Part shown: positions 1 through 64,000 of the stretch, piece after piece
Numbering within the stretch: the stretch's first letter is position 1
Layout of the letters: every line of letters begins with the position of its first letter
Notes under the pieces: generated by a model
Database searches by the model: none
What the model was told of the DNA's origin: nothing
The model's input: only the letters and a program-made list of their open reading frames with translations
Made by a program: the position numbers and the translations under genes
Source: an uncultured Myxococcales bacterium
GTDB lineage: Bacteria > Myxococcota_A > UBA9042
Direction: 5' to 3'
Length of the DNA stretch: 64,000 nucleotides
Assembly (NCBI GenBank): GCA_937910235.1
Contig: CALENB010000329.1
Coordinates: 1-64,000, forward strand

Positions 1-165
1 GGGCCCAGGAGCAATCGGGGGTGAAGATCTACGCGCTGGTGTTCATGTCTACGCATTACCACATGCTGATCGGCTGCGCGGACGCCGAAGAGAAGTCCAG
101 TTTTGTTGGCATGGTGAACTGCAACATCACCAAGAAACTAAATGATCTCAACAACCGGTCCGCGT
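1..165 (+). pseudogene. Truncated REP-associated tyrosine transposase (RAYT/Y1-type) fragment
   Basis: The frame is open from the window edge and encodes a segment ending in FMSTHYHMLIG followed by a helix with VNCNITKKLNDLN. The H-x-H pair is the metal-binding motif of Y1 (HUH) transposases, and the following helix matches the RAYT fold seen in many high-GC bacteria. Similarity stops at about position 160. The catalytic tyrosine helix that should follow is missing, and the frame then runs through a 15-bp tandem repeat and arginine-rich noise to a stop near 566. The 5' part lies outside the window, so I call it a 3'-truncated remnant. It may be an ordinary degenerate copy, with the repeat array having replaced its end. 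Confidence 0.6.
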
Positions 166-177
166 GCGCAACGAAAT

Positions 178-270
178 GCCTGGCACGTACGAAGGGGGCG
201 CGTACGAGGGGGGCGCGTACGAGGGGGGCGCGTACGAGAGGGGGCACGTACGAGCGCGGCACGTACGACG
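178..270. repeat. 15-bp tandem repeat array with CGTACG palindromic core
   Basis: About six head-to-tail, slightly diverged units of the form GCGCGTACGAGGGGG (variants GCACGTACGAAGGGG and GCACGTACGAGCGCG) follow directly after the transposase fragment. Each unit contains the palindrome CGTACG. No spacers separate them, so this is a minisatellite or REP-like array rather than CRISPR. Confidence 0.85.
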
Positions 271-291
271 GGCGCGACGGTCGTCGATGCG

Positions 292-2100
292 CTATTGGGC
301 GGCACCAACGCCAACACGACCCTCGTCGCCAAATCGGCGCCGCCGCAGGACCAACAGCAACATCGCGCAGACCAGCCACAGGGCAGACGGCGCCGTCGAA
401 GAGCCAGCCGACCGCGTCGCCGCACAGCCGCTCGACGGCGCAGGTGCGAAGCTGGTGCCCGCCGGGCGCGTGGCCGTCGCTGCGTCGCCGCCCGCTAAGC
501 TGCTCACCTCGCCAGACAACGTGTCCGTCTCGGCGCCCTGCGGTCCGTCCGCACCGTCGCGCATAACGCCACTACCACTACCGCCAGCATCAGCATCGGT
601 CGATCCACCCACACCCGGTTTGGCGCATAGTCCGTCCGCGCAGGTCCACGTTCCGTCGCCGCAGCTGCCCTGAACCGGCAGGTGGTGGCAGCTGGCGCCG
701 GCGCATTGGTCGGTCGTGCATGCGTTGCCGTCATCGCAAGCCGCGACGGCGACGATGTGGCTACAAGCCCCAGTTTTGGCGTCGCACGCGTCGATTGTAC
801 AGATGTTGCCGTCGTCGCAGGCGCTGGAGGTGCCGGCCTTGCACGCGCCACCGACGCAGATCTCGACGCCGTTGCAGGCGTCGCCGTCGCTGCACACCTT
901 TGCAGCGCCGCCGACGCAATTGCCGCCTTTGCAGCCGTCGCCGGTCGTGCAGGCGTCACCGTCGTCGCAAGCGCCAGCGCTCGCCTTGTGGGAGCAGCTG
1001 CCTGTGGCGCCGACGCAGCCGTCGCTGGTGCACGGGTTGCCGTCGTCACACGATTTGATGGCCTTGCCGCCCTTGCAGACGCCGGCTTGGCACGTCTCGC
1101 CGCCGGTGCACTTCGAGCCGTCCGTGCAGACGTTGCCGGTTAGCTTGTCATGGCTACAGGTGCCGACCTTGGCGTCGCAGGCGTCCTTAGTGCACGGGTT
1201 GCCGTCGTCACACGTCTTGGGACACACCGGCTTGCAGGCCGCGCTGGTCGCGGTCAGCTTGACGCAGTGCTTGCCGCTCGCGCAGCCCGACTGCGCCAAC
1301 GCGCCGTTTTTGCAGCCGCCGAGCTTGCCGTCGGGCAGGCAAATGGTCGCGCTACCCGCATTGGGGCACATACCGAAGACGCAGCGCACGCCGAGGCTGT
1401 CGTTGACGCATTTGCTACCATATTTAGCGCAATCGCCCTTGCCGCATTTGGTGTCGACGATGACGCTGCCTTCACAATGTGGTTTGCACGTCGTCACCGG
1501 TGATTTTAGCAGCTTGCGCTGCTTCACCGTGTATGAGCTCGACACCGACCGCAGGTTGTATTTGCAGCCGGGTTTGCAGCCCGCGCACTCCCACGCCCAC
1601 ACCGAACCCCACGGGTCGCCTTTCTCATAGAGGAAGATGTGGCCCGCGCCGTTGGTGTTGTAGTTGAAGGCGTCTGCCTTCTGCGCCGACGAGCGCTTGA
1701 TCGAGGTCCACCAGGTCGATTGGCCGGCGAAATGCACGGTGGCGTAGGGGTGGTAGGCGACGGTGAGGCTTTTGGGCACCGCGATCTGCCACGCCTTGCC
1801 GACAAAACCAGAGCAATCAGCGCCCCACGAACCACTGTGTGTGCAGCTTGGGCATCCCGAGCTGCCGGCCTTCGGTGTACACAGGCCCTTTGCCGACGCG
1901 CCGGGCGACCACTTGCTGCCGCCCCACCAATACGAGAACCCCGGCACCGTCTTGGCGATCGCGACGATCTCGTCGCGGGTCATCTCGTTGGGCGCCGCCG
2001 ATGTGATCGTCGGCGCGAACAGGAGCGCCGCGGCCACCGCGGTCGCCCAACGGAGCGCGGGCAAAGATGGACGGCGTCGCTGGGTGCGAAGGCTGCTCAT
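292..2100 (-). CDS. Secreted NlpC/P60-like protein with Cys-rich repeats and MYXO-CTERM-like tail
   Basis: About 602 aa. I chose the ATG at 2100, where it overlaps the upstream stop as ATGA and has GAGAGGTG just upstream; the ORF track begins at a GTG three codons earlier. A signal peptide ends near ITSAAP. Residues about 45-190 form an NlpC/P60-type papain-like fold, with a Cys in GADCSGFVGKAW and a His in GAGHIFLYE as likely catalytic residues. This suggests a cell-wall peptidase or amidase. From about 230 to 500 there are CDDGNPCTxDxC (Dictyostelium-type) repeats. The C-terminus has a Gly-Cys, a hydrophobic helix (LWLVCAMLLLVL) and RRRR, the tripartite pattern of MYXO-CTERM sorting signals. 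The protein is probably cell-surface anchored. Activity is inferred. Confidence 0.8.
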   Translation of the reverse strand: MSSLRTQRRRPSLPALRWATAVAAALLFAPTITSAAPNEMTRDEIVAIAKTVPGFSYWWGGSKWSPGASAKGLCTPKAGSSGCPSCTHSGSWGADCSGFVGKAWQIAVPKSLTVAYHPYATVHFAGQSTWWTSIKRSSAQKADAFNYNTNGAGHIFLYEKGDPWGSVWAWECAGCKPGCKYNLRSVSSSYTVKQRKLLKSPVTTCKPHCEGSVIVDTKCGKGDCAKYGSKCVNDSLGVRCVFGMCPNAGSATICLPDGKLGGCKNGALAQSGCASGKHCVKLTATSAACKPVCPKTCDDGNPCTKDACDAKVGTCSHDKLTGNVCTDGSKCTGGETCQAGVCKGGKAIKSCDDGNPCTSDGCVGATGSCSHKASAGACDDGDACTTGDGCKGGNCVGGAAKVCSDGDACNGVEICVGGACKAGTSSACDDGNICTIDACDAKTGACSHIVAVAACDDGNACTTDQCAGASCHHLPVQGSCGDGTWTCADGLCAKPGVGGSTDADAGGSGSGVMRDGADGPQGAETDTLSGEVSSLAGGDAATATRPAGTSFAPAPSSGCAATRSAGSSTAPSALWLVCAMLLLVLRRRRFGDEGRVGVGAAQ

Positions 2101-3266
2101 GGTGCCCACCTCTCGACCACAGCGCCGTTGTTGCGCCGGGCGAGGTGCCAGAAGCTGCCTTCGGCGCCGACCGCGAACGTGCGCAGCTGCTCATGCGGAC
2201 CTTGTTCCAGCGTGGCGGAGCCGCGGAACTCAACCGCGCCCGTGCGGCCGACGCGCGCAACCTCTAGCCCTTCGGCCTCGATGGCGCCCGTCTCGCTCTC
2301 ACGCAGCGTATTGGCGGCGATCCACACCCGGCCCCACGGGTCCGAGTCCAGCGTGCGCACAGCGTAGACGGGCAGATTGAAGCTGACCTCGGCGCGAAAG
2401 CTTGGCGGCAGCTCCGCGGCGTTGGAGGCTTTGAGCGACCGGCCGGTGATCTGGACCTTGTCGCCAGCGCGCATCGCGAAGAGGCCGAGATCGCCGACGA
2501 GGGCGGGGCGGCCCGGCAGCACACGGGCGCTGCGCACGACAGCGCCGGCTAGGTCGCCGAGCTGATGGACGCGCTGGTGACCCCACTCGGCCCAGACGCC
2601 GCGATTATGAACGAAGATGCCCGTCACCCCGCCACCAAAAGCCAAGCCGGTCGGCCCCGGCAGCGCGTCGGGATCGAACGCTGCGGCGCCGTCGCCACGC
2701 AGCGGCAGCCGCCACCGCTCGGTGCCGTCACGGGCGTCGAGTGCCGCGACCACGCCGTTAGCCAAGCGGTCGAGCACCAGCACCAGCGCGACCTGCTGTG
2801 CGCCAGGCTCGCCGCGCTCGACCAACGCCAAATCCTGCGGCCACCGCAGCGTCACAGGCAGCCGCACATCGAACGTCGCAGTGTCCCGCGCCAGCCGCAC
2901 GACACGCTCATTGTCTTGATCGAGGATCCACAATCGCCCAGCGCTGTCGCCCGCGATCGCCATCGGTGCGGTCGGATTCGCCTCTGCGCCCATCGTCATG
3001 CCGAGCGCGCTTGCCCCCGAACCCCAACCAAATCGCGCCACCTGGCGTCGTGCCGGCGAGGACGCTACGGATTGGGCCGCGACACGCCCCACTGGCGCGG
3101 CGCTCGGCTCCGGCGCGGCGACGACGCGAACGGGCTGGGCAGGCCGCGCGAGCGTTTGACCTTCCGCTGGCCCCCGCTGGGCACAAGCAGAGACACAGCA
3201 GACCGCCAACAACGCCGCGACTGACGCTGCGCAGGGGCTTCTGGGGGCAACCAAGGTGCCGAACAT
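2097..3266 (-). CDS. Propeller-like lipoprotein
   Basis: 389 aa from the ATG at 3266, preceded by GGAGGT at good spacing. The longer ORF start adds an implausible N-terminus. A type II signal peptide ends in CVSAC. The mature part has repeated short blocks such as GRLWILDQDNERVVRL and GRVWIAANT, typical of NHL/PQQ-like beta-propellers that report or bind ligands outside the cytoplasm. There are no catalytic motifs. It is translationally coupled (ATGA overlap) to the NlpC/P60-Cys-repeat protein downstream, so the two probably act together at the cell surface. The function is otherwise unknown. Confidence 0.75.
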   Translation of the reverse strand: MFGTLVAPRSPCAASVAALLAVCCVSACAQRGPAEGQTLARPAQPVRVVAAPEPSAAPVGRVAAQSVASSPARRQVARFGWGSGASALGMTMGAEANPTAPMAIAGDSAGRLWILDQDNERVVRLARDTATFDVRLPVTLRWPQDLALVERGEPGAQQVALVLVLDRLANGVVAALDARDGTERWRLPLRGDGAAAFDPDALPGPTGLAFGGGVTGIFVHNRGVWAEWGHQRVHQLGDLAGAVVRSARVLPGRPALVGDLGLFAMRAGDKVQITGRSLKASNAAELPPSFRAEVSFNLPVYAVRTLDSDPWGRVWIAANTLRESETGAIEAEGLEVARVGRTGAVEFRGSATLEQGPHEQLRTFAVGAEGSFWHLARRNNGAVVERWAP

Positions 3267-3364
3267 ATAGACCTCCGTGCGAACGCACAGAGGGTGGTGG
3301 AATTTCGACCGGCCGGCAAGTTGGAAGTTGCGTGGGAGGCGCGAGGGTGCGCTTCGCGAATCGC

Positions 3365-3408
3365 CTGGCACCTATCCTGGCACCTATCCGAGGGGCACCT
3401 ATCGAGGG
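3365..3408. repeat. Three copies of GGCACCTATC
   Basis: The decamer GGCACCTATC occurs at 3367, 3379 and 3394, the last two in GAGGGGCACCTATCGAGGG context. It lies in the gap between divergent genes. It resembles in composition the GTACGA/GGGG units at 178-270. It may be a REP-like element or a regulatory repeat. Confidence 0.6.
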
Positions 3409-3493
3409 CAGCCGAGTCCTATCTTCTGAAGTGCAATCGGAGCGCCGCGCGGGTCATCGCCGCGCCATGCCTGCGCCGCGGCAAGGAGTCGAC

Positions 3494-4657
3494 GTGAAGT
3501 GGACCGGCACAGAGGCCTGTAAAACCGTGATCTCCGCTGACCCAGACAAGGCGCGGGCGCTGGTGCGGACGCGGGGGCGGTCGCGGCGTACGACACGCCC
3601 GTCGCTGCGCCAGCGCATCTCGACCCGCGAGGCCTTCCAAACCATCGCCCGCGCCGCTCTGTCGCAGATCGCCGCCAACGCCACGGTGCTGAGCCGAGGC
3701 CAAGACGCGGAGGCTGTACATCAGGTGCGCGTGGCTGCGCGACGGCTGAGGTGCGCGTTGTCGATGTTTCGTCCAATGGTGGATGACGACGGGCTCGCAC
3801 ACGTCAAGGGCGAGCTGCGCTGGTTGGCCCAGGCCATGAACGACGCACGAGACCTCGATGTCTTTCTCAGCGAGACCGCCGAACCAGCGCGGACACAGTC
3901 CGATGCGACCCTCGACCTCGACACGCTGATCGCAGAGGTGAAGTCCGCGCGGGTCGCGGCTCACGCACGGGTGCAAGCGCGCCTGACCTCCGATCGCTAT
4001 CGAAGTCTGCTGCGTGAGGTTGACGCTTGGGTGGAGCGCGGCGACTGGCTGAGCGACGACCGCCCAGGTGCTCAGCGACAGCGCCGCCGGTCGGCCCGAG
4101 ATTTCGGGGTGGAAGCGCTCGACAAGCGCTGGCGCAAACTGATCAAGCGCGGTCGCAGCTTGAAAAAGCAGACCACCGCCGAGCGTCATCAGGTGCGCAT
4201 GGAAGCCAAGAAGCTGCGCTACGCCGCGGAAGCCTTCGCCCCCTTCTTCCCTGGCCGACACGTCACAAGATTCATCGCGCGCGCCAAGGCGCTCCAGGAT
4301 GACTTGGGCGCGTTGAATGACATCGCCACCGCCCGCTCGGTCGTCGGCAAGCTGCGCATGGCTTCAGGGCCGGCGTTCACGGCCGGTCGGTTGGTCGGCG
4401 CGCGGACCGCAGACGCGGCACAAGCCATCTCCCAAGCCGTCTCCGTGCTGAAGCGGTTGAAGAGGGCGGGGCCGTTCTGGCGCGCGCACCCCGTCTTTTC
4501 GGGCCGTCTGCGCCAAGCTGCTCAGCCTCAACCGGTCGCCCAGCACCTACAAGCCACAAGCCATGCCCGCACGCCCGCTACTGCGCCCAGTTCGTCGTCA
4601 ACCAATACGGCCAAGGCCCAAAATCCTTCGCCGCATCCTTGCCCCGCACCTCGATGA
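3494..4657 (+). CDS. CHAD domain protein
   Basis: 387 aa from a GTG start at 3494, preceded by AAGGAG five bases upstream; a larger ORF extends upstream but lacks support. The CHAD domain (conserved histidine alpha-helical domain) is recognisable from its paired basic/His helices: EAVHQVRVAARRLRCAL near residue 75 and ERHQVRMEAKKLRYAAEAF near 235. Between them is WLAQAMNDARDLDVF, and the second half has QDDLGALNDIATA. CHAD domains bind inorganic polyphosphate and are often found with CYTH phosphatases or at polyphosphate granules; no CYTH domain is present here. The last about 27 codons overlap, convergently, the 3' end of the giant lipoprotein gene and look low-complexity. Confidence 0.88.
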   Translation: MKWTGTEACKTVISADPDKARALVRTRGRSRRTTRPSLRQRISTREAFQTIARAALSQIAANATVLSRGQDAEAVHQVRVAARRLRCALSMFRPMVDDDGLAHVKGELRWLAQAMNDARDLDVFLSETAEPARTQSDATLDLDTLIAEVKSARVAAHARVQARLTSDRYRSLLREVDAWVERGDWLSDDRPGAQRQRRRSARDFGVEALDKRWRKLIKRGRSLKKQTTAERHQVRMEAKKLRYAAEAFAPFFPGRHVTRFIARAKALQDDLGALNDIATARSVVGKLRMASGPAFTAGRLVGARTADAAQAISQAVSVLKRLKRAGPFWRAHPVFSGRLRQAAQPQPVAQHLQATSHARTPATAPSSSSTNTAKAQNPSPHPCPAPR

Positions 4658-7600
4658 TGAACATCCCCGCCCCAGCCGGGCACTTATTGGTGCTGTGGCA
4701 GTTCACGCTCTCCCCAGCCGTGCCCGCGTTTGTGCTCGACCGCGTCGCCAGATACGTGCCATCGCCCTTGAAGATATGCAGGTACAGGTCGTAGTCCTTC
4801 ACCATCGGCGCCAAGCTCGCCGCGGCGATGCCGCCGTACAGCACGTAATAGTCGCGGTCGCCCTTCTCGCCCAGCATCGCTTGCAGCTTGTGCGTCCAAC
4901 CGCCACCGCTGGCATACACATCACGAAACGCCGAGATGCGGAACGCGCGCGAGTCCTTCAGCGGATCCTTCGTCGTCTTCGGGTCGAACACCTTATTGCG
5001 GATATCATTGGGCTCAAACGGGTCAAACCCACCCGTCGGATAGTGGCCGCGGCTCGTGCCGTTGATGGTGCCGGCGTTCAACACGTTGCGCTCCGTGTAC
5101 GTGCCCGCCCCCAGCGAGTAGCAGTTCAGCGAGTTGTTGCTGCCCGATGTGAAGATGATGTCGAGCCGCCCGTCGCGGTTGATGTCGCCAATGATCGGCG
5201 GATCGGCCGAGATATTCAGCGGAAAGCCGTCCATCACCTTGCCGGCCTTGTAGATCGTCAGCCCGCCCGCGCCGTTGCCGATCCGCTCGTAGGTGCCGTC
5301 GCCGTCGATGTCCACGACCGGTCCGTGAGCCGGGTACAGCTTGCCGGTTAGGTCCAACGTGCCGTCCGGTTTCACCGGCGCCAGGGTCGGCGCCGCGCCC
5401 CAGCCGAGCTTGCCGGAGAGGGCGTGTGGGGTGCCGTCCTTCTTCCACAGGTCCGAATTACTCGCCGAGAAGCTGTGGTAGACCTCGTTGACCCCGTCCC
5501 CGTCCGCGTCTGCATAGAACGCCCAGCGGCCCTCGCCGGCGTAGCTCGTCGGGTAGCCCTTCACCTCGTAGAACGGCAGGTTTGCCTTGGTCCAGGTCGG
5601 GTCATTAGCGTAGGTGCCGTCGAGGTTGAACGCATAGAGCCGGCCCTTGCAGCTCGTCGGATCGGCCACACACGTCCAGTTGCCCGAGCCCAAGAACAGC
5701 TGCACCACGCCGTCGCCCTTCAGATCGAACGCGCCCGCCGAAGCCAAGCTGAAGCTCTCGCCCGGCAGCGGCGCCAGCGGCACCATCTTCTTCACCTTCA
5801 ACGTCTTATCCAACAAGATCAGCTGATACGGCGAATTTCCGGTCGCTAAGATGTCGTTGGCGCCATCGCCATCGAAGTCGAACACCAGCGCGCCGTAGTA
5901 GCCCCGCGCGCCCGGCGTCTTGTAGCTCGCCAGCACCGCGCCGTTGCCCCCGTTGAGGATGAACACGTTCTGAGCGTGGTCCGGCATCACCAAGTCCACC
6001 GTCGCGTCGCCGTTCATGTCCGCCACCGCCGGGTACGAGTAGCTCACGCTCATCGCCGTCTTCCACAGCGTTGAGCCGTCGTGTTTGTAGGCCCGCGCCG
6101 CCCCCGCGTTGCGCGCGATGACCTCGAGGTTGTTGTCGCCGTCGAGCTGCGCGATCGCCGGAAAGCCCGAAGATCCGCCCAAAAAGATCGGCCAGGCCCC
6201 CTCGCACTTGGTCGGGCAGTGCGCGTCTTTCACCTTCTGGTTGCAGTTGTTGAGGATGCCGTCACACAGCTCCGGCGCGTTCGGATAGGCCGTCGATTTT
6301 GAGTCATCGCAGTCGTCGTTGGTCGTGCTGTAGCCCAGCGGCGCCTCGCCCGTGGCCGTCAGGCAGTGCTTCTGCACCTTGGCGTTCTTGCTGCCAAAGC
6401 CGTCGCCGTCCACGTCCGTGTAGATGTTCGCCAGGGGCAGCTTGTCGTCGATAAAGCCGTTGCAGTCGTCGTCCGTGCCGTTGCAGAGCTCCTTCGCCGC
6501 GGGGTGGATCGCCTTGTTGTAGTCGTTGCAATCGCCCGATTTCTCGACGTACCCCGTCACCGCCGCGCAGTCCTGCAGCGTGCTCACCGAGCCGTAGCCG
6601 TCGCCGTCGTTGTCCTTGTAGTAGGTCTTGATCAGGCCCTCATCCACCTGCGTATTGCAGTTGTCGTCGAGCTTGTTGCAGATCTCCTTGGCCGCCGGGT
6701 TGATCTTGCCGTTGCCGTCATCGCAGTCGCCGGTCTTGGTCGCCGTCCACGTACCCGTCGATTTACACAAGCACTGCGCGCTCACCTTGGCGCCGTAGGT
6801 GTCCTTGTCCACATCGGGATAGAACTGCGTGCAGCCCGTCGACCCCTGCGGATCGGTCACATTGTCGCAGTTATCGTCCTTGCCATTGCAGACCTCCAAC
6901 GCCCCGGGCTTGATGTTGGCGTCCTTGTCGTCGCAGTCGCCGCTCACAAACGCCGTGTAGGGGAACGCCGGCGCGCTCAGGCACTGCTTGTCCGTCGCCA
7001 CGCCAAAGCCGTCCTGATCGCCGTCCTTGTAGACCTGTTTACAGCCCTGGCAGTTGGCCTCGTCGATCTCGCCGTTGCAGTTGTTGTCCTTCTTGTCCTG
7101 GCAGAGCTCCGTCAACGCCGGGCTCTTCGCCGCGTCGTTGTCATCGCAATCGCCGGCCTTCTTCGCGGTCAAATCGCCCGTCGGCGCGCACAGACACACA
7201 GCCCCGCTCGCCCCGCTCAGCCCGCCGATGACCTTGACGCCGTAGCCGTCGCCGTCGGCGTCTTGGTAGTAGTCCGTGCAGCCCTGCGCGCCCTTGTCCG
7301 TCTCGCCCGCGGTGCAGTTGTCATCCTTGCTGTTGCCGCAGATCTCCGGCGCGTCCGGGTTCACCGCCTTGTCCTTGTCGTCGCAGTCGCCGCCCTTCGT
7401 CGCGCTGAACTGGCTGACTTTTTTGCACAGGCATTTCTTCTGCGTGCCGCCCCAGCCGTCGCCGTCCTGGTCGAGCCACAAGAAGCCACAGCCCACGGCG
7501 TCTTCCTCGTCTGTGATGCCGTCGCAGTCGTTGTCGACCCCGTCGCAGACCTCCTTCGCCGCGTGCGAGATCGCCGGATCTTCGGGCTTGCAGTCGGTGT

Positions 7601-9068
7601 TGTCCGGGTCGCCGTCCCCGTCCTTGTCGCCATCACAAGCGTCGCCAGCGCCGTCCTTGTCCGTGTCTTTCTGGTCGGCGTTTTTGGTGAAGACGCAGTT
7701 GTCCGGCGTCACCGGTTTCGGACATTCCACCCCGTCGCTCGAGAGCCCAGCGTTGGCCACGCCGTCGTCGTCGATGTCGCAGTCGCAGGCGTCGCCCTTG
7801 CCGTCCTTATCCGTGTCCGTCTGGGCCTTGTTCGGCACCAACGGGCAGGTGTCGTTGCTGTCAAAAACGCCGTCGTTGTCATCATCGGGATCGCAGGCGT
7901 CGCCGAGGCTGTCGTTGTCGTTGTCCGTCTGGCTGACGTTGCTGGTGAGCGGGCAGTTGTCCTGGCCGTCGAGCACCGTGTCGTTGTCATCATCGCCATC
8001 GACGCAGTCGGCCTCGCCGTCCTTGTCCGTGTCCGGGAACCCCTCATCCACCGCGCCCGAGCAGTTGTCGTCGATGCCGTTGCACACCTCGGGGGTCGGG
8101 TTGCTGCCCTGGCAGAGCGTCGTGCCGGCCACACACAGCGTCGAGCCTTTGCACGTGCCGTATTTGTTGGAGATGTCGCAGGAGATGGAGGCCACCGATT
8201 CGTCCGTCTGGCCATCGCAGTCGTCGTCGGTCAGGTTGCAGGCCTCCGCGCTGGGCACCTGACCGCTGCATTTGCCCGCTTTTCCGGCCTGACAGATGTA
8301 GCTGCCCGGACACGAGCCCTCGGCGTTGGTGAGCTGGCAGAAGCCTTTTTTGCCGTCCGGGCACGGGCACTCGCCGCTGTCGGGCACACACGCCTGGGTG
8401 TCGCCGCCGCTCAGGGTCTTGGCGCCAGTGCAGGTGAACCCCGCGCCGACGCAGGCGTCGGTCTTGCCGCTGCCCGCCCCACACGCCTCGGCGCAGAAGC
8501 CGCCGCCGGCGAGCTGGATGCACACACCGCCGCTGGCCTTGCCGGCGACCGCGCAGTCCTTGTCGTTGGCGCACGGCGCGCAGCGGAAGGGCGACTTGTG
8601 CACACACACGTAGACCACGTCGCTCGCGGAGAGCAGCTCTTTGCAGGTGAAGTCGGTTGGGCAGGACGTGACGCAGATCTGCGCGCAGAAGCGGCCGTCA
8701 GGCGTGGGCAGGCAGTAGCCCGACGTGCAGTCGTCATTGGAGGTACAGGCCTGCTGCGTGATCGTGGCGTCGGGCGGCACGTCGCCGGTGGCCACGTCGA
8801 GCGGCGCGGCGTCGGGCGGCACATCGAGGCTGACGGTGTCGGTGGCCCCGACCGTATCCGCGGCGCCGCTGTCGTTGAGGCCGCCATCGGTGAGCACGGC
8901 GCCGTCGAGGCCGGCGTCGACCTTAAGGCCCGCGGCGTCACCGCTGACCGCCTGCGAGTCGTCACTGCAGCCAGCCGCGAGCCCCACGACGAGCGGAACG
9001 AGCGCGATGATCAGCAGCGCAGAGAGACGGAGAGACAGGGCGCGACGCGCGACAAACAGTGGATTCAT
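4578..9068 (-). CDS. Giant lipoprotein with MopE, TSP3, FG-GAP and PPC domains
   Basis: 1496 aa. A lipobox LAAGC (Cys 34) is followed by an Asp/Ala/Thr-rich linker to about 105. Residues 108-290 are Cys-rich. TSP3-type calcium-binding repeats (DxDxDGxGDACD) occupy about 340-500. A run of MopE-like motifs (CDGVDNDCDG, CNGKDDNCD and similar), alternating with YxDxDGDGYG, covers about 505-960. FG-GAP/VCBS-like propeller repeats (DxNGDATVDLV, DINRDGRLDIIF) lie at about 970-1330. The end matches a bacterial pre-peptidase C-terminal domain (FEPNDI...GDRDYYVLYG...YDLYLHI). The abundant Asp suggests calcium binding at the cell surface, and adhesion or copper/calcium binding is the best guess. Stop is TAG. 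The 3' end overlaps the CHAD gene by 80 bp. Confidence 0.9.
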   Translation of the reverse strand: MNPLFVARRALSLRLSALLIIALVPLVVGLAAGCSDDSQAVSGDAAGLKVDAGLDGAVLTDGGLNDSGAADTVGATDTVSLDVPPDAAPLDVATGDVPPDATITQQACTSNDDCTSGYCLPTPDGRFCAQICVTSCPTDFTCKELLSASDVVYVCVHKSPFRCAPCANDKDCAVAGKASGGVCIQLAGGGFCAEACGAGSGKTDACVGAGFTCTGAKTLSGGDTQACVPDSGECPCPDGKKGFCQLTNAEGSCPGSYICQAGKAGKCSGQVPSAEACNLTDDDCDGQTDESVASISCDISNKYGTCKGSTLCVAGTTLCQGSNPTPEVCNGIDDNCSGAVDEGFPDTDKDGEADCVDGDDDNDTVLDGQDNCPLTSNVSQTDNDNDSLGDACDPDDDNDGVFDSNDTCPLVPNKAQTDTDKDGKGDACDCDIDDDGVANAGLSSDGVECPKPVTPDNCVFTKNADQKDTDKDGAGDACDGDKDGDGDPDNTDCKPEDPAISHAAKEVCDGVDNDCDGITDEEDAVGCGFLWLDQDGDGWGGTQKKCLCKKVSQFSATKGGDCDDKDKAVNPDAPEICGNSKDDNCTAGETDKGAQGCTDYYQDADGDGYGVKVIGGLSGASGAVCLCAPTGDLTAKKAGDCDDNDAAKSPALTELCQDKKDNNCNGEIDEANCQGCKQVYKDGDQDGFGVATDKQCLSAPAFPYTAFVSGDCDDKDANIKPGALEVCNGKDDNCDNVTDPQGSTGCTQFYPDVDKDTYGAKVSAQCLCKSTGTWTATKTGDCDDGNGKINPAAKEICNKLDDNCNTQVDEGLIKTYYKDNDGDGYGSVSTLQDCAAVTGYVEKSGDCNDYNKAIHPAAKELCNGTDDDCNGFIDDKLPLANIYTDVDGDGFGSKNAKVQKHCLTATGEAPLGYSTTNDDCDDSKSTAYPNAPELCDGILNNCNQKVKDAHCPTKCEGAWPIFLGGSSGFPAIAQLDGDNNLEVIARNAGAARAYKHDGSTLWKTAMSVSYSYPAVADMNGDATVDLVMPDHAQNVFILNGGNGAVLASYKTPGARGYYGALVFDFDGDGANDILATGNSPYQLILLDKTLKVKKMVPLAPLPGESFSLASAGAFDLKGDGVVQLFLGSGNWTCVADPTSCKGRLYAFNLDGTYANDPTWTKANLPFYEVKGYPTSYAGEGRWAFYADADGDGVNEVYHSFSASNSDLWKKDGTPHALSGKLGWGAAPTLAPVKPDGTLDLTGKLYPAHGPVVDIDGDGTYERIGNGAGGLTIYKAGKVMDGFPLNISADPPIIGDINRDGRLDIIFTSGSNNSLNCYSLGAGTYTERNVLNAGTINGTSRGHYPTGGFDPFEPNDIRNKVFDPKTTKDPLKDSRAFRISAFRDVYASGGGWTHKLQAMLGEKGDRDYYVLYGGIAAASLAPMVKDYDLYLHIFKGDGTYLATRSSTNAGTAGESVNCHSTNKCPAGAGMFIIEVRGKDAAKDFGPWPYWLTTNWAQ

Positions 9069-9197
9069 GAGGCCTCGGTGCGCGCATGAGAGCTAGAACG
9101 AGGGCGCGCGCTGGTGCGTCACCGTACCACATGTCGTTACAACGACGCGTTGGTGATCCGCCGTTTTCTCGATGTTGGACGGCCCGGTGTCGCCTCT

Positions 9198-9476
9198 CGC
9201 CAGACGTCGCAGGCGCTGTATGGCGTCATCGAGATGAGCAACCCGCGCACGCCAGAGGTCACGCAGGTGTTTCAGGGCGCCGCAGCGGACCTCGCGTCGA
9301 TGCTGGCGGCCGGCGATCAACCTGGCTTTGAGGCCTTGTTTGCGGAGGTGCAGACGTAGTTTGGGGACTTCACCGTCGCAGCGCGGGAGCAGAGTCGCAT
9401 CCTGATCGACAGCTTGGTGGAGCCGACCGCGGGGCGGACCGACGCCGGCGCCGATGGGCTCCCGATGCGGTCGTAG
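9198..9476 (+). pseudogene. Remnant of prephenate dehydrogenase (TyrA) C-terminus
   Basis: In one frame the DNA encodes ALYGVIEMSNPRTPEV, then a helical stretch, a TAG codon at 9357-9359, then FGDFTVAAREQSRILIDSL, ending with TAG at 9476. This matches the C-terminal dimerisation region of TyrA-type prephenate dehydrogenases (LYxxIxMxNP ... FGD...QSRxLI). The nucleotide-binding domain is absent and the frame is broken by an amber codon. It is therefore a decayed gene tail, perhaps left by a rearrangement. The ORF-track entry 9114-9359 covers only its first half. Confidence 0.65.
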
Positions 9477-9481
9477 CCAGA

Positions 9482-10051
9482 CTATTTCTTCTTCTTCTTG
9501 CCCTTCTTGTACTTGCTCAACGCCCGGCTCGCCGCGCCGTCCGCGCTGATCAGCTTGCTGATAATTGGCTCGAGCGCCGCCATCGCCGTCGCCTCATCCG
9601 TCGGCGCCGCGGCCGCCATCGCCGCGTTGACCTCAGTCACCGCCTCGCGGGCCTTCTCCATCGCCTCGGAGCGCTTCTTCGACTCCTCTTTGCCCAGCTT
9701 CAGCTTGCCCAGCTTCGTGATGGTGCTCTCCAGGCCCGCGCGCTTTGATTTGACCTCGCCAACCCGGTTCGTCAGCTTGCCGATGGTCTCATTGGCGGCC
9801 TTCATCTGCTTGGCCTTCTCTTCGTCGCCCTTTGCTGTCGCCGCCGCCACCCACGCCTTCTTGGCCGTGGCCTGCTGGGTCTCGAGGGCCGCCTTGAACG
9901 TCGGGAACTCGCTCGTCAGCGTCGTCACGTTGGTGTTGCTGCGCTCCCAGTCCTTCTTCTCGCCGTCCACACTTGGACCACAAGCGCTGAGCGCCACCGC
10001 CAAGCTGAGTACGAGGGCGACCAGAGGCGCAAAAATAGACCGTTTCGACAT
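9482..10051 (-). CDS. Small coiled-coil lipoprotein
   Basis: 189 aa from the ATG at 10051, with GGGAGCT upstream; the longer ORF adds 13 residues without a better start. The lipobox is ALSAC. The mature part is highly charged, Ala/Lys/Glu-rich and predicted helical (KAALETQQATAKKAW, EKAREAVTEVNAAM), ending in a Lys tail GKKKKK. It resembles periplasmic coiled-coil lipoproteins that may touch the cell wall or nucleic acid/polyanions through the basic tail. No family is recognised. Confidence 0.75.
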   Translation of the reverse strand: MSKRSIFAPLVALVLSLAVALSACGPSVDGEKKDWERSNTNVTTLTSEFPTFKAALETQQATAKKAWVAAATAKGDEEKAKQMKAANETIGKLTNRVGEVKSKRAGLESTITKLGKLKLGKEESKKRSEAMEKAREAVTEVNAAMAAAAPTDEATAMAALEPIISKLISADGAASRALSKYKKGKKKKK

Positions 10052-10242
10052 GACGAGCTCCCAGTGCAGTGAGGCTGAGCGCGCCATCAAAACAGGTGGC
10101 TCAGCCAGGGGTGATGTCGCAGTCTAGCACGGCTTTTGACCCTGTTTACTGCCCGCTGCGGTGCTTTTGATGGCCGCGATCAACGGCGTGGCGCGGGTCG
10201 TCAAGACCGCCGCCGGGCGTCACCCGGACCCCCGCCCGCGCG

Positions 10243-11871
10243 TCACTTACACACGGTCTTCCCGGCCAGACTCGCCCGCACCACCAGCAGGTTCGCCGCC
10301 TTGCCGGAGCCGCTCTTGCCGACTAGGCCAACCGCGTCGTTCCACACCACCGCGCCATACCCCGCGCTGCCCGAGACCCCTGCGTCGAGCGACCACGTCG
10401 TCGCGCCAGCGCTGTCCGTTCGCCACAGCAGCGCCTCGTCGTTGCCCGCCGTCTTGGCGCTGCGGCCCGCCGCGATGAAGCCGCCGCTGATGCGCGCCAA
10501 GGCATACGCCGCCGCGCCGCCGGGCGCCGTCGCGGTCTCCTGCCAGGTTGATTTTCCGGCCGCGTCGGCGTGCATCAACCACGCCGCGGTGCTGGTGGCG
10601 CCGGGTTTCTTGCGGCTGCCGGCGACCGTGTAGCCCTTATTCTGCAGCACCGGATCGGGGTCGCTGACGAGCGACCAGCCGGTGTCTTCACCGTCGCTGA
10701 AGTAGGTCCGCTGCCAGCTCACCGCGCCGGTGTCGTCGAGCTCCAGCAGCCACACGTGCGGGCCGCTGCCGCCCGGCGCGGTGTCCCCCACGACCGCGAT
10801 GTGGCCGTTGTGCAGCGTCACCACGTCCCACGCCGCGTCGAACCCCGTCGTGCCGTGGCTCTTCACCCACAGCGGCTTGAGCGTCGTCGGATCGATGCGC
10901 GTCACCGCGAGCGCGAGGTCGCCCGCGGCGTCTTCGAGGTAGCCCGCCGCTACCATCCGTATCGCCGGTTTCGCGGCCGCCGCGCCGACCGCGATGGCGT
11001 GCAGCTCGGTGACCTCACCAAGGCCAAAGACGTGGCTGCCTACCGCTTTTCCGGCCTTGTCGGTGACATGCAGCCAGCCACGCGCGCGCTTGTCGCCGTG
11101 CTCGCGCCAGGTGCCGACCACCGCGAACTTGCCGTCCCAGGCGGCGACGTCGTAGGCCGTCTGGTCGAGGTCGTTGCCCAGCAGCTGCTCCCACAACAGC
11201 TCGCCGTGCGCGTCGATGCGCACCACCCAGGCGTCGCGGCCGCCCTTGCCCGTGCTCGCTACGCCGCCGCCGTCGCTGTGACCGACCACCACGACGCTGC
11301 CATCGGCGAGCCAAGCCCCGGCGCGGCCGACGTCTTCGCCGCTGCCGCCAAACGTCTTCTGCCAAAATAGCGGCGCGCCGGCGCACGTGCCGCTATCACA
11401 CACATCTTTGGTGGTGCAGGCCTTGCCGTCGTCGCAGGGCGCGGTGTTGACGGCGTGGCTGCACTTGCCGTTGACGCACGAGTCATCGGTGCAGCCGTTG
11501 CCGTCGTCGCAGCCATTCGGGCAGCCGTCGCCCGCGTCGCCGGTCACCGAATCGCCCGGATTTACGGCGTCTCCGTTCACTGCGCCCGCGTCGAGCGCGC
11601 CGCCGTCCGTCGCGGTGCTATCGGTCGCCGTGCCATCTGTCGCGGCGCCATCCGTCGCGGCGCTATCCGTCGCGGTGCCATCTGTCGCTGCTCCTGTGTC
11701 GGCGCCGCTCGTCGCGCCATCCGGCGACGACCCGGTGGTATCGCTCGCACCCGATGTTGTCGCGGTTGTCGCGGGCGTTGTGCTGCAGCCGGCGGTGGCC
11801 AGCGCCGTCATCAAGACCGTCGCCGAGACTGTCACCAAGACTGACATCCACCCTGTCGCTGTGCGCCGCAT
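10243..11871 (-). CDS. Lipoprotein with acidic linker, Cys repeats and beta-propeller
   Basis: 542 aa. ATG at 11871 with GAGGAGG six bases upstream. The lipobox is ATAGC. It is followed by a Thr/Asp/Ala linker made of pentapeptide repeats (ATDGT/ATDSA) encoded by a 15-bp minisatellite. Two Cys-rich CTDC-type repeats then appear (CDDGNGCTDDSC, CDDGKACTTKDVC). From about 165 onward are repeated WxxxxGGSGEDxG / DGSVVVVGHSDGG blocks typical of the delta-60/propeller repeats also found in the giant proteins of this window. It is a smaller relative of the 19-50 kb lipoproteins. A cell-surface role is likely; the function is unknown. Confidence 0.82.
   Translation of the reverse strand: MRRTATGWMSVLVTVSATVLMTALATAGCSTTPATTATTSGASDTTGSSPDGATSGADTGAATDGTATDSAATDGAATDGTATDSTATDGGALDAGAVNGDAVNPGDSVTGDAGDGCPNGCDDGNGCTDDSCVNGKCSHAVNTAPCDDGKACTTKDVCDSGTCAGAPLFWQKTFGGSGEDVGRAGAWLADGSVVVVGHSDGGGVASTGKGGRDAWVVRIDAHGELLWEQLLGNDLDQTAYDVAAWDGKFAVVGTWREHGDKRARGWLHVTDKAGKAVGSHVFGLGEVTELHAIAVGAAAAKPAIRMVAAGYLEDAAGDLALAVTRIDPTTLKPLWVKSHGTTGFDAAWDVVTLHNGHIAVVGDTAPGGSGPHVWLLELDDTGAVSWQRTYFSDGEDTGWSLVSDPDPVLQNKGYTVAGSRKKPGATSTAAWLMHADAAGKSTWQETATAPGGAAAYALARISGGFIAAGRSAKTAGNDEALLWRTDSAGATTWSLDAGVSGSAGYGAVVWNDAVGLVGKSGSGKAANLLVVRASLAGKTVCK
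11608..11682. repeat. 15-bp coding minisatellite
   Basis: Five tandem 15-bp units (consensus on the + strand CGTCGCGGTGCCATC) encode on the minus strand the pentapeptide ATDG/S-T/A in the linker of the lipoprotein gene. Copy-number change would be frame-neutral and would alter linker length. Confidence 0.85.
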
Positions 11872-11968
11872 CGCGTCCTCCTCGGCCCAGGGCGGGAGAA
11901 TCGCCGGGGCGGCGCAGTGTAGGAGGCCGGTTGGTCGGCAGCAAGGCGGCTAGGCGCGGCCGCTGCGC

Positions 11969-13003
11969 TCAATTACATCCGACGAGCTTCGGCTGGCCAC
12001 CCTGCTGCGTCAGCCAGGCCGCGGCGTCGTCGGCGGTGATGCCGGACGCACAGACTTGCAGGTCCCCCGCCATCTTCACCTGCGTGCCCAGCCACGTCAG
12101 CGCCGTGATGTTGGGCTGCGTCTTGAGGGTGAAGTGGCCGAGCGTCTTGAGCTTACCCAACGTGATCGAGGTGTTGCTAAGCAGTTGGTTGGCGTTGATC
12201 GTGAACTGCGACATCGCGGTCAGCATCGGCGCGCGCACCGACGCCAGCTTGGTGTTGGCCTGGATGAACAGCCCGTCGATGTTGTGGGCGCTCGGCAGGT
12301 TGATCTCGGCGCAGGCGTTTTTGTCGATCTGCAGGCCGCCGAAGAAGTTGCCCACCGACGCAAACGTCACGCTGGTGAGGTTGTAGTTGTTGTTCACGCC
12401 GACGGCGCCCGAGACGTCTTCCAGCTTGCCAAAGGTCTTCCAGGTTGTGGCGGCGTTGTTGGAGACCTGGAGCGCGCCCACCTGCCGCAGCGCGTCAAAT
12501 CCGGCGATCGACACCGCCTTGGTGTTGCCTGTGATCTGGAGGCTCACCTTGATGGTGCTCAGCTTCGGGAACACCGGCAGGTGGCCCAGCTGCGTCGCGC
12601 TGATCAGCACGCTCTGGTCGACGTCGGTGAGGTTCGGCAACGGCGACACCGCCGGCCCTGCACCAGCGCCCCGGATCACGAGGACACCCTGGATGCGACG
12701 CACCGCGGCGAGCTGCTTGTAGGTCGGAAAATCAACGTTGATGGTCACTTTGCCGCTGATGGTGCACTCGCCCGCGTACGTCGTCGTAGCGCCCGCCACG
12801 GTTAGGTTGACGGAGTTCTGGTAGACCCCCGCTACACACGCCGTCGTGCCGCCACCCGATCCGGGGCTGTCGTCCTTGATCAACGCCGGATCGATCGGCG
12901 GCGTGTCGAACTCGGGCAGCAAGCAGCCCGCGAAGGAGACGAGCAGGCAGGCGAGGCCGATGTGGCGGGCCAGCAGTTGGGATGTGTGGTGGTTAGAATG
13001 CAT
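11969..13003 (-). CDS. Leucine-rich/receptor-L-like repeat lipoprotein
   Basis: 344 aa from the ATG at 13003; the ORF track starts 23 codons earlier, inside the upstream gene. The lipobox is FAGC (CLLPEFD). After residue about 60 there are 20-25-residue repeats with LxxLxVxxN spacing, for example GFDALRQVGALQVSNN and FPKLSTIKVSLQITGN, plus FGKLEDVSGAVGVNNN. This pattern is typical of receptor-L/BspA-like parallel beta folds used for surface recognition. The gene overlaps the end of the upstream barrel gene by 11 bp, so it is translationally coupled and probably works with that barrel at the outer membrane. Confidence 0.8.
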   Translation of the reverse strand: MHSNHHTSQLLARHIGLACLLVSFAGCLLPEFDTPPIDPALIKDDSPGSGGGTTACVAGVYQNSVNLTVAGATTTYAGECTISGKVTINVDFPTYKQLAAVRRIQGVLVIRGAGAGPAVSPLPNLTDVDQSVLISATQLGHLPVFPKLSTIKVSLQITGNTKAVSIAGFDALRQVGALQVSNNAATTWKTFGKLEDVSGAVGVNNNYNLTSVTFASVGNFFGGLQIDKNACAEINLPSAHNIDGLFIQANTKLASVRAPMLTAMSQFTINANQLLSNTSITLGKLKTLGHFTLKTQPNITALTWLGTQVKMAGDLQVCASGITADDAAAWLTQQGGQPKLVGCN

Positions 13004-13796
13004 AGCCAAACCCCACCCGCGCGACGCTCTCGTAGGCGCGCCGCTGCGTGCTACCAAAGGGATCTTGTCCATCGAAGAGCGTCTTGCTGTCGTTGCCGCC
13101 TGTCTCCAGGTCCGCGACGCGCTGGCTGGTCATCCACTCGCCAAAGACGAGGAACGAGCCGCCGCGGCGCCGACCGGCTTTGAAGTAGACCGTCGCGCGC
13201 GCGGCGGCTTTGTTGACGCTGTCGTTGGTGTCGGCCACCGACGCGCTCGCCACCCCCGGCCACCAGGTGTAGGTGCCCTCGACCCCGATGCGGTGGTTGA
13301 TCCGCACCGACGCGTTGAGCTTGAGGTAGGTGTAGGCGACCTGCCAGTTGATGCCAAAACCCGGCGAAAAGCCGAGCTGGATGCGGTCACCCGTGCCACC
13401 GAAGAGGCGCCACAGCGTCACGGGGAAACCGACGGCGAGGTGCATCGGAAAGCCGAGGTCGCCCAGCACCGTGTCATTGTCGTTGTAGCCGATGCCGTCC
13501 CAGCCGAGGCCCATGTCGAACTCGATGCCAGCCAAGTTGCCGAGCGGCGAGCTCTTGCCGAAGTAGGCGCCCGCGAACTGGAAGTAGACCTGGCTGCCGG
13601 ATTTGGCCCACCGCTCGCCGCGGCCGATGTAGCCCTCGACACGCAGGTCGTGGGTGCCGCCGATCCAGCCGATGCCCTCTTTGGCTTCGGCGCGCTGCGT
13701 GGGAAGACAGATCGCTGTCAGCAGCAGGGCGCAGAGCAGGCCGCGCAGCGGGCGCACGGCTCGTGTGAGGTGTCGTGTGAGGTGTCGTGTGATCAT
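12993..13796 (-). CDS. Outer-membrane beta-barrel protein
   Basis: 267 aa from the ATG at 13796, preceded by AGGAGGTGG. A signal peptide ends near QRAEAK. The rest consists of alternating amphipathic strands with aromatic girdles (VYFQFAGAYFG, IGVEGTYTWWPG). It ends in VGFGYAF, a C-terminal Phe that serves as the BAM recognition signal. The Arg-His-Leu-Thr repeat at the N-terminus comes from a short direct repeat in the DNA. It lies between a broken barrel gene and the L-repeat lipoprotein and forms an operon with them. Substrate or role is unknown. Confidence 0.8.
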   Translation of the reverse strand: MITRHLTRHLTRAVRPLRGLLCALLLTAICLPTQRAEAKEGIGWIGGTHDLRVEGYIGRGERWAKSGSQVYFQFAGAYFGKSSPLGNLAGIEFDMGLGWDGIGYNDNDTVLGDLGFPMHLAVGFPVTLWRLFGGTGDRIQLGFSPGFGINWQVAYTYLKLNASVRINHRIGVEGTYTWWPGVASASVADTNDSVNKAAARATVYFKAGRRRGGSFLVFGEWMTSQRVADLETGGNDSKTLFDGQDPFGSTQRRAYESVARVGFGYAF

Positions 13797-13805
13797 CCCC
13801 ACCTC

Positions 13806-14774
13806 CTAAAATCGCGCGCCGGCGGAGGCGACAAAGCCAAACACGCCGGACGTCGGGGATGGGGTCGTGGCCGCGGCCTCGACGTAGACGCGCTGCAGCA
13901 GCGCGGCGGTGACCCCGATGCGCAGCGGGAAGCCCGCGACCTGGGCCACGCGCGTGTTCTTGCCAACCTGCGACCCCGTAATGTCGGCGCCGCGGGAGTG
14001 ACCGAACCAGTTCCACTCCCACAGGCCGTAGAGGTTGACCGGCCCGACCGCCTAGGACACGCGAAACGGCATGCCGAAGTAGCTCCAATCGGTGATGAGG
14101 TACTTGCCCTCGCTCGCGACGCCGCTCTTGACGCTGCCGAACCCCATGCCGATCTCGAACATGCCCTTGGCTCGCGCGCCGCGGCCGGAGAGCTTGATGC
14201 CGCCCATCATCATGGTGACCTTGTAGCCGCTGGCGTCGCCGCCGAGGTTGCGGGAGTAGATCTCCAGGTCGAAGCTCTGCCCGGGCGAGGTCACCATGTT
14301 CGTCGCGCTGTTGCTCGCCGAGCGCTGCATCGCCTGTTTTTCAGCCTCGCTGTAGTACGTCGTTCGCGTGTAGCGCATGTTGCCTTCGGTCCAGCTCGTC
14401 GACGACTTTGGCCCCGACGCCGCGGCGGCTGCGGTCAAGATCCGCAAGATGCCGAGGATCGTGCCGGTGATGAAGCCGTTGCGCTCGTAGTAGCGGAACC
14501 CGACCGCCTCGACCGCGAGCGAGCTGCCCGTCGACCAGGCGTTGAAGTCGCCGCTGCGGTTGTACGTCAGCCCCATCGTGGCGCTGTAGCTGTGCAGGAG
14601 GCCGCGGCCATCCTCCACGAGCGACAGCCGCGATCGCGCCGCGGCGATGGACGGCGTCACCGAGCTCGACAGCACCAGCAGCAGCGTCACTAGCGCGGCG
14701 CGGCGCCAGCGGCGAGGTCGCGGAACCTCTCGCGCGGCGCTGGTCTTGTGCCCCGCAGGCGCGGACGTGTTCAT
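13806..14774 (-). pseudogene. Outer-membrane barrel gene interrupted by an in-frame TAG
   Basis: ATG at 14774 with GGGGAGGAGAG upstream. It has a signal peptide (LVTLLLVLSSSVTPSIAAA) and then strand-rich sequence. The annotated ORF stops at TAG 14052-14054 after GMPFRVS. The same frame continues without a break for another 81 codons (AVGPVNLYGLWEWNWFG ... GVFGFVASAGARF) to a TAG at 13806. This continuation has the strand pattern and terminal Phe of an outer-membrane barrel, and its stop sits directly at the Shine-Dalgarno of the next gene. The natural gene therefore spans 13806-14774. The amber codon is either a recent nonsense mutation or a readthrough site. Confidence 0.78.
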
Positions 14775-14961
14775 CTCTCCTCCCCTTCGCCCAGGCGCGC
14801 GCCGGCGACCCGAAGGCGCGTGACCCTGGCCGCGACGTGTGACATCCCTGAATAACGCGACTGATAGTCGAACACATGGATCGCAAGTCAAGAACCACGG
14901 CGCGTTATCGTTCGCCACCTCGTCTTGGTGCATCGTGGTACGCACGAACGTCGGCGACGAT

Positions 14962-15279
14962 CTAGTCCTCAGGTGACGCTGGCGGCGAATCTCGACTGGG
15001 CGGCGGCTGGCGCACGCTGAAGCCAAAAAACGCCTCGCGAGGCTGCGGTGACGTCTCCACCGCGGTCACCATGCCGGCCAGGGGGCCACGCTCACACCAG
15101 CTGAACAGCATGCGCACGTTGCGCTCTTCGCCGTTGGCCACGACCTCGATTTGGCCGTCTTCGTGCTGCAGGACCCAGCCGACCAGCTGAAGCTTCTCGG
15201 CCTGCCGCCGCACCATGGATCGGAAGCTGGTGCCCGCTAAATCGCCGGTGATCAGGCCTCGTAGCTGGATTCGTCGCAT
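14962..15279 (-). CDS. Acylphosphatase-like protein
   Basis: 105 aa from the ATG at 15279; the ORF track extends far upstream in non-coding sequence. It has the acylphosphatase ferredoxin-like fold pattern: GDLAGTSFRSMVRRQA, then GWVLQHEDGQIEVVANG, then a ...GPLAGMVTAVE end. The Arg of the family motif (GVGFR) is kept in TSFR. The catalytic Asn in GWVRN is replaced by Gln here and the phosphate loop GxxGVG is altered. It may have reduced or changed acyl-phosphate hydrolase activity. A Pro/Ser-rich tail of about 15 residues follows. It stands alone. Confidence 0.8.
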   Translation of the reverse strand: MRRIQLRGLITGDLAGTSFRSMVRRQAEKLQLVGWVLQHEDGQIEVVANGEERNVRMLFSWCERGPLAGMVTAVETSPQPREAFFGFSVRQPPPSRDSPPASPED

Positions 15280-15586
15280 CGTGTCGCTCCGTGGGGTTGT
15301 CCGGTTTGCGATGGCTCCCGCACCGTGGGCACCGCCTCCGCTGCGGCGGTCCTGAACCAGCGCTGAGGCAGGAGGCGACGATAGCCTAGCGTGACCCGCC
15401 GCGAGAAGGATCCCCGAGAGACGCTGAAGGTGATCGTGAAACGGGTGCGTCCGCGTTTGGGCGGCGGGCGCGGCGCGATCGAGGCGTCGCGACCCCATCG
15501 GGGGCGATCGACTTCTGGATTTCCGATAGTCATCGCGGTAGGTTCCCATTTCCCACTAGGCGCTCATCATCCCCCCGATTCGGCGT
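15280..15586. other. Gap of about 300 bp, nothing recognised
   Basis: Divergent region between the acylphosphatase and the kinase. I see no RNA gene, repeat or convincing promoter. ORFs here in either strand are shadows extending from the neighbours. Confidence 0.5.
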
Positions 15587-16867
15587 GTGACACCCACGAC
15601 GACCTCCACGATGGCCTCCACGACGGCCGCCAAAACGGCTGAGTTGCGGCGTCTGGCTTTGGTCGGACACGAGATGCGGGCGCCGATCGCGGGGATCCGC
15701 GGCGCGACCGGGCTGCTGCAGCGCGAGTTGCTGAGCGACGCGCAGCGGGCGTTGGTCGATCAGATCGAGAGCAGCGCTGAGGTGCTCTCGCAGCTCGTCA
15801 ACGACACCCTCGATCTCGCGCGTTTGCAGTCGGGGCGCGTCGCGCTGAACCCCGGCCTCGTCGATCTGAGCGCGCTGGCCGACGAGGTGGTCGCCCAGCT
15901 CGTGGGCGCCAGGGCGGAGTCGACGCTCGACGTGGTGGTGCACTATCCCGGTGACAGCTTTCGCCACGTTCGGGTCGACGGCCTGCGTCTGCGCCAAGTG
16001 CTGACCAATCTCGTCGGCAACGCTGTGAAGTTCACGCGGCAGGGCCAGGTCGACGTGACGATCTTCGGCCGCAACGCCGGCGTGGACCACGCAAAACTCA
16101 CGTTTTCGGTGCGGGACACGGGCATCGGCATCGCCGCGGATCGACTCGACGCGATTTTTGAGCCCTTTGAGCAGGCGAACAGTCAGATCAGCACAGGTTT
16201 TGGCGGCACCGGGCTTGGGCTCCCGATCGCGCGCGGGCTCGTGACGGCGATGGGCGGCGAGCTGGTTGTGCAGAGCGTCGAGGGTCAGGGCACGTGCTTT
16301 GAGTTCTCGCTGTTGCTGCCGATCGTGATGACCGAGGAGCTGTTGGCGGCGCGCGCACGTCGGATCTCGCAGAACCGCAAGGCGCCACGCAGCCGCCGCC
16401 ACGGCATGGCCGAGGCCTCGAAGCGCTGGAAGCAGACGCTGCAGAGCGCCACGCTGGCCCGCGCCTTGGTCGCAGACGATGACCAGATCGGTCGCCTCGT
16501 CGCCCGCGCGGGGCTCGTCGGCCTCGGCCTCGGCACGCAGCTCGCGTGTGATGGTCAAGAGGCGGTCGCCATGGCGCACGCGGGCACCTATGAGCTGGCG
16601 CTGATCGATCTGCACATGCCAAAGCTCGACGGGTACGAGGTGCTGCGCCAGCTCCGCGCGTTGCCGCGGCCACCGGTGCTCATCGCGCTCACGGCGGCAG
16701 ACGCCGCCGACGTGCGACAGCTGGCGCAGCAGGCTGGCGCGGACGAGGTGCTGACGAAGCCCTTTGAGCCGGAGGATCTCGCGCGTCTGCTCGACGGCCT
16801 GCAGCCCGCGTGGTGGCGCCGCGACGTCGTGCGCGTTGGCGGACGCCCGGCGCGATTCCGACCCTAG
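15587..16867 (+). CDS. Hybrid sensor histidine kinase/response regulator
   Basis: Up to 426 aa. GTG at 15587 or ATG at 15611 are both possible; neither has a clear Shine-Dalgarno. The HisKA H-box VGHEMRAPIAG is near residue 27, the N-box VLTNLVGNAVKFT near 140, and the G-boxes VRDTGIGIA and GGTGLGLPIA near 175-205. A C-terminal receiver domain follows, with ALVADDD, the phosphoacceptor Asp in LALIDLHMPK near 339, and the Lys in TKPFEPED. There is no transmembrane segment or PAS/GAF sensor, so it is a soluble phosphorelay module that probably receives its signal by protein contact. No partner regulator is adjacent. Confidence 0.92.
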   Translation: MTPTTTSTMASTTAAKTAELRRLALVGHEMRAPIAGIRGATGLLQRELLSDAQRALVDQIESSAEVLSQLVNDTLDLARLQSGRVALNPGLVDLSALADEVVAQLVGARAESTLDVVVHYPGDSFRHVRVDGLRLRQVLTNLVGNAVKFTRQGQVDVTIFGRNAGVDHAKLTFSVRDTGIGIAADRLDAIFEPFEQANSQISTGFGGTGLGLPIARGLVTAMGGELVVQSVEGQGTCFEFSLLLPIVMTEELLAARARRISQNRKAPRSRRHGMAEASKRWKQTLQSATLARALVADDDQIGRLVARAGLVGLGLGTQLACDGQEAVAMAHAGTYELALIDLHMPKLDGYEVLRQLRALPRPPVLIALTAADAADVRQLAQQAGADEVLTKPFEPEDLARLLDGLQPAWWRRDVVRVGGRPARFRP

Positions 16868-16922
16868 CGCACGCTGAACCACGCCTCACGTTTCAGGCTA
16901 TACTCTGGGCGCGAGGTGTCCC

Positions 16923-18098
16923 GTGTTGCTCAAGCGTCTGAGAACTTCCGGAAAAGGCGCGGCGATCGGGCTGACCGTCGCCGGCAACCAGGTCACCCTG
17001 CTCCACGACCCCGAGACCTGCCTGCCCGCCATGCTCGACGCGATCGAGGACGCCACCCGAGAGGTGCTCGTCGAGATGTATTGGTTTGCCTCCGACCGCA
17101 CCGGCTGGGAGTTCGCTGAGGCGCTCTGCGATCGCGCCCGCGCTGGCGTGCGTGTGCAGGTCATCTACGACGCCGTCGGCTCGATCACGGCCGACGATCA
17201 GATGTTTCAGCGCATGCGGCGCGCCGGGTGCCACGTCGCTGAGTACAACCCGGTCGCGCCCTGGCGCGCGCGATTTCGCCTGGGCCTGCTCAACAACCGC
17301 GATCACCGCAAGATGGTCGTCGTCGACGGACAGGTCGCCTTGGTCGGCGGGGTCAATCTGGGCGATGAATGGGCCGCGAAAGGCGCCGGTGGCAAGGGTT
17401 TTCGCGACGACGTCATCAAGATCGCGGGACCGGCCGCGCAACGGCTCCAGGACGTCTTTCAGGTGACCTGGTCGGAGCTGACCGGCATGGACGCCAACGG
17501 TCATCCCCGTGGCAACAGCCCCTCATTGCCTCATCCCAGCAACAAGTCAGGGTCGCTGGTGCGCGTGCTGGCCAATCACTACCGCGATGAACGCAAGGCG
17601 ATTCGACGCGACTATCTGGGCAGAATCCAGGAGGCGAAGCGTTACCTCTACATCACCAACAGCTACTTCATCCCCGACCGCAAGGTCAGGCAGAGCCTGA
17701 TGGCGGCGGCGCGGCGCGGTGTCGATGTGCGTGTGTTGATGCCGGAGACCAGCGACGTACCCGCGGTTGATTTCGCCAGCCGCTGGCTGTGGGGCGGGCT
17801 GCTCGAGGGCGGCGTGCGGCTGTATCGCTTCAAGGGCCCTGTGCTGCACGCCAAAAGCGCCGTCAGTGACGACAGGTGGACGACCGTCGGCAGCTTCAAC
17901 CTCGACAACCGCTCCTGGCGCACCAACCTGGAGCTCAACATCGTGATCATCGACGAGGCGCTCGCTCACTCGATGGTCGCGCGGTTTATGGCCGACCTCG
18001 ACCTGAGCGACGAAGTGGACGCAACCGTCCATGGGCGCCGACGAGTTTGGCTGCGTCTGCTCGATTGGCTGTTCTTTCTGCTCCGTGCGCTGTTATAG
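16923..18098 (+). CDS. Phospholipase D / cardiolipin synthase-like protein
   Basis: 391 aa. GTG start at 16923 preceded by GAGGTG. Two HxKxxxxD catalytic motifs are clear: DHRKMVVVDG near residue 127, followed by GGVNLGDEW, and LHAKSAVSD near 307, followed by GSFNLDNRSW. This is the bacterial cardiolipin synthase (ClsA/B) layout. The usual N-terminal membrane helices are missing; a short hydrophobic C-terminal tail (LLDWLFFLLRALL) may provide membrane association. Phosphatidyl transfer between phospholipids is the likely reaction. It is monocistronic. Confidence 0.88.
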   Translation: MLLKRLRTSGKGAAIGLTVAGNQVTLLHDPETCLPAMLDAIEDATREVLVEMYWFASDRTGWEFAEALCDRARAGVRVQVIYDAVGSITADDQMFQRMRRAGCHVAEYNPVAPWRARFRLGLLNNRDHRKMVVVDGQVALVGGVNLGDEWAAKGAGGKGFRDDVIKIAGPAAQRLQDVFQVTWSELTGMDANGHPRGNSPSLPHPSNKSGSLVRVLANHYRDERKAIRRDYLGRIQEAKRYLYITNSYFIPDRKVRQSLMAAARRGVDVRVLMPETSDVPAVDFASRWLWGGLLEGGVRLYRFKGPVLHAKSAVSDDRWTTVGSFNLDNRSWRTNLELNIVIIDEALAHSMVARFMADLDLSDEVDATVHGRRRVWLRLLDWLFFLLRALL

Positions 18099-18154
18099 GG
18101 ACTAACTCAATCCCCGCCCCCCCGCCCTACGCCCGCTCACGCTCGGAGTTGTTC

Positions 18155-19048
18155 ATGGCCACGCAGACTACGCCTCCCGTCTCGGTTGATCTCACCGGGA
18201 TCAACGCCCTCGTCACCGGCGCAAACACCGGCATCGGTAAAGTCACCGCGCTAGAGTTGGCCCGGGCCGGCGCCGAGGTCACGTTGGCCTGCCGCACCGC
18301 CAGCAAGGCTGAAGCGGCGATGGCCGACATTCGCGCCGAGGTGCCGGGCGCGAAGCTGTCGTTTCTGGCCCTGGACCTCAGCGATCTCAGCCAGGTGCGC
18401 GCCGCTGCGGCCGAGCTGCTCGCCCGGGATGATCGCCCGCTGGACCTGCTCATTAACAACGCCGGGCTCGGCGGCGTGTCGGGCCAAACCGCTGATGGTT
18501 TCGAGACGCAGTTTGGTGTCAACCACCTCGGCCCCTTCCTCTTCACCCTGCTGCTGCTCGATCGGGTCAAAGCGGCCCCGGCGCCGCGGATCGTCAACGT
18601 GGCCAGCAAGGCGCACTACAAAGTACCCAAGGACGGCGGCATCGATTGGGCCGCGCAGACCCAGAAGACCGCCGGCGCGACGGGCTTTGCGGAGTATTGC
18701 GTCTCCAAGCTGTGCAACGTGCTCTTCAGCTTCGAGCTCGCCCGGCGGGTGCCCGAGGTGCCGGTCTACGCGCTGCATCCCGGCGTCATCGCCTCCGACG
18801 TGTGGCGCGCCATCCCTTGGCCTTTCCGGGGCTTGATCAAGCTGTTCATGATCAGCGTCGAGGAGGGTGCGCTGACGACCCTGCATTGCGCCACGTCTCC
18901 CGACGCGGCTGGCAAGACCGGGCTCTACTGGGACAGTCGTGAGCCCAAGACACCGTCCCGCCACGCGCGCGACACCGTCCTCGCCGCTGACTTGTGGCAG
19001 CGCAGCCTCTCGTGGGTCGGCCTGCAGGACGCTGACCCGACGGCGTAG
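18155..19048 (+). CDS. Short-chain dehydrogenase/reductase (retinol-dehydrogenase-like)
   Basis: 297 aa from the ATG at 18155, with GGAG upstream. It is a Rossmann-fold SDR. The cofactor loop TGANTGIGK is near residue 20, with ACRT after beta-2 suggesting NADP preference. NNAG is near 105, the catalytic Ser in NVASKAH, and Tyr-Lys in YCVSK near 180. The layout matches the retinol dehydrogenase/WW-oxidoreductase group, which act on lipophilic alcohols or aldehydes. The true substrate cannot be read from the sequence. It follows the phospholipase-D-like gene by 56 bp and could be cotranscribed. Confidence 0.88.
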   Translation: MATQTTPPVSVDLTGINALVTGANTGIGKVTALELARAGAEVTLACRTASKAEAAMADIRAEVPGAKLSFLALDLSDLSQVRAAAAELLARDDRPLDLLINNAGLGGVSGQTADGFETQFGVNHLGPFLFTLLLLDRVKAAPAPRIVNVASKAHYKVPKDGGIDWAAQTQKTAGATGFAEYCVSKLCNVLFSFELARRVPEVPVYALHPGVIASDVWRAIPWPFRGLIKLFMISVEEGALTTLHCATSPDAAGKTGLYWDSREPKTPSRHARDTVLAADLWQRSLSWVGLQDADPTA

Positions 19049-19064
19049 CCCGCCACTGCTGGCG

Positions 19065-19092
19065 CCGGCTGAGACACACCGGCTGAGACACA
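19065..19092. repeat. 14-bp direct tandem duplication
   Basis: CCGGCTGAGACACA is repeated twice head to tail just after the dehydrogenase stop codon. Confidence 0.9.
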
Positions 19093-19271
19093 GTCGTGAC
19101 CATCGTCGTGTCGGGCGCCCCGCCGCCGATGTCGCAACTATGGCCATGGGTGAGCAGCTGTGGTCACCCCTTCTCCGCTCGATTTGGTCCGTGTTATCGC
19201 GTACGCTGACGACCGCGACAGGTCGATTTAAACCTAGACATTTCGAAGTGGACCGACGGTTGTTCATCGAA

Positions 19272-19297
19272 ATTAGCACCCGAATAAGGGCGCTAAT
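19272..19297. promoter_or_regulatory. Inverted repeat upstream of the giant lipoprotein gene
   Basis: ATTAGC-A-CCC-GAATAA-GGG-C-GCTAAT is a perfect hairpin, 79 bp before the start codon. It has no T-tract, so it is more likely an operator or a 5' UTR stem than a terminator. Confidence 0.45.
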
Positions 19298-19375
19298 CGC
19301 GTGAAAAGTGTTGGAATCCCGACGCGCAATCAGGTAACGCTGATCGCGCGCTTGGGAGTGTGGGGGGGGGAGATG

Positions 19376-22300
19376 ATGTCCAATTTGCGCTGTCGTGCCG
19401 ACCGGGCCCGCTGGCTCGTGATGGGCGTTGCGTTGTGCGGCGTGTTCGTCGCCTGTGATGATGATCCCACGGACAAGGGGGTTCAAGGTGACGCGGTGAC
19501 GCGGTGGCGCTCGACGTCGGCGCTGGCGACGTCGTCGTCGGCCTCGACTCAGCGGCGGCGCTCGACGTCGTCGCTGACGTGGCAGTCGCGGACGTCGCCG
19601 TCGCCGATGTGGTCGCCGCCGATGTGGTCGCCGCCGATGTCGTCGCCGACGGTGCCTCCAGCCAAGACGGCGCCCTGGCCGACGGCGCGACCGACGACGC
19701 CGCCACGGAAGACACCGGCTCTGGCGACACGGGCTTGGGAGAGGTCGTCGATCTAGACGCCAACCCGGTGGCTTGCAGCGCGAGCAGCGAGTGCCCGCTG
19801 CCCTCCGTGCCCTGTCAGCAGCGCCTCTGCCAAGCGGGCAGCTGCGTCTTTGTCGCCGCGCCTGACGCGTTGGTGTGCAACATCGGCTCCGCCTGCATCA
19901 CCAAGAGCGCCTGTAGCGCCGGAAAATGCGTCACCCTCGCCGAGAAGAGCTGCGACGACGGCAGCGCGTGCACCGAGGACAACTGCAAGATCTCCACCGG
20001 CCTCTGCACCCACACGCCGACCAAAGCCGGGTTTGTGTGTGATGACGGCAACAAGTGCACCAAGACCGCCGAGTGCTTCAGCGGGGTCTGCGTGGCCCAG
20101 GGATTTTTCGCCTGTGACGACGGCAACCCCTGCACGACCGACTTCTGCGATCCCAAGACCGGCAAATGCCTCGCAAAACCGGGCTCCAAGGGCACCGCGT
20201 GCGACGACGGCAACACCTGCTCCTCCGGCGATACGTGCAGCGAGTTCGGCCTATGTGTTGGCGGCAAGAACACGTGCAGCTGCTCGACGACCGCCGATTG
20301 TGCGCTCAAGGAAGACGGCGACGCCTGCAACGGCACGCTCTTCTGTGAACCGACGTCGGGTACGTGTCAGGTCAACCAATCGACGGTGGTGGCCTGCCCT
20401 AAGCTCGCCAGCGGCGCGTGCCAGACGACCGCCTGCAACCCGGCGACGGGCAAGTGTCAGGTCGGTGATGTCGCTAACGGCGCCTCCTGCGACGACGGCA
20501 ACCCGTGCACCACCCCCGACGAATGCGACCAGGGCGACTGCAAAGGCGTGAACAACACGTGTGGTTGTTTGAGCGACGCCGAGTGCAAGGGGCAGCAGTC
20601 CGGCGACCTGTGCGCGGGGCAGCTATTTTGCGACAAAAGCGCGGCGCCGTTCACCTGCAAGGTCAACCCGACGACCGTCGTGGTCTGCGCCACGGCGAAG
20701 GACTCCTACTGCAGCAAGAACACCTGCGAGCCGACCACTGGGCTGTGCAAACCGGTCGCCGAGCCCAACAAAGCGCCCTGCGAAGATGGCGACACGTGCA
20801 CCACCGGAGATTATTGCCTCGCCGGCAACTGCAAGGCGGGCACGGACACGTGCAAGTGTGGCGTCGACAGCGACTGCGCCACGCTCGAGGACGGCAGCCT
20901 CTGCAACGGCACGCTGTTCTGCAATATCGGCACCGGCCAGTGTGAGCTGAACCCGGCGACCGTGGTGCAGTGCCCCACGCTCAACGACACGTATTGCATC
21001 CAGACTGTGTGCGAGCCCAAGACCGGCAAGTGCCAGATGACCGCGCAACACGAGACCAAGGCTTGCGACGACGGCAACGTCTGCTCGGAAGGGGAGATCT
21101 GTAGCAAGGGCGCCTGCACGGGCGGCACCAACGTCTGCAAATGCACCGTAGACGCCGACTGCAAAGACGACGGCAACCTGTGTAATGGCGTCTCGTTCTG
21201 CGACAAGAAGGTCGGCCAGTGCAAACACAACCCGTCGACAGAGATCACCTGCCCGAGCGTGGACGATGACCTCTGCTCGGTGAACACGTGCCTCGCCAAG
21301 ACCGGCCAGTGCAAAGTGCTGCCGCGCAACACCGGCCTGGCGTGCGACGCGGACGGCAACGGCTGCACGAAGAACGACGTCTGCCAGGGCGGCACGTGCG
21401 TCGCCGACGTGAACACCTGCCAATGCCAGAAAGATTTGGATTGCGGCAAGTTTGAGGCCGACGACCTGTGTTCGAAGCTGTACTGCGAGCCGAAGAGCCA
21501 TCAGTGCAAGCCCAACCCCAATACGCAGGTGGTGTGCCTGAAGTCGTCCGACGACCTGTGCGCGGCGAACGTGTGCCAAAAAGCGACCGGTAAGTGCGCT
21601 ATGGAGCCGAGAAATCAAGGTCAGGCGTGCGACGCGGACGGCAGCAACTGCACGGTGGGGGATGCGTGTGACAAGGGTTCGTGCACCGCTGGCACCAACG
21701 CGTGTGGCTGCACGAAGGACGCGGACTGTAAGAGCAAGGAGGACGGCAACCCCTGCACCGGCACGCTGATCTGCGGCAACTCAAAGAAGTGCCAGGTCAA
21801 CCCGGCGACGGTGGTGCTGTGCCAAGCGGGCTCGGATACGTCGTGCATCAAGAACACGTGTGACGCCAAGACGGGCCAATGCGCGCTGCTGCCCATCAAC
21901 TACAAGTCGCCGTGCGGCAAGGGCACGTTGTGCTCTGGTGTGCCGCTATGTGATGAGAAGGGCGGCTGCAAAGGCGGCGTCGTGGTGGACTGTGACGACC
22001 ACTCGCCCTGTACGGTCGACAGCTGTGATGACTACAAGGGCTGCCAGTACAAGGACGTGACGGGCGTGAGCTGCGACGACGGCAGCGTCTGCACGACCAA
22101 AGACCTCTGCGTGAAGGGCAAATGCACCGGCCAGTCGACGCCGTGTTTGGGCGGCACGCCGTGCACCCTCGACAGCTGTCATCCGCTCAAAGGCTGCCAA
22201 TACGAGGCCAAGACCGGCAGCTGCGACGACGGCAACAAGTGCACCGATCAGGAGAGCTGCGTCGGCAAGTACTGCATCGGCACGGCGATCGCCTGCAATG

Positions 22301-25300
22301 ACGGCAACCTGTGCACGACCGACAGCTGCAGCCCCACCAATGGCTGCGTGTTCACGGCCAACAGCTTTGTGTGCAACGACGGCGACCTGTGCACCAAGCA
22401 GGACGGCTGCAAGAGCGGCAACTGCGTTGGGTTGCCGCTGGTGGTCACGGAGGACTGCGCCGACAGCAACCCCTGCACCGATGAGTCCTGCAACGCCCTG
22501 AAGGGCTGCTTGTGGATCAAGACCACCAAGCTCTGTGATGACGGCGACCCTTGCTCGACGGGCGACATCTGCGCCAACGGCGTCTGCCAGAAGGGCGACG
22601 GCGCCAAATGCGACGACAAGAACGGCTGCACCGCCGACGCTTGCGACCCGAAAACTGGGGTTTGCAGCAACCTGCCGCTTGGCAGCACCGTGACCTGTGA
22701 CGACGGCGACCCCTGCACGCTGGGCGACGTCTGCGGCGGTGGCGCGTGCAAGAGCGGCAAGGTCAACACCTGCGACGACGGCGACGGTTGCACCAGCGAC
22801 TCGTGTAGCCCCACCAGCGGCTGCAAACACACGTTTTCCTCCGGCGGCACATGCGATGACGGCAACAAATGCACCAGCGATGACGGCTGCGTGCAGGGCA
22901 AATGCACGGGCACGGTGATCAAGTGCACCGGCGGCTCGGCTTGCACGGTCGACAGCTGTCACCCGCTGCTGGGCTGCGTCTACACGCCGGTCGATGAGCT
23001 CTGCGACGACGGCAACCCCTGCACTGCGAGCGATGCGTGCAAGAACGGCGTGTGCGTCGGCGTCGCGGCCACCTGCAATGACAAGAACCCGTGCACGGAC
23101 GACACCTGCGCCGCCAAGGTCGGCTGCGTCTTCACGGCCAACAGCGCGAGCTGCGATGACGACGACCTGTGCACCAAGCAGGACGGCTGCGCGGGTGGCA
23201 AATGCGTCGGTTTGGCGCTGCAGCTCACGGTGGATTGCGATGACGGCATCTTCTGCACCGACGACCTCTGCAGCAAGACCGTCGGGTGCTACCACACCAA
23301 ACCGAGCAAGCCCTGCAGCGACGATGATCTGTGCTCCACCGGCGACACCTGTAAAGGCGGCGCGTGTGTGGGCGGCACCGGGAACCTGTGCGACGACGGC
23401 AACAAATGCACGCTCGACAGCTGCACCAAGGGTAAGTGCACGTTTGCTATCCCGCCGCTCTATTATCAGTGCGACGACGGCGATCCATGCACGCTGGATT
23501 CACGCTGCGAGCTGGGCGTCTGCTACACATCGACGGCCGGTAAGCCGAACCCGAAGTACAACGCGTGCCCGATCCCCAAGGGCAACAGTGGCTACAACCA
23601 AGCCGCCAACTTCAAGACGTGGTGGGCGACGTGCTGCGACGCGGACGGCAAGTGCTGCGCTAGCGCGGACGATCGGTGCCATCAGAAGGACCTGGTGTTT
23701 GTTCAAGCGTGTAAGAACTGCGCGACGCACCTGAACGCCGTCTCGAACAAACTCAACTGCAACGACAGCAACCCCTGCACCAACGACACCTGTGTGGCCG
23801 GCAAGGGCTGTGTGCATACACCCGTCAGCGGCGCGCCGAGCTGCTCCGACGGCAAGCCGTGCACTGAAAAAGCCGCGTGTAAGGACAGCTCCTGCCAGAA
23901 GACCGTCGACAAGGTCTGCGACGACAACAACCCGTGTACGACCGATGTCTGTATCGCCGGCAAGGGCTGCAGCGCCGCGACGCTGCCGGACGGCGTGGTC
24001 TGCGAGAAGGGCGGCGCGGCGACCTGCAGTACACAAGGGGTGTGTAAGTCGGGGACGTGTGACGGCGCCACCGCGCGACCGTGGACCATCGCGACGCCGG
24101 GCAACCTGCGCAACTGCACAGAGATCGCCGCGATGAGTGATAATGGCTGGCTGCTCGTCGGCATGAAAGAGGTCGACGGGGTCAATCTGCCAGCGTGGAT
24201 GCGGGTGCGCTACAACGGTTCTGTGCTGTGGGAGCGCACCCTCGACCACAAGGCCGAGGGGCAGCTGCTCGGCATGAGCGACGACGGCAAGGGCGCGTTT
24301 TCGGCCGTAGGGCGCACCAAAGACAACACGCTCGGCGGCAATGAGGGGCTCTTTGTGCGCTTTGGCGCCGATCAGCAGGTCACGCATCAGGTCGTGTTCG
24401 CCGGTTTGAAAGAGGAGCTGCTGCAGGGCATCGCCACCACGAAGGACGGCGGCCATGTGCTGGTTGGGCAGACCTCGTCAAAGGGCAGCGGTGGCGACGA
24501 GGGTTGGCTGATTCGGCTCGACGCCAAAGATCAGGTGGTGTGGGAGAACGTGGTCGGCTCCGTGGTGGATGACCAGCTCTTCGCCGTGGCGCTGCGCAGC
24601 GATGGCGGCGTCTTTGCGGCCGGAAACTCGGGCAACTACGCCGGTTGGCTGCTGCGCTACGACGCCGCCGGCAAGCTGGTCGGCGAGAAGCGGCATGGCG
24701 ACAGCAAGACCAACACCTATCGCTTCGATGGCATCAAGCTGTGGTCGGATACCAGCCTCAGCACCACGGGCGACCGCCTGCGGACCTGGAACGACTCGCT
24801 CGACGCCGCCAGCGGCTTCACCATCAACAGCGCCGTCGCCGACATCGTGACGCGACCCAAGGGTGGCTATGGGCTGCTCAATGGCGGTATCCGCATCACC
24901 GACAGCAACCTGGGCGTGACGTGGACGGCGAAGACCAACCCGGGCGGTCAGCGCCGCGTCCTCGCGCCAGATGATGACAGCCTGATCGTCATGACCTCGG
25001 CCACCTGCGGGTTGGTTCGCACCGACGGCTTTGGCAACGTGACCTGCGGCGAGTCAGGCGAGTGTTACTTGAAGAGCTGGGCCGATTGCCAGGACACGGA
25101 CGCGTGCACGAAGGCGGAGACGTGCGGCGCGGGCAAGTGCAGCAACGTCACGACCGTCTGCAACGACAACAAGGTGTGCACGTCTGACAAATGCGACAGC
25201 GCAAGCGGCAAGTGTATCTACACGCCGACCGATGGCGCCGCCTGCAGCTCGACCGACAGCGAGTGCGCGATCGAGGGCGAGTGTCTGGCTGGGGTTTGTT

Positions 25301-28300
25301 ATAACGACAACGTCGTGGCGTGGACCCTGCAGTTTCTGCCCTTCTACGGGTGCTGTGGCGACAACAACAACAGCAGCAACGAGTACCAAGGCACGCGGCT
25401 GATGGCCGTGGCGCCTCGCGCCGATGGCCAGCTCTTTGTTGCCGGCCCCGGGTATAACCGCAACAACACCAACTCGCTGTACGGCAAGCTGGTTCAGGGC
25501 ACTGCGGGTGTGCCGGGCAAGTACAACTCCACGAGCGGGGCGCGCTACAGCTACTTCGACCGCACCGGCGACAGCAACAGCACGTGGGCGACGGACTTCA
25601 GCGTCGTGGGTGCCGTCTCGTTCAAGAACCTCGTGAGCGCCGGTTTGTCGCGCTACAAGCTCCACAGCAGCGAGACCAAGTATGAGTGGCTCACGATGCT
25701 CCGCCTCAACAACGGCAACGGCAAGAGCCTGCGCCTCGGAGGCCACGACACCGAGCCGGTCGATATGGAGGCGACAGGCGACTACACAGCGGCGTCGCTG
25801 GCGCGACACAAGGACGCCGGCAAGTGGGCGACGGCGGTGTATTTCACCCAACACGGCGACGCCAACTCGCCGCTCGGCTGGGACTATCCGCCCAAGTTGC
25901 TGGGCACGGCGGTGCATCACATCGGCGATGACGACAAACCTGTCGGTCTCAGCCCGGTCGAGGACGGCAAGAGCGTCGTCGTCGCCGGTGATGTGCATAC
26001 GAGCGCTGACAAGACTTGGCGCCACTACGCCGCGCGCATCGGCACCGACGGCAAGCTGATCTGGCAGAAGTCTTGGGATGTGGCGAGCTACTCGGCGCTC
26101 AAGGCCGTGGGCTGGAGCCAGCTCGGCGTCATCTTGACGGGGCAGAAGCGCGTCGTCATCTCCGGGACGACGGCCTACTTCATCTGGCTGCGACGGCTCG
26201 ATTCGAGCGGCAACCTGCTCTGGGATAAGTCGTTGACGCCCAGCACCTACGACAACTACGGCTGGGCGGTGGTGCCCAAGCCGAGCGGTTTCGCGGTTGG
26301 CGCGGTGATCGAGAACCAGAACGCGCTGCTGCGCTTCGACAACGCTGGCGCTATGACCGGCGACAAGCGCTTTGGGGGTTGGACGGACAAGCGGCTGGAG
26401 GACTGGAAAGCCCTGCCAGACGGCTTTGTAGCGGCCGGCTGGAAGCAGTCGGGCTCTTCCTACCAAAACAAGTGGAAGCAGAACGGCTTCATCATCCGCA
26501 CCGACCCTTTCGGCAACGCGCCGTGCGACAAGGTCGGCAAGTGCATGGGCAAGAAGTTCAGCGACTGCGACGACAACAATCCCTGCACCGGCGACAGCTG
26601 CGACGCCGCGGTGGGCTGCATTCACTTCGGCGTGAGCGAGGGCGTTGGCTGCCAAGATGGCGATCCGTGTACGGCGGGGAGCGCCTGCGCCAACGGCAAG
26701 TGCGCGGGCGCCACGCCGTTGGCCCAGGCGGCGGCGTGTGATGACGGCGACGCCTGCACCAAGAGCTCAAAGTGCAACTGGGCCAACAAGTGTGTGGGGA
26801 CGGCCGTCTGTGACGACGGCAAGCCGTGCACCGCGGACGCCTGCAAGGACGGTCAGTGCACCCATTCGGCGATCAAAGCGGGCGACGCGTGCGACGACGG
26901 CGACTACTGCACCGAGACGACGACGTGCGACGCGCAAGCGGCGTGCAGCGGCGGCAAGCAGGTCTGCAAAGAGACCGTCGTGATCGACTAGCGCTTCAAG
27001 TGCAGCGGCGACTACAGCAAGTGGTCGTTCTCCGACAATAGCGGCACCCCCGTCGCGGTGGCGTGGGCGGTCGACAAGACGCCGAGCACGCCGACGCCGA
27101 AGGCTGAGGACTGCACGCTCAACCTCAATGACGGCACGAGCTACAACGCAGCTGGCGTGACCTTTAAGTTCAACAATCAGGCGGCGCCGTGGTCGCTGCC
27201 TGCGCTCGGGCAGGTCAAGGCCAGCCTGTGGACGTGGTTCGATGGCGACACCACGGCCGAGACCACGCACTGGCTCCGCGTGCGGATGGGCGACACCGTC
27301 GTGACGACGTGGGACCTCAAGGCGAGCCCGATCGCGGCCAAGCAGTGGGTGCAGCTAGAGGCTGATTTGACGGGCAAATCGCTGGCCGGATCGGCCTGGC
27401 TTGAGGGGGCGTTGCGGCCCGACAGCGCCGGTAACACCGGCGCCGGATGGTTCATTGACGGGGTGAAGATCGTGCATCGCGCACATCCGGATGGGCATCC
27501 TTGTGACTTCGACACCGACTGCAACGACGGCGACCAGTGCCGACCCGACCTGTGCATCAAGGGGCGCTGTGTCAACGACATCAAGCCTGGCCTGATCTGC
27601 GCGGACGGCAACGCGTGCACCGACAGCGACACCTGTGATGACAAGGGCGTCTGCCAGGCCGGCAAGTCCAAGGTCTGCACCGACAGCAACGCCTGCACCG
27701 ACGACACGTGCGATCCCGCGACGGGCTGCATCTTCACGGCGACGACGGATGGCAAGACCTGCGACGACGGCAGCAGCTGCACCGTCGGCGAGAGCTGCCA
27801 AGGCGGGCTCTGTTTGGGCAAGGGCAAGTGCGACGATGACAACCCGTGCACGCTCAACGCCTGCGCGGCCGACGGCACGTGCTCCGCGAAGGCGTTGACC
27901 GATGGCATGTCATGCGATGGCGGTGGGACGTGCAAGCTCGGCGTGTGTGTCGAGAGCACCAAGCTGGGCTGGGCAAAACAGATCTCGGGCAACGGCCATC
28001 GGTACGCCGTCCTGCGTAACAATGGCGAGGTCTGGGGCTGGGGACTGAACAATGGTGGGCAGCTCGGCGATGGCACCAAGACGGCGAGCAGCAAGCCCAT
28101 CAAGGCCTTTGTATCCGGCGCTATCGACGTTTGTGCCGGCGAGTATCTCTCCTGCGCGCTCACGGTTGAGTCGGGTGTTCGAAACGCGCGTTGCTGGGGT
28201 TTCAACCAGTACGGCATGGGCGGCGCCGTCAACAGCGGAGTCATGGCGAGCGCTACGCTCCTGCGCGGCATGCAGCATCTGCGCGACTTGGACACCGAGG

Positions 28301-29049
28301 ATAGGAACACCTGCGGCGTTCGGATGGATGGCACGGTGTGGTGCGTGGGCCGAGGGTACTACGGTGTGCTCAATGGCGTGGCGAATACCCCGGACTCGTA
28401 CCTCGCCGTCCAGGTTCCCGGGATCGCAGAGGCGGTGCAGGTCGCGGTGAGCAGTGACTCGGCGTGTGCGCTCAAAATCGACGGGACTGTCTGGTGTTGG
28501 GGTAGAAACAGCTACGCCGGCATGGGTACGGGCATCGCGGATAGCGATGTTCATAAGCCGTCCCAAGTGGCGACGCTCAGCGGCGTGCGACAACTCGCAG
28601 GCGGCAAGCTCGCGTACTGTGCGGTCAAGTTCGACGGGACGGCTTGGTGTTGGGGCACCGGTAGGTACGGCAGCCTCGGCGATGGCAACACGTCCGGCGG
28701 ATCGAGCTACAGCGGACCGGCGCCCGTGAAGGATCTCACCGCTGCAGTTGAGGTCAGCATTAGCCTCTTCGTCGCTTGCGCCCGGCGCTCAAGCGGCGCC
28801 GTGTCGTGTTGGGGTTCCGGTGGCAATGGCAGCATCGGCAACGGCGAGAACACGACGCAGGGCACGGCTGGGACGACGGTCAAGGGTGTGACCGACGCGG
28901 TGGCTGTGCATGTCGACGAATACTCGGCCTGCGCGGTGACAGCCGACGGCTCTACGTGGTGCTGGGGCGCCGCCTTGCACGGCCAGCTCGGTGATGGCCA
29001 GACCACCACCAACAGCAATGAGCCTGTGCTCGTGACGGGGTCGAAGTGA
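19376..29049 (+). pseudogene. Giant Cys-repeat/propeller/RCC1 lipoprotein, broken by a frameshift and an amber codon
   Basis: The ORF track lists two pieces (19504-26991 and 27058-29049), but they belong to one gene. The true start is the ATG at 19376: a lipobox LCGVFVAC is followed by DDDPTDKG, matching the intact paralog downstream (SACSEDPTDKG). An 8-bp tandem duplication at 19490-19505 shifts the frame; removing one copy joins the signal peptide to the Asp/Ala-rich linker. The frame then encodes dozens of CDDGNPCTxDxC repeats, two propeller regions (the second opening with FLPFYGCCGDNNN), and further Cys repeats. It hits TAG at 26989-26991, and the same frame continues with a jelly-roll-like region, Cys repeats and RCC1 repeats (GEVWGWGLNNGGQLGDG). 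The aligned residue in the paralog is Leu. It is about 3,220 codons when repaired, and probably inactive or phase-variable. Confidence 0.85.
19490..19505. repeat. 8-bp tandem duplication causing a frameshift
   Basis: GACGCGGT occurs twice in a row. With one copy the reading frame runs from the lipoprotein signal into the long ORF as GDAVALDVGAG; with two copies it is out of frame. Confidence 0.9.
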
Positions 29050-29111
29050 TGCGGCGCCAACCGCAGCGCCCGCGACACAGGAGGGTGGGGGGCCGCCTCG
29101 CAGGGAGGTGG

Positions 29112-32100
29112 ATGGCCCGTTTCGCGCTGTGCGGGATCGTCGCTTTGGGGCTGGTTTTGTCGGCGTGCAGCGAAGATCCGACCGACAAGGGCGCCTCGGC
29201 CGCCGCCGTGCACAAGGACGCGCTGGTCGCCGATGGGAGCGTCCTCGGCGACGGCGCCGCGCTCGTGGACGGCGCGGTGACCGATGCGCTTGGTCACGAC
29301 AGCGCGACGACCGACAGCGCGACGACCGACAGCGCGCTCGTGGATGTCGGCGAGAACGACAGCGGCCCGGCCGACGTGGTCGTGGACGTGCAGTTGACCG
29401 ACGCGTCCGACAGCGCCGAGGACGCCCTGGCTGACGCGGATGATGCGGCCCCCGGCGACGCGCCCGACAGCGCGAGCGCCGATGCGGCGGTGGATGTGGC
29501 CGCCGACGTGGCGCAGCTCGCCTGCAAGACACACACCGATTGCCCCGAATCGACGGGGCTCTGCGTGACGATGGCTTGCGTGAGCCAGCTCTGCACCGTC
29601 GTGCCCGTGGATGAGGGCTTGAGCTGTAAGCCCGGCACCGCGTGCGTCACCGCCGCCGCCTGCCTGAGCGGTAAATGCGTCACCCAAGCCGTGAAGGACT
29701 GCGGCGACGGCAACAGCTGCACGGCCGACAGCTGCACGACCGCCACGGGCACCTGCGCCACCGTCGCCACCAAGGACGATTTCGCCTGCGACGACGGGAC
29801 GCTCTGCACCAAGACGGCGACCTGCTTTCAGGGCGTGTGTATCGGCAAAGGCCAGCTCGACTGCGACGACAGCGACCCCTGTACGCTGGACGCCTGCGAC
29901 CCCAAGACCGGCATCTGCCTGCATCCGCCGCTGAAGACCGGCGCGCCGTGTGACGACGGCAACAGCTGCTCAAAGGGCGAGACCTGCGACGCCAAGGGCC
30001 AGTGCGGCGGCGGCAACAACACCTGCAAATGCTCCACAAGCGCGGACTGCAAGGCCCTCGAAGACGGCGACCTGTGCAACGGCATCTTGTACTGCGACCC
30101 CAAGAGCGGCACGTGTTTGGTGAACCCGGCGAGCGTGGTGGTGTGTGACGACGTCGCGACGGGGCCGTGCCAAGCCAACCTCTGCGCGCCCGCGACCGGC
30201 AAGTGCGCCGTGGCTAACAAGCCTGGCGGAGCGGCGTGTGACGACGGCAACCCGTGCACGACGCCAGACGAGTGCCACAAAGGGTTGTGCGAGGGCCTCT
30301 CGAACACCTGCCAGTGCGTCTCGGATTTCGACTGCAAGTCGTCCCAGACGAGTGACCTGTGCGCGGGCCAGCTGGTGTGCGCCAAGAGCCAGAGCCCCGC
30401 GGTCTGCGTGGTGAACTACAGCAGCAAGGTGACGTGCAAAGACGACGGCGACACGGCGTGCAGCAAGAACACCTGCGACCCCCAAAACGGGGCCTGCAAG
30501 CTGGTGGCGCAACCAAACGGCAGCAAGTGCAGCGATGGCGAGGTGTGCACGGTGGCCGACGCCTGTTTGGCGGGTAAATGCAAACCGGGCAGCGACACGT
30601 GCGCCTGCACGCAGGACAGCGACTGCGCCAAGCTCGAGGACGGCAACCAGTGCAACGGCGCGTTGTTCTGCAACCTGGGCAGCGGTAAGTGCGACGTCGA
30701 CTTGGCGTCGGTGGTGACCTGCCCGACCGACAAAGACACGGTCTGCGCCGCGGCGGCGTGCCAATCGGCGACGGGCAAATGCGAGCTGCTGCCCCGCAAC
30801 GACGGCGCGAAGTGCGATGACGACAACAGCTGCACGACCGATGACGCCTGCGTGGCCGGCAAATGTCTGGCCAAGACCAACACCTGCGCCTGCACAGCGG
30901 ACGCGGACTGCGCCAAGCTTGAAGACGGCGACGCTTGCAACGGCCTGCTCTACTGCAACCTCGCGAGCAAAGAGTGCCAGCTCAACCCGACCACCTTGGT
31001 GACCTGCCCGACCGTCGACGACGGCTTCTGCCAGGTCAGCACCTGCATCACCAAGACCGGCAAGTGCCAGCTCATCCCGCGCAACGACGGCAAGACGTGT
31101 GACGCCGACGGCAGCGCGTGCACGACGCCGGACGTCTGCAACGGCGGCGCCTGCCAAGCTGGACCGAACACGTGCCAGTGCCAGAGCGACAAGGACTGCG
31201 GCAAGTTTGAGGCGGACGACCTGTGCAGCGCGCTGTACTGCGATCTGCTGCTCAACCAGTGCAAACCCGATCCGACGACGGCGGTGTATTGCGCCAAGGT
31301 CAACGACACGGCTTGTGCGACCAACACGTGTGACATCAAGACCGGCAAGTGCGCTGTCGTGCCGAGAAATCAGGGTTTGGCGTGTGACGCGGACGGCACC
31401 AACTGCACCAAGGGTGACGCCTGCGACGCCGGCAAGTGCGGCGCTGGGTTGAACGTCTGCCAGTGCCAGGTCGACAAGGACTGCGCCGCGCTGGAAGACG
31501 GTGACCCCTGCAACGGCACGCTGGTGTGCAGCCAGGCCAAGACGTGCGTGGTCGACCCGAGCACCGTGGTGACGTGTCAGAACGCCGGCGACGACAATCC
31601 GTCGGGGGAGGCGGTCTGCAAGCGCAATCAGTGTGATGCGAAGACCGGAAAATGCGCCGTGTCGCCAGCGAACCCGAACACGATCTGCGGCAAAGGTACG
31701 CTGTGTTTTGAGGCCCCAGCCTGTGACGCCAGCGGCGGCTGCAAGCAAGGCAAGGCGATCCCTTGCGACGACGGCAGCACCTGCACGACCCAGGACCTCT
31801 GCGTCAAGGGCGTGTGCACCGGACAAACCAAGGTCTGCGATGGCGGGACGCCGTGCACCAACGCGAGCTGTCATCCGCTAAAAGGCTGCGAATACGAGGC
31901 GCGTAAGGGCAGCTGCAGCGATGGCGACAAGTGCTCCGTGTCTGGCGAGTGCGTCGGCCTGCAGTGCGTGGGGGTGCCGTTGGTGTGTGGCGACAACAAC
32001 CCGTGCACGACCGATGGGTGCGTGAAGGGAAAGGGCTGCGTCTTCACGAATAACACGGCGACCTGTAACGACGGCAACCTGTGCACCCAGAAGGACGCCT

Positions 32101-35100
32101 GCGCTGGCGGCAGCTGCGTCGGATTGCCGCTGCAGACGACCGTGGACTGCGACGACAGCAACGTGTGCACCTACGAGAGCTGTGACAGCAAGGTCGGCTG
32201 CACGCATCAGCCCGTCTCCGGGCCTTGCCAAGACGATAACCTCTGCAAGACGGGGGATACGTGTATTGGCGGGGCGTGCAAAGGTGGCGACACGACCAAG
32301 TGTGATGACGGCAACCACTGCACCAAGAACGTGTGTGACAATGACACGGGCGGCTGCACCCACAGCATCGCCACCGGCTCGGAGTGCTCGGACGGTAACC
32401 CGTGCACGACGCCCGACGCGTGCTCCGATAAAGGCGTCTGTGTCGCCGGAAAGCTCGCGGGCTGCGATGACGGCAAACCGTGCACCAAGGACGCCTGCGA
32501 TCCAACGGCCGAGGTGGTCTGTACGCACGCGCCGTTGTCGGGCGGGTCGTGTGATGACGGCAACCTGTGCACCGAGAACGACGTCTGTGTGAAGGGCGAC
32601 TGCACCGGCAGCAAGAAGGCCTGCACCGAGGGGACGCTGTGCACGATCGACAGCTGCCATCCGACCAAGGGCTGCAGCTACCAGACCCTCGTTGGCGCCT
32701 GCGACGACGGCGACGCGTGCACCACGGCTGACACCTGCAAGGGCAAGGCGTGTGTGGGCGCGACGCTGGTGTGCGACGACAAGAATCCGTGCACGACCGA
32801 CAGCTGCAACAAGACCTCGGGCTGCTTGTTCTTGAACAACGCGGCGACCTGCGACGACGGCGACAAATGCACGGTCAAAGACGCCTGCTTGAATGGCTCG
32901 TGCGCTGGCAAGCCGCTCGCGACGACGGCGTGCAGCGACGGCAACAGCTGCACCGACGACAGCTGTGACAAGGTGAAGGGCTGCGTCAGCGTGCACAACA
33001 CGGCGTCTTGCGAAGACGGCTACGCCTGCTCGTCGGGAGACACCTGCAAACTTGGCGTGTGTATCTCCGGGACCACGAGCCCGTGCACCGATGACAGCCC
33101 CTGCACGACCGACTATTGCTCGGCGATCTACGGCTGCACCTACGTCAAGTTGAAGGACGGGACGGCGTGTGAGGACGCCAACCCGTGCACCGTCAACACC
33201 GCGTGCAAGGCCGGCAAGTGCGAGGCGGCAGTGAGCGGCAACGGCGGCGTCCTGAGCTGCGACGACAAGAACCCGTGCACGAGCGACCTGTGCTCCGTGA
33301 CGGCTGGGTGCACCCACTCGCCAGCGTACCAAGGCTCCCCGTGTTCCGACGGCAAGCCGTGCACCGGCGCCGCGACCTGCCAGAGCGGCACCTGCACCAA
33401 GACCAAGGACAAGGACTGCGACGACCACAACGCCTGCACGACCACCAAGTGTGTGCTGGGCAAGGGCTGCGAGACGACGGCGTTTGCAGAGGGTAGCGTC
33501 TGCGCGTCGGGTGATTCTGCGGCGTGCACGACGGCCGGCATCTGCAAGTCGGGCGTCTGCGAGGGCGCGTTGGCGCGGCCGTGGGTGCAATCGGTCACGG
33601 GAACGATCCGGAGCTGTCGTTCGGTGATCGCCCACAGCGTGAGCGGCTACTTGCTCACCGGGCGCCGCGACAACGGCACGAACTGGGAGGCGGCGTGGGC
33701 GCGGGTGCAGTTCAACGGCGCGCTGGTCTGGACGGAGTCGCTGCCATCGAAGGGCGACGCGCGGCTGCTCGACGCCTCAAGTGACGGTGACGACACCATG
33801 GCGGCGGTCGGCAGCACCAAAGACACCGCCGCGAGCGACGCAGACGGGCTCTTCATCCGGATCGATGGTCTGGGCAAAATCGCCGCCAAACAGGTCTTTG
33901 CGCTGGGGACAAAGGACGATGAGCTCTGGGGCGTCGCGACCGAGAGCTCCGGCGGTCACGTGCTGGTCGGTCGCACGTGGTCGAAGGGCCTCGGTGGCTC
34001 GGAGGGGTGGCTCATCCGGCTCGACAAGGACGACAAGGTGGTGGTCAACGTGACGCACGGCACCTTCACCAACGACGCCCTCAACGACGTGACGGTGCTC
34101 TCCGATGGCACGGCCGTGGCGGTGGGTGAGGTCGGCTTCTACGGCGGCTGGATCGCGACCTTCGACGCCAAGGGTGCGCTGCTCAAACAGGTCTACGATG
34201 GCAGCGAGAAGGCCGACGAACAGCACTATCAGCGCATTCGCCGGCTGAGCGACGACGTGCTCTACGTCACCGGCAGTCAGTCGCTGCGCACCTTCAACAG
34301 CAAGCTGGAGCTGCAGACGGCGCCCAAGATCAACGGCAGCGTCGACGACTTCATCGCGCGGCCCAAGGGTGGTTTTGCGCGCACGTACAACGGCGCCACG
34401 GCGCTGCTCGGCACGAAGTACGAGGTGAACTGGACCACGACCGGCAACCCCGGCGGTGGTCGCCGCACGTTGCTCGCGCCCGATGAGGACAGCCTGCTCA
34501 TCCTCGGCGAAGACAGCTGTGGCTTGGTGCGCACGGACGCGTTTGGCAGCACGACGTGCGCTGAGTCGGGCGCGTGTCGCGAGAAGACCTACACCGATTG
34601 CGTCGACAACTCGCTCTGCACGCAGGGGGACACGTGCAAGGCCGGCAAGTGCGCCGTGACCAACACCGTCGTGTGCGACGACAAAAACGCCTGCACCCAG
34701 GACGCCTGCGTCGCGACGACCGGCAAGTGCGGCTTCACGAAGTTGACGGGGACCGCTTGCAGCAGCGTCGACAGCGCGTGTTCGGTGGCGGGCAAGTGCG
34801 ACGCTGGTACGTGTTTTGGTGACAGCGTCTTGGCTTGGACCCGCACGTTCCTGCCCTTCTACGGCTGCTGCGGCGACAACAACAACGGCAGCAACGAATA
34901 TCAGGGCACGCGGCTGACGGCGGTGGCGCCGCGGGATGACGGTCAGATCTTCACCGCGGGACCGGCCTACAACCGCCAAAACGTCAACGCCATCTATGGC
35001 AAGCTGCTGCATGGCACGGGCGGCACCGCTGGCAAATACGACTCGATCAGCGGCGCGCGGTATTCGTTCTATGACCGCAAAGACAGCACGAACGACGCCT

Positions 35101-38100
35101 ATGCGGATGAGTACAACATCTACGGCGCGGTGTCGTTCAAGACGCTGACCAGCTGCGCGCTCGCCCGCTATCGCTATTGGACCTTCGCCAGCAACAAGTG
35201 GAGCTCGGTCTACTTCACCAAGCTGATGCCGAACGCGTCGAACGGCAAACACCTGACCTTGGGCGACAAGGACACGGTCCCCGTCGCTATGGCGCCATTT
35301 GGCGACAACGAACAGGCGTTTTCGCTCGCCAAGCACAAGGTCGCTGGCGCGTGGACCCACACCGTTTTTGTCACCCGACACGCGCTGTCGACGTGGAACA
35401 TTGGCCAGTACGGGACGCCGTCACTGGTCGCGACGTGGAGCCACAAGTTCGGCGACAACGACGAGCCGGCCGGCATCGACGCGGACGCTGCTGGCGGCGC
35501 GGTGGTGGGTGGCCGCACGTATGACAACGCGACCAAGACGTGGCGCCACGTGGTCGCGCGCGTCGGTTCAGACGGCAAGCTGAAGTGGTCGCAGCCGTTG
35601 GCGATCGTTGATGACTCGGTGCTCAAGGGCATCGGCTGGACGCAGGGCGGCGCGGTGGTGACGGGGCAAAAACGCCAGATCGTGAGCGGCACGGCGACGT
35701 ATTTTGTCTGGTTGCGGCGGTACGACGCCGACGGCGTATTGAAGTGGGATCGCTTGGTGGCGCCTGCACCCAAGACCGCCTACGGCTTCAAGGTGATGGG
35801 GCGAAGCGTCGGGTTCGCGGTCGGCGCCTGGATCGACGACACCGGCAGCAAGAACGCGCTGCTGCGGGTGAGCGAGTTGGGTCACGTGATTGGGGATAGA
35901 CGGTTCGGCAACACGATCTACGACTGGGCGCCGTTGGCGGATGGCTATGTGGGTGTGGGCTACAAGCAGACAGGCTCAAGCTATCAAAACAAGTGGAAGC
36001 AGTACGGCGTTGTGGTCCGCACGGATCTGTTTGGCAACGCCTCCTGTGACGACGTTGGATCCTGTAAAACCAAGGCTTTCGCGGACTGCGACGACGGCAA
36101 CGCCTGCACCACGGACACGTGCGATGGCGCCAAGGGCTGTGTCCACGCGAGCCTCGCCGATAAGCTCGCGTGTGCCGACGATGGCAAGATCTGCACGTTG
36201 GACTATTGCTCGGCCGGCGAGTGCAGTCATCCGGCGGACAAGGACGGGCTCCCCTGTGAGTCCGACGGTCAGGACTGCACGGGCGATCTCTGCAAGTCGG
36301 GCGTGTGCGGTCACGCCGCCGCGGCCGATGGCGTGAGCTGCGAGGACGGCCAGCCGTGCACCGAGAAGGACACGTGTAAGTCGGGAAAATGCAGTAAGGG
36401 CAGCTCGCTAGCGCAGTACACCGCTTGTTCGGATGGCAGCAAGTGCACCAAGAACGGCAAGTGCGACGCGAATGGCTTGTGTCGACTGTCGCCGGTCTGC
36501 AACGACGGCGACGCCTGCACCGCCGACACCTGCGCGACCGACGGCGCGTGCAGCTTCGCGGCCATGAAGACCGACGCGGCCTGCGACGATGGGGACTATT
36601 GCACCGAGAATACAGCCTGTGATGCGTCTGGCGCCTGCGTCGGCGGCACGTTCGTTTGCATCGAGACCGTGGTCGGGGCGCTGCCGATGGACTGCACCAC
36701 CGATACGACGGGTTGGACGCTCAACGGCGACGGCGGCTCGACCTGGGCGATCGACGGCACGCCGAGCGATGTGAAGCCGCACACCGGCGCCTGCACGCTC
36801 AACTTCAACGACGGCACCAAGTATTCAGGCAACGCCTTCGCCGAGACGCCTCACAAGCACGGTCCCAAGTACTTATTCGGCCAGCTTAAGCTGCGCTGGT
36901 GGAGCTATTTCCACGCCGACCTGGCCGCCGAGGCGGATCATGAGACCCGCACGGTCGAAGTGTTCCGGGGCTTCTCGCGGCGGCGCACGGTGACGCTTAA
37001 GTCGAGCTACGATCTGGGCAAGTGGGTGCAGCTCGAGACTGACCTCTCGGCTTGGCGCAACAGCGGGCCTAACGGCAACTTCATTCGCTGGACGTTTGCC
37101 AAGGACGGCGACATTAACGTCGGCAAAGGCTGGTTCGTGGACGACGTGGCGTATGTGCATCAGGTGCACCCCAAGGGCGAGCCGTGTGTGTTCGACAATC
37201 AATGCAATGACAGCGACCAGTGCACCAAGGACGCTTGTGTGGCCGGCTACTGCCAGAACGTCATCGACGTGGGGGGGGCGTGCAGTGACGGCACCGCCTG
37301 CACCTTGGACGACGTCTGCACCGCGGAGGGGGCGTGTGTCGCCGCGAAGACCCTGGTCTGTGAGGACGATGACGTGTGCACGGACAACGCGTGCCACAAG
37401 AACACGGGGTGCTATTTCCCCGGCGCGAACGCAGGCGCCTCGTGCGATGACGGCGACGCTTGCACTGCGAGCTCAGTGTGTGACGGCGGCCAGTGTTACG
37501 CCAAGACCGGCTGCGACGACCACAACCCTTGCACCACCGACGCGTGCGGCAGCGGCCCAGCGTGCAGCCACAGCACCGTGGCGGACGGTGGGCTGTGCGG
37601 CGGCTCAGGGGTCTGCGTATCCGGCAGCTGCGTCGCACCGGCTTCGGGCTGGGCCTCGGCGATCGCCGGCAAACGCCTGATGTGCGCCCTGCTCGCTGGC
37701 GGCAAGCGCGCCTGCTGGGGGTACGGCAACTATGGGTTGCCGACTGGCGCCAAAGCGCCGAACACGTACAGCCCGACGACGCTGCCGGGACTCTCAAACG
37801 TTCAGGCGATCGCGCTGGCGAATTACGCCGGATTCGCGCTGCACACCGACGGCACGGTCAGCTCTTGGGGCGCCTCGAGTGAGGGGGTGCGCGGCGACGG
37901 CACGTCGAGCTATTCGCCGAGCCTGCTCGGAAAGATCGCAGGTCTGACCGGCGTGCGCTCCGTTCACGCCAGCTCCTACACCGCCTGCGCCGTGAAGAAG
38001 GACGGCACGGCGTGGTGTTGGGGGCACAACTTCTACGGCCAGATCGGTGACGACAGCAAGACGTCGCGCGCCGTGCCGACGAAGGTGGAGGGGCTGACCA

Positions 38101-38399
38101 ACGTGGCGACGATGGGGCTTGGTGAGCGGGCCACGTGCGCGGCGCTGGTCGACGGCACGGTCACGTGCTGGGGCAACAACGCGTACGGTCAGCTCGGCGA
38201 TAACTCGATGACAGAGCGGCTCAAACCGCAGACCAAGGTGTCCGGGCTGACGGACGTGGTGCAGCTCGCCAACAACTTCATCGCGCCGTGTGCGTTGAAG
38301 AAGGATGGCTCGGTGTATTGCTGGGGCTTTGGCGCGGATACAGGCGATGGGACCTCGGCCAACGCGCTGGTGCCGGTGTTGGTGAAGGGGAGCAAGTGA
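29112..38399 (+). CDS. Giant Cys-repeat/propeller/RCC1 surface lipoprotein
   Basis: 3095 aa from the ATG at 29112, preceded by GGGAGGTGG; the ORF-track start at 29046 overlaps the previous stop and delays the signal peptide. The lipobox LVLSAC gives Cys 19. Residues 20-137 are an Asp/Ala/Ser linker. About 138-1490 is a long array of Dictyostelium-type CTDC repeats (CDDGNPCTTDxC) with interspersed GDLCNGTLxC units. A propeller region covers about 1490-1810, short Cys blocks follow, then a second propeller (FLPFYGCCGDNNNG onward) at about 1913-2310. Next come Cys repeats, a GWTLNGDGGSTWAIDG jelly-roll-like part (about 2510-2680), more Cys repeats, and C-terminal RCC1 repeats (KRACWGYGNYG, TAWCWGHNFYGQIGDD) from about 2850. 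It is likely a disulfide-rich stalk carrying propeller heads outside the outer membrane. It is a tandem paralog of the broken gene upstream. Confidence 0.9.
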   Translation: MARFALCGIVALGLVLSACSEDPTDKGASAAAVHKDALVADGSVLGDGAALVDGAVTDALGHDSATTDSATTDSALVDVGENDSGPADVVVDVQLTDASDSAEDALADADDAAPGDAPDSASADAAVDVAADVAQLACKTHTDCPESTGLCVTMACVSQLCTVVPVDEGLSCKPGTACVTAAACLSGKCVTQAVKDCGDGNSCTADSCTTATGTCATVATKDDFACDDGTLCTKTATCFQGVCIGKGQLDCDDSDPCTLDACDPKTGICLHPPLKTGAPCDDGNSCSKGETCDAKGQCGGGNNTCKCSTSADCKALEDGDLCNGILYCDPKSGTCLVNPASVVVCDDVATGPCQANLCAPATGKCAVANKPGGAACDDGNPCTTPDECHKGLCEGLSNTCQCVSDFDCKSSQTSDLCAGQLVCAKSQSPAVCVVNYSSKVTCKDDGDTACSKNTCDPQNGACKLVAQPNGSKCSDGEVCTVADACLAGKCKPGSDTCACTQDSDCAKLEDGNQCNGALFCNLGSGKCDVDLASVVTCPTDKDTVCAAAACQSATGKCELLPRNDGAKCDDDNSCTTDDACVAGKCLAKTNTCACTADADCAKLEDGDACNGLLYCNLASKECQLNPTTLVTCPTVDDGFCQVSTCITKTGKCQLIPRNDGKTCDADGSACTTPDVCNGGACQAGPNTCQCQSDKDCGKFEADDLCSALYCDLLLNQCKPDPTTAVYCAKVNDTACATNTCDIKTGKCAVVPRNQGLACDADGTNCTKGDACDAGKCGAGLNVCQCQVDKDCAALEDGDPCNGTLVCSQAKTCVVDPSTVVTCQNAGDDNPSGEAVCKRNQCDAKTGKCAVSPANPNTICGKGTLCFEAPACDASGGCKQGKAIPCDDGSTCTTQDLCVKGVCTGQTKVCDGGTPCTNASCHPLKGCEYEARKGSCSDGDKCSVSGECVGLQCVGVPLVCGDNNPCTTDGCVKGKGCVFTNNTATCNDGNLCTQKDACAGGSCVGLPLQTTVDCDDSNVCTYESCDSKVGCTHQPVSGPCQDDNLCKTGDTCIGGACKGGDTTKCDDGNHCTKNVCDNDTGGCTHSIATGSECSDGNPCTTPDACSDKGVCVAGKLAGCDDGKPCTKDACDPTAEVVCTHAPLSGGSCDDGNLCTENDVCVKGDCTGSKKACTEGTLCTIDSCHPTKGCSYQTLVGACDDGDACTTADTCKGKACVGATLVCDDKNPCTTDSCNKTSGCLFLNNAATCDDGDKCTVKDACLNGSCAGKPLATTACSDGNSCTDDSCDKVKGCVSVHNTASCEDGYACSSGDTCKLGVCISGTTSPCTDDSPCTTDYCSAIYGCTYVKLKDGTACEDANPCTVNTACKAGKCEAAVSGNGGVLSCDDKNPCTSDLCSVTAGCTHSPAYQGSPCSDGKPCTGAATCQSGTCTKTKDKDCDDHNACTTTKCVLGKGCETTAFAEGSVCASGDSAACTTAGICKSGVCEGALARPWVQSVTGTIRSCRSVIAHSVSGYLLTGRRDNGTNWEAAWARVQFNGALVWTESLPSKGDARLLDASSDGDDTMAAVGSTKDTAASDADGLFIRIDGLGKIAAKQVFALGTKDDELWGVATESSGGHVLVGRTWSKGLGGSEGWLIRLDKDDKVVVNVTHGTFTNDALNDVTVLSDGTAVAVGEVGFYGGWIATFDAKGALLKQVYDGSEKADEQHYQRIRRLSDDVLYVTGSQSLRTFNSKLELQTAPKINGSVDDFIARPKGGFARTYNGATALLGTKYEVNWTTTGNPGGGRRTLLAPDEDSLLILGEDSCGLVRTDAFGSTTCAESGACREKTYTDCVDNSLCTQGDTCKAGKCAVTNTVVCDDKNACTQDACVATTGKCGFTKLTGTACSSVDSACSVAGKCDAGTCFGDSVLAWTRTFLPFYGCCGDNNNGSNEYQGTRLTAVAPRDDGQIFTAGPAYNRQNVNAIYGKLLHGTGGTAGKYDSISGARYSFYDRKDSTNDAYADEYNIYGAVSFKTLTSCALARYRYWTFASNKWSSVYFTKLMPNASNGKHLTLGDKDTVPVAMAPFGDNEQAFSLAKHKVAGAWTHTVFVTRHALSTWNIGQYGTPSLVATWSHKFGDNDEPAGIDADAAGGAVVGGRTYDNATKTWRHVVARVGSDGKLKWSQPLAIVDDSVLKGIGWTQGGAVVTGQKRQIVSGTATYFVWLRRYDADGVLKWDRLVAPAPKTAYGFKVMGRSVGFAVGAWIDDTGSKNALLRVSELGHVIGDRRFGNTIYDWAPLADGYVGVGYKQTGSSYQNKWKQYGVVVRTDLFGNASCDDVGSCKTKAFADCDDGNACTTDTCDGAKGCVHASLADKLACADDGKICTLDYCSAGECSHPADKDGLPCESDGQDCTGDLCKSGVCGHAAAADGVSCEDGQPCTEKDTCKSGKCSKGSSLAQYTACSDGSKCTKNGKCDANGLCRLSPVCNDGDACTADTCATDGACSFAAMKTDAACDDGDYCTENTACDASGACVGGTFVCIETVVGALPMDCTTDTTGWTLNGDGGSTWAIDGTPSDVKPHTGACTLNFNDGTKYSGNAFAETPHKHGPKYLFGQLKLRWWSYFHADLAAEADHETRTVEVFRGFSRRRTVTLKSSYDLGKWVQLETDLSAWRNSGPNGNFIRWTFAKDGDINVGKGWFVDDVAYVHQVHPKGEPCVFDNQCNDSDQCTKDACVAGYCQNVIDVGGACSDGTACTLDDVCTAEGACVAAKTLVCEDDDVCTDNACHKNTGCYFPGANAGASCDDGDACTASSVCDGGQCYAKTGCDDHNPCTTDACGSGPACSHSTVADGGLCGGSGVCVSGSCVAPASGWASAIAGKRLMCALLAGGKRACWGYGNYGLPTGAKAPNTYSPTTLPGLSNVQAIALANYAGFALHTDGTVSSWGASSEGVRGDGTSSYSPSLLGKIAGLTGVRSVHASSYTACAVKKDGTAWCWGHNFYGQIGDDSKTSRAVPTKVEGLTNVATMGLGERATCAALVDGTVTCWGNNAYGQLGDNSMTERLKPQTKVSGLTDVVQLANNFIAPCALKKDGSVYCWGFGADTGDGTSANALVPVLVKGSK

Positions 38400-38543
38400 G
38401 GGTCAGGTATTATCACTTTACACTTTCGTGGCGTACCTCCGATGGCTGCGAGTCGAGTCCTCGGGCTTGTATGTCCATGAGGAAATGCGGATTTTTGGCG
38501 ATTGGAGGGGTAGTGCTGTCTTGAATGTGTGAGACTGTAGGCT
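38400..38543. other. Convergent gap
   Basis: 144 bp between the ends of the giant lipoprotein and TOPRIM-like genes. It is visibly less GC-rich than neighbouring DNA. No terminator hairpin with a T-tract was found. Confidence 0.4.
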
Positions 38544-39182
38544 TCATAAATGCAACGGTAGGCCTAGCGACACAAACGCTGCTCGGGCATCACGCTCAAG
38601 GCGTTGGAACGAGGGGAGTTGGCGGAGGACTGACCAATCATCGACCAAGTCAGCGAGGCGATGTGCGCGCTTAGAGGGGTTGAAGCGCTGGGCGCGACGT
38701 CCCTTGGCTCCACTCGCGACGACGAGGGCTTGGCGGAGGACCGACTTTGGGTCGGCGATCGTCTCCCAAGCATTCACTGGGGGTAGGCCGAGCGGGATCG
38801 TGCCGGAGGGTCGCCCGGCTGCTTCACGCAAGGCAGCCTCGCTCAGCAATAGCCACGCCTCCTGCATGCGCACTGGAACGACGCAGACGTGGGGCAAGCC
38901 GGTTAGGTTCGCTTCGCCGACCGCGGCACCCACCTCGCGATATCTGTGGTCAGCCGCTTGATTCTCGGCGTCCCGGTGCACCAGAAGAATCTGGCACGGG
39001 TACATCTCGACCGCACATGCCAACCGCTGCGCTAGTTTTCTTGGCGACTGCGGTAGACCACGCAAATCCCCCCAGTGAAGCTCCACGGGTGTGGGCGACA
39101 GCTGCCCGAATAGCCAGCGGATGATGGGGAGTAGAACCGTGTCGGATGATCCGTCCGTGACGAGCGTCGCCTGGATCGTCAT
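38544..39182 (-). CDS. TOPRIM-like (DUF4276-like) protein, partner of the adjacent ATPase
   Basis: 212 aa. Its ATG overlaps the ATPase stop (ATGA), so the two are translationally coupled. N-terminal VTDGSSDTVLLPIIRWLF resembles the start of OLD/DUF4276-type TOPRIM domains, where an acidic residue and a following Asp coordinate metal. ILLVHRDAENQ near 67-76 fits the DxD-like motif, and PVRMQEAWLLL near 105 matches the E-A-W segment of DUF4276. TOPRIM proteins paired with ABC/AAA ATPases act as nucleases or toxins in OLD, Gabija and PARIS defence systems. The assignment is by motif only and the active-site residues are not canonical, so activity is uncertain. Confidence 0.65.
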   Translation of the reverse strand: MTIQATLVTDGSSDTVLLPIIRWLFGQLSPTPVELHWGDLRGLPQSPRKLAQRLACAVEMYPCQILLVHRDAENQAADHRYREVGAAVGEANLTGLPHVCVVPVRMQEAWLLLSEAALREAAGRPSGTIPLGLPPVNAWETIADPKSVLRQALVVASGAKGRRAQRFNPSKRAHRLADLVDDWSVLRQLPSFQRLERDARAAFVSLGLPLHL

Positions 39183-40675
39183 GCTTTCGTTTCCGTCGCC
39201 AAGAACGGCATGACGAGCTGCAGATCCTTGCGCTGGAGTACCCGCGTTGGAGCGCCGACTCGTCCGCTTGCCACATCCATCTCGATTACGGCGAATGGGT
39301 TCAAATAGCTCAGCAGATCGCCGCGACTCACGACCGCCTCGTCCTCACCCAGCTTGCGCCAAGTTCTGGGCAGACACCGAATCGCAAGTCGAGACTCCTC
39401 TTGTGTGTCACAGATGATCGGAACCGCGCGGGCCACAAGAAGCGCAGAATCATCCACGCAGGCCACCACTGACGGAGAGTGGGTGTTGATGATCACTTGT
39501 CTCAGCGGGTTGTCCGCATCGACCGGCAACTCGACGTCGACCGCGAGATCGCCGAGTAGTCGAATGACCGCCGGGATCCGCAGTGGGTGCATCCCATTCT
39601 CCGGCTCCTCCAGACAAAGAAGGCCTCGATTCCGCGGATCAGCCTCCATCACCGTGAGCGCCAGAAAACGCAGCGTGCCGTCGGAGAGCACGCTGGCGAC
39701 GTGCTCTGTATTATGCCGGTCCGTCATCACAATGCTGAGCAGTTGGCGCTTCTCATCGACATCCACCGTGACGCGCCGCACGTTTTCAACGAGCTCTGAG
39801 AGTCTGTTGGCTACCTGCGCGTAGACGTCGATTGCGCCACCCTTCTCGACGCGTTCCGCGGCTTGCGCGAGGGCGTACAGCGTCGCCGGGAGGTGTGCGC
39901 CGTCAGAGCCGATCGTACGCGGCGCGTTGAAGCTATCGGGCGCTCGTAAGGCTGACGGCTCAAGCTGTAGACGAGTCCAACCCGTCATCTCTTGTTTGGC
40001 GAGCACGAGCGTTCGATGCTCTGCGGCGTTGTTGACCGATGAGAGCATCGTGCGCGGCAGGCTTGACGCATGCACTCGGCGGGGCCTTCCTCCGCCTCGG
40101 CCACCGATGCTGTCGGCATGCAGGGAAACGACTGAAAAGTCGCCCTCTTTCTCTGTCGAGATGTAGGCGCTTGAACGCCGACCCTTCACCACAGAATCTC
40201 GCCAAATTTTCTCGTGTGGAAATGGCAAGTTCTGCTTCGCGAGTGACCGATTGATATGCACCATGCTCTCATGAACGACTTCGAGCGTGCCGATTGAACG
40301 GACGCTGGCGTCGGCTCGATACCGAAGTCCCAGCTCGTACCGAAGAAACGTCATGGAGGCCTTGGCTGGTTGCCCAAGCGCGTCTTCGCCCTCCTCAGGG
40401 ATGAGAAACTCGACGAGAAAGTTCATGCTCTTTGTGGTTTGATTTCCAACGCGGCGAAACAAGCTAGCGACGTCGCCGTGCCGTGCGTCTCCGCCGCGCA
40501 CCTCCTTTACCGCTTCCATGAGCGGTGTGTTCGCCAGCGCTGACAGAAACGCGATGGCATCGAACAGGTTCGACTTCCCGACGCCGTTGGCACCGGCCAC
40601 ACAGGTAAAAGGCCCGAACCGGACGTCCACGCCGTCGAGATTCTTGAAGCCATCCACCTTGAGGCGGGTCAACAT
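39179..40675 (-). CDS. AAA/ABC-type ATPase (OLD/AriA-like)
   Basis: 498 aa from the ATG at 40675, with AAGGAG eight bases upstream; the track start is 22 codons earlier. It begins LTRLKVDGFKNLDGVDVRFGP, typical of SMC/RecF-like AAA_21/AAA_15 ATPases. Walker A is GANGVGKSN at 28-36. Walker B and the D-loop are GLLCLEEPENGMHP near 355, and INTHSPSVVA near 395 supplies the switch His. The ATPase resembles those of OLD-family, AbiL, retron and PARIS (AriA) modules. It is coupled to the TOPRIM-like gene. The pair is inferred to be an antiphage sensor-effector module; no other defence gene is nearby. Confidence 0.85.
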   Translation of the reverse strand: MLTRLKVDGFKNLDGVDVRFGPFTCVAGANGVGKSNLFDAIAFLSALANTPLMEAVKEVRGGDARHGDVASLFRRVGNQTTKSMNFLVEFLIPEEGEDALGQPAKASMTFLRYELGLRYRADASVRSIGTLEVVHESMVHINRSLAKQNLPFPHEKIWRDSVVKGRRSSAYISTEKEGDFSVVSLHADSIGGRGGGRPRRVHASSLPRTMLSSVNNAAEHRTLVLAKQEMTGWTRLQLEPSALRAPDSFNAPRTIGSDGAHLPATLYALAQAAERVEKGGAIDVYAQVANRLSELVENVRRVTVDVDEKRQLLSIVMTDRHNTEHVASVLSDGTLRFLALTVMEADPRNRGLLCLEEPENGMHPLRIPAVIRLLGDLAVDVELPVDADNPLRQVIINTHSPSVVACVDDSALLVARAVPIICDTQEESRLAIRCLPRTWRKLGEDEAVVSRGDLLSYLNPFAVIEMDVASGRVGAPTRVLQRKDLQLVMPFLATETKA

Positions 40676-40786
40676 TGCGTTGTCTCCTTGCGGTTCAGGG
40701 GTCTTGTCTCGCTGCGCCATCTGCGGATCACGCGGGAACATCGGTCTCGGCGCGGGATCTGGTCTCGGCTCCTCAAGAACTCCGTG

Positions 40787-40816
40787 AATCTACGCGCGTT
40801 GGAGAATACCACGCAA
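40787..40816 (-). promoter_or_regulatory. Possible promoter of the ATPase-TOPRIM pair
   Basis: On the minus strand TTGCGT (40816-40811) and TAGATT (40792-40787) are spaced by 18 bp, about 110 bp before the ATPase ATG. A direct repeat GGTCTCGGC (40743-40751 and 40761-40769) lies just downstream and could be an operator. Confidence 0.35.
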
Positions 40817-40858
40817 GATCTGGTGCCGAGAATGCGGTCCGGCCGCGACCGCCAGACC

Positions 40859-41341
40859 CTACGCCCGCAACCGCAACGAAATAGCCCCCGCGACCCCAAT
40901 CACCGCGCTGCCGACCGCGCTCACGCCGAGCAGCCGCCCGCCCTCGACATCGCGCGTCAGCGTCGTCACCGCCCACCACAGCGCCGGCGTCACCACGACG
41001 CTCTGCAGCCACACCTGCCACGCGCACGCTAGCCGGGCCTCGCGGTCGAGGCCACGCCACCGCGTGCGGATGATGCGCATGGTCCACATCGGCGCCCAGA
41101 CCATGGTGATGCTGAGAAAGGTGATGAGGCTCAGATCGAGCACGTGGTCGAAGCGCTCGCCGCTGTGCCCAGCCCAGGCGCCAGCGATGCGCTCGCCGAC
41201 GAGCAACACGACTGCGCCGGCGATGACGAGCCACCAAGGCCGCATCAGCTGCGTCGCGCGCAGGGGGCGCACCGGGGGAAGGGTCGGCGCTTGTGGTGCG
41301 TCGGGCTGCGGCGGCAGGTCCGTCAGGGGCTCAGTGGCCAC
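40859..41341 (-). CDS. Four-helix membrane protein
   Basis: 160 aa using the GTG at 41341, which overlaps the end of the upstream gene by 11 bp; the track ORF runs far into that gene in another frame. After a Pro-rich N-terminus there are four hydrophobic segments: WWLVIAGAVVLLVGE, LSLITFLSITMVWAP, SVVVTPALWWAVTTL and VSAVGSAVIGVAGAI. No family is recognised. It is the last gene of a minus-strand operon with the Tat lipoprotein and GST genes. The start is uncertain; an internal ATG before the first helix would also work. Confidence 0.6.
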   Translation of the reverse strand: MATEPLTDLPPQPDAPQAPTLPPVRPLRATQLMRPWWLVIAGAVVLLVGERIAGAWAGHSGERFDHVLDLSLITFLSITMVWAPMWTMRIIRTRWRGLDREARLACAWQVWLQSVVVTPALWWAVTTLTRDVEGGRLLGVSAVGSAVIGVAGAISLRLRA

Positions 41342-42839
41342 GCAGCGCCGCGATGAGGCGCTCGGCCTCGGCGAGTCGGGCCCAGTCCGGGCCGCTCGGA
41401 TCGGGGGTGCACGTGGCGCTCGCCGCCAAGATCTCGCCCTGAAAATGCGGCGCGGCGACCGCGGCCAACCGGGTCGCGGCGACGGGCACCTCCAGCAAGT
41501 GCAGGTCCGGCGCGGCCTTGCGCAGGGCCACATCGCGCAGGCCGTCTCGCACCGCTAAGGCCTTGGCGCCGCCGTTGCCCGAGGCCGCGCGGATGGCGTC
41601 AGCCCGGCGTTTTCGCGCGCTGCCGATGCTGAGCGGTTGCAGCTCCGTCGCCGTGGCTGAGGTCGGCAGCTGCGCCGCGCTCGCGCCGGGTCGATGGCTG
41701 GGCAGCCGCCACGCCGCGCCGAGCAGCGTGATCAGCCGCGCCTGCGGGGTCGGCGCCCGTCGCGCGGCTTGGCGCAGCGCCGCGACGAGCAGCAGCGCGT
41801 GTACCCCGGTGCCGCTTGGGCTCGGGTCGACCAGGGTCATGTCGGCGGCGGCGAGCGAGAGGCCGTCCCACAGCGCGTCGGGATGCACGCCGCGATCGAG
41901 CGCGGCGCGCACCTCGGCCTCCAGGGCGTCGCCACGCGCCAAGCGGGCCAGCTTGCGCAGGGCGCGGCTCTCGCTCATCTGGCGGATGCCCTGCTGCCAG
42001 CGCTCACCGGCCTGCGCGACCAGCTTCTGCTGCCGAGCGAACGCCTGCATCGCCGCCGGTCTCGGCGGCGCCTGCCACGTGCCGGGCGGCTGCAGCCGGC
42101 TCGCGACCTGGTCGAGCACCGCGTCGGCGGCGTGCCACTTCACCGTGCGCAGCAGATCGAGGCTGGCGACGATGAGGTGCGCGCTGTGGCCACCAAACCC
42201 GTCGTCACGCGCGGCCATCCGCAGCAGCTCGGCGGTGACGGCCTCTTGGCCCCAACGCTGATGCAGCGCGCGCACGTGGATGCGCACCTGGTCGGCGTGT
42301 AGCGCGTCAAAGTGGCCTCGCAGCGCCTCGGACAGCTCGCTCAGCGAGCGCCCAAGCATCTCCCGGGGCACCGGCTGGCGCGGCGGCATAGCCTTCCAGG
42401 CGAGTCGATGCGCCACGCTCAGATCGACGGCGCGAAACAACGCCAGCAGGCGCTCGTTCGGCGCCAGCTCGCGCTCGATCGCGAGCACCGCGTGCAGGGC
42501 GAGGCCGCCGTGCACGTCACCGTCGACCTCGGCCCAGTGCTCGACCAGGGCCGCGCGCAGCTGATCGTGGGAGAGGCCGCGTTCGATCAAGCTCGCCGCG
42601 CACGGCAGGGCGTTGTCGGGCGTGGCCGTCTGCAGCGCTGTGACGGCCTCTGCGATGGTGGGGCGCCGCGACTTTGGCGGCTTTTTACCCGGATTCCCGG
42701 CCTTGTCGCGGTCGCAGCCAGCCAATCCGACTGTGCCCAATCCGACGGCACCCAAGCACGCGCTCGCGCGGCGAAAGAACGTGCGGCGTGTCCACACCGC
42801 CGGCTCGGGCGTGCAGATCGGGCTCGACGGTCGGCGCAT
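41331..42839 (-). CDS. Tat-exported helical lipoprotein, function unknown
   Basis: 502 aa from the ATG at 42839, two bases after the GST stop; the longer track start lies inside the GST gene. The N-terminus WTRRTFFRRASACLGAVGL is a twin-arginine signal ending in a lipobox VGLAGC, so it is exported folded and lipidated. The mature part is almost all alpha-helical, Ala/Leu/His-rich (HGGLALHAVLAIERELAPNERLLALFRAVD, described in parts), without Cys repeats. Export by Tat suggests a cofactor or early folding. I do not recognise the family. Confidence 0.75.
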   Translation of the reverse strand: MRRPSSPICTPEPAVWTRRTFFRRASACLGAVGLGTVGLAGCDRDKAGNPGKKPPKSRRPTIAEAVTALQTATPDNALPCAASLIERGLSHDQLRAALVEHWAEVDGDVHGGLALHAVLAIERELAPNERLLALFRAVDLSVAHRLAWKAMPPRQPVPREMLGRSLSELSEALRGHFDALHADQVRIHVRALHQRWGQEAVTAELLRMAARDDGFGGHSAHLIVASLDLLRTVKWHAADAVLDQVASRLQPPGTWQAPPRPAAMQAFARQQKLVAQAGERWQQGIRQMSESRALRKLARLARGDALEAEVRAALDRGVHPDALWDGLSLAAADMTLVDPSPSGTGVHALLLVAALRQAARRAPTPQARLITLLGAAWRLPSHRPGASAAQLPTSATATELQPLSIGSARKRRADAIRAASGNGGAKALAVRDGLRDVALRKAAPDLHLLEVPVAATRLAAVAAPHFQGEILAASATCTPDPSGPDWARLAEAERLIAALRGH

Positions 42840-42841
42840 GG

Positions 42842-43558
42842 TCACCCCGCTCGCTGGCCAAAGAGGCTCGGCGCTACGTCGCGCGTCGGGCTGCCCTTGC
42901 CCTGCAGATAGGCCACAAATCGGTCGTGAATGTCCGGCACCGTCGACTTCTTCACCGCCGCCAGCCCAACCAAATGTTTGCCCCAGGCGTGCACTTTGGG
43001 GGTGTCCGAGAAGATGCCCAGCTCCGGCCACAGCGCCTCAAGCCAGAGCAGACGCTGCAGCGCTGGCGCGAGGGCCGTGTCGATCAGGCTGAGTGTTTTG
43101 TCGGCGAAGAACGGGCCGTCGCCCAACCCAGCCTCGAAGCGGGCGAGCGCGGTGCGGGTGGCGGCGAGGTGGGTCTGCAGCGCCTCGTCATCTTTGGCCA
43201 TCGACAGCTGATAGCCGGCCATGAGCAGCGCCGAGCCATACTCGATCCAGGCGCGGTGCAGGCCACGGGTCAGTGGGTCGCTCGGGTGCAGGCGGCCAAG
43301 GCCAGCCTCGTCGGAGACCTCGTCGAGGTACTCGTTGATGACGGCGGACTCAAAGAGCACCGTCTGCTCGCCGTCTTCTTCCACCAGCAGCAGCGGCACC
43401 TTGCCGAAGGGCGAGATCGCCAGGAACCACTCGGGTTTGTCGAAGAGATCGATGTAGCGCGTCTCGTGCGCCAAGCCTTTGTGCTGCAGCGTGATGGCCG
43501 ACCGCTGCACAAAGGGGCACAGGTCGAAGGAGACGAGGGTGTGGGTCCGCTTGCTCAT
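42842..43558 (-). CDS. Glutathione S-transferase family protein
   Basis: 238 aa from the ATG at 43558, with TGGAG upstream. The thioredoxin-like N-terminal domain carries DLCPFVQRSAITLQHKG, where the Cys-Pro motif is the active site in omega/DHAR/lignin-like GSTs. It is followed by SPFGKVPLLL with the cis-Pro, and LFESAVINEYLDE, where Glu-Ser binds the glutathione gamma-glutamyl part. The C-terminal helical domain has FFADKTLSLIDTALAP. A Cys-type glutathione-dependent reductase or deglutathionylase is the best guess. It is first in the GST, Tat-lipoprotein, membrane-protein operon. Confidence 0.88.
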   Translation of the reverse strand: MSKRTHTLVSFDLCPFVQRSAITLQHKGLAHETRYIDLFDKPEWFLAISPFGKVPLLLVEEDGEQTVLFESAVINEYLDEVSDEAGLGRLHPSDPLTRGLHRAWIEYGSALLMAGYQLSMAKDDEALQTHLAATRTALARFEAGLGDGPFFADKTLSLIDTALAPALQRLLWLEALWPELGIFSDTPKVHAWGKHLVGLAAVKKSTVPDIHDRFVAYLQGKGSPTRDVAPSLFGQRAG

Positions 43559-43645
43559 GGTCGCTCCAGGGTACATCAGAGTCGGAAGGTGTCCGGGCCG
43601 GTTGGGGCCATACCTAACCCCCCCATCCCGCCGTTTATTCGCCGT

Positions 43646-44587
43646 CTAAGCGGTGCGCTCCCGGCCGCCAAGCAACAGGTACAGCCCGCCCAGCGCGGCC
43701 ACCACCAACCCCGCGATGAGCTGCGCCCAGGCCCAGCCGATGACGCCAGGCTCCAGCACCGACACGCTCGGATCCTTGGGGTCGACAAACACCTTGATCT
43801 TCTCGCCGACGCGATGGGCGCGCACCGGATCGCCCTGACCACCGGCGAACCGCACCTGGCGGCTGGTGTGCCAGGCGCCGCCTGCCTTGTAGTGGTAGGC
43901 GAAGAGCTGCTCATAGCGGTCCGGCTCGCGGCTGACCAGCTCGGATTTGCACAGCGTGACCTCGCCGTCGACCGGCTGCCAGTGTTGCGCCTCGGCGTCC
44001 CGGGCGACGCGCTGTCCGATCCATCCCGCGAAGCCCACGCCGGCGATGAGAAAGGCCATGCCCGCGAGCTGGCCGCGGATCCGGCTGCGTTTGGCGACGG
44101 CTTGGTCGGCCGGCGGCGCGGTGTCGTCCGGTGTCGTCAGGGCTGGGTCCAGCTCGGGTGGCACCTCGCCGCGGAGGTGGGCGAGCGCCGCGGCGCTGAG
44201 CAGCTGCGGTCGCTCAGCGCCGGGCAGAAAGCCCTCCAGCGTCGCCAAATCACCCGGCAGGGCTGGCAGACTGGCGATGAAGGCCAGCGCCGCCGCGGTG
44301 GGATCGGCGGCTTGCGACGTGGCCACAGCCGTGGCGCTTGGCGGCGTGGTGGCGCCCCGTCGCGCGGGGTTCGCTGGGGTCGGCGCGCCGCTGGGCTGAT
44401 CCCAGTTGAAGCGCGCGACGGTCGGCGGGCGCGCGGTGCTCGTGGCGTCAGCTCGGTCTGTGCGCGCGAGGCTGCCGCCGCCGGTGACGCTCCGGGTCGC
44501 TTGGCGTCGACGCCCAGACTTCGGGCTTTGAGGTGCCGGCGTGTGTTTGCGGACCGCCTTCTTGCGCTTGTTGTGTGGCTTGACCAA
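43646..44587 (-). CDS. DUF3592 membrane protein
   Basis: About 313 aa. The start appears to be TTG at 44587 and is uncertain. The N-terminal 90 residues are basic and Pro/Ala/Thr-rich. A first membrane helix (GMAFLIAGVGFAGWI) is near 175. An extracytoplasmic beta-rich part matches DUF3592 (QPVDGEVTLCKSEL ... YEQLFAYHYKAGG ... GEKIKVFVDPKDPS). A second helix (AQLIAGLVVAALGGLYLLLG) closes the protein. The function of DUF3592 is unknown. It is separated by 87 bp from the GST operon. Confidence 0.75.
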   Translation of the reverse strand: MVKPHNKRKKAVRKHTPAPQSPKSGRRRQATRSVTGGGSLARTDRADATSTARPPTVARFNWDQPSGAPTPANPARRGATTPPSATAVATSQAADPTAAALAFIASLPALPGDLATLEGFLPGAERPQLLSAAALAHLRGEVPPELDPALTTPDDTAPPADQAVAKRSRIRGQLAGMAFLIAGVGFAGWIGQRVARDAEAQHWQPVDGEVTLCKSELVSREPDRYEQLFAYHYKAGGAWHTSRQVRFAGGQGDPVRAHRVGEKIKVFVDPKDPSVSVLEPGVIGWAWAQLIAGLVVAALGGLYLLLGGRERTA

Positions 44588-44750
44588 AGGGCGTCCTGAT
44601 CGTGAGGCGGACCGGCGTGCAGTCGTCGGCGTGGCGGCAGCCTACGTCATCCCACCGCCGCTGGGCAGATGACCAACTGGGCTGGGTTGCCGGTAGCCGC
44701 TGGTAGAGGTGTGCGCTAGGGTTCGCGCGTGCCAGCCAGAGGAGTTGTCC

Positions 44751-47700
44751 ATGCGAGTCATCCCCACCAGATACGGCCAACTACGCGGCGGCGCTCGACT
44801 TCGGTCGCTCGCGTTGCTGGCGCTGGTCCTGGCGCTTCCGAGCGCTTGCGCGAGCGCGCCCGACGCCGACACCAGCGCCCTCGCGGCCTGCAGCGTCGCA
44901 ACGGACTGCGCGGTTTTTGACGATGGCGACCCCTGCACCGGCGTCTGGGTCTGCGCGGCCGGCACCTGCGCGCTCGACACCGCGACCGTGGTGCGCTGCG
45001 CGACCGACAAGGACGGGCTGTGCGCCACCAACGTCTGCGACGCCAAGACCGCGACCTGCGCGCTGATCCCCCGCAATGACGGCGCCGCGTGCGAAGACGG
45101 CGACCCTTGCACGATCGGCGACGCGTGCGCGACCGGCGGCTGCAAGGCTGGGGTCGCCAACACATGCGCCTGCAGCGTCACGGCGGACTGCGTCAAGCGC
45201 GAAGACGATGACGTGTGTAATGGCACGCTCTACTGCGACACGGCGACGTTTCCCTATCAGTGCGTCGTCAACCCAGCGACCGTGGTGATCTGCCCCGACG
45301 GCGGCGGCTGCAAGATCGCCAGCTGCGACCCGAGCGACGGCAGCTGCAGCGCCGTCTCCAAGCCCGATCTGACGGCCTGCGACGACGGCGAGCTCTGCAC
45401 ACAGAAGGATTACTGCGCCAAGGGCAGCTGTGTCGGTGGCCAGAACACCTGCACCTGCACGACCGACGGCGACTGCGCAGCGCAGGAGGACGGCGACCTG
45501 TGCAGCGGCACGCTGTACTGCGAGAAGATCAGCGGCAGCTGCAAGGTGAACCCGACGAGCGTGGTGGTGTGTCCGGTGCTGGGCAACACGGCGTGCAGCC
45601 AGCGGGTCTGCCAGCCGGCGACGGGGTTGTGTCTGCTTAACGCGGTGAATCAAGGCAAGGGCTGCGATGATGGCGACGCGTGCACGACGGCCGAGGTCTG
45701 CCAGGGCGGCTTGTGCGCCGGGGGCACGGACACCTGCGCGTGCACGGCCGACAGCGACTGCAAAAAGGCGGAAGATGGCAACGCCTGCAACGGCACGCTG
45801 TTCTGCAATAAACAAAACGGCGTCTGCACGGTGAACCCGGCGACGGTGGTGACCTGCCCAAACGGCGCAGATACGGCCTGCAAGGTGAACGCGTGCGCGC
45901 TGGCGACCGGCACGTGTAGCCCGACGGCCGTCGAGTTGAGCAAGCAGATCTGCACCGCCAAGACGGAGATCACGCCAGAGACCTGTCGGATCGAGGTCCT
46001 ACCGAGCGGCGCGCCATCACCGACGGTGCTGTGTGACGACGGCGATCCCTGCACCGCCTCGGACACCTGCGCCAAAGGCAGCTGCAGCGCCGGCACCCAG
46101 GTCTGCACGTGCAAGACGGACGGCGATTGCGCCAAGACCGACGACGGTGACCTCTGCAACGGCGTGCCGTTCTGCGATAAGGGCAGCGGCACCTGCAAAC
46201 CCAACCCGGCCACGGTCATCACCTGCCCGACCGTCGACGACACCGCGTGCCTCAAGCGCAGCTGCGACGCCAAGACCGGCAAGTGTCCGCTCAAAGCCCT
46301 GGAAAACGGCGATTTTTGCGAGGACGGCAGCGCCTGCACCAAGGGCGACGTGTGCGTATTTGGTCAGTGTAACCCCGGCGCCAACACCTGCGAATGCCAG
46401 ACCAACAGCGATTGCCTCAGCAAGGACGACGGTGATCTGTGCAACGGCGTGCCGTATTGCGACAAGACCGACCCGAAGAAACCGGCGTGCAAGGCGAACG
46501 CGGCGTCGGTGGTGTTCTGCCTGCCCGGCGACGCCCCGTGCGCGACGCAGGTCTGTAATCCTGGCACCGGCGCCTGCCAACCCAAGCCCGTGGTGGACGG
46601 CAAAGCGTGCGACGACGGCACGGTGTGCACCAAGAGCTCGGCCTGCCAAGGCGGCGCGTGCAAGGCGACGAGCGCGCTGCAGTGTGATGACAACAACGCT
46701 TGTACGTTCGACACGTGTGACGCCAAGACCGGCTGCAGCAACGTGCAGGCCAACTGCGTCGACGGCAACAGCTGCACGACCGACGGCTGCGATGCCAAGA
46801 CCGGCGTCTGCAGCTTCCCCGAACGGGCCAAGGGCAGCCCCTGCGACGCCGACCAGAGCGGCTGCACCATCGGCGACAGCTGCGTCGATGGCGCGTGTAA
46901 GGCGGGACCGGCGGTCGTCTGTCAGCTTGGCACCAAGGCCTGTGAGCAGGCGGTGTGCCAAGCCAAGGCCAGCGACGCCTATCAGTGCGTGGTCGCGGCG
47001 AAGGGGGATGGCGCGGCGTGTGATGACGGCGACGTCTGCTCGCTGAGCTCGACGTGCAGCAAGGGCGTGTGCACCGCGACGCCCGGCAGCGTCGGGCTCT
47101 TCTCAACAGGCTACGACCCGGGGGCCGGGATGAAAGGCAGCCTGCGCGCCATCGCGGCTCTGGACGGCGGCGACTACCTGCTCGGCGGCGTGATCACGGG
47201 TAAATCGGCCGCGGACGCGAGCTGGCTGCTCCGGGTCGGCGCCGACGGCAAGGTGAAGTGGCAGCGCAAGCAGACGGCCAAGGACGGCAAGGGCGCCGGC
47301 GAGATCGTCGCGTTGCTGCCGGTGAGCACGGTGGCCGTGGCGGCGCTCCGCAACCAGCCTGCGGGCGACGCGTACATCGATGTGGTGGGCCTCGATGGCA
47401 AAACCGTGGTGTTGACCGCGGCGGTCAAAGCGACGAGCGGCACGATCGCGCTCGCGGGTGGGGTGGCGCTGGCGGACGGCAGCTTGCTGCTCGGCGGCAC
47501 ACGCAGCTCCGGCGCCAGCGACTATCCGTGGGCTGGGCGGGTGACCGCGTCCGGCGTGCCGATGTGGGCCGGAGACGCGGCGCAGAAGTTCATCGGGCGG
47601 GTGATTCAGACCGCCGCGCCGGCTGGCGATCTGGTGCTGCTCGGCGAGAGCGGCGTCGGGGTCGGGGCGCGCGCGTGGGCGGGTCAGGTCTCCCCCAGCG

Positions 47701-50420
47701 GCAAGCTGATGTGGCAGCTGGCGTTGCCCGGCCACGCTGGCGACCGACTTACGGCGGCGACACGTGCGCCCGGCGGTGGGCTGCTCTTGGTCGGCACGCG
47801 GCGGATCACCACGAAACCACGGGGGTTCATGGTGTCGCTCGCCGAGGATGGTCAAGTGCGGTGGCTCCGCGAGGCGCCGAACCCGAGCTTCTCGACGGGT
47901 GTGGTCGGGCTGGGCGATCACGGCGTGCGGATCGTCGGTCGCTCCATCGTCGCCGCGAAGCAGTTTCACGCGCTGGCGATCGGCGCCGACGGGCTTGGTA
48001 ATCCGGTCTTTTCGCGCACGATCACGGGCGCACCGATCGCGGAGGCCCTCGCCGTCATCGGCCACATCGACGACAGCGTCGCCGTCGTCGGCTACCAGAC
48101 CGATGCGGTCGGCCAGCAGCAAGGCTTCCTCTGGCGGGTCGGCGCGTTTGGTCATGAGTCGTGTTCAGGGCAGGGCAAGTGCGCCGGTAAGCAGCTCGCC
48201 GATTGTGACGACGGCGAACCCTGCACGGCGAACCACTGCGCGGCGGCGATCGGCTGCGTGTATGCCCCAGGCGCGGGCTACGCCTGCGATCCCGATGACG
48301 GCTGCCATCTCGACGGGGTCTGCGCGCTTCAGGCCTGCAAACCCGGGGCGAGGACGCGCCTCTTCACCCGCACCGGCGCCGCGACGGGCAACACCCGGCG
48401 CTGGACCGGCAGCCTCAGCCTGGCGCCGTCGGGTTGGCTGCTCTTTGGCCAGGACGACACCTACAAACCCGTGGTCGAGCGGGTAGACGCCACGGGCACG
48501 CCGCTCTGGTCGACGACGTTCCCCGACATCGACAAGTACACCGTCGCCATCCCCACCACGATCGGCGGCGCGGTGGCGACGGCGGACGGTGGCGCGGTGC
48601 TCGCGCTCAACCTGTACCGAACGGGTTTTGCGAACCGGTACGCCGGCGCCCGCAAGATCGACGCGGCTGGCGAGGAGGTCTGGCAGTTTGGCACCAACCC
48701 GAAGCTGGTGCAGGTCGATGGCCAGGCCAGCGATCTGGTCGGCATCCCGGGGAGCGCCGACGTGGTGCTGGTGACCCAGAAAGACGGCAGCACAGCGACG
48801 ATTCGGCTCGACGCAGCGGGCAAGAAGGTCTGGACGTCGAACACCTACTACAGCACCCAGTTCAAGCAGAAGATCGCCGAAGACCGCCGCGCTACCGCCT
48901 TGGGCCTCAGCGACGGCGGCGCGATCGTTGGTGTGACCCTCGCTGCGCCGGGTAGCGGTGACGCGGGGCCGTGGCGGCCGCATCTGCATCGCATCAACGG
49001 CCTAGGCGTGGTGACGTGGCATCGTGATCTGGACCAGATCGGCGCCGCCAAGCTGTCGCGCTTAGTCCGCCGGACAGACGGCGCGCTGCTCGCCGTCGGC
49101 TGGATCCCGACGCCTGCGCAGGAGGCCTCCCGGCTCTGGCTGGCGCGGTTCGACGAGGCGGGCAAGGTGTTGTGGCAGCGGGATCACAGGCTCGACGCGG
49201 AGCCGCGCGGTGTATCGGCGACGCCCGACGGCGGCCTGATCTTGCTCGGCACACAGCAGACGGCGTCCAAAACCCACGCCTTTCAGCTGGTGAAGGTTGG
49301 CCCAGGCGGCGGTGTGTGGTGGCAGCGCGCCCTCGCGCCGGCTGGCGTCTCGGCGCAGGCGGGCAGCTGGGACAGCGTCGGAGTCACCGCCGACGGCGGG
49401 CTGCTCGCGGTCGGCGCCTCCGCGGCCGGCACCCAGGCGTCGCAGGCGTTGATGATGCGTTTGGACCCGTGGGGCCACGTCAGCTGTGCGGAGGCGGGCA
49501 CGTGCGGCAAACAGGTGGGCAACGTCAAGACCAAGAGCTGCGACGACGCCAAGCCGTGCACCGTCGACCGCTGCGACCCCAAAACTGGGGATTGTAGCCA
49601 CACACCCGCGGCGGATGGGCTGGCGTGCGGCGACGCCAAGGTCTGCGTCGCTAGCGTGTGCACCGCCGAGCCCGAGGGGATGATCTTGGTCGCCAAGGGC
49701 AGCTTCTACATGGGCTGCAACGTGGCGGTGGAGACGTGCGGCGCCTACGAGCAGCCCGTGCGCAAGCTGGCCATGGCGAGCTTCTGGATGCAGCGCGGCG
49801 AGGCGACGTTTGGTCAGCTCAAGGGCTGCAGCGATCTGGGCAAGTGCGCCGTGCCCTATAAGTACACCATCGCCGCCCACGATCTACCGATCAGCGACAT
49901 CTCTTGGGTCGCGGCCCAGGCGTACTGCGGCTTCATCGGCGGGCGGCTGCCGTCCGAGGCGGAGTGGGAATACGCCGCGAAGGGCAGCTGCGCGATGATC
50001 GACGGCGACTGCGCCAAGGGCATGCCCGTGCACTATCGGCCTCTCACGATGAGCGCGTGTTCCTGGGCCAAAAGCACGCCAGCGTGGTCGTACGCCTACG
50101 GCTGCGGCAACAAAGTGCTGCACCGCGCCGGTCAGGCCAGCGGCGATCGCAGCCCGTGGGGGGTCCTCGATCTGATGGGCAGCATGCAGGAGTACACCCA
50201 CGACTATTTTGACACCGAGAGCTACAAGCTCGACTTCGCGCTGTTTCCGTTCGGCAAGGTGAACCCGACGAACCCGAACAACCGGGTCGTGCGCGGGGGC
50301 CACTTCTATGCGGGGACGCTCGACAAGGCGTATCGCCTCGCGTTGCGGACCAACGCCAACGCGGGCGGCCATCAGTATTCTGGCTTTCGCTGCGTGATCC
50401 CGATCCCAGTGACGCCGTAG
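44751..50420 (+). CDS. Giant lipoprotein with Cys repeats, propellers and FGE-sulfatase-like domain
   Basis: 1889 aa from the ATG at 44751, with GAGGAG upstream; the track start is 14 codons earlier. The lipobox is LPSAC. Residues about 30-780 are CTDC-type Cys repeats with GDLCNGxPxC units. Propeller-like repeats (WLLRVGADGKVKWQR) cover about 780-1140, and a second set covers about 1200-1570, with short Cys blocks between. The last about 250 residues (from GMILVAKGSFYMGCN) match the formylglycine-generating-enzyme/SUMF1 fold: GGRLPSEAEWEYAAKG, GVLDLMGSMQEYTHD, VVRGGHFY and YSGFRCV. Such domains are often non-catalytic carbohydrate- or ligand-binding modules (C-type-lectin-like). The layout is a stalk with two propellers and an FGE-like tip. 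Confidence 0.9.
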   Translation: MRVIPTRYGQLRGGARLRSLALLALVLALPSACASAPDADTSALAACSVATDCAVFDDGDPCTGVWVCAAGTCALDTATVVRCATDKDGLCATNVCDAKTATCALIPRNDGAACEDGDPCTIGDACATGGCKAGVANTCACSVTADCVKREDDDVCNGTLYCDTATFPYQCVVNPATVVICPDGGGCKIASCDPSDGSCSAVSKPDLTACDDGELCTQKDYCAKGSCVGGQNTCTCTTDGDCAAQEDGDLCSGTLYCEKISGSCKVNPTSVVVCPVLGNTACSQRVCQPATGLCLLNAVNQGKGCDDGDACTTAEVCQGGLCAGGTDTCACTADSDCKKAEDGNACNGTLFCNKQNGVCTVNPATVVTCPNGADTACKVNACALATGTCSPTAVELSKQICTAKTEITPETCRIEVLPSGAPSPTVLCDDGDPCTASDTCAKGSCSAGTQVCTCKTDGDCAKTDDGDLCNGVPFCDKGSGTCKPNPATVITCPTVDDTACLKRSCDAKTGKCPLKALENGDFCEDGSACTKGDVCVFGQCNPGANTCECQTNSDCLSKDDGDLCNGVPYCDKTDPKKPACKANAASVVFCLPGDAPCATQVCNPGTGACQPKPVVDGKACDDGTVCTKSSACQGGACKATSALQCDDNNACTFDTCDAKTGCSNVQANCVDGNSCTTDGCDAKTGVCSFPERAKGSPCDADQSGCTIGDSCVDGACKAGPAVVCQLGTKACEQAVCQAKASDAYQCVVAAKGDGAACDDGDVCSLSSTCSKGVCTATPGSVGLFSTGYDPGAGMKGSLRAIAALDGGDYLLGGVITGKSAADASWLLRVGADGKVKWQRKQTAKDGKGAGEIVALLPVSTVAVAALRNQPAGDAYIDVVGLDGKTVVLTAAVKATSGTIALAGGVALADGSLLLGGTRSSGASDYPWAGRVTASGVPMWAGDAAQKFIGRVIQTAAPAGDLVLLGESGVGVGARAWAGQVSPSGKLMWQLALPGHAGDRLTAATRAPGGGLLLVGTRRITTKPRGFMVSLAEDGQVRWLREAPNPSFSTGVVGLGDHGVRIVGRSIVAAKQFHALAIGADGLGNPVFSRTITGAPIAEALAVIGHIDDSVAVVGYQTDAVGQQQGFLWRVGAFGHESCSGQGKCAGKQLADCDDGEPCTANHCAAAIGCVYAPGAGYACDPDDGCHLDGVCALQACKPGARTRLFTRTGAATGNTRRWTGSLSLAPSGWLLFGQDDTYKPVVERVDATGTPLWSTTFPDIDKYTVAIPTTIGGAVATADGGAVLALNLYRTGFANRYAGARKIDAAGEEVWQFGTNPKLVQVDGQASDLVGIPGSADVVLVTQKDGSTATIRLDAAGKKVWTSNTYYSTQFKQKIAEDRRATALGLSDGGAIVGVTLAAPGSGDAGPWRPHLHRINGLGVVTWHRDLDQIGAAKLSRLVRRTDGALLAVGWIPTPAQEASRLWLARFDEAGKVLWQRDHRLDAEPRGVSATPDGGLILLGTQQTASKTHAFQLVKVGPGGGVWWQRALAPAGVSAQAGSWDSVGVTADGGLLAVGASAAGTQASQALMMRLDPWGHVSCAEAGTCGKQVGNVKTKSCDDAKPCTVDRCDPKTGDCSHTPAADGLACGDAKVCVASVCTAEPEGMILVAKGSFYMGCNVAVETCGAYEQPVRKLAMASFWMQRGEATFGQLKGCSDLGKCAVPYKYTIAAHDLPISDISWVAAQAYCGFIGGRLPSEAEWEYAAKGSCAMIDGDCAKGMPVHYRPLTMSACSWAKSTPAWSYAYGCGNKVLHRAGQASGDRSPWGVLDLMGSMQEYTHDYFDTESYKLDFALFPFGKVNPTNPNNRVVRGGHFYAGTLDKAYRLALRTNANAGGHQYSGFRCVIPIPVTP

Positions 50421-50450
50421 CGACCATTGTGGCGCGTCGGGAACCCGCCG

Positions 50451-53400
50451 CTACCGCCGCAGCGCCACGGCTGTCGGCGACTGCAACGCGCCGTCGATCA
50501 ACGCCTGCACCGGCCCCTCATAGACGATAGTACCGCCCTTATCGCCGCCACCGGGCCCCAGATCGACCAGCCAATCCGCCTCCCGCAGCACGTCGAGGTT
50601 GTGTTCGATCACCACCACGGTATCGCCGCGATCCACCAGCTCGTGCAGCACGTCTAGCAGCTTGCGTTGGTCCGCCAAGTGCAGGCCCGTCGAGGGTTCA
50701 TCCAGCACATACAGCGTCTCGTGGCGGCGCTGCTTGGCGAGCTCGGCGCAGACCTTGATGCGCTGGGCCTCCCCGCCCGACAGGGTGTTGCTGCCTTGAC
50801 CGATGCGCAGATAACCGAGGCCGACCTTCTCCGCCAACGCCAGCGGCCGGTGCACCGTGCGCAAGCGCTGGAAGTGCGCCGCCGCCTCCGAGATGCTCAT
50901 GGCGAGCACGTCCGCGATGGTGGCGCCACGCAGCTGCACCCGCAGGGTTTGGCGGCTGTAGCGCGCGCCGCCGCACGTCTCACAAGGCACATACACCGTC
51001 GGTAGGAAGCTCATGTCGACCTTGATGACGCCCGCGCCCTGACACGTCTCGCAGCGGCCTCCTTTCACGTTGAACGAGAAATGCTTGGCTTTGAGGCCGA
51101 GGATCTTGGCTTCTGGCTGCGCGGCGAACTGTTTGCGGATGCCGTCCCACACCCCCAGATAGGTCGCCGGGCAGGATCGCGGCGTGCGGCCGATGGGGCT
51201 CTGATCGACCTCGACGACGCGGCCGAGGCCCTGCAAGCCCGTGATGTCCGCGATCTCGTCGTCCACGGTGATGGCCGCCGCGTCGCCGTGCACCAGCGGG
51301 CCGCCGACGCCGACCAGCAGGTCGCGGACCAGGGTCGATTTGCCTGAGCCGCTCACCCCCGAGATGCCGTTGAGCCGGCCACGCGCGATGGTCGCGTCGA
51401 CCCGACGCAGGTTGTTGCGTCGCGCGCCGCGCAAGCTGATCCGCGGAGAATCCGGCGTCACAGCGCGGGCCTCATGCCGCGAGCGCCGCAACGTCGGGTC
51501 GGCCAACATCCGACCGGTCGGCGAGTCGGGATCGGCGAGCAGGTCGGCCAAGGAGCCGGCGTGTAGCACCGCGCCGCCGAGCTCACCGCCACCGGGGCCG
51601 AGCTCCACGACGTGATCGGCGCGCCGGATCGTCTCTTCGTCGTGCTCGACGACGATGAGGCCGTTGCCCCGCGCGATGAGGTGATCAAAGGCCGCCAGCA
51701 GCCGCTGGTTGTCGGCGGGATGGAGCCCGATGGTCGGCTCGTCGAGCACGTATAAGACGCCACGCAGATTGGAGCTGAGCTGGCTGGCGAGCCGAATGCG
51801 CTGGCTCTCCCCGCCCGACAGGGTCACCGCGCTGCGGTCGAGGCTCAGGTAGTCGAGGCCGACGTCGAGCAGGAACGCGCACCGCGCCGCCACCTCTCGC
51901 ACGATGGGATCGGCGACAGCGGCGTCGCGGCTGCTCCACACCACCGCAGACAGAAACACCGTCAGCTGTTGCGGGTTCATCGCGCTCAGCTCGTGGATGC
52001 CTTTGCCGGCGACGGAGACCTCAAGCGCCTCGGACCGCAGCCGCGCGCCGTCACAGCTCGGGCACCACGCCAACCGCCGCCGCTCCTCCTGCTCGCCCTC
52101 GCGCAGCTCGCCCTCCTCCAACTCTTGCAGCGCGGCGGGTGTCTCGGCCTCCACCTTCGCCGCGCGCGCCGACTTGGGCCGACCCGCGATCGGCGTTGGT
52201 GTCTCGTCGGGCGCCATGCCCGAGCCCCGACAGTCTGGGCACCAGCCGCGCGTCGACGTGAAGCTAAACAGCAGCGGATCGAGGCCCGTCGCTCTGCGGC
52301 CCGTGGCGCTGCCGGCGGGATCGACCTCAAAACTGTGCACGCCGCTCGCCGCCGTGCGCACCCGCACCTGGCCGTCGCCTGCGTTCATGGCCGCGGTGAT
52401 GGCCGCCTCCAGCACCTCGGGGCGCCACTGGCCGGGGCGCCCCTGGACCATGTGCGTCATGGCTGGCTCAGGAGCGAGCACCACCAGCACATCGTCGATG
52501 TCGTGGGCGACGTAGCGGCGCAGCGGCGGCACGGCGGCGATGGGACACAGCGCGTCATCGATATGAATCCAGGTGCGCCCGGCGCGCTCGGCGCGCTCGA
52601 TGACGTCGCGATGAAAGCCCTTGCGGCCCCGCACCAGCGGCACCATGACGTAGAGCGGCGCGGTCGCCGGCAGCGCGGCGACCTGCAGCGCCACCTCCGC
52701 CGGTGTACGCACGGCCAGCGCGCCTTCGTGGGCGGCGGAGACCCGACCGCAGCGGGCGAACAGCAACCGCAGGTAGCTTTGGATGTCCGTCAGGGTGCCG
52801 ACGGTGGAGCGGCTGCCGCCGCGCGTGGTGCGCTGGGCGATGGCGATGGTCGGCGGCAGCCCGCGCAGGCTGTCGACATCGGGGCGGCTCACAGGCGGCA
52901 GATATTGGCGGGCGTAGGGCGACAAGCAGTCGAGGAAACGGCGCTGGCCTTCGGCGAAGACCACGTCAAAGGCGAGCGACGACTTGCCGGAGCCCGACAG
53001 CCCGGTGATCACCGTCAGCCCATCGCGCGGCAGATCGACGCTGATGTTGCGGAGGTTGTGCACCCTGGCGCCGCGCACCTCGACGTGGCCCGGGTCGTCC
53101 AAGGCCTCGGCGATGGCGAGGTTCGGCCGGGCTGCGATCGTCGCCGCTGGCGCTGTAGCCCCGTCCAGATGGGCCCGCAGCCACTGGCCGGTCGCCGTGG
53201 CGCCCAGCTCAGCGAGCCGTGCGGGCGGGCCCTGAAAGAGCAGCGATCCCCCGCCGGGGCCGCCTTCAGGTCCGAGCTCGACGACATGATCAGCGGCGGC
53301 GATCACGTCGAGGTGATGCTCAACCACCACCACGGTGTTGCCCGCCGCCACGAGCTTGCGCAGGCTGTTCAACAAGACCCGCACATCGTCGAGATGCAAC

Positions 53401-56108
53401 CCCGTGGACGGCTCATCGAGCAGGAACAAGGCCTGCTGCGTACGCTGGCAGAGCAGATGCCATGCGACTTTGAGGCGCTGGGACTCGCCGCCAGACAGCG
53501 TGCTGAGGGGCTGGCCAAGCCGCAGGTAGCCGAGCCCCAGCTCGCACATCGCCAGGGCCGGGCGGGCGAGCTTGCGGTCGTCGGCGAAACGCTCGGCGAT
53601 CTCGTGAGCTGTGGCGCTGAGGAAATCCGCGGCCGACATGCCGCGCACCTTCACATCGAGCACCTCGGGGCCAAAGCGGCGGCCTTCGCAGGCTTCGCAC
53701 GTGACCCGCACGTCCGAGAGGAACTGCATGTCGACGACCTCGAGCCCGGCGCCGTTGCAGACCGTGCAGCGACCGCCGGGCCGATTGAACGAGAACATCG
53801 ACGTGGTGTAGTCGCGTTCTTGCGCCAGCTCGGTCGCCGCCAAGCGCTGGCGCACGGCGTCCCAGAGCTTGAGGTAGGTCGCTGGGTTGGCGCGGCTGTT
53901 GCCGACCACGGCGGCTTGCTCGACGAGCACCACGTCATCGAGCCCGTCCGTGCCTTCGAGGCCACCAAACGCTCCCGGTGTCTCCGTGGGGCGGCCGAGT
54001 TGGCGCAGCATGGCGCGGTGCAGGACCTCCTCGACCAGCGTCGATTTGCCGGAGCCGCTGACGCCGCAGACCACGTTGAGCCGGCCGCGCTTGAAGCGCA
54101 CACGGCCGCCCTTGAGGTTGCGCGCCTGGGGTTCGATCACCGCCAGCCAGGGGCTCCCGGCGCCGAGCGTCGTCCGCTCGCGGTCGAGCAGGCGGGCCCG
54201 CTTGGCGATGGTGCGTGACATGTCGCGATCGGTCGCCGCCCGCTCGCGCAGCGCCTCGCCGTGCGCGAGCGGCGCCGGCGCAGTCTCGCGGACGTGGCGC
54301 CGGCCGAGGAGGTAGTCGGCCGTCAGGCTACCTGAGACGCCGGCGAGGTCCGCTGGCGGCCCGGAGAACAGCAGCTCGCCGCCGTGTTCACCCGCGCCCG
54401 GGCCAAGGTCGATGAGGTGATCGGCCGCGGCGATGAGCGCCGGATCGTGCTCGACCATGACCACGGTGTTCCCCGCCGCTTTGAGGCGACCGAGGATGCC
54501 AAGCAGCCGCTCGTTGTCGCGCGGATGCAGCCCGACGCTGGGTTCATCGAGCACGTACAGCACCGAGCTCAGCCCGCTCGAGAGGGCCGTCACAAGCTGC
54601 ACACGCTGTAGCTCACCGCCGGACAGGGTGCGACCCGGGCGTCCGAGCGTCAGGTAACCGAGGCCCAGCTCGCCAAGCAGCGCCACGCGGCGTGCCAACT
54701 CCGCGAGCGGACGCGCCGCCGCGCCACCGTCTGCCAGCCCAGCGATCCAGCCTTGCAGCACCTCGATGGGGGTCTGCAGCCACACGGGCAGCGCCGCGCC
54801 GGCGACCTGCCAACCGAGCGCCTCGGGCTGCAAGCGCGCGCCATCGCAGGCGGGACACGTCACATACTTGCGATACCGGCTCAGCAGCACCCGCACGTGC
54901 ATCCGGTAGGTGCGGGTCTCCAGCCACGCGAACCACTCCCGCAGCCCCCAAAATCGGGGCGCGCCGGGGAAGGCCGTGACGCGTTCGGGATCGTAGCCGT
55001 CCATCAGCCAGCCGCGCGTGGCTTCGCTTAGGTCGGCCCACGGCACCTGCTGATCGATCTCGGCGGCCTGGCAAAACGCGTCGAGCTGCTCTCGCTCCCA
55101 GGTGGTGCGCTCCGTCGTCCAGGGCTTGATGGCGCCGTCGGCCAAGCTCAGGCCCTCGTCGGGCAGACATCGGGCTTCGTCGAGCGCCATGATGCGACCA
55201 AAGCCGTTGCACGTCTCGCAGGCGCCGACCGGCGAGTTCCAGGAGAACAGGTTGGGCGATGGATCGGGGGTCTCGTGGTCACACGTCTCACAGCGCAGCG
55301 CCGATGACGCGCGGTGTCGAATGAGCGGCGCCGCCTTCTTGGCGCCGCGCGTTGGGGCGTCGGTCTCCGTCACCGCGTGGAGCCCCGTAGTCGCTGCGAG
55401 CGCGTCGCCCTCAAGCCACAGGTGCACCTCGCCGTCGCCGCGCCGCAGCGCTTCGTGCACCGATTCGAACAGCCGGTCGGCTTCGGTCGCGTCGATCTTC
55501 AGTCGGTCGACCAGCACGTCGACCGGCTCTCCGGGGGTGAACGTCTCCAGCGGCGCGACTCTCTGATCTTTCCATTGACGATGCAGCCCGGCCCGCGCCA
55601 GCTCCCGCAGCGCCAGCTCGCCACCGCTTCGGAGCTGCAGCGGAAAGGTGATCACCGCGCGCCGACCCGACGCGTGGTTGAGGAGGGCTTCCACCACCTG
55701 CACCGTCTGTAGTCGCGCCATGGGGCCGTGGCCATTGGGGCACGTCGGCAGCGCGGCGCTGGCGAAGACGACCTTGAGGTACTCCGAGATCTCCGTCAGC
55801 GTCGCCACGGTGCTACGCGCCGCGCGCAGCCGTTTGCCCTGCTCCAGCGCGACGGTGGGCAGGATCCCGGTGATCTCGTCTGCCTCAGGGCGGTCCATCC
55901 GCTCGAGAAACTGGCGCGCGTAGCTGCTCAGACACTCGACGTAGCGGCGCTGTCCCTCCGCGTAGAGCGTGTCGAACGCGAGCGAGCTCTTGCCGGAGCC
56001 GCTGACCCCGGTGATGACGGTGATCTGGCGGAGCGGGATGTCGAGGTCAAACCCGCGCAGGTTGTTCTGGCGTATCCCACGCAGGCGGATGACATCGGGC
56101 TCATTCAT
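50451..56108 (-). CDS. uvrA: Double-length UvrA, excinuclease ABC subunit A
   Basis: 1885 aa from the ATG at 56108, roughly twice the usual about 940-970 aa. Two complete UvrA units are fused. Walker A motifs ([19 protein letters not shown]) occur near residues 36, 688, 1037 and 1588. LSGGE signatures occur near 494, 870, 1431 and 1774, each with a DEPSxGLH Walker B/D-loop. Zinc-finger CxxC pairs are visible in [12 protein letters not shown]...[16 protein letters not shown]...[22 protein letters not shown] and CETCQGAG...CETCGG. UvrA recognises DNA lesions and loads UvrB in nucleotide excision repair, normally as a dimer. The fusion gives an intramolecular dimer, as reported for tandem UvrA proteins in chlamydiae and some other bacteria. 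The ncRNA is divergently transcribed upstream. Confidence 0.95.
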
Positions 56109-56280
56109 GGGCGGGCTCCGCGGCAGGGTCGAGCGGGACCTGTCGAGCCCGCGGCGCAGTGTGCGGCGGCGGCAAAAAAAACCCAACATACGGCAAAAAA
56201 TCGGTCGCAAAAGCGCGCGTTTCGCCGTCAGAATGGCTCTCTCCAGCCATACGCTGTTGACAATAAAGCGTAAAACAAAA

Positions 56281-56321
56281 GTGACAGGTATGTGACAGAA
56301 ACGTGTTGACGGGGTGTCACA
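56281..56321. promoter_or_regulatory. GTGACA direct/inverted repeats overlapping the ncRNA promoter
   Basis: GTGACAG occurs at 56281 and again at 56292. TGTGACA (56291-56297) and TGTCACA (56315-56321) form a perfect inverted repeat flanking the -35 hexamer, with the right arm inside the promoter spacer. This placement fits a repressor or activator operator that controls the RNA, possibly also uvrA on the other strand. Confidence 0.55.
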
Positions 56322-56333
56322 AAGCTGTATAGT
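56306..56333 (+). promoter_or_regulatory. Near-consensus sigma-70 promoter of the large ncRNA
   Basis: TTGACG (56306-56311), a 16-bp spacer and TATAGT (56328-56333) give the strongest promoter match I noticed in the window. The predicted transcription start is about 56340-56342. Confidence 0.75.
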
Positions 56334-56340
56334 CGCCCTC

Positions 56341-58068
56341 GTTGAACGGCACTAAGGAGCTGATCGCACTGAGGGTCCACAAGACGGCATTCCTTCGCGG
56401 AGCGCAAGTCGGGGACACAAACCTCAAGGGGGGAGGCAGCGCTCGAAAGAGGCAAGCCAACCCGCGGTTCTTTGACACTCTGCAGAGCAGGTACCAGACC
56501 GATACGCTAGTTGAGCGTGCTGTCTCCAGGGAGACGACTCTTCGGAGTCGACTTCAAGAAGTGGCATGAAGCAGCGAGCCGGACGGGCCAAGAGAGCGAG
56601 GTATCCGAAAGGGTGCTCCGAAGGAAGGTTCAGAAAGCGCGAATCGAGGGAAGTACCGAAACCCATGAGAGGAGGGGGCGGCGCGAGAGAGCGCGAGGCC
56701 GAGAGGAGGGAGTCATCGTCAAGCAATTGGCGGCGGGTCACAAATCGAAGCGCGTGTGAAGACGTGACGTCGCCGAGAAGAGCGGGGAGAAATCCTCGGA
56801 GAGGCGAAAGCCCAAGAGAGGAACGGGTGTTGGGAACCGGGTAATACCGGTCCGGCGCAACGGACCTTGCTGATGCATGAATCCTCAGGGCCCCAATTTG
56901 TCGACACGTATGGCGGTCGGCGGCAAAGACTGCGGCGACGCAGTTCGAGACGTCGGAGAGTTGTGCGGGGCGGCACGATTAAGGGCGAAGAGGGCAGGAT
57001 GCGCCGTGAGGCGTGGAAGGCTACAGCGAGGGGGAAACCTCTGAAGGGAGAAACCCCATGGACGCTTTCGGCATGAAATAGGGCTGAAAGGTGAAGAGCG
57101 GAATAAAGCGTCAAGAGGTTGAGAAAACCTGAAGGCGCAGCGGAGCTGGGCGAGGTAAACCCAGTGTAAGTCGCTGCTTTTCACTGATGGCGTCGAAGGG
57201 GCACCAAAGCCTAAGAGTGTGTGGTTACGGATCGACTGGGAGGAAGTCTGAGCGGCGTTGAAAGCGGGGTTAAAGCCGCGGAAGAGGCCGGTTGGGTGGA
57301 GTCGCTAGGTCTGAAAAGGTAGTGAGCGCGAGGAAAGCGAAGGGGGAAGCAGGGGAGCGGCCGAGAGGTTGTGAAGCTACGGAAACCAAGCAGAACACGC
57401 GTGGGACAGGGCGAACCGCTTGCGGGGAGTCGTGAACGCAGTCGCTGCGCGGACAGGTCGAAGTGGAAGCTTGGGGCGAGAGTCACAGGTGAAAGCGTCG
57501 AGGTGGAGAGTTGGACGTGTAAGCGGACGGCAGGAAGCTCCAGGGCGGAGAAGTGGAAGAGGTGGCGTTGAGGGTCAGCACCGCGAGGTGGGGGCAGGAG
57601 ATGGCGCTGATGAAGCGGACTACAGGGGATGACGTAGCGGAATCGTCGAGGATAGACGCTGAACGCAAGCTGAAGGAACAAGAGTGGATGCCGAGGCTGA
57701 GTTGATTAGTCTCGGCAAGCCGGAGGGTGAGTACCGCGAAGGTCGGGAATGTGAAGGTTGTGCCCGCAAGGGTTGAGCTGGAGCGTGACTAAGGCCATGG
57801 CGGGTATACGAAACCAATGACGTACCAGGTCTCCGGTCTGAAGACGCTGAAGTTTATGGTAATGCGAGGAGTGGATACGCCGCAGGTGGTGACACAGGCG
57901 CGCGCAACTCGATGACGAAGAGTTCATGAAGGGCCAGTTGGCGCTAAGGGGAGACCCGAGGTGCAGGCTGCCCGAGTGAAGACACACGCTGAAAGGCGCA
58001 ACTCATGGGCGGTCAGTTCTGCCAGACAACCGGAGAGACCCGGATCGCGCAAGCGGTCCGGGTTTTTT
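56341..58068 (+). ncRNA. Candidate novel large structured non-coding RNA, about 1.73 kb
   Basis: No credible protein frame spans this region; ORFs on both strands are short and unlike proteins. The + strand is purine-rich, as in ribosomal RNA, and differs from the flanking coding DNA. Local hairpins with favoured tetraloops are frequent: CGACTC-UUCG-GAGUCG (56535-56550), GUAUCC-GAAA-GGGUGC (56601-56616), GGC-GAAA-GCC (56803-56812), ACUGCG-GCGA-CGCAGU (56929-56944), GCGCC-GUGA-GGCGU (57001-57014) and GCCC-GCAA-GGGU (57762-57773). Others are ACGCU/AGCGU (56504-56518), GUCUC/GAGAC (56522-56535), ACCGG/CCGGU (56836-56851), AGGUU/AACCU (57116-57130) and GCCGAG/CUCGGC (57690-57716). A 6-bp closing helix GACGCU/AGCGUC (57061-57066 with 57107-57112) bounds a domain of about 50 nt. 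It starts at a strong promoter and ends at an intrinsic terminator. I find no 16S/23S/5S, tmRNA, RNase P or group I/II intron core motifs. Possible relatives to test are the ornate large RNAs GOLLD, ROOL and OLE. Confidence 0.82.
58038..58068 (+). terminator. Intrinsic terminator of the large ncRNA
   Basis: An 11-bp stem, ACCCGGATCGC / GCGGTCCGGGT, with one T-G wobble and a GCAA loop, is followed by a run of T residues to 58068. Confidence 0.92.
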
Positions 58069-58122
58069 CGTTTTGCGGCCGCTGGGTCTCGGTTGCGTCG
58101 TCGGCTGCGCCCAGCGTCCAGC

Positions 58123-58154
58123 GCGCCTTGTGCGCGGCGCGCCTTGTGCGCGGC
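58123..58154. repeat. 16-bp tandem duplication
   Basis: GCGCCTTGTGCGCGGC is repeated twice head to tail between the ncRNA terminator and the CotH-like gene. Confidence 0.85.
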
Positions 58155-58215
58155 GCGCCAGCCGCTCGGCTACGTTCTATTTCCGTAGTGCTGGGGGGAG
58201 TGCTAGAACCCAGCC

Positions 58216-60066
58216 ATGAGGAGCCCTCGGTCCACAACTCGCTGCGTCGCCTTCCCCGTGACTCGACTACCCCTTGGTCTGGTGCTGGTCGTGATCTTGG
58301 GCCTGACCGCGTGCGCCCAGCGCCGGGACGTTGCGACAGCGCGGCCGGTCGTTGCGACGCCGGCTGACGCTGGTCCGGCGGGCGTCGTCGCACCCTCAGC
58401 CGTGCCCATCGCCGCTCGCCGGTCCGTCCGGGTGCTCGCTGCGACGCCGATTTTTCAGCTCGATCGCGTGGTCGACGTGAAGCTGGAGCTCGACGCGCAG
58501 GCGCTCGCCTCCCTGCGTAACCAGCCGCGAGTGTATACCCGCGCGACGGTCACGGTGGATGGCGAGCGCATGATCGAGGTCGGCGTGCGGCTCAAGGGGC
58601 ACCGCTCGTTTCGGGACCTGGGTGACCGACCGTCGTACCTGCTCGATTTTAAGCGCTTCTCACCCAAGCGGCGTCTGCACGGCCTGCGCAAGCTGGTGCT
58701 CAACAGCATGGTTGAAGATCCCACCCTGGTCCGCGAGGTGTTGGGCTACGAGCTCTTCCGCAAGGCAGGGGTGACCGCGCCGCGGACGGGGTACGTGCGC
58801 GTCACCGTCAACGGCAAACATCCGCAGCTCTACTTGGCGGTGGAGCCCATCGACAAGACGTTTCTGACGCACCGCTACGCTAACCCGAAAGGCAACCTCT
58901 ACGAAGGTGAGTACGGCTGCGACGTGAACCGGGAGGACGTGTGGGGTTTTGACCTGGACGCGGGCCGCGACACCAGCCGCGCCGATTTCAAGGCCCTCGC
59001 GGCGCTGATGCCGCGCGGCGTGACGGTCGTGTTTGGCGATGGTCCCGGCGGCGTGGACCGCGAGCAGGTGTTGGCGTTCTTGGCGATGAGCGTCGTGGTC
59101 GGTGATTTTGACGGCTATGAGCACCACCACAACTACTTCCTGTATCACGAGCCGTCGCGCGATCGCTGGTCGATGATGCCGTGGGGGATCGACCGCGCGT
59201 TCTTTGATGACGTGAAGCCCTACGCCTGCGAGGGGCTGATCGCGCGGATGTGTTTTGCGGACCGCGCGTGCCGGGTCGCCTACGTCGCTCAGCTTCGCAG
59301 CGCTGTGGGGCTGCTGGAGGCGGCGAATCTGCCGGAGCGTGTGAGCGCGATCGACGCCTTGATCGGCAGCGTCGTCGCGGCGGACACCCATCCGCCCCGC
59401 GCCGCCAAGAAGCGGCGGAAAAAGCGGGCTGAGCTGCTGCGATTTGTGCGTGGCCGCGCCAAGCAGCTCGCCAAGTGGACCGATTGCCTGCGCGGCGGGA
59501 AGGAGCGCGATCAGGATGGCGACGGCTACGGTTGCATGGACTGCGACGACCAGAACCCTGCGGTTCATCCGGGCGCGGCGGAGGTCTGCGACGGCGTCGA
59601 CAACAACTGCTCAGGGCAGGTCGATGATGCCCCGCAGTGCCCCTGCACGGTGAGTCAGATCGACGGCGTGCGGTTTGAGTTGTGCGACCTGCCGATGCCC
59701 TGGCTTGAGGCGGCGCGCTACTGCAAGGCCAAAGGCATGCACCTCGCGCGGGTCGACTCCAAAGCGCAGAGCAAGGCGCTGTATCAGGCCGGGCGGCGGG
59801 TGCGAAAGACACAGTGGTGGCTTGGGCTCAACGACCGGCAGGCGGAGGACCAGCATGTGTGGGACGACGGCACGAAGGTTGGCTTCACCCACTGGAAGAG
59901 CGGCGAGCCCAGTGACATGGCGTGCGGCGAGGACTGCGTCGCGCTCGCCAAACGGGCCAAGGGCAAGTGGTATGACAGCCATTGTGGGCTGCATCGGGCC
60001 TTCATCTGTCGGGCGCCAGACGCGGCCGCGGCGACGCCGGCGCAGCTCGTGGCCCCAGGCAAGTAG
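58216..60066 (+). CDS. CotH-kinase-like lipoprotein with MopE motif and C-type lectin domain
   Basis: 616 aa. ATG at 58216; the Shine-Dalgarno is weak. The lipobox is GLTAC. Residues about 75-370 match the CotH fold: VGVRLKGHRSFRD, YLLDFKRFSPKRRLHGLRKL, REVLGYELFRKAGV, GNLYEGEYGCD, and late HNYFLYHEPSRDRWSMMPWGIDRAF with the metal-binding D. CotH proteins are atypical secreted protein kinases (spore coat). A DQDGDGYGCMDCDDQNP/CDGVDNNCSG MopE block follows at about 435-470. The C-terminal about 120 residues are a C-type lectin-like domain (WWLGLNDRQ ... WKSGEPSD ... WYDSHCGLHRAFICR). This is a rare combination and suggests a surface kinase targeted to a glycan or protein ligand. Confidence 0.88.
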   Translation: MRSPRSTTRCVAFPVTRLPLGLVLVVILGLTACAQRRDVATARPVVATPADAGPAGVVAPSAVPIAARRSVRVLAATPIFQLDRVVDVKLELDAQALASLRNQPRVYTRATVTVDGERMIEVGVRLKGHRSFRDLGDRPSYLLDFKRFSPKRRLHGLRKLVLNSMVEDPTLVREVLGYELFRKAGVTAPRTGYVRVTVNGKHPQLYLAVEPIDKTFLTHRYANPKGNLYEGEYGCDVNREDVWGFDLDAGRDTSRADFKALAALMPRGVTVVFGDGPGGVDREQVLAFLAMSVVVGDFDGYEHHHNYFLYHEPSRDRWSMMPWGIDRAFFDDVKPYACEGLIARMCFADRACRVAYVAQLRSAVGLLEAANLPERVSAIDALIGSVVAADTHPPRAAKKRRKKRAELLRFVRGRAKQLAKWTDCLRGGKERDQDGDGYGCMDCDDQNPAVHPGAAEVCDGVDNNCSGQVDDAPQCPCTVSQIDGVRFELCDLPMPWLEAARYCKAKGMHLARVDSKAQSKALYQAGRRVRKTQWWLGLNDRQAEDQHVWDDGTKVGFTHWKSGEPSDMACGEDCVALAKRAKGKWYDSHCGLHRAFICRAPDAAAATPAQLVAPGK

Positions 60067-60099
60067 GGCGGTACGCCGGGGTTTAAGGCCGAGCGTCGC

Positions 60100-60999
60100 T
60101 CAAACCAACCATGGCGCGGGATCCATCTCGTCCTTCAAGAAGTCGAGAAAGGCGCGCAGCGTCGCGGAGATGTGCTGGGCGGTGGGGTAGACGGCGTAGA
60201 TCGTCGCGTCCGCCATGTGCCACTCAGGGAGCAGCCGCACCAGCGCGCCGCTGCGCAGATCTGCGGTGCAGATGACGTCGGGCAACGTCGCGAGGCCAAG
60301 GCCGGCCAGGGTCAGCTCGCGCGCCATGCCGAACTCATTGACGCAGACGTTGCCCCCGACTGTCACCCGCCGCACCTCGCTCGGGCCACGCAGCGCCAGG
60401 GTGGTGCGCAGCGTCTGCGAGCTGTGGAGCACAAACGCGTGACTGGCGAGCTGGTCTGGCTGTGTGGGGGCGCCGTGCGCGCTGAGGTAGGCCGGGGTGG
60501 CGACGATGAGCCGCTGGGTGACGCCGAGCTTGCGGGCGACGAGGCTGGAGTCCGGCAGCTGACTGGCCGCGCGCAGCGCCACGTCGAAGCCACCGGCGAC
60601 GAGATCGACGACCATGCTCGACAGGTCCAACTCCACCTGAACATCGGGATAACGTCGCAAAAAGGCCGCAATAATGGGCGATAAGACGCGGATGCCGAGA
60701 TCGACCGGCGCGGTGACCCGCAACCGGCCCGTGGGCGAGACCTGACTTTGGGTCACCGCGCGCTCGGCCTGCGCGATGGCCAGCAGCACGGCAGCGCAGC
60801 GCACATGAAAGCTGGCGCCGACCTCCGTCAGGTGCAGCTGCCGAGTGGTGCGGTGCAGCAGGCGTACGCCGAGCCGCGCCTCGAGCGCGCTCACTTTGCG
60901 GCTCACCGTCGACTTGGGCATCTCGAGCTTCTTGGCCGCCGCCGTGAAGCTGCCGGTCTCGACGACCCGTGTGAAGATCAAGATCTCGTTCAGATCCAT
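60100..60999 (-). CDS. LysR-family transcriptional regulator
   Basis: 299 aa, ATG at 60999. The N-terminal winged helix-turn-helix is typical: LNEILIFTRVVETGSFTAAAKKLEMPKSTVSRKVSALEARLG (described in parts, residues 3-45). The C-terminal effector domain begins near 90 (GRLRVTAPVDLG), in the CrgA/AaeR-like group by its layout. It lies 27 bp downstream of the metallophosphatase gene on the same strand rather than divergent from a target gene, so its regulon is not evident. Confidence 0.92.
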   Translation of the reverse strand: MDLNEILIFTRVVETGSFTAAAKKLEMPKSTVSRKVSALEARLGVRLLHRTTRQLHLTEVGASFHVRCAAVLLAIAQAERAVTQSQVSPTGRLRVTAPVDLGIRVLSPIIAAFLRRYPDVQVELDLSSMVVDLVAGGFDVALRAASQLPDSSLVARKLGVTQRLIVATPAYLSAHGAPTQPDQLASHAFVLHSSQTLRTTLALRGPSEVRRVTVGGNVCVNEFGMARELTLAGLGLATLPDVICTADLRSGALVRLLPEWHMADATIYAVYPTAQHISATLRAFLDFLKDEMDPAPWLV

Positions 61000-61026
61000 G
61001 CGGCGCTCCGGGTGGTCGTCGCTGCG

Positions 61027-62463
61027 CTACGGACGAGGCGGCGGCGGGAAGGTGGCGTGATGCGCCTTCACGTGGGCGACGACGTCGGCGTCCTCTGGCA
61101 ACGACGTGCGCATCGGATGCATCTTCGCGCTGAAGCTCGCGGCGCCATCTGGCGGGTCGATCGTACCACGAAGCTCAAGATTCACCCGGCCCAGCTTGGC
61201 GCGCAGGCCGACGAGGCGCTCGACCTCAAACGTGCGACCACGCGGATCAGACGGCCCGCCAGCCTTGTCCTCGTCCGCGTGTTTTTTCACGTAGTAGGCG
61301 ATCTGCCGCTGCGCGCTGCCCTGGTCGTAGGCCAAGCGATCGCGCAGGTCCGGGTCGAACCATCGCCCTCCAGCACCGCGACCAGCGCGGAGCCGCAGCT
61401 CGCCGAGCCACTTGCCCTTGTTGTAGCTGTCGAGCCGGTAGCCACGACCGAGGAACTCGGCGCGCATGGTCAGATCGGTGTCTTTCGCGCCCAGCACAAA
61501 GTCGATCTCGGGCACCTTCTCGCCGAGGAGATCGATCTCATCCCGGGTCAGCCACGTCATGGCGACGATGGCGTCGACCTTGCCGCGCAACGCCTTGACC
61601 GCCGCCTGAGCCGCTTCGACGGGCGGCGTCAGCGCGAATCCTTGCGCGGTGTACAGCACCTGACGGCGTGGCGGGCGTTTGGTGGAGAGGCCGAGAATTC
61701 CGACTCTGAGCGCGCCGATCTTCGTCAAGATCCAGGGCTGGAACACGGCGCTGCCGTCACGCACGCTCACCGTGTTGGTGGCGACCAGCGCGATCCCGTG
61801 GCGCTTCGCCTCGCGCCGCAACGTCGCGACCTCGACGGCGAGCTCGGCGGGCGCGACGTTGAGCGCGAGCGTCTTCGCGCGCGCCAAACCGGCCAGATAC
61901 ACCGCGACGCGACTCGCCGCTTGGCCCGGCCCGTCGCTGCTGATGGCGGCGTCGGCGATCAGCGACCCGCCACAGTCGACGTGCGCTGCGGCCGCGTAGC
62001 GGGTGGCGCGCTCGTTGATCCAGCGCACGCGGCGGGCCAAGCCACCGAGCGGGTTGCGATGACAGCCACAGTCGACCAGCTCACCCATGTTGTTGGCGCT
62101 AAAAAACAGCGCGATCTCGCCCGTCGCCGCGGGCGCCTCACCGGCCGGATTGGCGGTGGTGGGCTGCGGTGGCGTCGGGAGCGCGGGCGACGCCGCGGTC
62201 GCCTGCAGCTCCGATTTTGCGGTCTTTTCTGCGCGGGCGGTGGGCGCTGTGGGCGCCGTGGGCGCGGTGGGCGCCGCTGGTGTCGGCGCTGACGGCGACG
62301 CCGCGTGCCTCGGTGGGGGTGTCGCCGTGGTCGCGGCCGTTGGAGTCGCCGTGGTCGCGCCGGTCGGCCCAGGCTTGGCACCTCGCTCGCCGAGCAGCAG
62401 CAGCCCGAAGACGGCGAGACCGAGCAGGGGAAAGACGATAGCGGGCCACTTCTTCGTGTTCAC
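61027..62463 (-). CDS. UshA/5'-nucleotidase-like metallophosphatase, exported
   Basis: 478 aa from the GTG at 62463, with GGAGGT at good spacing; the track GTG is two codons earlier. An N-terminal membrane anchor (IVFPLLGLAVFGLLLLG) is followed by a Pro/Ala/Thr linker to about 110. The catalytic part resembles the 5'-nucleotidase/UshA calcineurin-like family, in the variant carrying a DCGCHRNPLGGLARR motif (near residue 134) instead of the classic N-terminal DxH pair. It also has VDCGGSL, LVATNTVS, VGILGLST and VDAIVAMTWL. This Cys-Gly-Cys subgroup is common in deltaproteobacteria, often next to multihaem cytochromes, and its activity is not established. It is downstream of a propeller lipoprotein gene. 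Confidence 0.75.
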   Translation of the reverse strand: MNTKKWPAIVFPLLGLAVFGLLLLGERGAKPGPTGATTATPTAATTATPPPRHAASPSAPTPAAPTAPTAPTAPTARAEKTAKSELQATAASPALPTPPQPTTANPAGEAPAATGEIALFFSANNMGELVDCGCHRNPLGGLARRVRWINERATRYAAAAHVDCGGSLIADAAISSDGPGQAASRVAVYLAGLARAKTLALNVAPAELAVEVATLRREAKRHGIALVATNTVSVRDGSAVFQPWILTKIGALRVGILGLSTKRPPRRQVLYTAQGFALTPPVEAAQAAVKALRGKVDAIVAMTWLTRDEIDLLGEKVPEIDFVLGAKDTDLTMRAEFLGRGYRLDSYNKGKWLGELRLRAGRGAGGRWFDPDLRDRLAYDQGSAQRQIAYYVKKHADEDKAGGPSDPRGRTFEVERLVGLRAKLGRVNLELRGTIDPPDGAASFSAKMHPMRTSLPEDADVVAHVKAHHATFPPPPRP

Positions 62464-62532
62464 AGTCACCTCCGCGTCAATGAGAAGTCGACGACATAGC
62501 GCATTCGCCCACGCGGCTCAATTCCCAGCTGG

Positions 62533-63681
62533 CTACAGCCGCGGCAGCTTGCGTAACAGGGCCGAGGCGCCTTCAGAGACCTGCCAGATCGTGTCTGTGC
62601 CATAGGCGATCGCTTCGCCCTGGACTTCGTCGGCGACCTTCACCTGATGCCACGGCGCGCCGCTCAACGCGGCCAACCCAGCGGCGCCTGGGCAGACCTC
62701 CCACGCCGTGTCGTGGGTTCGCAAGATCAGCGTATGTGCCACCGGATGCCAATCGGCCCCCGTCACCCGGCTGGCGTCACCGCCCATCTGCTTGGCGCGG
62801 TCGAAGGTCGTCTCGGCCTTGAGCGTCGCCGCGCCAGCGATGAAGGGCGCCGAGAACACGCTCAGTTTGGTGCTGCTCTTGGTGAACAGCCAGACGCGAC
62901 CGCTCTCCTCCACGGCGAGGGCCTCGCTGTCGTGCGGCTTGTCGGGATACGTCAACGCCAACGTCTGGTAGGCGCCGATCGTGCTGGGTGCCTGGTTGGG
63001 GTTGGGCTCAATGACGCGATGGATATGCACGACCTTGCGTGACTTGCCGTTGTCGCCGGTGTCCGCGATGTAGAGGCAGCGCTTGCCCGGCGCTTGGCTG
63101 CCACACGGGCCGGCGGCGAGGTCTTCCCAGTCGCGTTGGCTGTCCGTCAGACCGGTAAGTTGCACCGTCGCTAGCTTGGCGCCCGTGCTGGCGCGCACGG
63201 CGTACAGTCGGCCTTCTTTGCCGTCGTTGTGGGTCCAGAGCACATCGGCATCGAAGCTGCTGACGGCCAAGCCGCTGGCTTCGTCGATCGGCGTGGGCAG
63301 CTTGGCCGCCTTCTCTGGCGCGCCCCATCCGCCGCAGAGGGGGGCGGCGGCGCCCGTGTCAGCGGCCGCGTCGCCGTCACCACCGGCAGTGGTCTCGGCG
63401 TCATGCGGCCCTGTTGCGTCGGTCGAACTTGTCACGTCGATCAACCCTGTCGCGTCGGTCACCCCTGTCGCGTCGGTCAACCCTGTCGCGTCGGTCACGT
63501 CCGCCCCACCGCCCGCGTCGTGTCCATCGGCGGCGCTGGAATCTGAGCCGGCGCTGTCGTGAGAGGCCGTCGCTTCGGCCTCGTTGGCCGTTGGTGTCGA
63601 CCCGCTGCAGCCCTGCAAAAGCAAGCCCACCGCGGCGCAGCGCGCGATCCAACGACACCAGCCGCGGGTCCAGGTGGCCAT
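62533..63681 (-). CDS. Propeller lipoprotein with acidic linker
   Basis: 382 aa. ATG at 63681, one base after the upstream stop. The lipobox is LLQGC. A linker of DATGLT/DATGVT-type hexapeptides, encoded by an 18-bp repeat, runs to about 110. The mature domain has ASGLAVSSFDADVLWTHND, DWEDLAAGPC, YIADTGDNGKSR and DSEALAVEESGRVWLFTK, a pattern of six-bladed phytase-like/esterase-like propellers found in many secreted proteins. The enzyme activity is unproven. It is probably cotranscribed with the endonuclease/phosphatase gene upstream. Confidence 0.8.
   Translation of the reverse strand: MATWTRGWCRWIARCAAVGLLLQGCSGSTPTANEAEATASHDSAGSDSSAADGHDAGGGADVTDATGLTDATGVTDATGLIDVTSSTDATGPHDAETTAGGDGDAAADTGAAAPLCGGWGAPEKAAKLPTPIDEASGLAVSSFDADVLWTHNDGKEGRLYAVRASTGAKLATVQLTGLTDSQRDWEDLAAGPCGSQAPGKRCLYIADTGDNGKSRKVVHIHRVIEPNPNQAPSTIGAYQTLALTYPDKPHDSEALAVEESGRVWLFTKSSTKLSVFSAPFIAGAATLKAETTFDRAKQMGGDASRVTGADWHPVAHTLILRTHDTAWEVCPGAAGLAALSGAPWHQVKVADEVQGEAIAYGTDTIWQVSEGASALLRKLPRL
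63410..63499. repeat. 18-bp coding minisatellite
   Basis: Five tandem 18-bp units (consensus CCTGTCGCGTCGGTCAAC on the + strand) encode the DATG-rich linker on the minus strand. The first two units are diverged and the last three are nearly identical. Confidence 0.85.
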
Positions 63682-63682
63682 G

Positions 63683-64000
63683 CTACGGCGACTCCGGCAG
63701 ACGCAGATCGATGACGAGCGGCAGGTGATCGAGCACCCAGCCCGCGCCGAGCTTCGACTTGCCTACGTCCAGCTGGGCGAGGCCCAACGCGTCAAGCTGT
63801 GGCTGGGTGAGGGTGGTGGTGTTCAGCACCATCGCGGCGACGACCTCGGCGACGCTGTCGCTCAGCAGCGCGCAGTCCAGACGATTTTGGTTGAACCCGC
63901 TGCCATCCCATCGCCAGGTCCAGGTCGCGTCGCCATCGCCGTTGTGGTGCGGTCGGATGTCGCGCAGCGGGGTGTCATCCCAGTCCGGCGCGGCGTCGGG
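63683..64000 (-). CDS. Endonuclease/exonuclease/phosphatase family protein, C-terminal part
   Basis: The gene runs in from beyond the window; 105 codons are visible, ending in TAG at 63683-63685. The sequence contains FNQNRLDCALLSD and ends in LDHLPLVIDLRLPESP. The S/D-H-x-P-L/V-x-x-D pattern is the C-terminal His/Asp of the EEP (DNase I-like) fold. The N-terminus and other catalytic residues are outside the window. It is one base from the start of the propeller lipoprotein gene, so the two form an operon. Confidence 0.65.
   Translation of the reverse strand, partial: PDAAPDWDDTPLRDIRPHHNGDGDATWTWRWDGSGFNQNRLDCALLSDSVAEVVAAMVLNTTTLTQPQLDALGLAQLDVGKSKLGAGWVLDHLPLVIDLRLPESP

Follow-up and report, generated by a model that had tools for sequence, protein, structure and literature searches.

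A probable recent nonsense mutation in a repeatedly inactivated barrel-like gene of an uncultured Myxococcota genome

Small outer-membrane beta-barrels, such as NspA, the transmembrane domain of OmpA, OmpW and OmpX, are strand-rich proteins that carry a C-terminal Phe. Insertion through BAM uses the C-terminal strand together with its final aromatic residue. Here we describe a premature stop in a gene whose product resembles these proteins in its predicted fold class, predicted strand-richness and terminal Phe. The gene, called gene 1, is the first of a small surface-protein operon in the metagenome assembly of an uncultured Myxococcales bacterium (the source genome). The window is the whole stretch of contig that was analysed, 64,000 nucleotides in length, and the features of the locus are listed in Table 1.

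When compared with barrels of the NspA, OmpA, OmpW and OmpX type, the gene 1 product is larger, with about 12 predicted strands and helical inserts, and no sequence match to it was found in Pfam, NCBIfam or PDB. As far as these library searches go, its exact family is undescribed. The AlphaFold model of the read-through protein, of modest confidence (pLDDT 61), is strand-rich; in it, codon 241 falls late in a long strand and about four more strands follow. Fold comparison with PDB gave NspA, OmpA, OmpW, OMPLA and OmpX as the best matches of the model, with low TM-scores. The original prediction had taken gene 1 for an outer-membrane barrel gene, and the predicted fold agrees with it. With its signal-peptide-like N-terminus and terminal Phe also considered, the product likely belongs to the outer-membrane barrel class. 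The second protein of the operon is also barrel-like, and no Pfam or NCBIfam match was found for it.

Table 1. Features of the gene 1 operon and a second interrupted gene of the same contig.
Feature	Position	Strand	Remarks
Gene 1	13809..14774	(-)	outer-membrane beta-barrel-like; 322 codons if codon 241 is read through; signal-peptide-like N-terminus; C-terminal ...GARF
Shine-Dalgarno-like GGGGAGGAG	14777..14785	(-)	intact, just 5' of the gene 1 ATG; read directly
Gene 1 start ATG	14774	(-)	from sequence and translation
Premature TAG, codon 241 of gene 1	14054..14052	(-)	Tyr in both same-genus orthologs and eight other copies
81 codons of gene 1 after the TAG	13809..14051	(-)	last predicted strands and terminal Phe; purifying selection persists
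Normal terminal TAG of gene 1, codon 323	13808..13806	(-)	falls within the gene 2 Shine-Dalgarno (TAGGAGG)
Gene 2	12993..13796	(-)	second barrel-like protein, ends ...GFGYAF; ATG at 13796, in-frame GTG upstream at 13802
Gene 3	11969..13003	(-)	lipoprotein-like; Pfam Receptor L domain match
Second in-frame TAG	26989..26991	(+)	13 kb from the gene 1 TAG
Gene interrupted by the second TAG	~19504 to 29049	(+)	

The amber codon within gene 1 and the 81 codons downstream of it, with Phe as the final residue, were both confirmed in the sequence and its translation. Past codon 241 the gene ends in ...GVFGFVASAGARF (also given as ...SGVFGFVASAGARF), and the second TAG then follows. This terminal stop lies within the Shine-Dalgarno of gene 2, in agreement with the claim that the two abut, and the same TAGGAGG overlap occurs in five relatives (G003, G001, G014, G009 and G029). 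RNA folding of the junction between genes 1 and 2 gave no unusual structure (z-scores of -0.7 and +1.0).

Gene 1 is carried by 16 of the 53 related genomes, the source genome included. All the relatives named here were likewise assembled from metagenomes, and several carry the label Myxococcales. When the full-length orthologs were compared, none was found to stop at codon 241. The site is a sense codon in every other copy that covers it: the aligned codon is Tyr (TAC or TAT) in ten of sixteen copies, and Met, Leu or Val in the others. The premature TAG is seen in the source genome only. All 81 codons after it align to orthologs; for the two species of the same genus with gene 1, the identity is about 68-73%. 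Because of this alignment, and because interruptions are rare in the 1.30 Mb sampled, the downstream frame is not a chance one. Intact copies terminate in ...RF, keeping the terminal Phe. Among 379 genomes across the phylum there are ten more distant homologs, and no internal stop was found within their matched stretches. The view that the operon was built for the full protein stands, since the orthologs run past codon 241 and the stop/Shine-Dalgarno overlap is kept.

From these data, we infer that the TAG is probably real in the cells, a recent loss-of-function nonsense mutation in a gene that has been inactivated repeatedly. The substitution would have struck a conserved Tyr codon, and ribosomes would halt after 240 residues. 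From established outer-membrane biology, periplasmic degradation would be expected for a product without the final strands of the barrel and without the C-terminal Phe that serves as a signal for BAM. The truncated barrel, as was originally proposed, should not assemble. Translation of gene 2 would be expected to continue from its own strong Shine-Dalgarno.

The age of the stop was evaluated from the constraint on both sides of it. Pairwise dN/dS before the TAG is 0.29 against G003 and 0.19 against G001, and the values after it, 0.40 and 0.24 respectively, are similar. The source species has 4 unique amino-acid changes in the downstream part, compared with 6 and 7 in two intact relatives. Thus relaxed constraint past the TAG, which would mark an old lesion, was not found, nor was an excess of amino-acid changes. 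Since there is no decay, either the stop arose recently, or translation still covers the region, or the cells do not carry the stop at all, and the observation fits an error or readthrough equally well.

Genes in which an in-frame stop coexists with a dN/dS well below 1 are reported to be widespread in bacteria (Belinky et al. 2021, PMC7918605), and the ratios on both sides of the gene 1 TAG are of this kind. They could be explained if a near-cognate or suppressor tRNA read the TAG often enough to give a functional full-length barrel, and dN/dS below 0.5 in the downstream codons agrees with such readthrough. Unlike the cases in that study, however, the gene 1 stop exists in one species only, and recency suffices for the low ratio. 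No CUA anticodon was found among the 42 tRNA genes detected, in an assembly that is without some expected tRNAs, and the release factor 1 gene (prfA) is present and intact. TAG also terminates gene 1 itself and 257 of the 583 coding-like segments in 1.30 Mb of the source genome, which was sampled by stretches. We regard readthrough at a functional level as very unlikely. Recoding of the amber codon was ruled out by the same three observations: the intact release factor, the tRNA set and the common use of TAG as a terminal stop.

The source genome is not the only one in which gene 1 is damaged. It was found that 6 of the 17 copies of the gene 1 family are broken, by six different lesions. Besides the TAG at codon 241, G014 has a TAA at another position that is commonly Tyr, copy a of G018 has a TAA near the C-terminus, copy b of G018 has a frameshift plus a TAA, G016 has a one-base shift, and G013 has a 20-base tandem duplication. 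The gene appears split in G001 as well; this is a mere contig break and was left out of the count. The six broken copies all lie inside one clade of ten, and the well-supported branches of the tree force at least 4 changes between the broken and intact states. Gene 2 is intact at all 17 loci, whether gene 1 there is whole or broken, and no internal stop of gene 3 was found in its 12 relative matches, some of which are partial. The difference in breakage between genes 1 and 2 gives Fisher p-values of 0.018 overall and 0.011 within the ten-copy clade, and these come from small counts and from tests framed after the data were seen. The pattern in the relatives derives from metagenome assemblies. 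In these, gene 1 appears to have been broken independently at least five more times, mostly near the C-terminus, with gene 2 always kept. This suggests that cells can often do without the gene 1 protein, or that retaining it is costly.

The location of the lesions bears on whether the 240-residue form could be a functional shorter protein in itself. Nothing is damaged in its start, its Shine-Dalgarno or its first 240 codons, and in five of the six broken copies the first lesion comes late, roughly within the final quarter of the gene (p about 0.005, post hoc). Nevertheless, no ortholog stops at codon 241, the terminal Phe is kept in the intact copies, and the family lesions end at differing places and therefore define no common short form. 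A functional short protein is hardly credible on this evidence. In the reading that we prefer, a nonsense mutation in a repeatedly inactivated gene, the late lesions may instead be those that spare gene 2 from polarity.

An error of base calling or assembly, or a minority strain variant, with the living cells carrying the full gene, is unlikely but comes next in probability. The source assembly consists of 593 contigs, and the absence of decay past the TAG is what an error would give. A yardstick for the error rate was obtained from rpoB. About 174 kb of this essential gene was free of stops, and there was one stop in G039, which amounts to one per about 178 kb. The G039 stop is an in-frame TAA in a conserved stretch of the gene (ENQ-TAA-RIGLVRMERA; locus L221, G039:C418:2601-6900) and is likely an assembly error, so such errors do happen in these assemblies. 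With this stop included, the upper bound on the rate would give no more than about 0.4 lesions across the gene 1 set, compared to the 6 seen. Therefore errors do not explain the gene 1 family, although a lone case could still be one. A simple assembly error behind the whole family was rejected on the controls that rpoB and genes 2 and 3 provide. For the source TAG, an error is disfavored by the five other copies broken by unrelated lesions, of which one is the tandem duplication, and by the neighboring gene 2, which is without lesions in the same assemblies.

In the 1.30 Mb of the source genome, only two interruptions remained once those that could readily be put down to neighboring genes or to a likely selenocysteine codon were set aside. 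This probable selenocysteine codon is an in-frame TGA at L122:17960 (+), on contig C250, in a formate dehydrogenase-like gene (NNCHQCAAT-TGA-HAPTVAGL). The two interruptions are the gene 1 TAG and the second in-frame TAG in Table 1. The second one interrupts a very long Cys-rich protein of secreted type, in which Cys-rich repeats are followed by RCC1-like repeats; 685 further in-frame codons follow the TAG with no nearby ATG. The G003 ortholog is uninterrupted at this site. A substitution type shared by both TAGs was rejected, since the second aligns to Glu in that ortholog and not to Tyr.

That both clear interruptions sit in one contig is a point for the error explanation; given one of them, the chance that the other falls there is about 5%. 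Against this, both are in accessory surface or secreted genes and none is in a conserved gene, but two cases are few. The co-location may be due to chance, to relaxed selection on surface genes or to a locally poorer consensus. In general, telling a true in-frame stop from an error in a metagenome assembly takes either reads or a comparison across the gene family.

If the losses are real, the presence of six unrelated lesions among 10 related copies, with none in gene 2, would mean that gene 1 is under repeated selection for loss. Its barrel would then be a concrete candidate for a receptor that phages or predators of uncultured Myxococcota use. Loss may be favored now and then, for example when the exposed barrel serves as a putative phage or predator receptor, or the protein may be dispensable in some habitats. 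A stronger version, which we put forward only tentatively and hold to be doubtful, is that gene 1 is a contingency locus in this one clade: the barrel would be the receptor for a common phage or predator, many of the sampled populations would carry fresh loss alleles, and late lesions would be those that spare gene 2.

The mechanism of the gene 1 stop is ordinary, and its recurrence across the family is the interesting part. Recurrent loss is known for bacterial outer-membrane proteins such as porins and phage receptors, and gene 1 is similar to them in that the lesions are independent and differ from one another while the neighboring genes stay intact. Unlike those losses, the gene 1 pattern has no known phage or other selecting agent, and it is a between-species pattern in genomes of uncultured Myxococcota that were assembled from metagenomes.
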